This document shows, one piece after another, positions 1-48,765 of a stretch of 48,765 bases of DNA. This DNA is from an uncultured Pseudomonadota bacterium (GTDB lineage Bacteria; Pseudomonadota; Gammaproteobacteria; Steroidobacterales; Steroidobacteraceae): NCBI GenBank assembly GCA_903908825.1, contig CAIVTJ010000378.1, positions 1 to 48,765 on the forward strand. Direction: 5' to 3'. Every line of letters starts with the position of its first letter. Position 1 is the stretch's first letter. The notes beneath the pieces are model-generated. The model saw nothing but the letters and a program-made list of their open reading frames with translations. It made no database searches and was not told where the DNA came from. The position numbers were made by a program, and so were the translations under genes.

Positions 1-1
1 G

Positions 2-109
2 GCCGCGGGTGCCGACACCTTCGTGGCAGGGTCGGCTATTTTCGGAGCGGGTGACTATGCGCAGCAGATTGCTCTGATGCGCAGTCGCATTGCTGCAGCG
101 ACGCTTTAG
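2..109 (+). CDS. rpe: ribulose-phosphate 3-epimerase, C-terminal fragment (gene starts before the window)
   Basis: Frame from base 2 reads AAGADTFVAGSAIFGAGDYAQQIALMRSRIAAATL*, matching the C-terminal Rpe pattern (ADxFVAGSAIF). Confidence 0.85.
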   Translation, partial: AAGADTFVAGSAIFGAGDYAQQIALMRSRIAAATL

Positions 110-891
110 TCTTCGTCGTCCTCATCGTCTTCGTCGTCAACGACGCGCCGCTGTGGCGGGCGCACGCCAGGCTTGTTCGGCACTTGCACCGCAACAGTGA
201 CCGGGCGGGTCTTCATCTTGGGGCGGGCATTAAAGACCACGATGGTCTTGCCGGTGGCGCGCAACAGCCCTTGTTCTTCGAGCACCTTGAGTACACGTCC
301 GGCCATCTCACGTGAGCAGCCGACCAGGCGCGAGAGCTCCTGGCGGGATACTTTGATCTGCATGCCCTCGGGATGGGTCATGGCATCGGGCTCGCCACAC
401 AGATCCATGATGGCGTGTGCCACGCGGCCGGTGACATCGACGAACGCCAGGTCACCCAGTTTGCGATTGGTGCGATCGAGGCGCGTGGCCAACTGTGTGG
501 CCAGCTCGAACACCAAGCCGGGGCTTTCGGTGGCGATCTGGCGGAAGCGCGGATAGGTCATTTCGGCCAGTTCGCAGGCATTGCGGGTACGGACCCAGGC
601 GCTGCGTGTGGGCGACTCGTGGAACAAACCCATCTCACCGAAGAACTGGCCCTTGTTGAGGTAGGCCAGCACCATCTCATTGCCCTCGGCGTCCTCGATC
701 ATGACTTCGACTGAGCCATTGATGATGTAGTAGAGAACGTCGGGCAGGTCGCCGGCATGGATGACCACAGTCTTGGACGAAACACTGCGGATGCGGCAAT
801 AGCTTAAAAAGCGATTGATCGCCGGTATGTCACTGAGAGGCTTAGCCGGATCGGTCATTGGTGATGTTCCCATTGGCAACGTGCGTGCCAT
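106..891 (-). CDS. crp: CRP/FNR-family transcriptional regulator (Vfr/Clp-like) with acidic C-terminal tail
   Basis: 261-aa ORF with cNMP-binding fold (NGSVEVMIEDAEGNEMVLAYLNKGQFFGEMGLF) and HTH (SRQELSRLVGCSREMAGRVLKVLEEQGLL). AGGTGA precedes the start; an internal Met at 858 is an alternative. Confidence 0.9.
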   Translation of the reverse strand: MARTLPMGTSPMTDPAKPLSDIPAINRFLSYCRIRSVSSKTVVIHAGDLPDVLYYIINGSVEVMIEDAEGNEMVLAYLNKGQFFGEMGLFHESPTRSAWVRTRNACELAEMTYPRFRQIATESPGLVFELATQLATRLDRTNRKLGDLAFVDVTGRVAHAIMDLCGEPDAMTHPEGMQIKVSRQELSRLVGCSREMAGRVLKVLEEQGLLRATGKTIVVFNARPKMKTRPVTVAVQVPNKPGVRPPQRRVVDDEDDEDDED

Positions 892-948
892 TCACCTACT
901 TGTATTACATATGTTGATATAACCGCAACCGCACCGTTTCACGATTGA

Positions 949-1596
949 TTAAAAGTGAGACGCAGTCGTCGTCATCAGGCGTGAAGTGGCGCGCATCAGG
1001 CTGCGTACCGGTGCGGGCAGCTCTAGGCCACCGGCATCACGGGCCTGTTGGCCATGCACGATTTCATCGCTGCGCATCTGCGTCAGGATGGCGCGGCTGC
1101 GTTCGTCAGCAGCCGGCAGTCGCTGTAGATGATCGTCGAGATGCCGTTCCACCTGGCGCTCGGTTTCTGCGATGAAACCCAGGCTGGTGCGATCGCCGAG
1201 GACGCCAGCCACCACACCTAAGGCCAGTGAACCGGCATACCACAGCGGATCCAGATGACTGGGCCGGTCGCCCAGTTCGCTTAAACGGGTGCGGCACCAT
1301 GCCAGGTGATCGGCCTCTTCCTGGCCGGCTGCCAACAGGTGCGCGCGCAACTGCGGGTCGCGTGCTGCCAGCGCCTGTCCGTGATAGAGCCCTTGAGCGG
1401 CCATTTCGCCGGCGTGATTGACGCGCATCAGTTGCGCGGCCGCGCGGCGTTGGCCGTCGTCCAGAGGGCCTGCAGCAGGTCCGGGAGCCGGCCTGGTGGC
1501 GCTGGCGGGTGCGAAAAGGGCCCGCAAGGCCCTGTCGGCGGCCTCCAGCAGGCGATCCGGCAGCGTAGCTGCGGCGGGGGCAGGCGAGGTTGGCAT
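949..1596 (-). CDS. coq7: 2-polyprenyl-3-methyl-6-methoxy-1,4-benzoquinone monooxygenase
   Basis: Di-iron hydroxylase motifs ([37 protein letters not shown]). Start trimmed to the Met before [24 protein letters not shown]. Confidence 0.92.
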
Positions 1597-1685
1597 AGGG
1601 TCATTATATAGTGCCGGTCCGCGCGGCGGCGGCTGTCGGGGCCCTTGCGGACCTTGGCAGCAACTATTTTCATTAAATGCTGCAA

Positions 1686-1703
1686 CGCCTTTGCAAAGAG
1701 GCG
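1686..1703 (+). promoter_or_regulatory. hairpin in the rplM 5' leader
   Basis: CGCCTTT-GCAA-AGAGGCG: 7-bp stem (one G-U) capped by a GNRA-type loop, about 55 nt upstream of the rplM ATG. Confidence 0.35.
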
Positions 1704-1757
1704 CGCGCTTGGTTAACCTACGCCCCCCATTTTTCCGGCTCAAAGCGGATACATACG

Positions 1758-2186
1758 ATGAGCACAGTTTTTGCCAAGCCCGGTGAAGTCCGGGCCGACT
1801 GGTACGTTATTGACGCCGCAGGTAAAACCCTGGGACGCCTGGCCACCGAGCTGGCGCACCGCCTGCGCGGCAAGCACAAGACCGACTACAGCCCGCACGT
1901 CAGCATGGGGGATAACCTCATTGTGCTGAACGCAGGTCAGGTCAAGGTCACGGGCAACAAGCTCCAGGACAAGTTCTACCACCAGCACACCGGCTATGTC
2001 GGCAACCTCAAGTCCATCGCGCTGGGCAAGTTGCTGCAAGAGCACCCGGAGCGGGCCCTGCAGTTTGCCGTCAAGGGCATGCTGCCGAAGAACACCCTGG
2101 GACGCATGATGTTCCGCAAGCTGCATGTTTTTGCGGGCGCCACGCATCCGCATCAGGCGCAGCAACCCAAGCCGCTCGATCTGTAA
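1758..2186 (+). CDS. rplM: 50S ribosomal protein L13
   Basis: [41 protein letters not shown]... typical L13; ATG at 1758. Confidence 0.97.
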
Positions 2187-2203
2187 GTCCAGGAATCAAC
2201 TGC

Positions 2204-2596
2204 ATGGCACTTAACACCAATTACGGCACGGGTCGTCGCAAGACCTCCACCGCCCGCGTCTACATCAAGGCCGGCACCGGTCTGATCACCGTCAACGAGC
2301 GCTCACTCGATGAGTTCTTCGCCCGTGAGACCGGCCGCATGATCGTGCGTCAGCCGCTCGAGCTTGTGCAGCTCGAAGGCCGCTTCGACATCAACGTCAC
2401 GGTGGCCGGCGGCGGCATCACCGGTCAAGCCGGTGCTATTCGCCACGGCATCACCCGCGCACTCATCGAATACGATGAGTCGCTGCGTTCGCCGCTGCGT
2501 AAGGCTGGTTTCGTCACCCGCGATGCGCGTGAGGTCGAGCGTAAGAAAGTCGGTCGTCGCAAGGCTCGCCGCGGACCGCAGTACTCCAAGCGTTAA
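2204..2596 (+). CDS. rpsI: 30S ribosomal protein S9
   Basis: [21 protein letters not shown]...[17 protein letters not shown], typical S9 with conserved C-terminus. Confidence 0.97.
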
Positions 2597-2641
2597 TCAT
2601 GCTGACCCGGTCGCAAGTGCGATCGGGTTGCTTGCCGCTTC

Positions 2642-2715
2642 TGGGGGATCGTCTAGTGGTAGGACTACGGACTCTGACTCCGTCAACCTAGGTTCGAATC
2701 CTAGTCCCCCAACCA
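2642..2715 (+). tRNA. tRNA-Gln (anticodon CTG), CCA encoded
   Basis: TGGGGGATCGTCTAGTGGTAGGACTACGGACTCTGACTCCGTCAACCTAGGTTCGAATCCTAGTCCCCCAACCA: cloverleaf arms, GGTTCGAATCC T-arm, U1-A72 pair typical of tRNA-Gln. Confidence 0.95.
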
Positions 2716-2720
2716 GATCA

Positions 2721-2748
2721 GGGCGCCGCGTAACCGGCGCCCTTTTTT
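2721..2748 (+). terminator. Rho-independent terminator after tRNA-Gln
   Basis: GGGCGCCG cgtaac CGGCGCCC followed by TTTTTT. Confidence 0.9.
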
Positions 2749-2760
2749 ATGGCTGCCTCT

Positions 2761-4431
2761 TTAGGGCTGCATCGCCTCTTGCGCCTGCCAGCGTTGCACG
2801 GCGCTGAGCACCGCCAGAATTGAGGCGGTCAGAATGTTGGCATGCACGCCGACACCAAACAGCGTGCTGCGTGAGGGTGTGGTGATCTCGATGAAGGCCG
2901 CCGCTCGGGCTTCGCTGCCCAAGCCCATCGATTTTTCTTCGTAAGACAAGACATCCAGCGGCAGACCTAAGGCGTGGACCAGCGCGTCGATGGGGCCATT
3001 GCCGCTGCCGCGCAGCCACTGCGTGCCGGCGCCGCGGGTGATTTCAATATCCACCGCCTCCTGTCCACTTCCGTCCCCGCTGCTGTTCAGCCGGTGACTG
3101 CGATAGCCGTAATCGCCATCACGCTTGAGGTATTCGCGCTCGAACAGGGCCCAGATATCGGCGGCGCTGACTTCTTTGCCTGTGGCATCGGTGACCGCTT
3201 GAACCGCGGTGCTGAACTCGATCTGCAGGCGGCGCGGCAACACCAAGCCATAGTCGCGTTCGAGCAGATAGGCGACGCCGCCCTTGCCCGATTGGCTGTT
3301 CACGCGGATGACCGACTCGTAAGTGCGGCCGAGGTCGCGCGGATCGATGGGCAGGTAGGGTATTTCCCACAGGTCATCGGGCCCGCGCGCGGCAAACCCT
3401 TTTTTGATGGCGTCCTGATGCGAGCCGGAAAATGCCGTGAACACCAGATCACCGACATAGGGGTGGCGCGGATGGATGGGCAGCTGGTTGCAGTGCTCGA
3501 CCGTGCGCGCGGCTTCGTTGATGTTGGAAAAGTCCAGTTGCGGGTCGACGCCCTGGGTGTAGAGATTGAGCGCCAGCGTGACCAGATCGACGTTGCCGGT
3601 GCGCTCGCCGTTGCCGAACAGCGTGCCTTCAATGCGATCGGCGCCGGCCATCAGGCCCAGTTCTGCTGCAGCCACAGCACAACCGCGATCGTTGTGCGGG
3701 TGCAGGCTGATGACGGTGGCATCACGTCGTTGCAGGCGGGCGCAAAACCCTTCGACCTGGTCAGCATAGACATTGGGTGTGGCCACTTCGACCGTTGCAG
3801 GCAGGTTGAGGATGGCCTTGTGTTCAGGTGTGGGCTCCCAGACATCAAGCACGGCATCGCAAATTTGCACAGCGAAGTCTTGCTCGGTCGCCGAAAAAGC
3901 CTCCGGCGAATATTGGAACTGCCATTGCGTGTCCGGCTGCTGCGCCGCCAGTTGCCGGATCAGGCGCGCAGCATCTACCGCCAGCCGGATAGTGGCTGCT
4001 TCGTCCTGACGGAACACCACGCGCCGGAACAGCGGCGCGGTCGCGTTATAAAAATGCACCACTGCGCGTCGTGATCCGCGCAAAGCCTCGAAGGTGCGTT
4101 CGATCAACTCCGGCCGGGCCGGGGTCAGCACTTGGATGGTGACGTCATCGGGTATCAGCCGGCGGTCGATCAGCTCGCGCACGAAATCAAAATCGGTCTG
4201 TGAGGCAGAAGGGAAGCCGACTTCGATCTCTTTGAGGCCGATGGCGACCAGCAGTTCGAACATTCGCAGCTTGCGCGCGCTGTCCATGGGTTCGATGAGC
4301 GCTTGATTGCCATCGCGCAAATCGACGCTGCACCACATAGGCGCTGCGGTGATGCGTGCATCCGGCCAGCGCCGTTGGTTAACGGGTGGCAGCGTGAAGG
4401 CGTGGTATTTGGAAGCGGGGTTCTTGAGCAT
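2761..4431 (-). CDS. leuA: 2-isopropylmalate synthase
   Basis: 556 aa, [50 protein letters not shown]...; HMGL-like domain plus LeuA dimerisation/allosteric domain (long leuA type). Confidence 0.95.
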
Positions 4432-4669
4432 TGGCGTAGGGCCTATCTGGGTATTGCACTGCGCGGCACGGACCGCGCGAAGTTTTAAACAGGGGGATGT
4501 GTCGTCGGGTTGCGCCTGGCCGGCGCGGGGCGTGCTTACTGCGTCTGGCGACGCAGGTGCAGGCGCGCACCCAGCAGGTCGCCGCCGCGGACGGGTCGGT
4601 CGATCATGTGCTGGAGGTGACGCATGATCCGAACATAGCAGGGGCGTGAGCCGCCCGGCAAGCGACGGT

Positions 4670-5350
4670 TTAGCGTGCCGCGGTCAGCCGCTGTACACCC
4701 GAGTCACTGCCGACCAGCAAAAGGTCGGCTGGTCGCGTCGCGAACAGACCCACAGTGACGACGCCGGTGATCTGGTTGATGTGAGTCTCGAGCGCGACCG
4801 CGTCGGTGATGTGTAGTCCGTGCAGATCGAGGATGTGATTACCGTTGTCGGTGACACAGCCTTGGCGATACCGCGCTTCACAGCCCAGGGTAGCCAAGGC
4901 GCGCGCCACTTGGCGGCGTGCCATCGGAATGACTTCGACCGGCAGCGGAAAGGCGCCGAGTGTGTCGACCAGTTTGCTTTCGTCGACGATGCAGACAAAG
5001 CGCTCGGCAGCAGCGGCGATGATTTTCTCGCGGGTCAGCGCAGCACCGCCGCCCTTGATCAGTTGCAGATGCCGGTTGCTCTCGTCGGCGCCGTCTATAT
5101 AGAGCGACAGGCCATCAATGTCATTGAGGTCGAGTATGGCGATGCCCAGTGCCTGCAGCTTGCGCGTGGATACTTCCGAGCTCGACACCGCACCGGCCAG
5201 ACGCTGAGCCCAAGGACCCAGCGCATCGATGAAGGCATTGACGGTGGAGCCGGTGCCCACGCCCAGCACCATGCCTTCACTGAGTTCGGCTATAGCTGCC
5301 ATAGCCACGCGTTGCTTACGTTGTTGCTGCAGGTCGGATGCGGTAGTCAT
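4670..5350 (-). CDS. rpiA: ribose-5-phosphate isomerase A
   Basis: [44 protein letters not shown], conserved RpiA motifs. Confidence 0.96.
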
Positions 5351-5375
5351 ACAAAAACACCTGAAATAAAGCTTT

Positions 5376-5407
5376 AAAAATGACTGTGCCCGCTTTCGCG
5401 GGCACAG
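5376..5407 (-). terminator. Rho-independent terminator of the small K/A-rich peptide gene
   Basis: Minus strand CTGTGCCCGC-GAAA-GCGGGCACAG (perfect 10-bp stem, GAAA loop) followed by TCATTTTTAAAG. Confidence 0.8.
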
Positions 5408-5467
5408 CAGAGTAGCTTTGAAGGTGAGGCGAGTAGACTTGAGGTCCGGCTCGCCGACACCCCGAAG

Positions 5468-5518
5468 TTACTTCTTCTTAGCGGCCTTTTTCTTGGCCTT
5501 CTTCTTGGCTTTCGCCAT
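5468..5518 (-). CDS. 16-aa lysine/alanine-rich microprotein (MAKAKKKAKKKAAKKK)
   Basis: ATG at 5518, TAA at 5470-5468; GGAG 7 nt upstream of ATG on the minus strand; promoter-like sequence upstream and terminator downstream. Confidence 0.65.
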   Translation of the reverse strand: MAKAKKKAKKKAAKKK

Positions 5519-5553
5519 GAGCCTTCTCCATTACAGGTTAGTCCGGGATTGAG

Positions 5554-5583
5554 TATATACACGCGATATCAAATTACAAGCAA
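5554..5583 (-). promoter_or_regulatory. sigma70-like promoter candidate for the K/A-rich microprotein gene
   Basis: Minus strand TTGCTT - 18 nt - TATATA, about 36 nt upstream of the ATG. Confidence 0.5.
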
Positions 5584-5618
5584 GAGGCATTGTGTTTTTT
5601 CTTCGCGCGTGAAGCGAC

Positions 5619-6083
5619 TCACTCAAGGGTGAGTATGAAGTCCCAATGCTGCTTATCGACGGGCGTGACCGAGAGTCTGCTGCCACGACGCAACAACAAC
5701 AGACCATCGAGATGGTCTGTTGAATGTTCGCGTAGCTTTGCAAGGCTGATGAGTGTGCGCGTGCGGCGTACCAGCTTTACGTCCACGCAGTACCAAAGTG
5801 GCTTAATTACAGTGCTTTTGGCGTCATAGTACTCACTCTTCTTGTCTGCTGCGGTCGGGTCTGGGTAACCGTCGCGCACCACCTCGACGATGCCGGCGAT
5901 GCCCGGTTCGGCACAGGACGAGTGATAGAAGAAGGCCAGATCACCTTTGCGCATGGTGTCGCGCATCATGTTGCGCGCCTGGAAGTTGCGCACACCTTCC
6001 CATGCCGTGGTCTTACGAGATGCGGACTCTAGTGAGTCAATCGAGAAGACAGAAGGCTCGGACTTGAGTAGCCAGTGGTTCAT
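5619..6083 (-). CDS. EVE-domain protein (thymocyte nuclear protein 1-like)
   Basis: MNHWLLKSEPSVFSIDSLE...WEGVRNFQARNMMRDTMRKGDLAFFYHSSCAEPGIAGIVEVV..., canonical EVE motifs. Confidence 0.93.
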   Translation of the reverse strand: MNHWLLKSEPSVFSIDSLESASRKTTAWEGVRNFQARNMMRDTMRKGDLAFFYHSSCAEPGIAGIVEVVRDGYPDPTAADKKSEYYDAKSTVIKPLWYCVDVKLVRRTRTLISLAKLREHSTDHLDGLLLLRRGSRLSVTPVDKQHWDFILTLE

Positions 6084-6709
6084 GCAGGAGTTCCGGAAGA
6101 GGCCATGGGGCGAGGAAAGTGGCGGATGCCTGTGGGTGTGATGACAGCCGTAAGCGGCACATCATGCGCACGCGTCGGCAATTGCAGCACTTGCTGGCAG
6201 TCAAAGGCGACGCCGACCCGTGGTGGGCTGAACCAATGCTGGCGTCGCAACAGATAGCCCAGTGCCCGATCGTAATAGCCTCGGCCCATGCCGATGCGTT
6301 GACCCTGAAGGTCGAAACCCACCAGCGGCATGAAGATGAAATCAAGCTGCCGGGCCGGCAGTACGCGACCGGTCTGTGGTTCGCTGATGCCATAGCGACT
6401 ACGACGCAAGCGGCCGTTAAAGGCGACGAACTGCATGCGATAGCGGCGGTAGTCGGTGACTCGTGGCAGAAAGATATGACAGCCGCGTCGTAGCGCAGCG
6501 CGGACCAGCGGGCCGGTGTCTATCTCTTCGGGCATCGATAGAAACAGCCCGATGCGGCGGCCGGGCCGCAGCCAGTGTCGTTGCGCAGCGAGCCGGGCGA
6601 CGATGCGTGCATCACGGCGGCGTTGCGCAGCCGGCACGGCCTTGCGGGCGGCGCGCAGTTGCCTGCGCAGTGCCTTGAGCTCAGCAGGTGTGGTGGGTGG
6701 TGAGTGCAC
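6080..6709 (-). CDS. fau: 5-formyltetrahydrofolate cyclo-ligase
   Basis: LPRVTDYRRYRMQFVAF...FIFMPLVGFDLQGQRIGMGRGYYDRAL. The ORF track start at 6901 would run through the 6S RNA; GTG at 6709 (VHSPPTTPAELKALRRQLRAARKAV) is more plausible. Confidence 0.88.
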   Translation of the reverse strand: MHSPPTTPAELKALRRQLRAARKAVPAAQRRRDARIVARLAAQRHWLRPGRRIGLFLSMPEEIDTGPLVRAALRRGCHIFLPRVTDYRRYRMQFVAFNGRLRRSRYGISEPQTGRVLPARQLDFIFMPLVGFDLQGQRIGMGRGYYDRALGYLLRRQHWFSPPRVGVAFDCQQVLQLPTRAHDVPLTAVITPTGIRHFPRPMASSGTPA

Positions 6710-6729
6710 GGTTACGAATGAAGAGGGCG

Positions 6730-6912
6730 CCACCCGCAAATGCCGGTGCGAATCGTTGCTCTCGAACCGGAGCAACAGGTGGAGCTGATACGGGCAGGTA
6801 AGGCTTTCCGCTCGAGGCGGACTTGCACAATGCAGCCGGAGTATCTGGCTCCTGGGTGTTTCAATTAGGGTCCGAGGTAACCCGATCCGCTTGTCGAACA
6901 CCGCAGGCGACG
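6730..6912 (-). ncRNA. ssrS: 6S RNA (approximate ends)
   Basis: Located between zapA and fau as in gammaproteobacteria; minus strand has GCCTGCGGTGTTCGACAAGCGG at the 5' side, GAAAGCCTTA internally and GCACCGGCATTTGC at the 3' side, resembling E. coli 6S. Confidence 0.82.
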
Positions 6913-6927
6913 CCCGGACTCATGTTA

Positions 6928-7248
6928 CTACAGTTCCAGCTGCTGGCTGTTTTGCAGCGCTGATTCAACGCGCCCGCGCAGGGCAGTGATGCGTCCTGTG
7001 ACGCCGTTGGCACTCTGTTGTTCGTTCGCCCGCAATTTCACCAGTTCGTTGGCCATGTTCAGGGCAGCGATGACAGCGATGCGGTCGATGCCCACCACTT
7101 TGCCGGTGTCGCGGATTTCGCGCATCTTGGCGTTGAGGTAGTCGGCAGACTGCTGCAAGTCTTTGCGCTCTTCCGGCGGACAGACGATGAAATATTCTTT
7201 GTCGAGGATACGCACGGCGACCCGGGCGAGGTCTGCGGGTGTGGTCAA
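6928..7248 (-). CDS. zapA: cell division protein ZapA
   Basis: VRILDKEYFIVCPPEERKDLQQSADYLNAKMREIRDTGKVVGIDRIAVIAALNMANEL, typical ZapA. Confidence 0.93.
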   Translation of the reverse strand: MTTPADLARVAVRILDKEYFIVCPPEERKDLQQSADYLNAKMREIRDTGKVVGIDRIAVIAALNMANELVKLRANEQQSANGVTGRITALRGRVESALQNSQQLEL

Positions 7249-7475
7249 GCGCCTTGCTCCAAGGTGCGCAGCCTGCCGATCATGGCCTCGACGCGGGCAC
7301 GCACTTGTTCGTTTTTTTGCAGCAGTGAAGAGCGCTCGGCGCTGATGGCGTCCTGACGCTGGCGCAGAGCGCGGTTTTCTTCCTGCACTTGCGATAACAC
7401 CGCCAGCAACTGGGTCAGCCGTAGCTCGAGCTGCTGCAGTTCCTGTTCGACGGGGGGCTGGGGTGTATCGGTCAT
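7245..7475 (-). CDS. small coiled-coil protein, TIGR02449/ZapB-like
   Basis: MTDTPQPPVEQELQQLELRLTQLLAVLSQVQEENRALRQRQDAISAERSSLLQKNEQVRARVEAMIGRLRTLEQGA, immediately upstream of and overlapping zapA. Confidence 0.8.
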   Translation of the reverse strand: MTDTPQPPVEQELQQLELRLTQLLAVLSQVQEENRALRQRQDAISAERSSLLQKNEQVRARVEAMIGRLRTLEQGA

Positions 7476-7545
7476 GGCAAAACTATAGGGCCGGGCTCTC
7501 ATGGGGGTCAATCGCCGCGCGGGGCATTGGGGCATAATGGCTGCA

Positions 7546-8106
7546 ATGAGTGATACACGCCATGCCGATCTGCAGGATGCGCTGCTGCGCTGCAATGCAC
7601 TGACTGATGCCGCCGAGGCCCATGGCACGCTGACCGGTGCCCTGTGCGCAGCGCGCAGCTATTCACTGCGTGACTGGCTGGCCGAGATACTGCCGGATGG
7701 TCAGGCTGCAGGCGTAGCGCAAACTTGTCTGCAGGAAGTGTTTGCGATGACGCGGGCTGCGTTGCTGGCCGGTGATATGCAATTTGCCGCGCTGTTGCCG
7801 GCAGACGATGATGCTTTGGCGGTGCGCACGGCGGCGTTGGCCGAGTGGTGCCAGGGCATCCTTTATGGTTTGGGCAGCGGGCGCTTGCAGGACCCTGCGG
7901 CTTTGGGCGGCGAGGTCAGCGAAATCATCCGCGACTTCACGGCGATCACTCAGGTCGATGTCGATCCGGATGATACGGCTGAAGCCAGCGAAGAGGCTTA
8001 CACAGAGTTGGTTGAGTTCGTGCGTGTGGGCACGCAGTTGCTGTTTGAGCAACTCGAACCGCTGCGCGAGCCGCCGGCGGCACCCGCTGGCGTGCCCTTT
8101 CACTAA
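7546..8106 (+). CDS. ygfB: UPF0149/YgfB-YecA family protein
   Basis: MSDTRHADLQDALLRCNALTDAAEAHGTLTGALC...WCQGILYGLG...; in the conserved ygfB-pepP-ubiH-ubiI order. Confidence 0.85.
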   Translation: MSDTRHADLQDALLRCNALTDAAEAHGTLTGALCAARSYSLRDWLAEILPDGQAAGVAQTCLQEVFAMTRAALLAGDMQFAALLPADDDALAVRTAALAEWCQGILYGLGSGRLQDPAALGGEVSEIIRDFTAITQVDVDPDDTAEASEEAYTELVEFVRVGTQLLFEQLEPLREPPAAPAGVPFH

Positions 8107-8130
8107 ACCTTTTAAGTCAGGAGGCCGCAC

Positions 8131-9459
8131 ATGGCCCTAGCCGAACGTCCCGGTCGCGATGAATTTGCCCGTCGCCGACGTCAACTGCTGCGCAGCATGG
8201 GCAAGGACTGCATCGCGGTCATCCCCTCGGCGCCGGTCAAGCATCGCAACAACGATGTCGAATACGAATACCGTCAGGACAGCGACTTTTATTACCTGAC
8301 CGGTTTCGGAGAGCCGGAGTCGGTGGCCGTGCTGATACCCGGTCGTGAACAGGCTGAGTACATTCTGTTCGTGCGCGATCGCGATCCGCTGCGTGAGACC
8401 TGGGATGGACGCCGGGCGGGACCCGAGGGTGCGGTAGCCCGTTTTGGCGCTGATGATGCGTTTCCGGTTTCAGATATCGACGATATCTTGCCGGGACTGC
8501 TGGAGAACCGGGCCAAGGTTTTTTATGCCATGGGCAGCTATCCGGATTTTGATCACCGCATGGTGGGTTGGTTGCAGGGTTTGCGCACCCAGGCGCGCAA
8601 CGGCCGGCATGCGCCGTTGGAAATGGTCGCGCTAGACCACGTGCTGCATGACATGCGTTTGTATAAGAGCAGGGTCGAACTGCAGATGATGCGTATCTCA
8701 GGGCGCATCGCGGCGCAGGCCCATGTGCGGGCCATGCAGACCTGTCGGCCTGGCGGCTATGAGTACGGCATCGTTGCTGAGTTGCTGCACGAGTTCCGGC
8801 GCAACAATGCCGGCACCTCTTATGAGCCCATCGTTGGCGGCGGCGCCAACAGTTGCATCCTGCACTACCGCGAGAATGATGCACCGTTGGTCGATGGTGA
8901 TCTGCTGCTGGTCGATGCCGGTTGTGAATATGCCTGCTATGCCTCGGACATCACCCGCACCTATCCGGTCAACGGCAAATTCACGCCGGCGCAGCGCGAG
9001 ATCTATGACATCGTGCTTGAGGCGCAGTTGGCGGCCATTGCTCAGGTGCAACCCGGCAACCACTGGAATGCACCGCATGAAGCTGCAGTCGAAGTCATCA
9101 CCCGCGGCTTGTTGCGCATAGGGCTGCTCAAGGGCAGGTTGCCCGCGCTTATCAAAGAAGGTGCCTGCAAGAGGTTCTTTATGCACCGCACCGGCCATTG
9201 GCTGGGCATGGACGTCCACGATGTCGGTGACTACAAGGTCGGGGACGAATGGCGGGTGCTCGAACCCGGGATGGTGATGACCGTAGAGCCTGGCATTTAT
9301 ATCCCGGCCGGTTCGCGCGGCGTGCCGCGTCGCTATTGGAACATCGGCGTGCGCATCGAAGACGATGTGGCCGTGACCGCCAAGGGTCATGAAGTGCTGA
9401 CAGATGGTGTGCCTAAGACCGTTGCAGCCATTGAGGCGCTGATGGCGCAGGCCGGTTGA
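8131..9459 (+). CDS. pepP: Xaa-Pro aminopeptidase P
   Basis: YEYRQDSDFYYLTGFGEPESVAVL, VDAGCEYACYASDITRTYPVNGKF, HRTGHWLGMDVHDVGDY. Confidence 0.95.
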   Translation: MALAERPGRDEFARRRRQLLRSMGKDCIAVIPSAPVKHRNNDVEYEYRQDSDFYYLTGFGEPESVAVLIPGREQAEYILFVRDRDPLRETWDGRRAGPEGAVARFGADDAFPVSDIDDILPGLLENRAKVFYAMGSYPDFDHRMVGWLQGLRTQARNGRHAPLEMVALDHVLHDMRLYKSRVELQMMRISGRIAAQAHVRAMQTCRPGGYEYGIVAELLHEFRRNNAGTSYEPIVGGGANSCILHYRENDAPLVDGDLLLVDAGCEYACYASDITRTYPVNGKFTPAQREIYDIVLEAQLAAIAQVQPGNHWNAPHEAAVEVITRGLLRIGLLKGRLPALIKEGACKRFFMHRTGHWLGMDVHDVGDYKVGDEWRVLEPGMVMTVEPGIYIPAGSRGVPRRYWNIGVRIEDDVAVTAKGHEVLTDGVPKTVAAIEALMAQAG

Positions 9460-9460
9460 G

Positions 9461-10708
9461 GTGACCCAAGTCGACTGCCCTGTAGTCAGCGACATCGCCA
9501 TAGTCGGCGGTGGCATGGTCGGTGCCAGTCTGGCTCTGGCGCTGTCGCGTTCGGGCTTGTCGGTGGTGTTGATCGAAGCCACAGCACCTGACTCTGCGGC
9601 GCAGCCCAGCTTTGATGAACGCACGACGGCCTTGGGCAACGGCAGCCGCCGCGTCTTTGAGGCCTTGGGTGTATGGGATGCCTTGCAGGCTGAGGCCGCG
9701 CCGATCCGCAGCATCCATGTGTCGGATGCGCAGCGCTTTGGCTTTGCGCGTGTCGACGCCGCGGAGTTGGGCCTGCAAGCCTTGGGCTTTGTCGTTGCCA
9801 ATCGCGCCATCGGCCGTGAACTGTGGTCAGCGTTACGCCAGGCGCAGCGCGTCACGCTGCGTATGCCGGCGCGGGTGATGGCGGTAGAGCTGGGCGCCGA
9901 CTGCGCCAGCTTGCGTCTGCAGGAAGACAGCGGCGAGTTGCGGTTACAGGCCCGTCTGGTGGTGGCGGCCGATGGCGCGCAGTCCCTGGTCCGTGCGGCA
10001 GCCGGCATCAGCGCTCAGATACATGACTATGAGCAGACGGCCATCGTCGCCGCGCTGCGCACCGATCAGCCCGATGCCGGCATCGCCTATGAACGGTTCA
10101 CGCAGGCAGGACCCATGGCTTTGCTGCCTCTGCGCGGTGCCGGTGCAGGGCATTGGCACACGCTGGTGTGGGCCGCTGCGCCGGCCGATGCGCAAGCGCT
10201 GCTGGCGCTGACACCGCAGCAGTTCCTGGCGCGCTGGCAACAGATGTTCGGCTGGCGTGCGGGACGCGCGCTGCAACTGGGGCATCGCGGTGCCTATCCT
10301 TTGTCGCTGGTGCGTGCTGCTACCGCAGTGGGGCCGCGAGCCGTGTTGCTGGGTAATGCCGCCCAAGCGATGCATCCGGTAGCCGGGCAGGGCTTTAACC
10401 TGGGTCTGCGTGATGCGGCCGATCTGGCCGAACTGCTGAGCGAGGTCGCGCGCAGCGGGGGTGATGTCGGTGAAGCCCTGGTGTTGCAGCGCTACGCAGC
10501 GCAGCGCGTTGCCGATCGCGATGGCGTCGTGCGCTTTACCGATGCACTGGTGCGTGTGTTTGCTGATCGCAGGCCCGGTGTCGGCGTGCTGCGTGATCTG
10601 GGCTTGTTGGCCTTTGACTTGCTGCCGCCTGCCAAGCGCGTCCTGGGTCGGGTGAGTTTGGGATTTGGGGGGCGACGTTCAGCGCTGACGCGCGGTGTGC
10701 CACTGTGA
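9461..10708 (+). CDS. ubiH: FAD-dependent ubiquinone biosynthesis hydroxylase (UbiH type)
   Basis: GTG start; GGGMVGASLALALSRSG FAD motif, LLGNAAQAMHPVAGQGFNLGLRDAADL. Confidence 0.88.
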   Translation: MTQVDCPVVSDIAIVGGGMVGASLALALSRSGLSVVLIEATAPDSAAQPSFDERTTALGNGSRRVFEALGVWDALQAEAAPIRSIHVSDAQRFGFARVDAAELGLQALGFVVANRAIGRELWSALRQAQRVTLRMPARVMAVELGADCASLRLQEDSGELRLQARLVVAADGAQSLVRAAAGISAQIHDYEQTAIVAALRTDQPDAGIAYERFTQAGPMALLPLRGAGAGHWHTLVWAAAPADAQALLALTPQQFLARWQQMFGWRAGRALQLGHRGAYPLSLVRAATAVGPRAVLLGNAAQAMHPVAGQGFNLGLRDAADLAELLSEVARSGGDVGEALVLQRYAAQRVADRDGVVRFTDALVRVFADRRPGVGVLRDLGLLAFDLLPPAKRVLGRVSLGFGGRRSALTRGVPL

Positions 10709-11934
10709 CCACAGTCTGTGATGTCGACATCGCTGTAGTCGGTGGCGGCGTCGTCGGCGCGACGCTGGCCAATCTGCTGCTACGCCAGGCGCGCATCGCG
10801 CCACAGCGACTGGTATTGCTGGAGCCCGAGGTGGTGCTGCCCTTACCCGCCGCTGCACCGCTGGATTTACGTGTCTGGGCTTTATCGCGCGCCAGTCAGC
10901 GCATCTTGCAGGCTGCCGGTGCGTGGAGCTTGCTCGACCTGTCGCGCATCGAGCCTTATGAGGCGATGTGTGTCTGGCATGAGGGTAGTGCGGCAGACAG
11001 TGCGGACGCGCTGCGCTTTGCAGCCGCTGACAGCGGTGAATCTGACTTGGGCGCCATCGTTGAAGTGCGCGCGGCGCAGACCGCCTTGCTGTCGGCTTAT
11101 GCGGCCGCTGGCGGCAGCGTGCGGCGTGAGTCGGTGCAGGGCCTGACGCAGACTGCTGATGCCGTACGCTTGCAGTTGTCGACCGGTACGCTGACTGCGC
11201 GTCTGGTTGTCGCGGCAGATGGTGCCGCCTCGCCGGTGCGCGGCTATGCCGGCATTGCGGTGCAGGAGCGCAGTTACGGTCAGCAAGCCATCGTCGCTGC
11301 GCTGAGTTGCCAATATCCGCACCAGCACACGGCCTGGCAGGTGTTTCTGCCCACAGGCCCGCTGGCGTTGTTGCCGCAGTCCGATGGCAGTTGTTCTTTA
11401 GTGTGGAGTGCTGTCAACGACGAAGCGCAGCGCTTGCTGGCGCTGGATGCCGGCGCCTTCGGTCACGCCCTGACCCGCGCGACCGGTGGTGTGTTGGGCG
11501 AGTTGAGCTTGCTCAGCGAGCGCCTGCACTTTCCGCTGCGTCGACTCACTGCCGAGCACTTTGTGGCCGGTCGTTGCGCGCTGATCGGCGATGCCGCGCA
11601 CGTCATTCATCCGTTGGCAGGCCAAGGTGTCAATCAAGGTTTGCTCGATGCAGCAGTGCTCTGCGAGGCCTTGGTTAACCGGCCGGCACACGAGGACGTG
11701 GGTGCCCGTGCGGCTTTGCGGCGCTATGAGCGTGAGCGTCGTCTCGGCAATGCCCTGATGGCGACGATGGTCGATGGCTTGGATCGCTTGTTGACCGGTG
11801 CGCCGGGTATCGGTGGGCGTCTGGCCCGCGAGGGCATGGCTCAGGTGGCACGCAATGTAGGGTTGCGGCGCTGGTTTGCCGCACAGGCCATGGGTACGCA
11901 GGGCCCGCTGCCGCAAGCGGCCCGCGCACTCTAG
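10705..11934 (+). CDS. ubiI: FAD-dependent ubiquinone biosynthesis hydroxylase (UbiI/VisC type)
   Basis: GGGVVGATLANLLLRQ, LIGDAAHVIHPLAGQGVNQGLLDAAVL; GTGA overlap with ubiH. Confidence 0.82.
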   Translation: MTTVCDVDIAVVGGGVVGATLANLLLRQARIAPQRLVLLEPEVVLPLPAAAPLDLRVWALSRASQRILQAAGAWSLLDLSRIEPYEAMCVWHEGSAADSADALRFAAADSGESDLGAIVEVRAAQTALLSAYAAAGGSVRRESVQGLTQTADAVRLQLSTGTLTARLVVAADGAASPVRGYAGIAVQERSYGQQAIVAALSCQYPHQHTAWQVFLPTGPLALLPQSDGSCSLVWSAVNDEAQRLLALDAGAFGHALTRATGGVLGELSLLSERLHFPLRRLTAEHFVAGRCALIGDAAHVIHPLAGQGVNQGLLDAAVLCEALVNRPAHEDVGARAALRRYERERRLGNALMATMVDGLDRLLTGAPGIGGRLAREGMAQVARNVGLRRWFAAQAMGTQGPLPQAARAL

Positions 11935-12269
11935 CGCAGGGCTATAGCGTCGAGTTTGGCGGCGCAGATAAAGTCGTTTTCAGACAGACCGCGGATGGCG
12001 TGCGTGGTGTAGCGCACGCGGCAATAGCCCCAGCCCAGTTCAAGGTCGGGGTGGTGATCTTCGATGTTGGCGATGTGTGCCAGCGCGTTGACGAAGCTCA
12101 TCGTGCGATAAAAGTCGATAAAGCGGAACTCGCGTTGAATGTTGCTGCCGTCGACTGACAACTGCCAGCCTTCGTCCAGCCGTTGCAGCACTTCTTCGGC
12201 GGCGACACGCGTCAGTGGCGCCACGCCACCTTCGCAAGGCACACAGCGACGCTCGGCAAGATCGGTCAT
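11931..12269 (-). CDS. phhB: 4a-hydroxytetrahydrobiopterin dehydratase
   Basis: [63 protein letters not shown]/DCoH fold motifs. Confidence 0.93.
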
Positions 12270-13495
12270 GGTGCGGGTTCCCGTTTCGGGTAAGTGCGTT
12301 CGATGTAGCGCTCGATGAGTTGCTGAAACTCTTCTGCGATGTGCTCGCCTTTCAGCGTGACCGTCTTCTGGCCATCTTCATAGACGGGTGCAACCGGCCG
12401 TTCGCCGGTGCCGGGCAAGCTGATGCCCAGACTGGCGTGGCGGCTCTCGCCCGGTCCATTGACCACGCAGCCCATAACGGCCACGGTCATGTTTTCGACG
12501 CCTTCATGCTGTGTGCGCCAGTGCGGCATGCGGTGCCGGATGTGCGACTGGATGCGCTGCGCCAATTCTTGAAAATAAGTGCTGGTGGTCCGGCCGCAGC
12601 CCGGGCAGGCGATGACCATGGGCAGAAACGCGCGCAGTCCCATGGTCTGCAAGATCTCTTGTGCGACCACCACCTCTTGCGTGCGATCGCCGTTGGGCTC
12701 GGGCGTCAGCGAGACGCGGATGGTGTCGCCTATGCCTTCGGCCAGCAGCACACCGATGCCGGCGGTCGAGGCGACGATGCCCTTGGAGCCCATGCCTGCT
12801 TCGGTCAGCCCCAGATGCAAGGGATAGTCGCAGCGCGCGGCCAGATTGCGATAGACCGCGATCAGATCCTGCACACCGCTGACTTTGGCCGACAGGATGA
12901 TGCGCTCGCGAGCCAGACCGACCTCGGTGGCCTGCTGTGCGCTGTCTAAAGCCGAGCGCACGATGGCTTCGCGCATGATGGTCTGGGCGCTGGCCGGTTC
13001 GGCGCTCGCGTTGTTCTCATCCATGAGCCGGGCCAGTAGATCGGGGTCGAGGCTGCCCCAGTTAACGCCGATGCGCACCGGCTTGTCATGCTGGCAGGCG
13101 ATCTCGATCATCTCGGCAAACTGGCTGTCGCGCTTGCTGCCGCGGCCGACATTGCCCGGATTGATGCGGTACTTGGCCAGTGCTGCTGCGCACTCCGGGT
13201 AATCGCGCAGCAGTTTGTGCCCATAAAAATGAAAGTCACCGACCAGCGGGACGTTGACGCCGGTGCTGGCCAGACGGTCGCGGATGGGCGCGACCGCCGC
13301 CGCGGCTTCGGCGCTATTTACCGTAATGCGCACCAGCTCGGAGCCGGCTTTGGCCAGCGCTTTGACCTGCGCGACCGTGGCTGCGATGTCGGCGGTGTCG
13401 GTGTTGGTCATCGATTGCACGACCACCGGCGCGTCGCTACCGATGCGGACGGCGCCAACTTGCGCGCTGAGAGTGGGGCGGCGTGGAAAGCTCAT
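12266..13495 (-). CDS. ispG: (E)-4-hydroxy-3-methylbut-2-enyl-diphosphate synthase
   Basis: [60 protein letters not shown]. Confidence 0.96.
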
Positions 13496-13635
13496 CGGCC
13501 GATTGTAGTCGCCACAGCGGTCTGACCCCAAGCCTTGCTAGACTAACGGCCCGTCGAAACCGCCAGCAGCGCCGTGGAGGCCACCGTGGACCGTATCGGA
13601 TTGGAACGACTCGAGCTGTCCGTGTTGGTCCGGCT

Positions 13636-16461
13636 GTGAGCGCGCGCTTGCAGGTCGGTCGTTGTTTACTGGGTGTGTCGCTGCTCTGGTCTGCGGCGAC
13701 GCTGGCGCAGTCCGAGGCACCGGCGCGCGAGAACGCGACGTGGACGGCAACCCTCGAGCGCATCGCGCAGAGCGTGGTGGCCATCGAGATCGATTCGACC
13801 CGTGCCTTCGATACCGAGTGGAACAGCTCGGCGCAGGCCACCGGCTTTATTATTGATGCCGAGCAGGGACTGGTGCTGACCAACCGTCACGTGGTGACGC
13901 CGGGTCCGGTTACCGCCAAGGCCACCTTGCTCAATCGCGAGGAGTTGCAGCTGTATCCGCTGTATCGCGATCCGGTGCATGACTTCGGTCTGTATCGCTA
14001 CGACCCGAGCAAGCTCAAGTTCATCAAGCCGGCTTCGCTCCCTTTGTATCCGGAAGGTGCACAGATCGGTCGCGAGATCCGCGTCATCGGCAACAATGCC
14101 GGTGAGCAGTTATCGATATTGGCCGGCACCATCGCCCGTCTCGATCGCGAAGCCCCCGCTTATGGCCTGGGCAAGTACAACGACTTCAATACTTTTTATC
14201 TACAAGCGGCCTCGGGTACTTCAGGCGGCTCGTCGGGCTCGCCCGTGGTCGACATCCAAGGACGCGTGGTGGCGCTTAATGCCGGTGGTGCGACCGGCAA
14301 TGCCTCCAGCTTTTATTTGCCGCTGGGCCGGGTTAAACGCGCGGTTGAACTGCTGCGTGCGGGTAAGCCGGTCACGCGTGGCACGCTGCAGACGGTGTTC
14401 AGCTACACGCCGTTTGATGAGTTGCGTCGTTTGGGTTTAAGCAGCGATACCGAAGCGGCTGTGCGTAAGTCGTTTGCCGGTGGCACGGGCATGCTGGTGG
14501 TCGGTCAGGTGCAACCCGGTTCGCCTGCTTTCGGGCAATTGCAGCCCGGAGATGTGTTGATCCGCGTTGAAGACCGTTACGTCACGCAGTTCGAGCCGCT
14601 GGAGGCGCTGCTTGATGACGCGGTTGGCAAGACCATCAATGTCGATGTGCAACGCGGTGGACGCACGATCACCACGCCGCTGGTGGTCGGTGACCTCAAT
14701 GCGATCACGCCGGACGCTTTTATAGAGTTCGGTGAAGCCGTGGTGCACGACTTCTCTTATCAGCAGGCGCGGCATTTCAACTTGCCGGTCAGCGGCGTGT
14801 TCGTGGTCAACCCGGGTTATGCACTGGGTTCGGCCGGCGTGCCGCGCAATGCCTTGGTCACGGCCATCAACGAAAAGCCCGTCAAGGCCCTGGCCGATTT
14901 CCGCGCTGCGCTGCAAACGCTGGGTGATGGCGATCGCGCAACGCTGCGCTACACCACCATGGATGATCCCAACGGGAGTGTGCTCAAGTCCTTCCGTATG
15001 GACCGGCACTGGTTCCCGGCAGCCGAATGCCATCGTGATGATGTCAGTGGCGTGTGGCCCTGCGAGCCCTTGGCTGCTGGTGCAGCAGCCAAGCCCGTGG
15101 CGGCCCGTTCGACCACGTTCCCGGTGACCCGCGATCCGTTGGTGGCGCAGCTGGCGCCCTCGCTGGTGCAACTGAACTTCGATATGCCTTATGCCGTGTC
15201 GGGTATCACCGAGCGCAACTATCGCGGTACCGGGCTCATCGTCGATACGGCGCGCGGTCTGATCGTCACCGATCGCAACACCATTCCAGTGGCCATCGGC
15301 GATGTGCGCATCACTTTTGCCGGTGCCTTGGAAGTGCCGGGTAAGGTCGAGTACATCCATCCCCTGCATAACCTCGCTGTGGTCTCATATGACCCGGCTT
15401 TGATCGGGACCACGCCGGTGAAGGCCGCCAAGCTCGATGCCCGTGGCCTGAATCTGGGCGATGCCTTGACGGTTATCGGTCTGGATGGCGACGGTGATAT
15501 CAAGTCGCGCCCCACGTCGATCGTGTCGCGTGACCCGCTGACCTTGCCCTTGTCGCGCACCATGCAGTTCCGCGACGGCAACCTGGAAGTCGCGCAGGTG
15601 CTCAATCCGCCGGGCGAGTTCGACGGCGTGCTGGTGTCGGCACGTGGTGAAGTGCGTGGCCTGTGGTCCAGCTTTGTGTTTGAGAACGGACGCGACACGG
15701 TGCAGAGCAATCGCGGTGTGGCCATCGACCTGGTCAACGAGATGCTCGAACACGTGCGCAGTGGGCAACCGCTGCACACCTTAGATGCCGACCTGAATCT
15801 GCAGCCCTTGGCCAATGCGCGGCGGCTGGGCTTGACCGATGATTGGGTGCGGCGCTTAGAGCAGGCCAATCCGGAAGCGCGGCAGGTGCTGTCGGTCACG
15901 CGTCTGACCGGTGGTTCCGCCGCCAGCCGCATCCTGCGTCAGGGTGACCTGTTGCTGGCCATCGACGGTAAGCCGGTCACCGGCTTCCGTGATGTCGAGA
16001 AGTTGGTGGGGAATCGCGAGACAGTCGGTGTCACCGTGTGGCGCGGTAGCGCTGAGATGGCCCTGACCGTACCGACCACGGCACTGCCCGGCACCGATAT
16101 CGATCGCATCGTGCTGTGGGCCGGCGCCACCTTGCAGGCACCGCATCGCGCGATGAGCACGCAGCGCGGCATACGGCCCGAGGGCGTTTACGTCGCGTAT
16201 TTCGCTTTTGGCTCGCCGGCCACGCGCTATCGCTTATTGCCGGGCCGGCGCATCGTCGAGGTCGACGGCCAAGCAACGCCGGATCTCGATGCGTTCTTGA
16301 AAGTGGTGGCGGGTCGTGCCGATCGCAGTTCCTTGCGACTGCGTACGCTGACCTGGAACAACGCGCCGGAAGTCATCACGCTCAAGCTGGATCGTCATTA
16401 CTGGCCGACCTATGAGTTGCAACGCAACGAGTCAGGCTGGCAGCGCCACGACATTGAGTGA
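13636..16461 (+). CDS. tandem HtrA/PDZ serine protease resembling yeast Nma111 (second protease domain degenerate)
   Basis: Signal-like N-terminus (VSARLQVGRCLLGVSLLWSAATLAQ); domain 1 with NRHVV, HDFGLYRYD and SGTSGGSSGSPVVDIQGRVVALNAGG; PDZ-like segments; domain 2 lacks the triad. GTG at 13636 favoured over ATG at 13483, which overlaps the ispG start. Confidence 0.85.
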   Translation: MSARLQVGRCLLGVSLLWSAATLAQSEAPARENATWTATLERIAQSVVAIEIDSTRAFDTEWNSSAQATGFIIDAEQGLVLTNRHVVTPGPVTAKATLLNREELQLYPLYRDPVHDFGLYRYDPSKLKFIKPASLPLYPEGAQIGREIRVIGNNAGEQLSILAGTIARLDREAPAYGLGKYNDFNTFYLQAASGTSGGSSGSPVVDIQGRVVALNAGGATGNASSFYLPLGRVKRAVELLRAGKPVTRGTLQTVFSYTPFDELRRLGLSSDTEAAVRKSFAGGTGMLVVGQVQPGSPAFGQLQPGDVLIRVEDRYVTQFEPLEALLDDAVGKTINVDVQRGGRTITTPLVVGDLNAITPDAFIEFGEAVVHDFSYQQARHFNLPVSGVFVVNPGYALGSAGVPRNALVTAINEKPVKALADFRAALQTLGDGDRATLRYTTMDDPNGSVLKSFRMDRHWFPAAECHRDDVSGVWPCEPLAAGAAAKPVAARSTTFPVTRDPLVAQLAPSLVQLNFDMPYAVSGITERNYRGTGLIVDTARGLIVTDRNTIPVAIGDVRITFAGALEVPGKVEYIHPLHNLAVVSYDPALIGTTPVKAAKLDARGLNLGDALTVIGLDGDGDIKSRPTSIVSRDPLTLPLSRTMQFRDGNLEVAQVLNPPGEFDGVLVSARGEVRGLWSSFVFENGRDTVQSNRGVAIDLVNEMLEHVRSGQPLHTLDADLNLQPLANARRLGLTDDWVRRLEQANPEARQVLSVTRLTGGSAASRILRQGDLLLAIDGKPVTGFRDVEKLVGNRETVGVTVWRGSAEMALTVPTTALPGTDIDRIVLWAGATLQAPHRAMSTQRGIRPEGVYVAYFAFGSPATRYRLLPGRRIVEVDGQATPDLDAFLKVVAGRADRSSLRLRTLTWNNAPEVITLKLDRHYWPTYELQRNESGWQRHDIE

Positions 16462-16468
16462 GTCGCTT

Positions 16469-17437
16469 ATGCAGGCACAGCTTGAGTCGGCCGTGGCTGC
16501 ATTGCGTGCCGGTGAGTTGGTGGCTTTTGCCACCGAGACGGTCTATGGACTGGGCGCTGACGCCGCTGACGCGGAGGCCGTGCGGCGCGTATTCGAGCTC
16601 AAAGGCCGGCCGGCTAGCCATCCGCTGATCGTGCATCTGCACAGCGCTGCCCAACTGCCGCTGTGGGCGCGTGAGATCAGCCCGGCCGCGCACAAACTGG
16701 CCGCAGCTTTTTGGCCGGGGCCGTTGACGCTGGTGTTGCCGCGTGCTGCAACGGTCAGCGATGCGGTCACCGGCGGCCAGGACACGGTCGCGCTGCGCGT
16801 GCCGGCTCATCCGCTGGCGCGCGCGCTGCTGGCAGCCTTTGGCGGAGGCATAGCAGCGCCTTCCGCCAATCGCTATGGACGCTTGAGCGCCACCTGCGCA
16901 GCGCATGTGCGTGATGAGTTTGGCGATGCAGTCGCTGTGGTACTGGATGGCGGTGACTGTGATTTGGGCGTGGAGTCGACCATCGTGTGCTGCGATGCGC
17001 AGCGGGTGCAGGTGCTGCGCCCCGGCAGCATCACTTTAAGTCAGCTGCAAGCCGTCGTCGGGCCGGTGAGCAGCGGTGCTGATGCCTCTTCACCACGGGT
17101 GCCAGGTAGCACGCTGGCGCATTATTCGCCGCGCACACCGCTGCAACAGGTCGATGCCGGGCAATTGGCACAGCTTCTGGCGCAGCGCTTGGCGGCGGGA
17201 CAGCGGCTGGGTGTGTTGGCGCAAGGTCCGCCGCCGCGGGTTCACCCGGGACTGGTGTGGATAGTTGCCGGCGCACACGCTGTAAGCTATGCCCACGACC
17301 TGTATGCGAATCTGCGGCAGCTGGATCAATCCGGCTGTGCACTGTTACTGGTGAGCCGCGTGCCGGATGATGAAACCTGGGATGCCGTGCGCGACCGTTT
17401 GCGTAGGGCGGCAGCGCCTTCTGACTTGACCGCTTGA
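16469..17437 (+). CDS. L-threonylcarbamoyladenylate synthase (Sua5 type, with C-terminal domain)
   Basis: GELVAFATETVYGLGADAADAEAVRRVFELKGRPASHPLIVHL, APSANRYGRLSAT, plus a Sua5-domain-like C-terminus (VPGSTLAHYSPRTPL). Confidence 0.93.
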   Translation: MQAQLESAVAALRAGELVAFATETVYGLGADAADAEAVRRVFELKGRPASHPLIVHLHSAAQLPLWAREISPAAHKLAAAFWPGPLTLVLPRAATVSDAVTGGQDTVALRVPAHPLARALLAAFGGGIAAPSANRYGRLSATCAAHVRDEFGDAVAVVLDGGDCDLGVESTIVCCDAQRVQVLRPGSITLSQLQAVVGPVSSGADASSPRVPGSTLAHYSPRTPLQQVDAGQLAQLLAQRLAAGQRLGVLAQGPPPRVHPGLVWIVAGAHAVSYAHDLYANLRQLDQSGCALLLVSRVPDDETWDAVRDRLRRAAAPSDLTA

Positions 17438-17487
17438 ATTAACACTTGCCGGGCCGCAGGCCCTGAGGGCGACAGCCGTTTATTGCC

Positions 17488-18651
17488 ATGACACAGTCTT
17501 ACATCGATCCGTTTGAGTCCGCCCACATAGAGCGTCTGGTCAAGCAGTACGGTTCGCCCTTGCTGATCGTTGATTGCGAGCGCGCGCGTGCGCAGTACCG
17601 CAAGTTGGCCAAGGCGCTGCCCGGCGTTGATCTGCATTACGCACTCAAGCCCCTGCCGCATCCGGCCGTTGTGCGCAGCATCCTGGCGTTGGGTGGTTGG
17701 CTGGATCTCGCCACGACCGGCGAAGTGCAGTTGGCTCACAAGCTCGGAGCCGATCCGGCGCGCTGCATCCATACGCATCCGATTAAGCGTGATATCGACA
17801 TCCGCAATGCTTTGGCTGCCGGCGTCAAAGTGTTCGTGGCCGATAACCCGGATGAAGTGCGCAAGTTCCGCCGCTACCGGGATCAGGCCGAGCTGTTACT
17901 GCGCGTGTCGTTCCGCAGTCCCGGTGTGGTCAGCGATCTGTCGCGCAAGTTCGGTTGTGATCCGCAAGATGCTTTAGAGCTGGCGCGTTTGGCTGCCAGC
18001 ATCGGCGTGCGCTTGCGCGGTCTGTCGTTTCATGTCGGATCGCAGGCGCCCGATGCGCGCATGCATGTGCAGGCCATCGGCGTGTGCGCCGAGCTGCTGG
18101 CCGCCATGCGGCGCGAGAAGCTGGGGCCGCTGGACACGCTCGATATCGGCGGTGGCTTTCCCATCGACTACCTGTCAGAGGTGACCACCATCGGCCGCTT
18201 CTGTGCGCCCATACGCAAGGCGCTGGCGCAGTTGCCCGCACGGGTGCGCATCATCGCCGAGCCCGGTCGTTATATCGCAGGCCCCTCGGCCATCGCGGTA
18301 TCCAGCGTCATGGGCCGCGCGCAGCGGGCTGGCAAGTGGTGGTATTACCTCGACGATGGCGTCTATGGCTCTTATAGCGGGCAGGTGTTTGATCACGGCC
18401 GCTATCCGCTGCGTGCCTTGCGCACGGGCCGTCTGCAGCCGTCGGTGTTGGCCGGCCCGACCTGTGACAGCATCGATGTCGTCGCTGAAGATGTGCCGCT
18501 GCCGCGCTTGCGCGAGGGTGATCTGATCGTCGGCGCTGCAATGGGCGCCTATACCTGGGCGTCAGCATCAGAGTTTAATTTCTTCCCGCGCGCCACAGTG
18601 GTCTCGGTCAATGAGGTGCTGGGTGATGTCGGCTCGGTGCTGGAAATCTAG
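17488..18651 (+). CDS. type III PLP-dependent decarboxylase (ornithine decarboxylase-like)
   Basis: DLHYALKPLPHPAVV (PLP Lys), LSFHVGSQ, LDIGGGFP, EPGRYIAGP, GPTCDSIDVV. Confidence 0.85.
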   Translation: MTQSYIDPFESAHIERLVKQYGSPLLIVDCERARAQYRKLAKALPGVDLHYALKPLPHPAVVRSILALGGWLDLATTGEVQLAHKLGADPARCIHTHPIKRDIDIRNALAAGVKVFVADNPDEVRKFRRYRDQAELLLRVSFRSPGVVSDLSRKFGCDPQDALELARLAASIGVRLRGLSFHVGSQAPDARMHVQAIGVCAELLAAMRREKLGPLDTLDIGGGFPIDYLSEVTTIGRFCAPIRKALAQLPARVRIIAEPGRYIAGPSAIAVSSVMGRAQRAGKWWYYLDDGVYGSYSGQVFDHGRYPLRALRTGRLQPSVLAGPTCDSIDVVAEDVPLPRLREGDLIVGAAMGAYTWASASEFNFFPRATVVSVNEVLGDVGSVLEI

Positions 18652-18669
18652 TCGGATAAGGATGCAGGC

Positions 18670-19074
18670 ATGAATTGGACAGTGGCGTTACTGGTGGGTG
18701 CGGCTTTGATCTCGCTGGCGCGCATCGTGCAGCAGTGGCGTGTGGTATTGCGCCCCCGCGCAAAGGAAGACTGGGATACGCGCTTCATCGGCCAATTGCG
18801 CAAGGCCGGCTTTGCGCCCTTCGATCCGTACCCCATCGATTTCTTTTTTGACTTGCCCGACGAGCAGGCCTGCCGCGAAGTGACTGCAGCGCTGGAGCCC
18901 GATGGCTTTGTGGTCGACAGTCGCGCCGAAGAGCAGACCGGCCGCTGGAGTCTGCATGCGCACTACACCATGCGTTTACAGCTTGAGGCCATGCAGGCTT
19001 TGACGGCGCGCTTCACCGCCTTGGCAACCGAGCGCCAAGGGCGGTACGACGGCTGGGCCATCGCCAAGGAATAA
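18670..19074 (+). CDS. RraB-like (RNase E inhibitor B) domain protein with an N-terminal transmembrane helix
   Basis: MNWTVALLVGAALISLARIVQQW then EDWDTRFIGQLRKAGFAPFDPYPIDFFFDLPDEQACREVTAALEPDGFVVD...RQGRYDGWAIAKE (RraB C-terminal YDGW). Confidence 0.72.
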   Translation: MNWTVALLVGAALISLARIVQQWRVVLRPRAKEDWDTRFIGQLRKAGFAPFDPYPIDFFFDLPDEQACREVTAALEPDGFVVDSRAEEQTGRWSLHAHYTMRLQLEAMQALTARFTALATERQGRYDGWAIAKE

Positions 19075-19080
19075 CGCGCT

Positions 19081-19830
19081 TTATTTCTTTTCGGTCTGGC
19101 GCCGCACGGCTTCGGCGGCGGCCTTGATGGCTTCCGGATCACCCAGATAGCGGCTGGATGTGGGCTTAAGGGCGCTGTCGAGTTCATACAGCAGCGGCAC
19201 GCCGGTCGGTATGTTGAGTTCGGTGATGTCGGCTTCCGAGACGTTATCGAGCATCTTGACCAGGGCGCGAAGGCTGTTGCCGTGCGCGGCGATCAGCACG
19301 TTTTCACCGGCCAGCAAACGCGGCGCAATGCTGTTGTTCCACAGCGGCAATACGCGCGCCAAGGTGTCTTTCAGCGATTCGGTGGCCGGCAGTAGTGCGG
19401 GGTCTAGGTTGCTATAGCGCGCATCATGCGAGGGATGGCGTTCATCGCTGATTGCCAGCGGCGGCGGGGGGATGTCATAGCTGCGGCGCCAGATCTTGAC
19501 CTGCGCCTCGCCATGCGCAGCCACAGTCTGTGCCTTGTCCAAGCCCTGTAAGGCGCCGTAGTGACGCTCGTTCAAGCGCCAGGTTTTTTCGATGGGCAGC
19601 CACAGCATGTCCATTTCATCGAGCGCGATATTCAGCGTGCGGATGGCGCGCTTGAGCAAGGACGTATAGGCATAGTCGAAACGGATGCCGGTGGCCAGCA
19701 GTTCCCGACCGGCCTGCCGCGCTTCTTCGCGGCCCTGATCAGACAGGTCGACGTCAGTCCAACCGGTGAACAGATTGGCGACGTTCCAGATGCTTTGCCC
19801 ATGACGGACGAGGACGAGTTTGCCGGACAC
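19081..19830 (-). CDS. gpmA: 2,3-bisphosphoglycerate-dependent phosphoglycerate mutase
   Basis: [34 protein letters not shown]..., [27 protein letters not shown]. Confidence 0.96.
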
Positions 19831-19858
19831 TGCGGGGCTCCAAAAAGAATAGTGAAAG

Positions 19859-21028
19859 TTAGTTGGGCAGTTCGAGATCGGCGATGACGGCGGCCAGCAG
19901 GCGCACGGCTTCGCCGCCGGTGACGCAGCGATGATCGAAGGTCAGCGACAAAGGCATGCGCCGGTGTATAGCGATGTCATCGCCCACCGCCACGACATCG
20001 CGTGACACTTTGCCGGCACCTAGGATGGCGATAGCTGGCGGCACGACCACCGGTGTGGCGTAGCGGCCTGCCATCACACCGAAGTTGGACAGCATGAAGG
20101 TGAAGTCGCGCAGGTCTGCCGGCGGCAGGCTGCGATCACGGGCACCGGCCTTGAGACGGTTGATCTCGGTGCGCAGCGCATCGGGCGTGCGGTTGCCCAC
20201 GTCGCGGATGACCGGCACCAGCAGGCCATCGGGCGTGTCGACGGCGATGCCGACATCGATGTGATGAAAGATGCGTCGTCCTTGCGAATTGGCGTCGTAC
20301 CAGGCGTTGAGGCCGGGCTCGGCGCGGCAACCGGCGGCGATGGCGCGCAGCAATCGCGCGGTGTAGTCGTTGCCCGATTCCCAGGCGTGGATGTCGGCGT
20401 CATCGACCACCGTGCATTCCATGACGTTATCGCGTGCCAGCGACATGCTTTGTGCCATGGCGCGGCGCAGGCTGCGCAGCACGTCGAGTTCGCCTGCTTC
20501 TCCGTAAGGCGCAGACGGACGCATGGCACTGGCCGGAGGTTGCAGTGTGACGGCGGCGGCAGCCATCACGTCATCGACGCTGATCAGTCCATCGCGACCG
20601 CTGCCGCGCAGTGACGCCAGGTCGACGCCAAGACGGCGGGCCAGATCGCGGGCGGCAGGGACAGCGCGTGTGCGCGTGTGGGTGGCTTCGCTGCTGTTGT
20701 CGCGCACAGCTGCTGCCGGCAGTTCGGCATCGCTGGTCGGCATGTGCCCGACCACGCCGCCGGCGGAAGTGCCTGCTGCGTTGCCGGCGACAGGACCCGT
20801 ATCGAAATCGACCAGCGCAGCGCCCGTGGCGATGGTGTCGCCGGGCTGGCCGTGCAGCGCCAGGATGGTGCCTGCGTGGGGCGAGGGCACTTCGACCACG
20901 GCCTTGGCGGTCTCCATGGCCACCAGAGGCTGGTCGATCGCCACGACATCGCCTATAGCCACATGCCAGCGGATGATTTCTGCTTCCTGCAGTCCCTCAC
21001 CCAGATCGGGCAGATTAAAGCGCGCCAT
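19859..21028 (-). CDS. 2-oxo acid dehydrogenase E2 (dihydrolipoamide acyltransferase), single lipoyl domain
   Basis: [23 protein letters not shown]...[16 protein letters not shown] (lipoyl), E3-binding-like domain, catalytic-domain tail [17 protein letters not shown]. Confidence 0.92.
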
Positions 21029-21052
21029 ACATTGCGTCCTGGTGAACAGCCG

Positions 21053-22030
21053 TCACGCCCTGACCGTGCTGCGGATGCCATCGGCAATACGCGCCACGCC
21101 GGGGATGTAGTCGTGTTCCAAGCGGAAATAAGGCATGACCGTATCGTAACCGGTGATGCGGCAGATGGGCGCGTGCAGGCTGTACAGCCCGCGTTCGGCC
21201 ACGGTGGCGGCGATCTCTGCGCCCAAGCCGCAGTTGCGCGCAGCCTCGTGCACGATGACCAGGCGGCCGGTGCGCGCCACCGAATCGAGAATGCTGTTGT
21301 GATCGATGGGCGATAGCGAGGCGAGGTCGAGGACCTCGCACTGGATTTGCTCTGCGGCCAGTTGCTCTGCTGCCAGTAACACCTCATGTGTTATCGCGCC
21401 CCAGCTGACCACCGTGACATCGTCACCGGCGCGCAATAGGTGGCATTGATCGAGCGGTAACGCGACGCCGTCGTCCGGCACTTCCTGGCGCGCCAGACGA
21501 TAGAGCCGCGTGGGTTCGAGAAACATGACCGGATCGGGATCGCGAATAGCCGCCAGCAGCAGCCCATAGGCCTGAGCCGGTGAGGACGGGCACAACACGC
21601 GCAGGCCCGCGTGATGGCAGAGCAGTGCTTCGAGGCTTTCGGAGTGGTGCTCGGGTGCATGGATGCCGCCACCGTGCGGCATGCGCATGACGATGGGCAA
21701 GGTGATGCGACCGCGCGTGCGATTGCGCATACGCGCCATGTGATTGCAGATCTGGTCCAGCGCGGGGTAGATAAAACCCATGAACTGAATTTCAGCGACC
21801 GGCTTGAGCCCTTGCGCGGCCATGCCGATGCTCATGCCGGCGATCAGCCCTTCCGCCAGTGGTGTGTCTTGCACACGCAGCTTGCCATGACGCTGTTGCA
21901 GGCCGGCCGTGGCGCGGAATACGCCGCCATTGACGCCGATGTCCTCGCCCAGCAGCACCACATCGGGGTCGTGCGTCAACGACCAGTTCAAGGCTTGGTT
22001 GATCGCTTCAACCAGCGTCAGTTTGGCCAT
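21053..22030 (-). CDS. 2-oxo acid dehydrogenase E1 component, beta subunit
   Basis: MAKLTLVEAINQALNWSLTHDPDVVLLGEDIGVNGGVFRATAGLQQRHG...; start trimmed from the longer ORF. Confidence 0.93.
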   Translation of the reverse strand: MAKLTLVEAINQALNWSLTHDPDVVLLGEDIGVNGGVFRATAGLQQRHGKLRVQDTPLAEGLIAGMSIGMAAQGLKPVAEIQFMGFIYPALDQICNHMARMRNRTRGRITLPIVMRMPHGGGIHAPEHHSESLEALLCHHAGLRVLCPSSPAQAYGLLLAAIRDPDPVMFLEPTRLYRLARQEVPDDGVALPLDQCHLLRAGDDVTVVSWGAITHEVLLAAEQLAAEQIQCEVLDLASLSPIDHNSILDSVARTGRLVIVHEAARNCGLGAEIAATVAERGLYSLHAPICRITGYDTVMPYFRLEHDYIPGVARIADGIRSTVRA

Positions 22031-22038
22031 GGCAGAGC

Positions 22039-23115
22039 CTAGCGTCCGCTGCCGGCATAGCGCCGCGCAGTGGCTTGCTGTTGCGCAAGCTCTGCAGGCG
22101 GGTGGGCAAACAGGTGGGTGAACATGTCGTCGCTGACCGGTGCAGGCAGCGATGTGTAGGCCACTACCGCAGCCTCGATCTGTGCGCTGCAGTCGGCCCG
22201 CAAATCCGCTTCTTGGGCTTCGTCCCACTGTCCCTGCGCTTGCAGATAACGGCGCAGACGCAGCAGCGGCTCGCGTTGCCAAGCCGCTTCGAGCTCACCG
22301 GCCGGGCGATAGCGCGTGGCATCGTCGGCGGTGGTGTGATCGCTGAGTCGATAAGTGAGCGCCTCGACGACCGTTGCACCGCCACCGCTGCGGGCCCTGG
22401 CCAGCGCGCGCTCGACTACCGCACGCACGCCGATGACGTCGTTGCCATCGACCTGCACGCCGGGTATGCCGGCAGCGATGGCTTTTTGCGCCAGCGTTTG
22501 CGCGGCAGTTTGTTCGGCCACCGGTACCGAAATAGCCCAGCCGTTGTTGACGATGATGAACACCACCGGCAGTGCGTGCGCACCGGCCATATTGAGGGCC
22601 TCGTAAAAGGCGCCCTGCGACGTGCCGCCATCACCGATATAGGCCACCGCACAGCGCGCTTCACCACGCAGCTTGAAAGCCATGGCCGCACCGGCTGCCT
22701 GCGGCATTTGCGAGGCGATGGGCACACACCATGGGAAGTCCTGACGTGGACCGGCAAAGTGTGTGCCGCGCTCGTCACCGTTCCAGTACGTGAGGATTTC
22801 GGTCAGCGTGACACCGCGCCACAGCTGCGTGCCGTACTCGCGGTACACCGGAAACAGCGCATCTTCGGGGCGCATGGCCGCACCGACACCGACGTGCGTT
22901 GCTTCATGGCCGGTGCAGGGGGCATAGGTGCCCAAGCGGCCGGTGCGTTGCAGGTTGATGGCCTTGGCATCGAACAAGCGGCACAGCGTCATCAGCCGGT
23001 AGAGGTGCAGCAGTTCGCTGGCGTCCTGCGCAAAGGCGGGCAGGGCTGCGGTGGGTCTGCCATCCGCATCCAGCAGTTGTTCATGGTCGATGTGGAAGGT
23101 CGCGACACTGGACAA
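22039..23115 (-). CDS. 2-oxo acid dehydrogenase E1 component, alpha subunit (PdhA-like)
   Basis: TGRLGTYAPCTGHEATHVGVGAAM, ThDP motif GDGGTSQGAFYEALNMAGAHALPVVFIIVNN. Confidence 0.93.
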   Translation of the reverse strand: MSSVATFHIDHEQLLDADGRPTAALPAFAQDASELLHLYRLMTLCRLFDAKAINLQRTGRLGTYAPCTGHEATHVGVGAAMRPEDALFPVYREYGTQLWRGVTLTEILTYWNGDERGTHFAGPRQDFPWCVPIASQMPQAAGAAMAFKLRGEARCAVAYIGDGGTSQGAFYEALNMAGAHALPVVFIIVNNGWAISVPVAEQTAAQTLAQKAIAAGIPGVQVDGNDVIGVRAVVERALARARSGGGATVVEALTYRLSDHTTADDATRYRPAGELEAAWQREPLLRLRRYLQAQGQWDEAQEADLRADCSAQIEAAVVAYTSLPAPVSDDMFTHLFAHPPAELAQQQATARRYAGSGR

Positions 23116-23213
23116 CGGAGTTCTCGCCTGCAGGTCAGTAATCTGTGCGCCTCAGTATAAGCGTAGCATTGCCCCTTCTGCTGCCCTTGCGGGTGGTGTT
23201 GACCAGAGTCCCG

Positions 23214-24098
23214 ATGAGTCCTACCAATCAGCGCGCGGGTATTACCGCCGCCGCCATCGCCTATTTCTTGTGGGGTCTGTTTCCGCTGTATTGGAGCCTG
23301 CTGGCCGCAGTGCCCAATTCACAGTTGCTGGCGCATCGCGTGGCCTGGTGCGCCGTGGCCGTGTGGCTGTACCTGCTGCTACGGGGTGAGGGCGGCTGGT
23401 GGCGCAGTCTGCCACTTAAAGTGGCCGGCTGGCTGACGCTCAGCGCGCTGTTGATCTCGGTCAACTGGGGCGTGTACATCCTGGGCATCAACACCGGCCA
23501 TGTCCTCGATACCAGCCTGGGCTATTTTATTACGCCCTTGGTCAACGTGCTGTTTGGCGTGTTGGTGCTACGTGAGCGCTTGTCGGTGCTGCAATGGCTG
23601 GCTGTGGCTTGCGCGGCCGTGGGTGTGGCTTATCTGGCGCTGCGCATCGGCTCGTTGCCGTGGATCGCACTGGTGCTGGCGGTCTCGTTTGCCTGCTATG
23701 GGTTGATACGCAAATTGACTCCGGTCGATGCTATCCATGGCCTGGCGATGGAGAGCGCGGTGCTATTGCTGCCGTCGCTGGGGTGGCTGCTGTGGAGCCA
23801 GCATCAGGGCACCGGCGTGTTCCTGCACGAGGCTGTGCGTCTGGATGTGCTGATGATCGTCGGCGGTGTGGTGACGTCCATACCGCTGGTGCTGTTCGGC
23901 TATGCCGCGCGGCGTGTGTCGATGACGGTGCTGGGCTTTCTGCAATATCTGGCGCCGACCGTGGCCTTGTTGCTGGCGGTATTTCTGTTCCATGAGCCGT
24001 TCGGCCCCGTGCAGCAGGTGGCGTTTGCCTTCATCTGGCTGGCCTTGGTGCTGTTTTCGGTAGACGCGCTGCGCCGCTATAGGCTGCAGTCCGCTTAA
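23214..24098 (+). CDS. rarD: EamA-family transporter RarD
   Basis: AAIAYFLWGLFPLYWSLLAAVPNSQLLAHRVAWC, SVNWGVYILGINTGHVLDTSLGYFITPLVNVLFG; ten hydrophobic segments. Confidence 0.88.
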   Translation: MSPTNQRAGITAAAIAYFLWGLFPLYWSLLAAVPNSQLLAHRVAWCAVAVWLYLLLRGEGGWWRSLPLKVAGWLTLSALLISVNWGVYILGINTGHVLDTSLGYFITPLVNVLFGVLVLRERLSVLQWLAVACAAVGVAYLALRIGSLPWIALVLAVSFACYGLIRKLTPVDAIHGLAMESAVLLLPSLGWLLWSQHQGTGVFLHEAVRLDVLMIVGGVVTSIPLVLFGYAARRVSMTVLGFLQYLAPTVALLLAVFLFHEPFGPVQQVAFAFIWLALVLFSVDALRRYRLQSA

Positions 24099-24107
24099 GG
24101 CCAGTGG

Positions 24108-25220
24108 TCAGTCGCCGCCGCGCCGGGCGCGGCGCAGGTACTCATCGCTGCCCATCTCGATCAGCCGGCTGACGGTGCGCGCGAACTCGCCGGCCAAGCG
24201 GCTGCCTTGATAGAGCTGCATGGGCGCTACAGCTGCGCCCACCACCAGCGTGACGCCGCTGTCGTACAACACGTCGACCAGCGACACAAAGCGTCGCGCC
24301 GCGTCATCTTGCAAGGCGTCCAGTTGCGGAACGTTGCTGACAAACACGGTGTGCAGTTGTGTGGCCAGTGCCAGATAGTCCGACGTGCTGCGCGCGCCTT
24401 CACAGAGCGCGCTGAACTCAAACCACGCGATGCCGGCGGCGGCCCGGCGCACCGGGATCTCGCGTCCTTCGATCGCCAGCGTGGCGCCGCGGTGCGCTGG
24501 TGCATCGCCCGCCAACTGCGCGAATAAGGCCGCCAGCTGTGGCGCTTGCTGTTGATCGGCTTGCATCACATAGGTGCCGGCCTGTTGCAGTTGCCGCAGG
24601 CGATAGTCGACAGCACCGGCCAGTTCCAGTACGTCGAGCTGCGTATTTAATAGCTCGATAGCCGGCAAAAACCGTTCACGCTGCAGCCCGTTACGATAGA
24701 GGCCCGAGGGTGGTTGATTGGAGGTGATGACCAACGCCACACCGTGTTGCTGCAAGGCCGCCAGCAGGCCGTGCAGAATCATCGCATCGCCGATGTCGTT
24801 GACCAGCAGTTCATCGAGGCACAACAAACGCGCCTCGCCGGCGATAGACCTGGCGACCTGTTGCAACGGCCGCTGTCGCCCGGGCAATTGCGCCAGCGTG
24901 TCGTGGACTTCGCGCATCAACACATGAAAATGCAGACGACGGCTGCTGCCGGCCGGCAAGCCCGACTGCAGCAGGTCCATCAGCAGGGTCTTGCCGCGAC
25001 CGACGCTACCCCACAGATACACGCCGCGCGGCGCAGCAAGCGGCGCGCTCAGCCAACCCGGCAGCCATCGACCGCTGCGGGGGGGCTTGATGTCATCAGC
25101 CAGTTTCGCCAAGCGCCGCACCACGGCGCGCTGGGCCTCGTCGGCGATGAGGCCGCGCTGCACCAGCAGTTGCTCATAGGCTTCGGTCAGCGAGGGTGCA
25201 TCGCTCGCAATGCGGGACAT
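24108..25220 (-). CDS. zapE: cell division protein ZapE (AFG1-like ATPase)
   Basis: RGVYLWGSVGRGKTLLMDLL (Walker A), RLHFHVLMREVHDTLAQL, CLDELLVNDIGDAMIL, VITSNQPPSGLYRNGLQRERFLPAIELL. Confidence 0.92.
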   Translation of the reverse strand: MSRIASDAPSLTEAYEQLLVQRGLIADEAQRAVVRRLAKLADDIKPPRSGRWLPGWLSAPLAAPRGVYLWGSVGRGKTLLMDLLQSGLPAGSSRRLHFHVLMREVHDTLAQLPGRQRPLQQVARSIAGEARLLCLDELLVNDIGDAMILHGLLAALQQHGVALVITSNQPPSGLYRNGLQRERFLPAIELLNTQLDVLELAGAVDYRLRQLQQAGTYVMQADQQQAPQLAALFAQLAGDAPAHRGATLAIEGREIPVRRAAAGIAWFEFSALCEGARSTSDYLALATQLHTVFVSNVPQLDALQDDAARRFVSLVDVLYDSGVTLVVGAAVAPMQLYQGSRLAGEFARTVSRLIEMGSDEYLRRARRGGD

Positions 25221-25233
25221 ACCTCGTCTGCGC

Positions 25234-26136
25234 TCAGCGGCCGGAGGCAGCCGGATCGGGTAGCAGCGTTTGACCGGTTCCCGGCAGGCCTGAATGCCGC
25301 ATCGAGACGTTGGAATGGCGCAGCGCAAAGCGAGCGGCTAGTTGCTCGACCACATAGACCGAGCGGTGCCGGCCACCGGTGCAACCGATGGCGATGGTCA
25401 GGTAACGGCGGTTGCTGGCCCGCATGTCGGGGATGCGTGTCTCGAGAAAATGGTCGATGTCCTCGATGACCCGGGTGACCGCCTCGTAACCGGCCAGATA
25501 GGCGGCAACTTCAGGGTCCTGACCGGTAAGGCCTCGCAGCGCCGTATCCCAATAGGGGTTGGGCAGCGTGCGCACATCGAAGACAAAATCGGCGTCGCCG
25601 GGGATGCCGTGCTTGAAGCCGAAGGACTCGAATTGCAATGACATGCGCGCGCTGCTGCGACGTTCAACGCGCTGACGCATCAGGTCGCGCAGTTCATGCA
25701 CGCCGATGCGCGAAGTGTCGATGGTCAGATCGGCAGCTTGGGCAATGGGATCCAGCAGTTCGCGTTCGATCTGTATGGCTTCGCGCAGGCTTTCACCGTT
25801 GCGGCTCAGCGGATGGCGACGGCGTGTTTCAGCAAAGCGCCGCAGCAACTCTTCGTCACCGGACACCAGGTAAATGAGTTCGCAATCGAGGCCAGAGCGC
25901 TTGAGCTCTTCGATGAGCATGGGCACGGTGGCGATTTCGGCCGCGGTATTGCGCGCATCGAGTCCGACGGCAGTACGACGATAGATGACGTCGTTGCTGC
26001 GGATGGTGTGCGAGATGAACGACTTGAGCAGTGCGGCTGGTATGTTGTCGATGCAGTAGTAGTCGAGGTCTTCGAGCATGTGCAGTGCCACACTCTTGCC
26101 CGATCCCGACAGTCCGCTGATAAATACCAGTCGCAC
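25234..26136 (-). CDS. rapZ: RNase adapter protein RapZ
   Basis: MRLVFISGLSGSGKSVALHMLEDLDYYCIDNIPAALL..., DVRTLPNPYW, IAIGCTGGRHRSVYVVEQLA. Confidence 0.95.
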   Translation of the reverse strand: MRLVFISGLSGSGKSVALHMLEDLDYYCIDNIPAALLKSFISHTIRSNDVIYRRTAVGLDARNTAAEIATVPMLIEELKRSGLDCELIYLVSGDEELLRRFAETRRRHPLSRNGESLREAIQIERELLDPIAQAADLTIDTSRIGVHELRDLMRQRVERRSSARMSLQFESFGFKHGIPGDADFVFDVRTLPNPYWDTALRGLTGQDPEVAAYLAGYEAVTRVIEDIDHFLETRIPDMRASNRRYLTIAIGCTGGRHRSVYVVEQLAARFALRHSNVSMRHSGLPGTGQTLLPDPAASGR

Positions 26137-26147
26137 TGCGCGTAGTC

Positions 26148-26468
26148 CTAGACCCGGGTGGCGCGACGGGTTTCGTCGGCGTGGTGGTCTTGCTGCTTTT
26201 CTTTGTGCTTCTTGAGGCTGCGATCGAGCTTGTCGACCAGCGCATCGATAGAGGCATAGAGGTTGGCGTCTACGGCCTCGGCATGGAGGGTACTGCCGCT
26301 GACATGCACCGTGGCCTCGGCACGCTGCTCGAGCTTTTCGACGGTGAACACACAGTGGATATCGAGCACGTCATCAAAATGCCGCTTGATGCGCTCCAGG
26401 CGCTTTTCAAGATAGCTGCGCAGTGCCTCGGTGATCTCGACATGATGGCCGGTGAGCGTGAGTTGCAT
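26148..26468 (-). CDS. hpf: ribosome hibernation promoting factor
   Basis: MQLTLTGHHVEITEALRSYLEKRLERIKRHFDDVLDIHCVFTVEKLEQRAEATVHVSG... Confidence 0.94.
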   Translation of the reverse strand: MQLTLTGHHVEITEALRSYLEKRLERIKRHFDDVLDIHCVFTVEKLEQRAEATVHVSGSTLHAEAVDANLYASIDALVDKLDRSLKKHKEKQQDHHADETRRATRV

Positions 26469-26481
26469 GAGCCTCTCCTGG

Positions 26482-27969
26482 TTAGACGCGAGCCAAGGCG
26501 CGCTTGCGTTCGTTCGAGGGTTCGATCCCCATAGCTTCACGGTACTTGGCAACGGTGCGCCGCGCCACCGGTATACCCTCATCTGAGAGCAATTCGGCTA
26601 TGCGGCTATCACTTAGTGGCGTGCCCGGTTGCTCTTCGCGGATCAATTTACGGATCTTGGCGCGGATGGCGGTAGACGAGGTCTCTGAGCCGTCCGAACT
26701 GCCCACATGGCTGGAGAAGAAAAACCGCAGTTCGAATACGCCGCGCGGCGTGTGCATGTACTTGCCCGAGGTGACGCGCGAGATGGTCGATTCGTGCATG
26801 CCGATCGCTTCGGCGATGTCGCGCAGGATCATCGGCCGCATGTGCTCATCGCCCAGTTCGAGAAAAGCGATCTGCCGTTCAACGATAGTGCGGGCCACGC
26901 GGATCAGTGTGTCCTGACGGATTTCCAGACTCTTGAGCAGCCAGCGTGCTTCTTGCAACTGCGCGCGCATATTGGCGTGCCCGGCGCCGCGGCCGAGCAG
27001 GTTGGCGTAGCCTTGATTGACGCGGACCCGCGGCAACGTGGCCGGATTCATCTCTACGGTCCAGCCGGTCGGGCCACGTCGCACAAACACATCGGGCACC
27101 ACATATTCGGCCTTGGCAGCGCTGACCTGCGAGCCGGGCCGCGGTTGGCAGCTGCGCACCAGCGCCAGCGCCAGCGTGATCTCTTCGTCGGGGCAACCCA
27201 ACACGCGGCGCAGCGGCGCCAGATCGCGTTGCGCCATGAGTTCCAAATGATGAGCGGCCATGCGCTTGGCGCATTCGAGGCCGGGCGTGTCGTCATCCAG
27301 CAGTTGCAGCTGCAGCAGGATGCATTCGCTGATCGAGCGTGCGGCGATGCCGGGTGGATCAAAGTGCTGCACGATGGCGATGACCGCAGCGATTTCTTCG
27401 ACGCTGGCATCGATTTCCGGACGCAGGGTGTCGGCGATGACCTCTTCCGAGTCGATCAGATAACCGTCGTCATTGATGGCATCGAGGATGGCGCGGCCGA
27501 TGGCTAACTGCCGCGGTTGCAGCTTGGCCATGTCCAATTGCCAGGCTAGATGTTCTTGCAGTGTCTCGGTGCCGGCGTCAGAGAACTCTTGCGCCCGGTC
27601 ATCATCGTCACTGTTGTAAGGCGAGTCGGACGCGTTCGCCGAACGTTCGTCCCAGACATCATCGATGACTTCGACAGTTGCTTCAGCCTCTGTGGCTGCA
27701 GCCGCAACGTCGTGGTCTTCGCCGCCCTCGCTGTCCTCGCCAGGCGGCTGCGCCGTCGGTAGCTCGTTGGGCGTCGCGCCCAGGGCCTCGAAGCTGGTTA
27801 ACGGATCGTGATCATCTTCGGGTTCCAACATGATGTTGGATTCAAGCAACTCGCTGATGTGCGTCTGCAGCTCAATGGCGGGCATCTGCAGCAGGCGTAT
27901 GGCTTGCTGCAGTTGCGGCGTCATCGTCAGCTGCTGGCTCATGCGCAGCTGTAGCGAGGTCTTAAGCAT
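26482..27969 (-). CDS. rpoN: RNA polymerase sigma-54 factor
   Basis: LQLRMSQQLTMTPQLQQAIRLLQM, RPMILRDIAEAIGMHESTISRVTSGKYMHTPRGVFELRFFFSS, RPN-box ARRTVAKYREAMGI. Confidence 0.97.
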   Translation of the reverse strand: MLKTSLQLRMSQQLTMTPQLQQAIRLLQMPAIELQTHISELLESNIMLEPEDDHDPLTSFEALGATPNELPTAQPPGEDSEGGEDHDVAAAATEAEATVEVIDDVWDERSANASDSPYNSDDDDRAQEFSDAGTETLQEHLAWQLDMAKLQPRQLAIGRAILDAINDDGYLIDSEEVIADTLRPEIDASVEEIAAVIAIVQHFDPPGIAARSISECILLQLQLLDDDTPGLECAKRMAAHHLELMAQRDLAPLRRVLGCPDEEITLALALVRSCQPRPGSQVSAAKAEYVVPDVFVRRGPTGWTVEMNPATLPRVRVNQGYANLLGRGAGHANMRAQLQEARWLLKSLEIRQDTLIRVARTIVERQIAFLELGDEHMRPMILRDIAEAIGMHESTISRVTSGKYMHTPRGVFELRFFFSSHVGSSDGSETSSTAIRAKIRKLIREEQPGTPLSDSRIAELLSDEGIPVARRTVAKYREAMGIEPSNERKRALARV

Positions 27970-28062
27970 GTTTCATGCCCACCATCGGTTACAGACCCGT
28001 GTCCGGGTGCGACTTCAGGCGGTTAAGTCCTTGATAGTTATATAAAATAAAAAAAACCCAGA

Positions 28063-28788
28063 TCACATTCTAAAGTTCTCTCCTAAGTACACCTCACGGA
28101 CTCGTTCGTTGGCAAGGATTTCATCGGCAGTTCCTGACGCAAGCACGGTTCCGCGGTCGACGATATAGGCGCGCTGGCAGACGCCCAAGGTCTCGCGCAC
28201 ATTGTGGTCTGTGATCAACACGCCGATGCCGCGCGCCGCCAGGCCTGTGATCAGACGCTGGATGTCGATGACCGACAGCGGGTCGACGCCGGCGAAGGGT
28301 TCGTCCAGCAGCATGAAGCGTGGGTTGGCGGCCAGTGCTCTGGCGATTTCGACCCGGCGGCGCTCACCGCCCGACAGTGATTGGCCGGCGCTGGCGCGGA
28401 TGCGACCCAGGTGCAGCTCGTCCAGCAGCTCTTCCAGGCGTGCATTGAGGCTCGTTGCGTTGAGCTCGCGGCGGGTCTCAAGGATGGCGCGGATGTTGTC
28501 TTCGACCGACAGCCGCCGGAACACCGAAGCTTCCTGCGGCAGGTAACCGATGCCCTGCTGCGCGCGGCGATGCATGGGCAGGCCGGTCAGGTCGACATCG
28601 TCCAGACGCACGCTGCCGGCATCGGCCTGCACCAGGCCGACGATTATGTAGAAAGCCGTGGTCTTGCCGGCCCCGTTGGGGCCCAGCAGTCCGACCACTT
28701 CACCGGCGGCGACCTGCAGCGACAGACCCTCGACCACGCGTCGGCCCTTGTAAGCTTTTTGCAGGTTATCGACGACCAGCACGCTCAT
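28063..28788 (-). CDS. lptB: LPS export ABC transporter ATP-binding protein
   Basis: [56 protein letters not shown]. Confidence 0.96.
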
Positions 28789-29432
28789 GGCTTGACCGTC
28801 GGGTCGGGCGCCACCGGGGTCTCGGGCCGTATGGTGATCTGCACGCGATCGCTGCTGCCCTGACGGGTTTCACTGCGCGCGATCTGATCGCGGATGTTGT
28901 AGATCAGGGTAGGGCTGTTGATCTCGTTGCGCCCGTCAAACAGCCAGGCGTCCTGGCTCAGCCGTACGGTCTGGGCCGCGATGTCATAGTCGATCCGGGC
29001 GGCGTGACCGCGCACCGGCTTGGGCAGCGCGGCCACCTGTTGTTCGAACTGCGCCGGTGTGCCGCGCGCCTGCGCGCTGGCAATGCGATTGCCGGCAAAG
29101 CGTACGGTGGTCTCGCTGGCTGACAGACTGCCGCGTCCCATCTGCAGCACCACGTTACCGCTGAACTCCCAGCGGCTGTCGTCAAAACGCAGGCCCACGC
29201 CATTGGCCACGGCTTTGTCGGCATGAATGCGCAGCTCACCCTGCGAGATGGTGACGTCGGTGAAGCTCAAGCGGTTGGCGGCGTAGTCGATCTGCGAAGA
29301 GCCGGCATCCAGCACGATGTCGGCGATCGCATTGACTGGCGGTGTTTGCGCGGCCGGCAGGCGCAGCGCAGCCAGTGTCAGCGCGACCGCCAGCACTGCA
29401 CTGCGGGACAGATTAGGGCTTGAAGCGGCCAT
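28785..29432 (-). CDS. lptA: LPS transport periplasmic protein LptA
   Basis: Signal peptide plus OstA-like repeat ([22 protein letters not shown]...); position between lptC and lptB. Confidence 0.88.
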
Positions 29433-29979
29433 GAACCTTGGTCTGCAACTGCAGTTGCGATTGCTTGAGATCGGCAGCCAGGCCCAGTGCATCCAGCTGT
29501 TGGCGACCCCAGCTGATGCGCACCGGCAGCTGGGTGCTGACTTGCTGCGTGCGGGTGTCGTAATCGAGCTGCTGGGTGTCGACGCGGGTCGCCACCAATG
29601 AGCCAAGCGGCTTGCCGCGCAACAGCACATCACCCTGCAGATGCAGGCGGCTGCTGTTGCCAGGCATCAGGCCTTCGCGAGCGCTCAAGGTCCAACCGGG
29701 TGCAGCCTGCGCGGGCTGCTCATAGTGCATCTGCAATTGACTGGCGTGGATGTCGTCGCTGCCGGGCAATTGTGCGATGCGGGCTGCGGTCAAGGCATAA
29801 ACCGGTTTGCCGTCGCTGCCAGTCTGCTGCAAGGAGACATCGAGGGCGACGTAGCCCGGATTAAGGCGCTCGTCCGCCGGTGTGACCGTTGCCCCCGGTG
29901 CATGGCCGCTGCGCCCCAGCACAAACGCCAGCACCACCAGCGCGCCTGCCAGCAGCGCGGCCAGCAGCGGGTATTTCAT
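29413..29979 (-). CDS. lptC: LPS export protein LptC
   Basis: N-terminal TM helix, YALTAARIAQLPGSDDIHASQLQMHY; overlaps lptA and kdsC. Confidence 0.88.
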   Translation of the reverse strand: MKYPLLAALLAGALVVLAFVLGRSGHAPGATVTPADERLNPGYVALDVSLQQTGSDGKPVYALTAARIAQLPGSDDIHASQLQMHYEQPAQAAPGWTLSAREGLMPGNSSRLHLQGDVLLRGKPLGSLVATRVDTQQLDYDTRTQQVSTQLPVRISWGRQQLDALGLAADLKQSQLQLQTKVHGRFKP

Positions 29980-30485
29980 GCCGGGCTCCGCGCCGCCAGG
30001 ATCCAGTCGCAGACTTCACGCACCGCGCCGCGTCCGCCGCCCCGGGTGGTGCAGCGATGCGCTGCCGCGCGGGCCAGCGGATGACCATCGGCCACCGACA
30101 CCGCAAACGCAGCGCGCGCCAGCATCGGGATGTCAGGCGTATCGTCCCCGACCACCGCCAGTTGCGCTGTGGTCAGTTGCAGCTTGGCCAGCAGCGTGTC
30201 GAGCGCGGCCGATTTATCGCTGATGCCTTGGAGCACTTGACGGATGCCCAGTTCACGGCAGCGCCGTGTCACCGCAGCGGACTTGCGCCCCGAGATGATG
30301 GCTACGGTGATGCCAGCCGCCTGCAGCAGCTTGATGCCGTGCCCGTCCTGAACGTTAAAGACCTTGAGCTGCTCGCCGCGCGCGCCGTAATACAGCGAGC
30401 CGTCGGTGAGCACGCCGTCTACATCGAGCACCAGCAGGGCCAGTTGCCGCGCCAGCGCAGCGCCGGGTTTGCCGCGGCGGTTCAT
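29976..30485 (-). CDS. kdsC: 3-deoxy-D-manno-octulosonate 8-phosphate phosphatase
   Basis: LLVLDVDGVLTDGSLYYGARGEQLKVFNVQDGHGIKLLQAAGITVAIISGRKS. Confidence 0.95.
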   Translation of the reverse strand: MNRRGKPGAALARQLALLVLDVDGVLTDGSLYYGARGEQLKVFNVQDGHGIKLLQAAGITVAIISGRKSAAVTRRCRELGIRQVLQGISDKSAALDTLLAKLQLTTAQLAVVGDDTPDIPMLARAAFAVSVADGHPLARAAAHRCTTRGGGRGAVREVCDWILAARSPA

Positions 30486-31477
30486 ACGACCCCGGCGCGC
30501 AGCAGGTCGTGGATGTTGAGCGCACCGGCCAGTTGCTGCGCCGCATCGGTGACCAGCAGTGCGGTGATGCCGTGTTGTTCCATGCGGTTGACCGCCTCGG
30601 CCGCCAGCGCCTGCGCATCGATGGTCAGCGGCTTGACGGTCATCACGTCGCGCATCACCGTGGTGTGCAGGTCGACCTGCCGGTCGATAACGCGGCGCAG
30701 ATCGCCATCGGTAAAGATGCCGACCACACAGCCGGTGGCATCGACGACTGCGGTCAGCCCTAATCGCTTGCGGCTCATTTCCAGCAAGCCCGCTGCCAGC
30801 GGCGCATCCGGAGACACCACCGGCAGGTCATCGCCACGTCGCATGACGTCGGCCACATGCAGCAGCAGTTTGCGACCCAGGCTGCCGCCTGGATGCGAGC
30901 GGGCGAAGTCTTCGGGGGTAAAGCCGCGCGCTTCCAGCAGCGCGATGGCCAACGCGTCACCCATGGCCAGCGTGGCGGTGGTGCTGGCCGTGGGCGCCAG
31001 GTTGTGCGGGCAGGCTTCTTCGGCGACGAACACGTCGAGGTTAACCGCGGCCGCCCGCGCCAGCGTCGATTGACCGCCGCCGGTGATGGCGATGACCGGA
31101 GTGCCGATGCGCTTGAGGTGCGGCAACAGCATCAGCACCTCGGGGGTTTCACCGGAATTGGAGATAGCGATGACCACATCACCGCGCGAAACCATGCCCA
31201 GATCACCATGCGCGGCTTCGGCGGCATGCAGAAAAAACGCCGGTGTGCCGGTGCTGGCCAGCGTGGCGGCTATCTTGCCGGCCACGTGGCCGGACTTGCC
31301 CAGACCGGTGACCACCACGCGCCCGGCGCTCTGCAGACACAGCTGGCAGGCCTGCGCAAAATCTTCGCCCAGTCGTGCGGACAGCGCCGCGATGGCGCGC
31401 GCTTCGATGTCGATGGTGCGCCGGCCAGCGGCCAGCAGATCGGCGGTCGAGGGCGGACTGTAGGGAACGGTGTTCAT
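30482..31477 (-). CDS. kdsD: D-arabinose-5-phosphate isomerase
   Basis: SIS domain (VVVTGLGKSGHVAGKIAATLASTGTPAFFLHAAEAAHGDLGM) plus CBS pair. Confidence 0.95.
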   Translation of the reverse strand: MNTVPYSPPSTADLLAAGRRTIDIEARAIAALSARLGEDFAQACQLCLQSAGRVVVTGLGKSGHVAGKIAATLASTGTPAFFLHAAEAAHGDLGMVSRGDVVIAISNSGETPEVLMLLPHLKRIGTPVIAITGGGQSTLARAAAVNLDVFVAEEACPHNLAPTASTTATLAMGDALAIALLEARGFTPEDFARSHPGGSLGRKLLLHVADVMRRGDDLPVVSPDAPLAAGLLEMSRKRLGLTAVVDATGCVVGIFTDGDLRRVIDRQVDLHTTVMRDVMTVKPLTIDAQALAAEAVNRMEQHGITALLVTDAAQQLAGALNIHDLLRAGVV

Positions 31478-31535
31478 GTGCAAGAGGTCATCATAGCTTA
31501 AGATTGCGCGCTCCGAATTGGCGTGAGGCCTGTCC

Positions 31536-34274
<2,739 letters not shown>

Positions 34275-34344
34275 GTTCGCAGGCATCCGAAGAGAGATTT
34301 CGATGGTGTATGATGCGGCAGTTTTCCGCCACGAGCCGATATCC

Positions 34345-34986
34345 ATGAGTGATCCCAGCGGCGCCGCCCTGCACGGCAGCCCCCCCAGCACCGAAGCGGT
34401 CGACAACAGTCGCCGCGGTTTTCTCGTTCAGGCGACCGCCGCCGCCGGCGCACTGGGCGCAGCTTTCGCGGCTGTCCCGTTTATCGCCTCCTGGAGCCCC
34501 TCAGAGCGCGCCCGCGCCATGGGCGCCCCGGTCGAACTGGACGTGTCCAAGATCGAGCCCGGCCAGATGGTCACGCTCACCTGGCGCAAACAGGCCATCT
34601 ACGTGGTGCATCGCACCCCCGAGATGGTCTCGAGCCTGCCGGGCCACGATGGCCAGCTCAAGGACCCGGCTTCCAAGGCCTCTGAGCAGCCGGCCTATGC
34701 CACCAATGCCAAGCGCACCGTGCGCGACGAGTTTCTGGTGGTCATCGGCAACTGCACGCACTTGGGTTGCCTGCCCAAGGCGCGTTTCGAACAGGCGCAG
34801 CCCGAGCTGGGCGCTGACTGGCCGGGCGGTTTTTTCTGCCCCTGCCATGGTTCGCGCTTCGACCTGGCCGGCCGCGTGTTCCAAGGTTCACCGGCTTCGG
34901 TCAACCTGCGCATTCCGCCATATTCGTTCAGCAGCGACAGCCAGCTGGTCATCGGTAAAGACGACACCGCACAGGGAGCTGCATGA
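34345..34986 (+). CDS. petA: ubiquinol-cytochrome c reductase iron-sulfur (Rieske) subunit
   Basis: Tat-type RRGFLVQATAAAGALG; CTHLGCLP and CPCHGSRFD Rieske boxes. Confidence 0.95.
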   Translation: MSDPSGAALHGSPPSTEAVDNSRRGFLVQATAAAGALGAAFAAVPFIASWSPSERARAMGAPVELDVSKIEPGQMVTLTWRKQAIYVVHRTPEMVSSLPGHDGQLKDPASKASEQPAYATNAKRTVRDEFLVVIGNCTHLGCLPKARFEQAQPELGADWPGGFFCPCHGSRFDLAGRVFQGSPASVNLRIPPYSFSSDSQLVIGKDDTAQGAA

Positions 34987-36239
34987 TGGGCGGCCATAGC
35001 GATGCAAGCCTGCCCGTGCGCACGGGCTTTCTGGGTTGGCTCAACAAGCGCCTGCCGGTCGACTCGTTCGTCAAGAACCAGTTGACCGACTACTACGCGC
35101 CCAAGAACTTCAACATCTGGTACTTCTTCGGCTCACTGGCGCTGTTTGTGCTGGTCATGCAGCTGGTCAGCGGCATCTTCCTGACCATGCATTACAAGGT
35201 CGGCGAAGCTACCGCCTTCGACTCCGTCGAATACATCATGCGTGAAGTGCCTTACGGCTGGCTGCTGCGCTATCTGCACAGCACCGGCGCGTCGGCGTTC
35301 TTCATCGTCGTCTATCTGCACATGTTCCGCGCCATGCTGTACGGCTCGTACAAAGCGCCGCGCGAACTGCTGTGGCTGTTCGGCATGGTCATCTATCTGG
35401 CGCTGATGGCCGAAGCTTTCATGGGCTATGTGCTGCCGTGGGGCAACATGTCGTTCTGGGGAGCGCAGGTTATCGTCAACCTGTTCGGCACCATCCCGGT
35501 CATCGGACCCGGCTTGGTCGAGTGGATCCGCGGTGACTACGGCATCGCCGATGCCACCCTCAACCGCTTCTTCTCGCTGCACGTTGTGGCAGTGCCGCTG
35601 ATCCTGTTGCTGATGGTTATGTTGCACCTGGTCGCGTTGCACGAGACCGGCTCCAACAATCCCGACGGCATCGAGATCAACGACAACAAGGGTAAGGACG
35701 GTAAGCCGCTGGACGGCATTCCCTTCCATCCTTACTACACCGTCAAAGACATCTTCGGCGTGGGCGTGTTTCTGACCGCCTTCTGCTTCGTGGTGTTCTT
35801 CATGCCGACCTTTGGCGGCATCTTCCTCGAGAAGCCCAACTTCGAAATGGCCAACGCCATGTCGACGCCCGAGCACATCGCGCCGGTGTGGTACTTCACG
35901 CCGTTCTACGCCATCCTGCGCGCCGTGCCCGATCAGCAACTCGGTGCGCTGGCCATGGCCTTGTCCATCGTGTGTCTGGTGGTGCTGCCTTGGCTGGACC
36001 GCTCGCCGGTCCGTTCCACCCGCTATCGCGGTTGGATCTGGAAGCTGGCGCTGGCCTTGTTCGTGGTGTCGTTCGTCGCTCTGGGCTATCTGGGCTTGGA
36101 GCCGCCGTCACCGCTGTACACGCTGCTGGCGCGTATCTTCGCGGTCATCTACTTCTCGTTCTTCGTGTTCATGCCTTTTTACACGAAGGTCGATCCTGTT
36201 AAGCCGTTGCCCGCACGAGTGAGCTACGACCATGGTTGA
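34983..36239 (+). CDS. petB: cytochrome b of the bc1 complex
   Basis: PKNFNIWYFFGSLALFVLVMQLVSGIFLTMHY, MGYVLPWGNMSFWGAQVI. Confidence 0.96.
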   Translation: MMGGHSDASLPVRTGFLGWLNKRLPVDSFVKNQLTDYYAPKNFNIWYFFGSLALFVLVMQLVSGIFLTMHYKVGEATAFDSVEYIMREVPYGWLLRYLHSTGASAFFIVVYLHMFRAMLYGSYKAPRELLWLFGMVIYLALMAEAFMGYVLPWGNMSFWGAQVIVNLFGTIPVIGPGLVEWIRGDYGIADATLNRFFSLHVVAVPLILLLMVMLHLVALHETGSNNPDGIEINDNKGKDGKPLDGIPFHPYYTVKDIFGVGVFLTAFCFVVFFMPTFGGIFLEKPNFEMANAMSTPEHIAPVWYFTPFYAILRAVPDQQLGALAMALSIVCLVVLPWLDRSPVRSTRYRGWIWKLALALFVVSFVALGYLGLEPPSPLYTLLARIFAVIYFSFFVFMPFYTKVDPVKPLPARVSYDHG

Positions 36240-37068
36240 TTCTCAGATTCACACTGGCGGCTCGCGCCGTCCCTCGAGTGCTGCTCTGCTGGCCGCTGCG
36301 GCACTGGCTTTTGCCTGGCTGGGCACATCGGCAGTCGTTGCTGCTGAGGCCGAGCCGGCAGCTGCCGCCGAACACGGTGAGGCCGAGCATGTCGATTGGC
36401 AGGCTTGGAAGGCCGGCAATCAGATCGGCGATAAGGCCTCGCTGCAACGCGGCGCGGCCAACTTCGCCAACTACTGCGCCAGCTGTCACTCCATCAAGTA
36501 CCTGCGCTACGAGCGCATGGCCAAAGACCTGCAGATCTCCGAAGAGCTACTGCGCAAAAACCTGTTGCCGGCGGGTGCCAAGCCCACGGACTACATGATG
36601 GCGCGGGTCGCGGCTGCAGACGGTGAGGCTTGGTTCGGTCGCGCGCCGCCTGACCTGTCGCTGATCACCCGCAGCAAGGGCAGCGACTACGTCTATCAGT
36701 TCCTCAAGGGCTTTTACGTCGATGACTCGCGCCCCACGCACAGCAACAACCTGGCGCTGCCGGGTGCGGCTATGCCGGCCGTGTTGTCCGACCTCGAGGG
36801 CGTCAAGACGGTGGTGTTCTCGGCCGAGGGCGAGTCAGGCCACGGCGGCGGCAAGCAGGTTGAGCGCTTCGAACAGGTGGCGCCCGGTGCGCTGACCGCA
36901 GCGCAATACGACAGCTTCGTGCGCGACACGGTCAACTATCTCGATTACGCCGGCGAGCCGTCGCAGATTGAGCGCGGTGACCTGGGTATCTGGGTGCTGT
37001 TGTTCCTGCTGGTGTTCACCGGCCTGACCTGGATGCTGAAAAAAGAGTACTGGCGCGACGTTCACTAG
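36232..37068 (+). CDS. petC: cytochrome c1
   Basis: GAANFANYCASCHSIKYLRYERMAKDL (CxxCH), C-terminal TM helix. Confidence 0.95.
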   Translation: MVDSQIHTGGSRRPSSAALLAAAALAFAWLGTSAVVAAEAEPAAAAEHGEAEHVDWQAWKAGNQIGDKASLQRGAANFANYCASCHSIKYLRYERMAKDLQISEELLRKNLLPAGAKPTDYMMARVAAADGEAWFGRAPPDLSLITRSKGSDYVYQFLKGFYVDDSRPTHSNNLALPGAAMPAVLSDLEGVKTVVFSAEGESGHGGGKQVERFEQVAPGALTAAQYDSFVRDTVNYLDYAGEPSQIERGDLGIWVLLFLLVFTGLTWMLKKEYWRDVH

Positions 37069-37180
37069 AACGTCGCAGACTCGGCGCGGCGATTGACGAT
37101 ACCGCCACCGGGGAGCGGGTCGTGGCTCTTCCACGGACTACTGCCTGCTTCCTTCCCGTTTTCTCAAGGAGAACACCCGG

Positions 37181-37804
37181 GTGTCGAGTCGTCGTTCCAT
37201 CACTACCCTTTACTCGTCACCGACCGATCCGCACAGCCATCGCACGCGCATCGTGCTGGGCGAGAAAGGCATAGACATCGAAGTCATACAGGTCACGCCG
37301 GGGCGCATCCCCGAAGACCTGATCGACATTAATCCGGAACTGTCCTTGCCGACGCTGGTGGACCGCGAACTGGTGGTCTATGACTCGCGCGTCATCATCG
37401 AATATCTGGATGAGCGTTTTCCGCATCCGCCGCTGATGCCGGTCGACCCGGTGTCGCGCGCGCAGTTTCGCCTGGCGCTGCATCGCATCGAACGCGATTG
37501 GTACGGGCTGATGGCCAAGCTTGATCTGGAAGGCGCGGGCAAGGGGGCCGGCAAATTGCGCACCCAGTTGCGCGAAATGGTCGTGCAGACCTCAGACTTT
37601 TTCCGCGCCAAGGCATACTTTCTCAGCGATGAATTTTCGCTGGTCGATGCGAGCATCGCGCCTGTTTTGTGGCGTTTGCCGCACTACGGCATAGAACTAC
37701 CCAAGGACGATCTGGTGCTGCAGAAATACCGCACGCGGGTGTTCGCGCGACCGGCCTTCCGCGCAACGCTGTCCGATCATGAACTGGAGATGCGCCGTGC
37801 CTGA
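37181..37804 (+). CDS. sspA: stringent starvation protein A (GST-fold)
   Basis: SRRSITTLYSSPTDPHSHRTRIVLGEKGIDIEVIQV...DSRVIIEYLDERFPHPPLMPVDPVSRAQFRL; between petC and sspB. Confidence 0.92.
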   Translation: MSSRRSITTLYSSPTDPHSHRTRIVLGEKGIDIEVIQVTPGRIPEDLIDINPELSLPTLVDRELVVYDSRVIIEYLDERFPHPPLMPVDPVSRAQFRLALHRIERDWYGLMAKLDLEGAGKGAGKLRTQLREMVVQTSDFFRAKAYFLSDEFSLVDASIAPVLWRLPHYGIELPKDDLVLQKYRTRVFARPAFRATLSDHELEMRRA

Positions 37805-38225
37805 GTTGTCGCGCCGGCCTTATTTGCTGCGTGCGATGTACGAGTGGATCGTCGATAGCGGTCGCACACCGCATGCCATCGTCGATGCCACGCGCGAGGG
37901 TGTGCAGGTGCCGCGCCAGCACGTCAGCGAAGGTCGCATCGTGCTCAACCTGTCGCCGACGGCGACCCAGACTTTGCTGATCGGCGCCGATCTGCTCGAA
38001 TTCAATGCGCGCTTTGGCGGTGTCAGCCACTACGTGCGCGTGCCCTTGACCGCGGTGCAGGGCATCTTTGCGCGCGAGACGGGTGAAGGCATGGTGTTCG
38101 AGGAAGAGCTGGTGCCCACAGACCCGCCGCCCGAGTCGCCCTCACCGGGCACCGGTCCCGGACCGGCAGCAACGGACGCGCCTGCGCCCAAGGCCAAGCG
38201 CCCGTCGCTGAAAGTCGTCAAATAG
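37797..38225 (+). CDS. sspB: ClpXP adaptor, stringent starvation protein B
   Basis: RRPYLLRAMYEWIVDSGRTPHAIVDA..., Pro-rich linker and C-terminal RPSLKVVK (ClpX-binding XB-like tail). GTG start at 37797. Confidence 0.93.
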   Translation: MPELSRRPYLLRAMYEWIVDSGRTPHAIVDATREGVQVPRQHVSEGRIVLNLSPTATQTLLIGADLLEFNARFGGVSHYVRVPLTAVQGIFARETGEGMVFEEELVPTDPPPESPSPGTGPGPAATDAPAPKAKRPSLKVVK

Positions 38226-39513
38226 CCGGGCGGCGCGCATAGGCGCCATAGGCGCCGATCAGTGCATAGCAGACGGCCGGTAGCAGCAGCGCCAGACGCA
38301 GGTCAAACAGGTCCGCCAGATGGCCGGTGAGCGGCGGAATGATGGCGCCGCCAACGATGGCCATGCAGATGATCCCCGAGCCCTCTGCGGCACGATGTCC
38401 CAGCCCTTCGCTGGCCAGACTGAAGATGGTCGGGAACATGATCGAATTGCACAGGCCTATGGCCAGTAGCGTCCAGGCTGACACCGCACCCTGACTGCTC
38501 ACCGAGACCAGCAGCAGCATGAGCGCCGCACAGGCGACGCCGGTCAGCACCTTGCCCGGTGAGACCCGCTGCAACAGCCAAGCGCCGATAAAACGTCCGA
38601 CCAGCGCGCCGCCCCAATAAAACGGCACGTGCGTACCGGCGGCCTGCTCGGCCAGTCCCAGAGTGGAGGGTTGCATCAGGTAGGCGACCAGCAGCGACCC
38701 GATGGCCACCTCGGCGCCCACATACAAAAAGATGCAGGCCGCACCCAGTCCAAAGCGCGGCCGGCTCAGCAGTTGCAGCGCGTGACCTGTGGCGCGCACA
38801 GCCGGTGGCGGTGTGGGCAGACGGTGACGTCGCAGCCAGATCAGTACGGCCAAGATCAGCAGCGCCAGGGCCAGGCCGACATAGGTTTGACCCACGACCG
38901 CCGCTTCCTGTTGGCGATAAGCAGCCAGCGCGGCGCCGGTCAGCGAGCTTGCCGACACACCGGCCAGCGGCGCCAGAATAAGCAGTGCACCGGCATAGGG
39001 AAATAAGGTGGTGCCCAGTGAGTTGAAGGCTTGTGCGAAGGTCAGCCGGCTGTGCGCCGTGCGCGGCTTGCCCAGCATAGAGATCAGCGGATTGGCCACC
39101 ACCTGCACGGTGGTAATACCTGCGGCCAGCACGAACAGCGCACCCAGGAACACGCCGAACACACCGATGCGTGCGGCCGGAATAAACAGCAAACAACCCA
39201 AGGCCATGACCAGCACGCCCAGGGCTGCGGTGCGCAGATAGCCGATGCGCCTAACCACCCATGCAGCCGGCAAGGAGACGAGAAAGTAGGCTGCAAAAAA
39301 CGCTGACTGCACCAGCATGGCTTGTGCGTGACTGAGCGTGAACAGCTCTTTGAGCTTAGGGATCAGGATGTCGTTGAGGCTGGTGATGCCGCCGAACACG
39401 AAGAACAGCACAAACACGAACACCCGCAAGTCAGGCACGTCCTGACCGTGAGCGGGTTGATCGTCGCCCGGTACCGGGTCTGTCGAAGACGTATCAGCGA
39501 TATCGTTGTGCAT
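38218..39513 (-). CDS. MFS sugar transporter (FucP/glucose-galactose family)
   Basis: VFVLFFVFGGITSLNDILIPKLKELFTLSHAQAMLVQSAFFAAYFLVSLPAAWVVRRIGY, FucP-type signature. Confidence 0.88.
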   Translation of the reverse strand: MHNDIADTSSTDPVPGDDQPAHGQDVPDLRVFVFVLFFVFGGITSLNDILIPKLKELFTLSHAQAMLVQSAFFAAYFLVSLPAAWVVRRIGYLRTAALGVLVMALGCLLFIPAARIGVFGVFLGALFVLAAGITTVQVVANPLISMLGKPRTAHSRLTFAQAFNSLGTTLFPYAGALLILAPLAGVSASSLTGAALAAYRQQEAAVVGQTYVGLALALLILAVLIWLRRHRLPTPPPAVRATGHALQLLSRPRFGLGAACIFLYVGAEVAIGSLLVAYLMQPSTLGLAEQAAGTHVPFYWGGALVGRFIGAWLLQRVSPGKVLTGVACAALMLLLVSVSSQGAVSAWTLLAIGLCNSIMFPTIFSLASEGLGHRAAEGSGIICMAIVGGAIIPPLTGHLADLFDLRLALLLPAVCYALIGAYGAYARRPAI

Positions 39514-39557
39514 GGCGAGCGATTATCGCGGCAACGGTGCGCAAGGCAAGCACAGCA

Positions 39558-39932
39558 TCAGGCGGCGTCGAAGGCCCCGCGCAGCCAGTCTATGTGATGG
39601 CCATCGCCATCCGGGTGCAGATCGAGCACATCAAAGCGCACCCGCAGACGCGCCAGTTGCGGCTGCTTCATCAGCAGATGCCGGCTGCTGCGCACGATGC
39701 GCAGTCGCTTGCGTGCATCGACGCTGGCCGCGCCGCCGCCGTAGTCCTGGCGGCTGCGCAAGCGCACCTCGGCGATGACCAGCACGTCCGGTGCCTGCTG
39801 TGCGATGAGATCGAGTTCGCCCATGCGGCAGCGGTAATTGCGCTGCAGCAGCACCAAGCCCTGCGCTTGCAGAAAAGCTGCCGCCGCGTCTTCGGCACGT
39901 TGCCCGGCCAGATGTCGCGGGTCTGTAGACAC
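39558..39932 (-). CDS. UPF0102 family endonuclease-like protein YraN
   Basis: GQRAEDAAAAFLQAQGLVLLQRNYRCRMGELDLIAQQAPDVLVIAEVRLRSRQDYGGGAASVDARKRLRI. Confidence 0.92.
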   Translation of the reverse strand: MSTDPRHLAGQRAEDAAAAFLQAQGLVLLQRNYRCRMGELDLIAQQAPDVLVIAEVRLRSRQDYGGGAASVDARKRLRIVRSSRHLLMKQPQLARLRVRFDVLDLHPDGDGHHIDWLRGAFDAA

Positions 39933-39956
39933 GCCGAGACTGCGGGGCTGCCGCCG

Positions 39957-41795
39957 CTAGCGCGCAGCGGTGGGGCTTAGGGCCTGCGGCTTGCCGTTGT
40001 GGATCTGAGCCCAGTCCAGATCGCGGCGCAGACGACGGTCTGCATCGGGTGTCAGACGTCCGGTGACGCCAGCCAGCGGCCATTGCCAGCGCGGGTCACG
40101 CAGTGCCAGAGCCAATTGACCGGCATCGAAGCCAAAGGCAAACAAACGCGGCGGCAAAGTGCCGGCCGGACCCCACAGCGGCTGCGTGACTGCGCGTGTG
40201 TCGGCCACCGCGCCGCTGTCCTGCAACAACCACGGCATGTCGGGGAAGATCATGCCGTCGATGTCACGGTTGGCCCCCGGGTCGGGCTCGTAGCCGTCTG
40301 AGGTCATATAGGTGGGCAGATCGCCCGCATAAAAGAACCGCAGTTGCGGACGGATCTGCCGGATAGCGATGGGCTGGCCGGCCGCAAACACGAAGTCCAC
40401 GTCGGCGCGGCGGCGCGGCTCGAACAACAGCTTGCCGCCGGTGATCTCTTGCACCCGCTTGTGCCGGGCGCGGCTCTCATCGATGCGCAGCGCTGCAGTG
40501 ATCTGACTGGTGAACTCGCTTTGCGCCGGGTCATAGCTGGCCTGAACCAGCACGCTGCCGCCGCCAGCCGTCAGTTCGGCGCGGAAGGCATCGGCCACAC
40601 GCGTGCCCCAGTCGCTGACCGGCGTCAGCACGATGGCGCGCTTTTCACCTAAAGACAGCGCACGCCGGGCGATTTGCCGGGCCTCATCTTCCGGTGACAG
40701 GCTGAACTGGTAAGTGGCGGCGCTGCCCTGTTGACCGGCCGGCAGGTTGTTGAGCAGCAGCAGCGGCGTGCCGCGGGCATTGGCAGCCACAGCGGCGATG
40801 GCCTCATCGCGGGTCAGCGGCCCGACGATCAGCGCCGCGCCTTCGTTCTGGGCGTTAGCCAATGCAGCGGCCACACCGCCGGCTGCGGCCGTATCGTAAA
40901 GCCGTAGTGCCGGCCGCTGGGCTTCGGGCAGTTGCGCCAGGGCCGTTTGAAAGCCGTCGCGGACCTGCGTGGCCGCCGCCGCATTGCGGCCGCTGAGCGG
41001 CAGCAGCAGGGCGACCGGCAGGCCGCTGAGGCCGTTGAGTGAGGCGGTGGCTTGGGGTGTGGTGATGTCGGTGGTCACGATGCTATTGCCAGGATGTCCG
41101 GGGTAACGTTTTTGCCAGGCGGCGGTCTCGCGGTTGGCGGTGAGCGGGCTGCGCGAGGCGGCAATGCCCACCAGCGCCAGATCGAGCCAGCCGCGCACCG
41201 GCACTTCGCGCACCGACTGCGGGTCGAGTTTGACGCCGCGCGCGGCCAGTTGCTGCAACTGGGTCAGCAATGCGCGCCGCAGTTGCAGTCGCTGTGCGTC
41301 GTCGCGGGCCGTGGGCTCCAGCGCCATGCTGGCTTTGATCAGGTCCGCCGGCCGGCCGGCGGCCAACGCGGCCCGCTGCCGCAGCGTGTGATAGCGCGTG
41401 GCATCGAGCGGGGGTTTGGGCTCGGGCAGGGCTGCGGCGATGCGCCAGGCCTCCGCCGGCTGCGAGCGTGCCAGTTGCACTTGGATTTCGAGCAGTCCGC
41501 GTTCCAGCGCCTGTGCAGCGTCGGGCGGGGCCGGCAGCGCAGGCAAGGCCGCCAGCGCCGCATCGGGCTGTTGGGCGGCCAGCCATTCGCGTACGGCCGA
41601 GAACGCCAGTTCAATGCCGGCCGGTGGCGGGTTGGCAGCCGCCAGTTGGCTGTACATCGTGGCGGCTGCGGCGTGATCGCCACGGCTGGCCAGTTGCGCG
41701 GCGCGGTCTATGGACGGCGGCACCACGACCGGTGTGGTGCTGCAGGCCACCAGGAGCAGGCCGATCAACAGCAGGGCGGGTTGCATCTGTTTCAT
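39957..41795 (-). CDS. penicillin-binding protein activator LpoA/LppC-like lipoprotein
   Basis: Lipobox LLLVACSTTP, TPR-like N-half, periplasmic-binding-like C-half (VALLLPLSGRNAAAATQVRDGF); adjacent to yraN and rsmI. Confidence 0.9.
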   Translation of the reverse strand: MKQMQPALLLIGLLLVACSTTPVVVPPSIDRAAQLASRGDHAAAATMYSQLAAANPPPAGIELAFSAVREWLAAQQPDAALAALPALPAPPDAAQALERGLLEIQVQLARSQPAEAWRIAAALPEPKPPLDATRYHTLRQRAALAAGRPADLIKASMALEPTARDDAQRLQLRRALLTQLQQLAARGVKLDPQSVREVPVRGWLDLALVGIAASRSPLTANRETAAWQKRYPGHPGNSIVTTDITTPQATASLNGLSGLPVALLLPLSGRNAAAATQVRDGFQTALAQLPEAQRPALRLYDTAAAGGVAAALANAQNEGAALIVGPLTRDEAIAAVAANARGTPLLLLNNLPAGQQGSAATYQFSLSPEDEARQIARRALSLGEKRAIVLTPVSDWGTRVADAFRAELTAGGGSVLVQASYDPAQSEFTSQITAALRIDESRARHKRVQEITGGKLLFEPRRRADVDFVFAAGQPIAIRQIRPQLRFFYAGDLPTYMTSDGYEPDPGANRDIDGMIFPDMPWLLQDSGAVADTRAVTQPLWGPAGTLPPRLFAFGFDAGQLALALRDPRWQWPLAGVTGRLTPDADRRLRRDLDWAQIHNGKPQALSPTAAR

Positions 41796-41849
41796 AGTGG
41801 GGGGCAAGCTTGTGTGTCTTAGGCCAACGCGCGCCAACTGGAGATTATA

Positions 41850-42740
41850 GTGGTTGCCGCTCACGGCCGGATCGATGTCATCGCCACACCCATCGGCAAC
41901 CTGGGGGACCTGTCGTCCCGGGCGCGCGATGCGCTGGCCAACGCCGACCTGGTGGCCGCCGAGGATACCCGCCATACCGGCACTCTGCTGCGGGCGCTGG
42001 GCCTGTCACGGCCGATGGTGTCTTTGCACGAACACAACGAACGCAGTCGCATAGACGAACTCCTGTTGCGGCTGGCACAAGGCCAGACCATTGCCCTGGT
42101 CAGCGATGCCGGCACACCGCTGGTGTCTGATCCCGGCTATGCGCTGGTGGCCGCGGCCTTGGCTGCCGGCCACGCGGTGCAAGCCATACCGGGCCCCTCT
42201 GCGGTGCTGGCTGCGCTGGCCGCCAGTGGCCTGCCCACGGACCGCTTCTGCTTCGAGGGCTTTTTGCCACCCAAAGCCGCCGCCCGCTTAGAACGTTGCC
42301 AGGCGTTGGCCAGTGAGAGCCGCACGCTGGTGTTCTTTGAGGCACCGCACCGCATCGTGGCCACACTGGCTGACTTGGCCAGTGCCTGCGGCGGCGAGCG
42401 CCGTGCGGCTGTGGCACGCGAGATCACCAAGGCGCACGAGACGATATACCGCGGCACGCTGACCGCGCTGCTGGCGATTGCCGCGCAAGATGGCAATTTT
42501 GAGCGTGGCGAAATCACGCTGGTTCTGGAAGGCGCGCCGGCCGTCGCAGCGGCGCCCGATGCGGCCTTTGTGCGCCGCGCACTGACGGTGCTGCGTGCCG
42601 AACTGCCGACGTCCCGTGCCGCTGCGGTGGTTGCGCAGCTGACCGGCTGGCGCAAGGCCGATGTCTATGCCTTGGCGTTGACCGATGGCGGCGATCCGCA
42701 ACAGCAGGCTGCGTTGCCCGACACATCGGTGCCACAATAG
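41850..42740 (+). CDS. rsmI: 16S rRNA (cytidine(1402)-2'-O)-methyltransferase
   Basis: DVIATPIGNLGDLSSRARDALANADLVAAEDTRHTGTLL, VSDAGTPLVSDPGYALV, EGFLPPKAAAR. Confidence 0.96.
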   Translation: MVAAHGRIDVIATPIGNLGDLSSRARDALANADLVAAEDTRHTGTLLRALGLSRPMVSLHEHNERSRIDELLLRLAQGQTIALVSDAGTPLVSDPGYALVAAALAAGHAVQAIPGPSAVLAALAASGLPTDRFCFEGFLPPKAAARLERCQALASESRTLVFFEAPHRIVATLADLASACGGERRAAVAREITKAHETIYRGTLTALLAIAAQDGNFERGEITLVLEGAPAVAAAPDAAFVRRALTVLRAELPTSRAAAVVAQLTGWRKADVYALALTDGGDPQQQAALPDTSVPQ

Positions 42741-42788
42741 CGGCCCCCGGCTGCGGCACCCGCAGTACTTAACGATGGCGGATGCTGC

Positions 42789-44000
42789 ATGCGGACGATC
42801 TACCGAACTGCGTTGATGGGCCTGTTTGCGGGCGTGTTGCTGGCAGCCTGCGGTGATAACAAACCCAAGGGGCCGCCGGCGCCACCGGTGCCCGAGGTCG
42901 GCATCATCGTGCTTGCGCCCAAGCCGGCGCAGCTTTACAGCGAACTGCCGGGCCGTGTCACCGCGACGCGCACTGCAGAGATCCGTCCGCAGGTGGCCGG
43001 CTTGCTGCAAAAGCGTTTGTTCACTGAGGGCGCGGAGGTCAAGGCCGGTCAGGCGCTTTATCAGATTGATGCAGACGCCTATCGTGCAGCTGTCGGCCGT
43101 GCCCGCGGTGTTTTGGTCAGTGCCGAAGCTCAGGCCACTAACACGCGCACCATCGCCCAGCGCTATCAGTCGCTGTTCGAGCGCCAGCTGGCCAGTCAGC
43201 AGGATCGCGACAATACGCGCGCCAACCAGTTGCGCGCCGAAGCCGATGTGGTGACCGCCAAGGCCGCGCTCGACGCAGCACAGGTCGAGCTGGATCGCAC
43301 CCGCATCACCTCGCCCATCAGCGGCCGCATCGGCCGTTCGCAGGTGACCGAAGGCGCATTGGTCAAGGTCGCACAGGACGCACCGCTGGCCGTGGTGCAG
43401 CAACTCGATACCGTGAACGTGGATGTCTCGCAGTCCAGTGCAGAACTGCTGCGCCTGCAGCGTGAGTTGGCCAGTGGCCGTTTGCAGCACGACAAGGCTG
43501 TCACGGCGCGCGTCATGCTCACGCTCGAAGACGGGTCGCCTTACGCGGAAGCCGGCGAGATGCGTTTCTCTGAAGTCACCGTCGATGCCGGCACCGGCTC
43601 GGTGTTGCTGCGGGCCAGCTTTCCCAACCCGCGGCGCGAGTTGTTGCCTGGCATGTTCGTGCGCGCACGCGTGGGTCAGGCTGTCGCCACCGAGGCCTTG
43701 CTGGTGCCGCAGGCAGGCGTTTCGCGCAACGCGCGCGGCTTGCCCACAGCGCTGGTCGTCGGCGCCGACGATGTCGCCGAAGAGCGGCTGTTGACGGTCG
43801 GCCGGGTCATCGATAACCAATGGCAGGTGCTCGACGGCCTCAAGGCCGGTGATCGCGTGATCGTCGAAGGTCTGCAGCGCGCCAAGGCCGGCAACAAGGT
43901 CAAGCCTGTGCCTGCCGGCTCCAAGCCTGCGCCAGGTGGTCCGCCGGGTGCGCCGGGTATGCCGGCAGCCGGTGCACCGCCCGCTGCAGCCAAGGGCTAA
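42789..44000 (+). CDS. RND efflux periplasmic adaptor (MexA/AcrA-like)
   Basis: Lipoprotein-like [53 protein letters not shown]. Confidence 0.94.
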
Positions 44001-44004
44001 AGCC

Positions 44005-47000
44005 ATGCTGTCGCGCTTTTTTATCGACCGCCCCGTCTTTGCGTGGGTGCTGGCGCTGGTGTTGATGCTGGGCGGCGGCATAGCCGTGACCACCCTGCCG
44101 GTCATGCAATACCCCAACATCGCACCACCACAGGTGACGGTGTCGTCCAACTACCCAGGTGCGTCGGCGCAGACCGTGCAGGACAGTGTGGTGCAGGTCA
44201 TCGAGCAGCAGCTCAATGGCATCGACGGCTTGGACTACATCACCTCCGAGAGCACGGCCGATGGCAGTGGCAGTGTCACGCTGAGTTTTTCGCAGGGCAC
44301 CAGCCCTGACATCGCGCAAGTGCAGGTGCAGAACAAACTGCAGGCCGCCATGCCCTTGTTGCCTGCCGAAGTGCAGCAGCAAGGTCTACGCGTCAACAAG
44401 CCCACACGCAATTTTCTGGTGGTGCTGGGCTTTCGCTCTACCGACAACAGCATGACCAGCGAGGAGATCAACAATTACGTTGCCTCCAATGTGCTTGACC
44501 CCATCAGCCGTACGGCTGGCGTGGGTGATGTGCAGTTGTTCGGTGCACAGTTTGCGATGCGCGTGTGGCTGGACCCGGCGCGACTGGCCAGCTATCGCGT
44601 GACCACCGGTGATGTGGTGGCCGCTATCCGCGCGCAAAACGTGCAGGTTTCAGCAGGCCAGTTGGGTGGTTTGCCAGCCTTGCCCGGGCAGGCGATCACC
44701 GCAACCATCGTCGGCCCGTCGCGACTGTCAACGCCCGAGCAGTTCGGCAACATTCAGCTGCGCGTCAATGCAGACGGCTCTATTTTGCGCATCCGCGATA
44801 TCGGTCGCGTGGGCTTGAGTGCCGAGAACTACGCGCGCGAGGTCTATCACAACGGTCAGCCCGGCGCGGCCATGGCCGTGCGCCTGGCCATCGGCAAGAA
44901 CGCGCTCGACACCGTCGACAACATTCACGCCACCATCGCTCGCTTGCAGCCCTTCTTCCCCAAGGGGCTCGATGCGATCTATCCGCAGGACACCACGCCC
45001 TTTGTGCGCACCTCGATTCGTGAGGTCGCCAAGACGCTGGTCGAGGCTATCGTGCTGGTGTTCCTGGTCATGTATCTGTTCCTGCAGAACCTGCGCGCCA
45101 CGCTGATCCCCACATTGGCCGTGCCGGTGGTGATGTTGGGCACGTTTGGTGTGTTGTCAGCCTTTGGCTATTCAATCAACACGCTGACCATGTTCGGCAT
45201 GGCGCTGTCTATCGGTCTGCTGGTCGATGACGCCATCGTGGTGGTCGAGAACGTCGAACGTGTGATGGCCGAAGAAGGTCTGTCGGCGCGCGAGGCCACA
45301 CGTAAATCCATGGACCAGATCACCGGCGCACTGATCGGTATCGCCTTGGTGCTGTCGGCGGTGTTTGTGCCCATGGCGTTCTTCAGTGGTTCGGTGGGCG
45401 TCATCTATCGACAGTTCTCGATCACGTTGGTGTCGGCCATGGTGTTGTCGGTGGTGGTGGCACTGGTGTTCACGCCGGCCCTGTGCGCCACGCTACTCAA
45501 GCCGCATGCACCGGGCGCAGCGCAGGCGCGTCGCGGTCTGTTCGGCTGGTTCAATCGGGTCTTTGATCGCAGCAGCCGCTCTTACTCAAACGGCGTGGCC
45601 GGCATGCTGTCGCGCAATGTCCGCTGGCTGGTGGTGTACGGTGTGCTGGTGGGCGTGATGGTGATGCTGTTTGCGCGTATCCCCACATCATTTTTGCCTG
45701 ACGAAGACACCGGCACTATGTACAGCATCGTGCAGACCACACCTGGTGCCACCAAAGAGCGCACGGCTGCGGCCCTCAAACAGGCACAGGATTATTTTCT
45801 CGAGCGTGAGAAAGACGTCGTCGACATGGTCATGACGGTCAATGGCTTTAACTTTGCCGGTACCGGTCAGAACATGGGTCTGGTTTTTGTGAAGCTCAAG
45901 AACTGGGATCAACGCCGCGAGCCGCAGCAAAAAATCAAAGCCATCGCGCAGCGCGCCACGCGCTATTTCTCGGCCATACGCGATGCTTCCATCATCGTCA
46001 CGGTGCCGCCGGCAGTCTCTGAGCTGGGCAACTCGTCGGGCTTTGATCTGCAACTGCAAGATCGCGGTGGTGTGGGTCGTGAAGTGTTGCTGGCCGCGCG
46101 CGGGCAGTTGCTGGGTATGGCCGCCAAAGAGCCCACGCTGGTCGGCGTACGTCCTAACGGCATCGAAGACGCCCCGCAGCTGCGCCTGAATATCGACCGC
46201 GAAAAGGCAGGCGCCTTGGGTGTGGCCATCAGCGACATCCATCAGACGCTGGCTACCGCTTGGGGCTCCAGCTACGTCAACGACTTCTTGGATCGCGGTC
46301 GCGTCAAACGCGTGTATGTGCAGGGCGAACCCTATGGCCGCATGCAGCCCGATGACCTGGCGCGCTGGCATGTGCGCAACAACAAGGGCGACATGGTGCC
46401 CTTCTCGGCGTTCGCTACGGCAGAGTGGAGTTTTGGTCCGCAGAAGCTGGTGCGCTTCAATGGCGTGCCGTCTTTCAACATCCAGGGTGCTGCGGCGCCG
46501 GGCGAGAGCACCGGCGAGGCGATGGACCTGATGCAAAGCCTGATCGCCAAACTGCCACCGGGCATCGGTGTGGAGTGGACCGGCGTGTCCTTTGAAGAGC
46601 GTCTGGCTGGCAGCAAGGGACCGGCGCTGTATGCCATCTCGTTGGCGGTGGTGTTCCTGTGTCTGGCCGCTTTGTACGAGAGTTGGTCGATACCGGTAGT
46701 GGTGCTGCTGGTGGTGCCGCTGGGCGTGTTGGGTGCGGTCATTGCCACCTTGGCGCGCGGCATGGCCAATGACGTGTTCTTCCAGGTGGGGTTGCTGACC
46801 ACCATGGGCCTTGCGGCCAAGAGCGCCATCCTCATCGTCGAGTTTGCCAAGTCCAACTATGACGGGGGTATGCCCTTGCGTGAGGCGGTGCTGCAAGCCG
46901 CGCGGCAGCGGCTGCGGCCTATTCTGATGACCTCACTGGCGTTCATGTTCGGCGTGCTTCCGCTGGCGTTGGCCAGCGGTGCCGGTTCGGGTGCGCAGAA

Positions 47001-47124
47001 TGCCGTCGGCACCGGTGTGATCGGCGGCATGCTGGCCTCGACCTTTCTGGCTATCTTCTTTGTGCCGCTGTTCTTCGTGCTGGTGATGGGCTGGTTCCGG
47101 GTGCGTCCGAAACCTGTTGCTTAG
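44005..47124 (+). CDS. RND efflux inner-membrane transporter (MexB/AcrB HAE1 family)
   Basis: [83 protein letters not shown]... Confidence 0.96.
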
Positions 47125-48014
47125 TGGGCTAACGACGCAGTCAGAAACACGCCGGCTTCGGTCAGTGCGTCGCGTCCTTCGCTGAGCATGAAGCCGAAGA
47201 TGTGCCACACGTGCGGCATGTTCGGCCACACGCTCAGGTGCACCGGCACATCGGCTGCGCCCAGTGCGCCCACCAGACGTATGGCATCGTCGAGCAGCAC
47301 CTCGGCCGTGCCCACCTGAACGAACACCGGCGGCAGGCCGCGCAGATCGGCATACAGCGGTGAGGCCAACGGCGTGGTCAAGGGCTTACCCTGCAAGTAA
47401 AGCTCGGCGTTGGCCAGCAAACCCTCGCGGGTGATCGACGGGTCGGCGGCGATCTTGGACTGCATGCTGCTACCGGTGCAGGCCAGATCGACCCAGGGTG
47501 AGATGGTCAAAGCGCCTGCAGGCATGGGCAGGCCGGCATCGCGCGCCGCTACCAGCGTTGCGATGACCAGGCCACCACCGGCCGAATCACCTGCCAGCAC
47601 GATGTCTGCAGGCTTGATGCCACCCTCCAGCAGCGCGCGGTAAGCGGCCACGCAATCATCGACCGCTGCCGGGAACGGATGCTCGGGGGCCAAGCGGTAA
47701 TCGAGTGACACCGTGCTGACGCCAGTGGCCCGGCCCAGTTCGCCGCTGAGCGAGCGATAGTCAGTGGGGTTGCCGATCACAAAAGCGCCGCCGTGGATGT
47801 AGAGCAGCGTCTGGTCGCTGCGTGCGCCCGGCGTGGTGGATGCCAGCACTGGCAGACCGGCCAGTTTTCCAGACTCAAACGTGATGTCCGCCGCCACCGG
47901 TGCCGCGCCTATGGACGCTGAAAAATCAGCGCGGGCTTTTTGCGGTGATGAGGTCAGGTCCAGTTCGTTCGAACGCAACAGGGTGATCAGTTGGGCAAGT
48001 TCAGCGCTGCTCAT
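47121..48014 (-). CDS. alpha/beta hydrolase, HSL-type esterase/lipase
   Basis: [20 protein letters not shown] (HGG oxyanion motif), [13 protein letters not shown] nucleophile elbow, [16 protein letters not shown]. Confidence 0.92.
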
Positions 48015-48136
48015 CGCGTAGTGCTCCCGGGTGCCGTGTTCAGTAATGACGGTGCTTCGAATACATCTTAGGCGTTCCGAAGTGCTGCGGTAAGGTGCCC
48101 ACAGTGCCGACCCGCAACCGCCCCGGAGATGCTGCT

Positions 48137-48487
48137 ATGACTGATGTACTGATTACGCTGCGAGATGCGCTGCGCACCTTTGCCGCCGAGCGTGACTGGG
48201 AGCCGTTTCATACGCCACGCAATCTGGCCGTGGCCCTCACTGTGGAGGCCGGCGAACTGCTGGAACATTTTCAGTGGATGGATGAACTGGCATCGACACA
48301 ACTCGATGCCGGCAGGCGGCAACAGATCGGCGAGGAGATGGCCGATGTGCTGCTGTACTTGATACGGCTGTCCGACAAGTTGCATGTGGATCTGGCCGAT
48401 GCAGCGCGGCGCAAGCTGCAGCTCAACGCGCAGAAATACCCAGCCGAGAAGGTGCGCGGCAGCAGCAAGAAATATACGGAGTATTGA
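48137..48487 (+). CDS. MazG-like nucleotide pyrophosphohydrolase
   Basis: RDWEPFHTPRNLAVALTVEAGELLEHFQWMDE...IGEEMADVLLYLIRLSDKLHVDL, EExxE...EExxD metal motif. Confidence 0.9.
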   Translation: MTDVLITLRDALRTFAAERDWEPFHTPRNLAVALTVEAGELLEHFQWMDELASTQLDAGRRQQIGEEMADVLLYLIRLSDKLHVDLADAARRKLQLNAQKYPAEKVRGSSKKYTEY

Positions 48488-48570
48488 CGGTATTTTGGTC
48501 CTTCCCGGTTGATTTGCGAGTGTCATCGCAGGAGGGGCTGGCTAAAGATTTGGCCCAGTGCTAGCTCATC

Positions 48571-48599
48571 TTGCGGTGTACGTTTGTGCATACTAATAT
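48571..48599 (+). promoter_or_regulatory. candidate sigma70 promoter for the brnT-remnant/brnA unit
   Basis: TTGCGG - 17 nt - TAATAT; the -10 overlaps the inferred remnant ATG. Confidence 0.4.
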
Positions 48600-48699
48600 G
48601 GATCAGTATGAATGGGATCCTGAAGGAAGGTACATACGGATCATTTCGTCCAGAAGGGCGAGCAGCGCGGAGCGGTTGCGCTACAGGAGCATCGAATGA
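48598..48699 (+). pseudogene. brnT toxin remnant: 33-codon ORF joining BrnT-like N- and C-termini
   Basis: MDQYEWDPE|GRYIRIISSRRASSAERLRYRSIE*; both halves fit the BrnT family pattern (N-terminal FEWDPxK; C-terminal IRIISARxAxxxERxxY), core absent. Confidence 0.68.
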
Positions 48700-48765
48700 G
48701 AAAGCACTACGACTTCTCCAAGGCCAAGCGCGGTTCTGTGGTTGCACCTGCACCCGGCAAGACCC
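48696..48765 (+). CDS. BrnA-like antitoxin, N-terminal part (continues beyond the window)
   Basis: MRKHYDFSKAKRGSVVAPAPGKT...; YDFSKxKRGxVxxxxPGKT is typical of BrnA-family N-termini; ATGA overlap with the brnT remnant. Confidence 0.72.
   Translation, partial: MRKHYDFSKAKRGSVVAPAPGKT

Follow-up and report, generated by a model that had tools for sequence, protein, structure and literature searches.

The 48,765-nucleotide window, which is an entire contig (C378) and stops at position 48765, ends in a brnTA toxin–antitoxin operon whose toxin has very probably been inactivated, and recently so, by a deletion that removed 58 codons from its interior in frame. The contig belongs to a 2.95 Mb genome in 381 contigs that is 98.8% complete. 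The brnT remnant lies on the forward strand at 48598–48699 and, as the initial annotation had read it, is open for 33 codons from ATG 48598 to TGA 48697–48699, with GAAGGAAGG at 48622–48630. The reported ATGA overlap likewise holds, the remnant TGA sharing bases with the brnA ATG at 48696. The start codon of the remnant is uncertain: a lake congener (G003) carries ATT opposite ATG 48598, and an in-frame GTG at 48586, common to the window and G003, would give 37 codons and a 37-aa product. Immediately upstream in both genomes is a MazG-like gene (PF12643 by Pfam; 48137–48487, forward strand), preceded by a conserved alpha/beta hydrolase gene (PF07859, Pfam E 1.4e-58; 47121–48014, reverse strand).

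An intact syntenic allele carries the case for deletion. Sixty relatives were searched with window positions 48488–48765, and one of them, the same-genus G003 (a MAG from Lac Pavin, a French lake; record JAPLSH010000006.1; 99% protein match), matched both sides of the gap: the upstream flank (48490–48618) at 90% over 129 bases (E 1.6e-44) and the downstream flank (48634–48763) at 81% over 130 bases (E 7e-29). These matches are separated by 189 bases in G003 and by 15 in the window, and direct alignment of the two places a gap of 174 nt, or 58 codons, at a junction spanning 48619–48625 (forward strand). Slippage at GAAGGAAGG, which the initial annotation had suggested, would be one conceivable cause. 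Gene order is the same in both genomes (hydrolase, MazG-like gene, brnT, brnA), with 78% DNA identity for the hydrolase gene and 86% protein identity for the MazG-like product. G003 BrnT (95 aa if read from GTG) matches PF04365 at 80 bits and aligns over residues 7–92 to the solved relative 7vd7; G003 BrnA has 84 aa and matches PF14384 (48 bits, E 2e-12). This two-sided alignment with an intact brnT in syntenic position assigns the remnant, at the level of sequence, to descent from brnT. An in-frame loss of roughly 55–60 codons ahead of a BrnA-like gene had been proposed, together with the expectation that related genomes would hold a full-length brnT aligning to both remnant halves; the G003 allele bears out both. 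The locus occurs in this one congener only, at ~80–90% identity, and G003 does not represent the exact ancestral allele; a scan of GTDB genomes for relatives of G003 BrnT returned nothing beyond G003 itself.

The missing part comprises everything in BrnT from the EWD start to the RIIS tail. The RKH of G003 BrnT falls inside the deleted segment, and the Lys-His pair is thereby lost from the remnant; in Aave_1720, the A. citrulli relative, Lys-17 and His-18 are required for RNase activity (PMC10714953). With 58 codons gone, this pair among them, the remnant is predicted to be incapable of forming the BrnT RNase fold, and with the toxin collapsed a working toxin–antitoxin pair at the locus is excluded by sequence. 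Against PF04365 the remnant scores 14 bits, covering profile positions 62–77 only and falling below the Pfam cut-off of 34.5 bits; its identification therefore comes through the syntenic relative and not through the profile.

The deletion is probably recent. Across the 15-codon stretch IRIISSRRASSAERL, six codons differ between the remnant and G003, all of them synonymously, which suggests that most of the divergence predates the deletion, when the toxin was under selection; residues differ beside the junction and near the C terminus. DNA identity to G003 is higher in the intergenic region (89%) than in the MazG-like gene (80%).

The 5′ end of brnA occupies 48696–48765 (forward strand), where 23 codons are visible before the contig end cuts the gene. 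They share 83% identity with G003 BrnA across 23 residues, in keeping with the BrnA-like downstream protein first described; alone they give no Pfam match, whereas their G003 counterpart matches its family. A Shine–Dalgarno AGGAG, identical in G003, lies within the brnT tail (48685–48689, forward strand), six bases before the brnA ATG. The view of this gene as an orphan antitoxin stands in part. Its toxin is collapsed, and a profile search of the genome recognised no other BrnT (PF04365) match. A whole brnA is unproven: the contig stops, the rest of brnA was not found in the genome's own assembly, and a search there for the genes downstream in G003 gave just short matches of 23–32 bases. Any whole brnA at the locus is a probable orphan.

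The deletion would have spared the promoter region together with both ends of brnT, the ATGA overlap and the beginning of brnA. From the old promoter, brnA would still be transcribed, with translation from its own AGGAG, so that the locus would yield antitoxin without toxin and this antitoxin would continue to repress its own promoter. Such a deletion would be tolerated if loss of the toxin is harmless and loss of the antitoxin is not. An autorepressed antitoxin without a toxin is thus the likely present state; in Brucella, BrnA alone binds its own promoter (as cited in PMC10714953).

The presumed brnTA promoter/operator, placed by comparison of 60-base upstream stretches, spans 48566–48597 (forward strand) in the intergenic region conserved with G003. 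Within it, TTGTGCATACTA (48584–48595), which G003 also has at the corresponding position, resembles the TGTANNTACAAT element that precedes brnT at many loci of the family. Over the 60 bases upstream of brnT, most of the surveyed loci place TGTANNTACAAT a few bases ahead of the start codon. So placed, it probably serves as −10 box and operator at once, and family brnT mRNA may be leaderless, whereas brnA has a Shine–Dalgarno of its own. A consensus promoter scan near the remnant ORF gave no sigma-70 site, and a combined promoter and terminator scan there gave nothing. The G003 brnT start also carries a perfect 14-base palindrome, ATATTGATCAATAT (L009:4249–4262), where the window has ATATGGATCAGTAT and the palindrome is broken.

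Across the family, PF14384 is present in 117 of 217 genomes, and we classified the upstream brnT at 70 brnA loci from among the best-scoring ones. A single open brnT frame precedes brnA in 48 of the 70; at eight loci brnT is in pieces that jointly cover most of the gene (interrupted by stops or frameshifts, some of which may be MAG errors), at five it is partial, at eight it is absent and at one the contig edge intervenes. Intact brnT is therefore missing at 21 of the 70, which suggests that the family often loses brnT while the adjacent brnA survives. Two of the partial cases, L164 (G131:C29) and L147 (G025:C42), resemble the window locus in that the brnT start is joined almost directly to the brnT tail before brnA, which is intact in both; they differ in that the halves are joined out of frame, and for L147 the start half was identified solely by visual inspection. 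Given these out-of-frame collapses, the preserved frame in the window needs no special explanation.

Four further loci of one genus (L135, L141, L146 and L162, in G197, G199, G196 and G016) have a stand-alone brnA of 92–93 aa without brnT, syntenic in the four species and preceded by a TTGTATATACAA-type palindrome. In these proteins conservation is strong in the C-terminal, DNA-binding half but not in the N-terminal one; this BrnA looks like one domesticated as a regulator. Judged by eye, L162 has perhaps kept a brnT tail, IRIIGNRGALEQRY.

Retention of the window's BrnA for its usefulness, either as an anti-addiction antitoxin against BrnT from mobile elements or as a stand-alone regulator, would be compatible with the deletion reading and would add a reason for retention, though we think it unlikely. 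Such roles have been proposed for orphan antitoxins (PMC7192599), and the four species of that other genus do keep a syntenic brnA; their BrnA is, however, different and divergent, and at the window locus, where just 23 brnA codons are visible and the loss looks recent, no sign of maintenance is seen. The decoy or leader role offered in the initial annotation found no support, since brnA has its own AGGAG, so many family brnA loci do without an intact brnT and two of the collapses are out of frame; for a decoy or regulator function there is no direct evidence.

The position of the junction bears on both the assembly and the sampled population. The first base on the 3′ side that is homologous to G003, 48625, equals 48765 minus 140 and thus opens the contig's final 141 bases. 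A comparison of ends across 80 other contigs of the genome gave four pairs that share exactly 141 terminal bases, which we take as the mark of a de Bruijn assembler run at k = 141, the upper limit of MEGAHIT's default k series; further pairs share 116 or 113 bases or overlap imperfectly, which points to a strain mixture. Because the last 141 bases begin at the 3′ edge of the deletion, a graph branch is suggested there, with a sequence in the sample that shares the brnT tail and brnA and differs before 48625. Judging by where the contig stops, this second allele is probably an intact brnT, and the deleted and intact alleles would probably coexist in the sampled population; a branch just beyond 48765 would terminate the contig at the identical place. 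An exact search of viral contigs with the junction-side 27-mer gave none.

The same position allows for an assembly artefact, in which an intact brnT had its two ends fused by a misjoin or a chimeric read close to where the contig stops; we rate this slightly below the useful orphan. The distance between the junction and the contig end does equal exactly one such overlap of 141 bases, the graph probably branches there, and the imperfect overlaps elsewhere indicate mixed strains. However, the two sides share just a few bases at the junction when compared with G003, and the smallest k-mer with which such assemblers make joins far exceeds that; the join is, moreover, precisely in frame, and the like collapses in other genomes (L164, L147) lie away from contig ends.

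Least probable is that the mini-ORF is a maintained leader, its frame selected and its translation coupling or tuning brnA expression: frame and ATGA overlap are preserved, but a third of deletions would keep the frame by chance alone, brnA is served by an AGGAG of its own, the end-to-end collapses of L164 and L147 are out of frame, and the time before the deletion accounts for the synonymous-only change. The initial description of the remnant as kept in frame thus finds no support as a maintained feature, the changes being recent-looking, and selection on its reading frame was considered and dropped as unnecessary.

The internal deletion of brnT sets the locus apart from BrnT/BrnA type II systems (PF04365/PF14384; Brucella abortus BrnTA) by the 58 missing codons with their Lys-His pair, while the toxin-then-antitoxin order, ATGA overlap, EWD start and RIIS-R-A---ER tail are shared. 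Orphan antitoxins are abundant and have been read as degraded toxin–antitoxin loci or possible anti-addiction genes (Klebsiella survey, PMC7192599). Like these, the window locus has an antitoxin in its original context without a functional toxin; unlike them, it retains both toxin ends and the overlap, as a fresh intermediate, and its brnA is incomplete in the assembly. A literature search on degenerate toxins of such systems returned nothing; the kind of event, ordinary toxin–antitoxin decay, is already known, and the instance alone is new. We read the locus as an early intermediate in that decay, the toxin core lost first and the antitoxin start and overlap remaining, with a possible polymorphism of intact and deleted brnT within one sample. 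That a toxin-less allele, antitoxin-only and immune to BrnT addiction, has here been caught spreading alongside an intact one in a natural population is a speculative extension that we doubt. The same genome has a second brnA (C112:784–945, 65 bits; locus L015, G000:C112:453–945), and the frame upstream of it resembles BrnT weakly, has no Pfam match and is possibly another decayed toxin.
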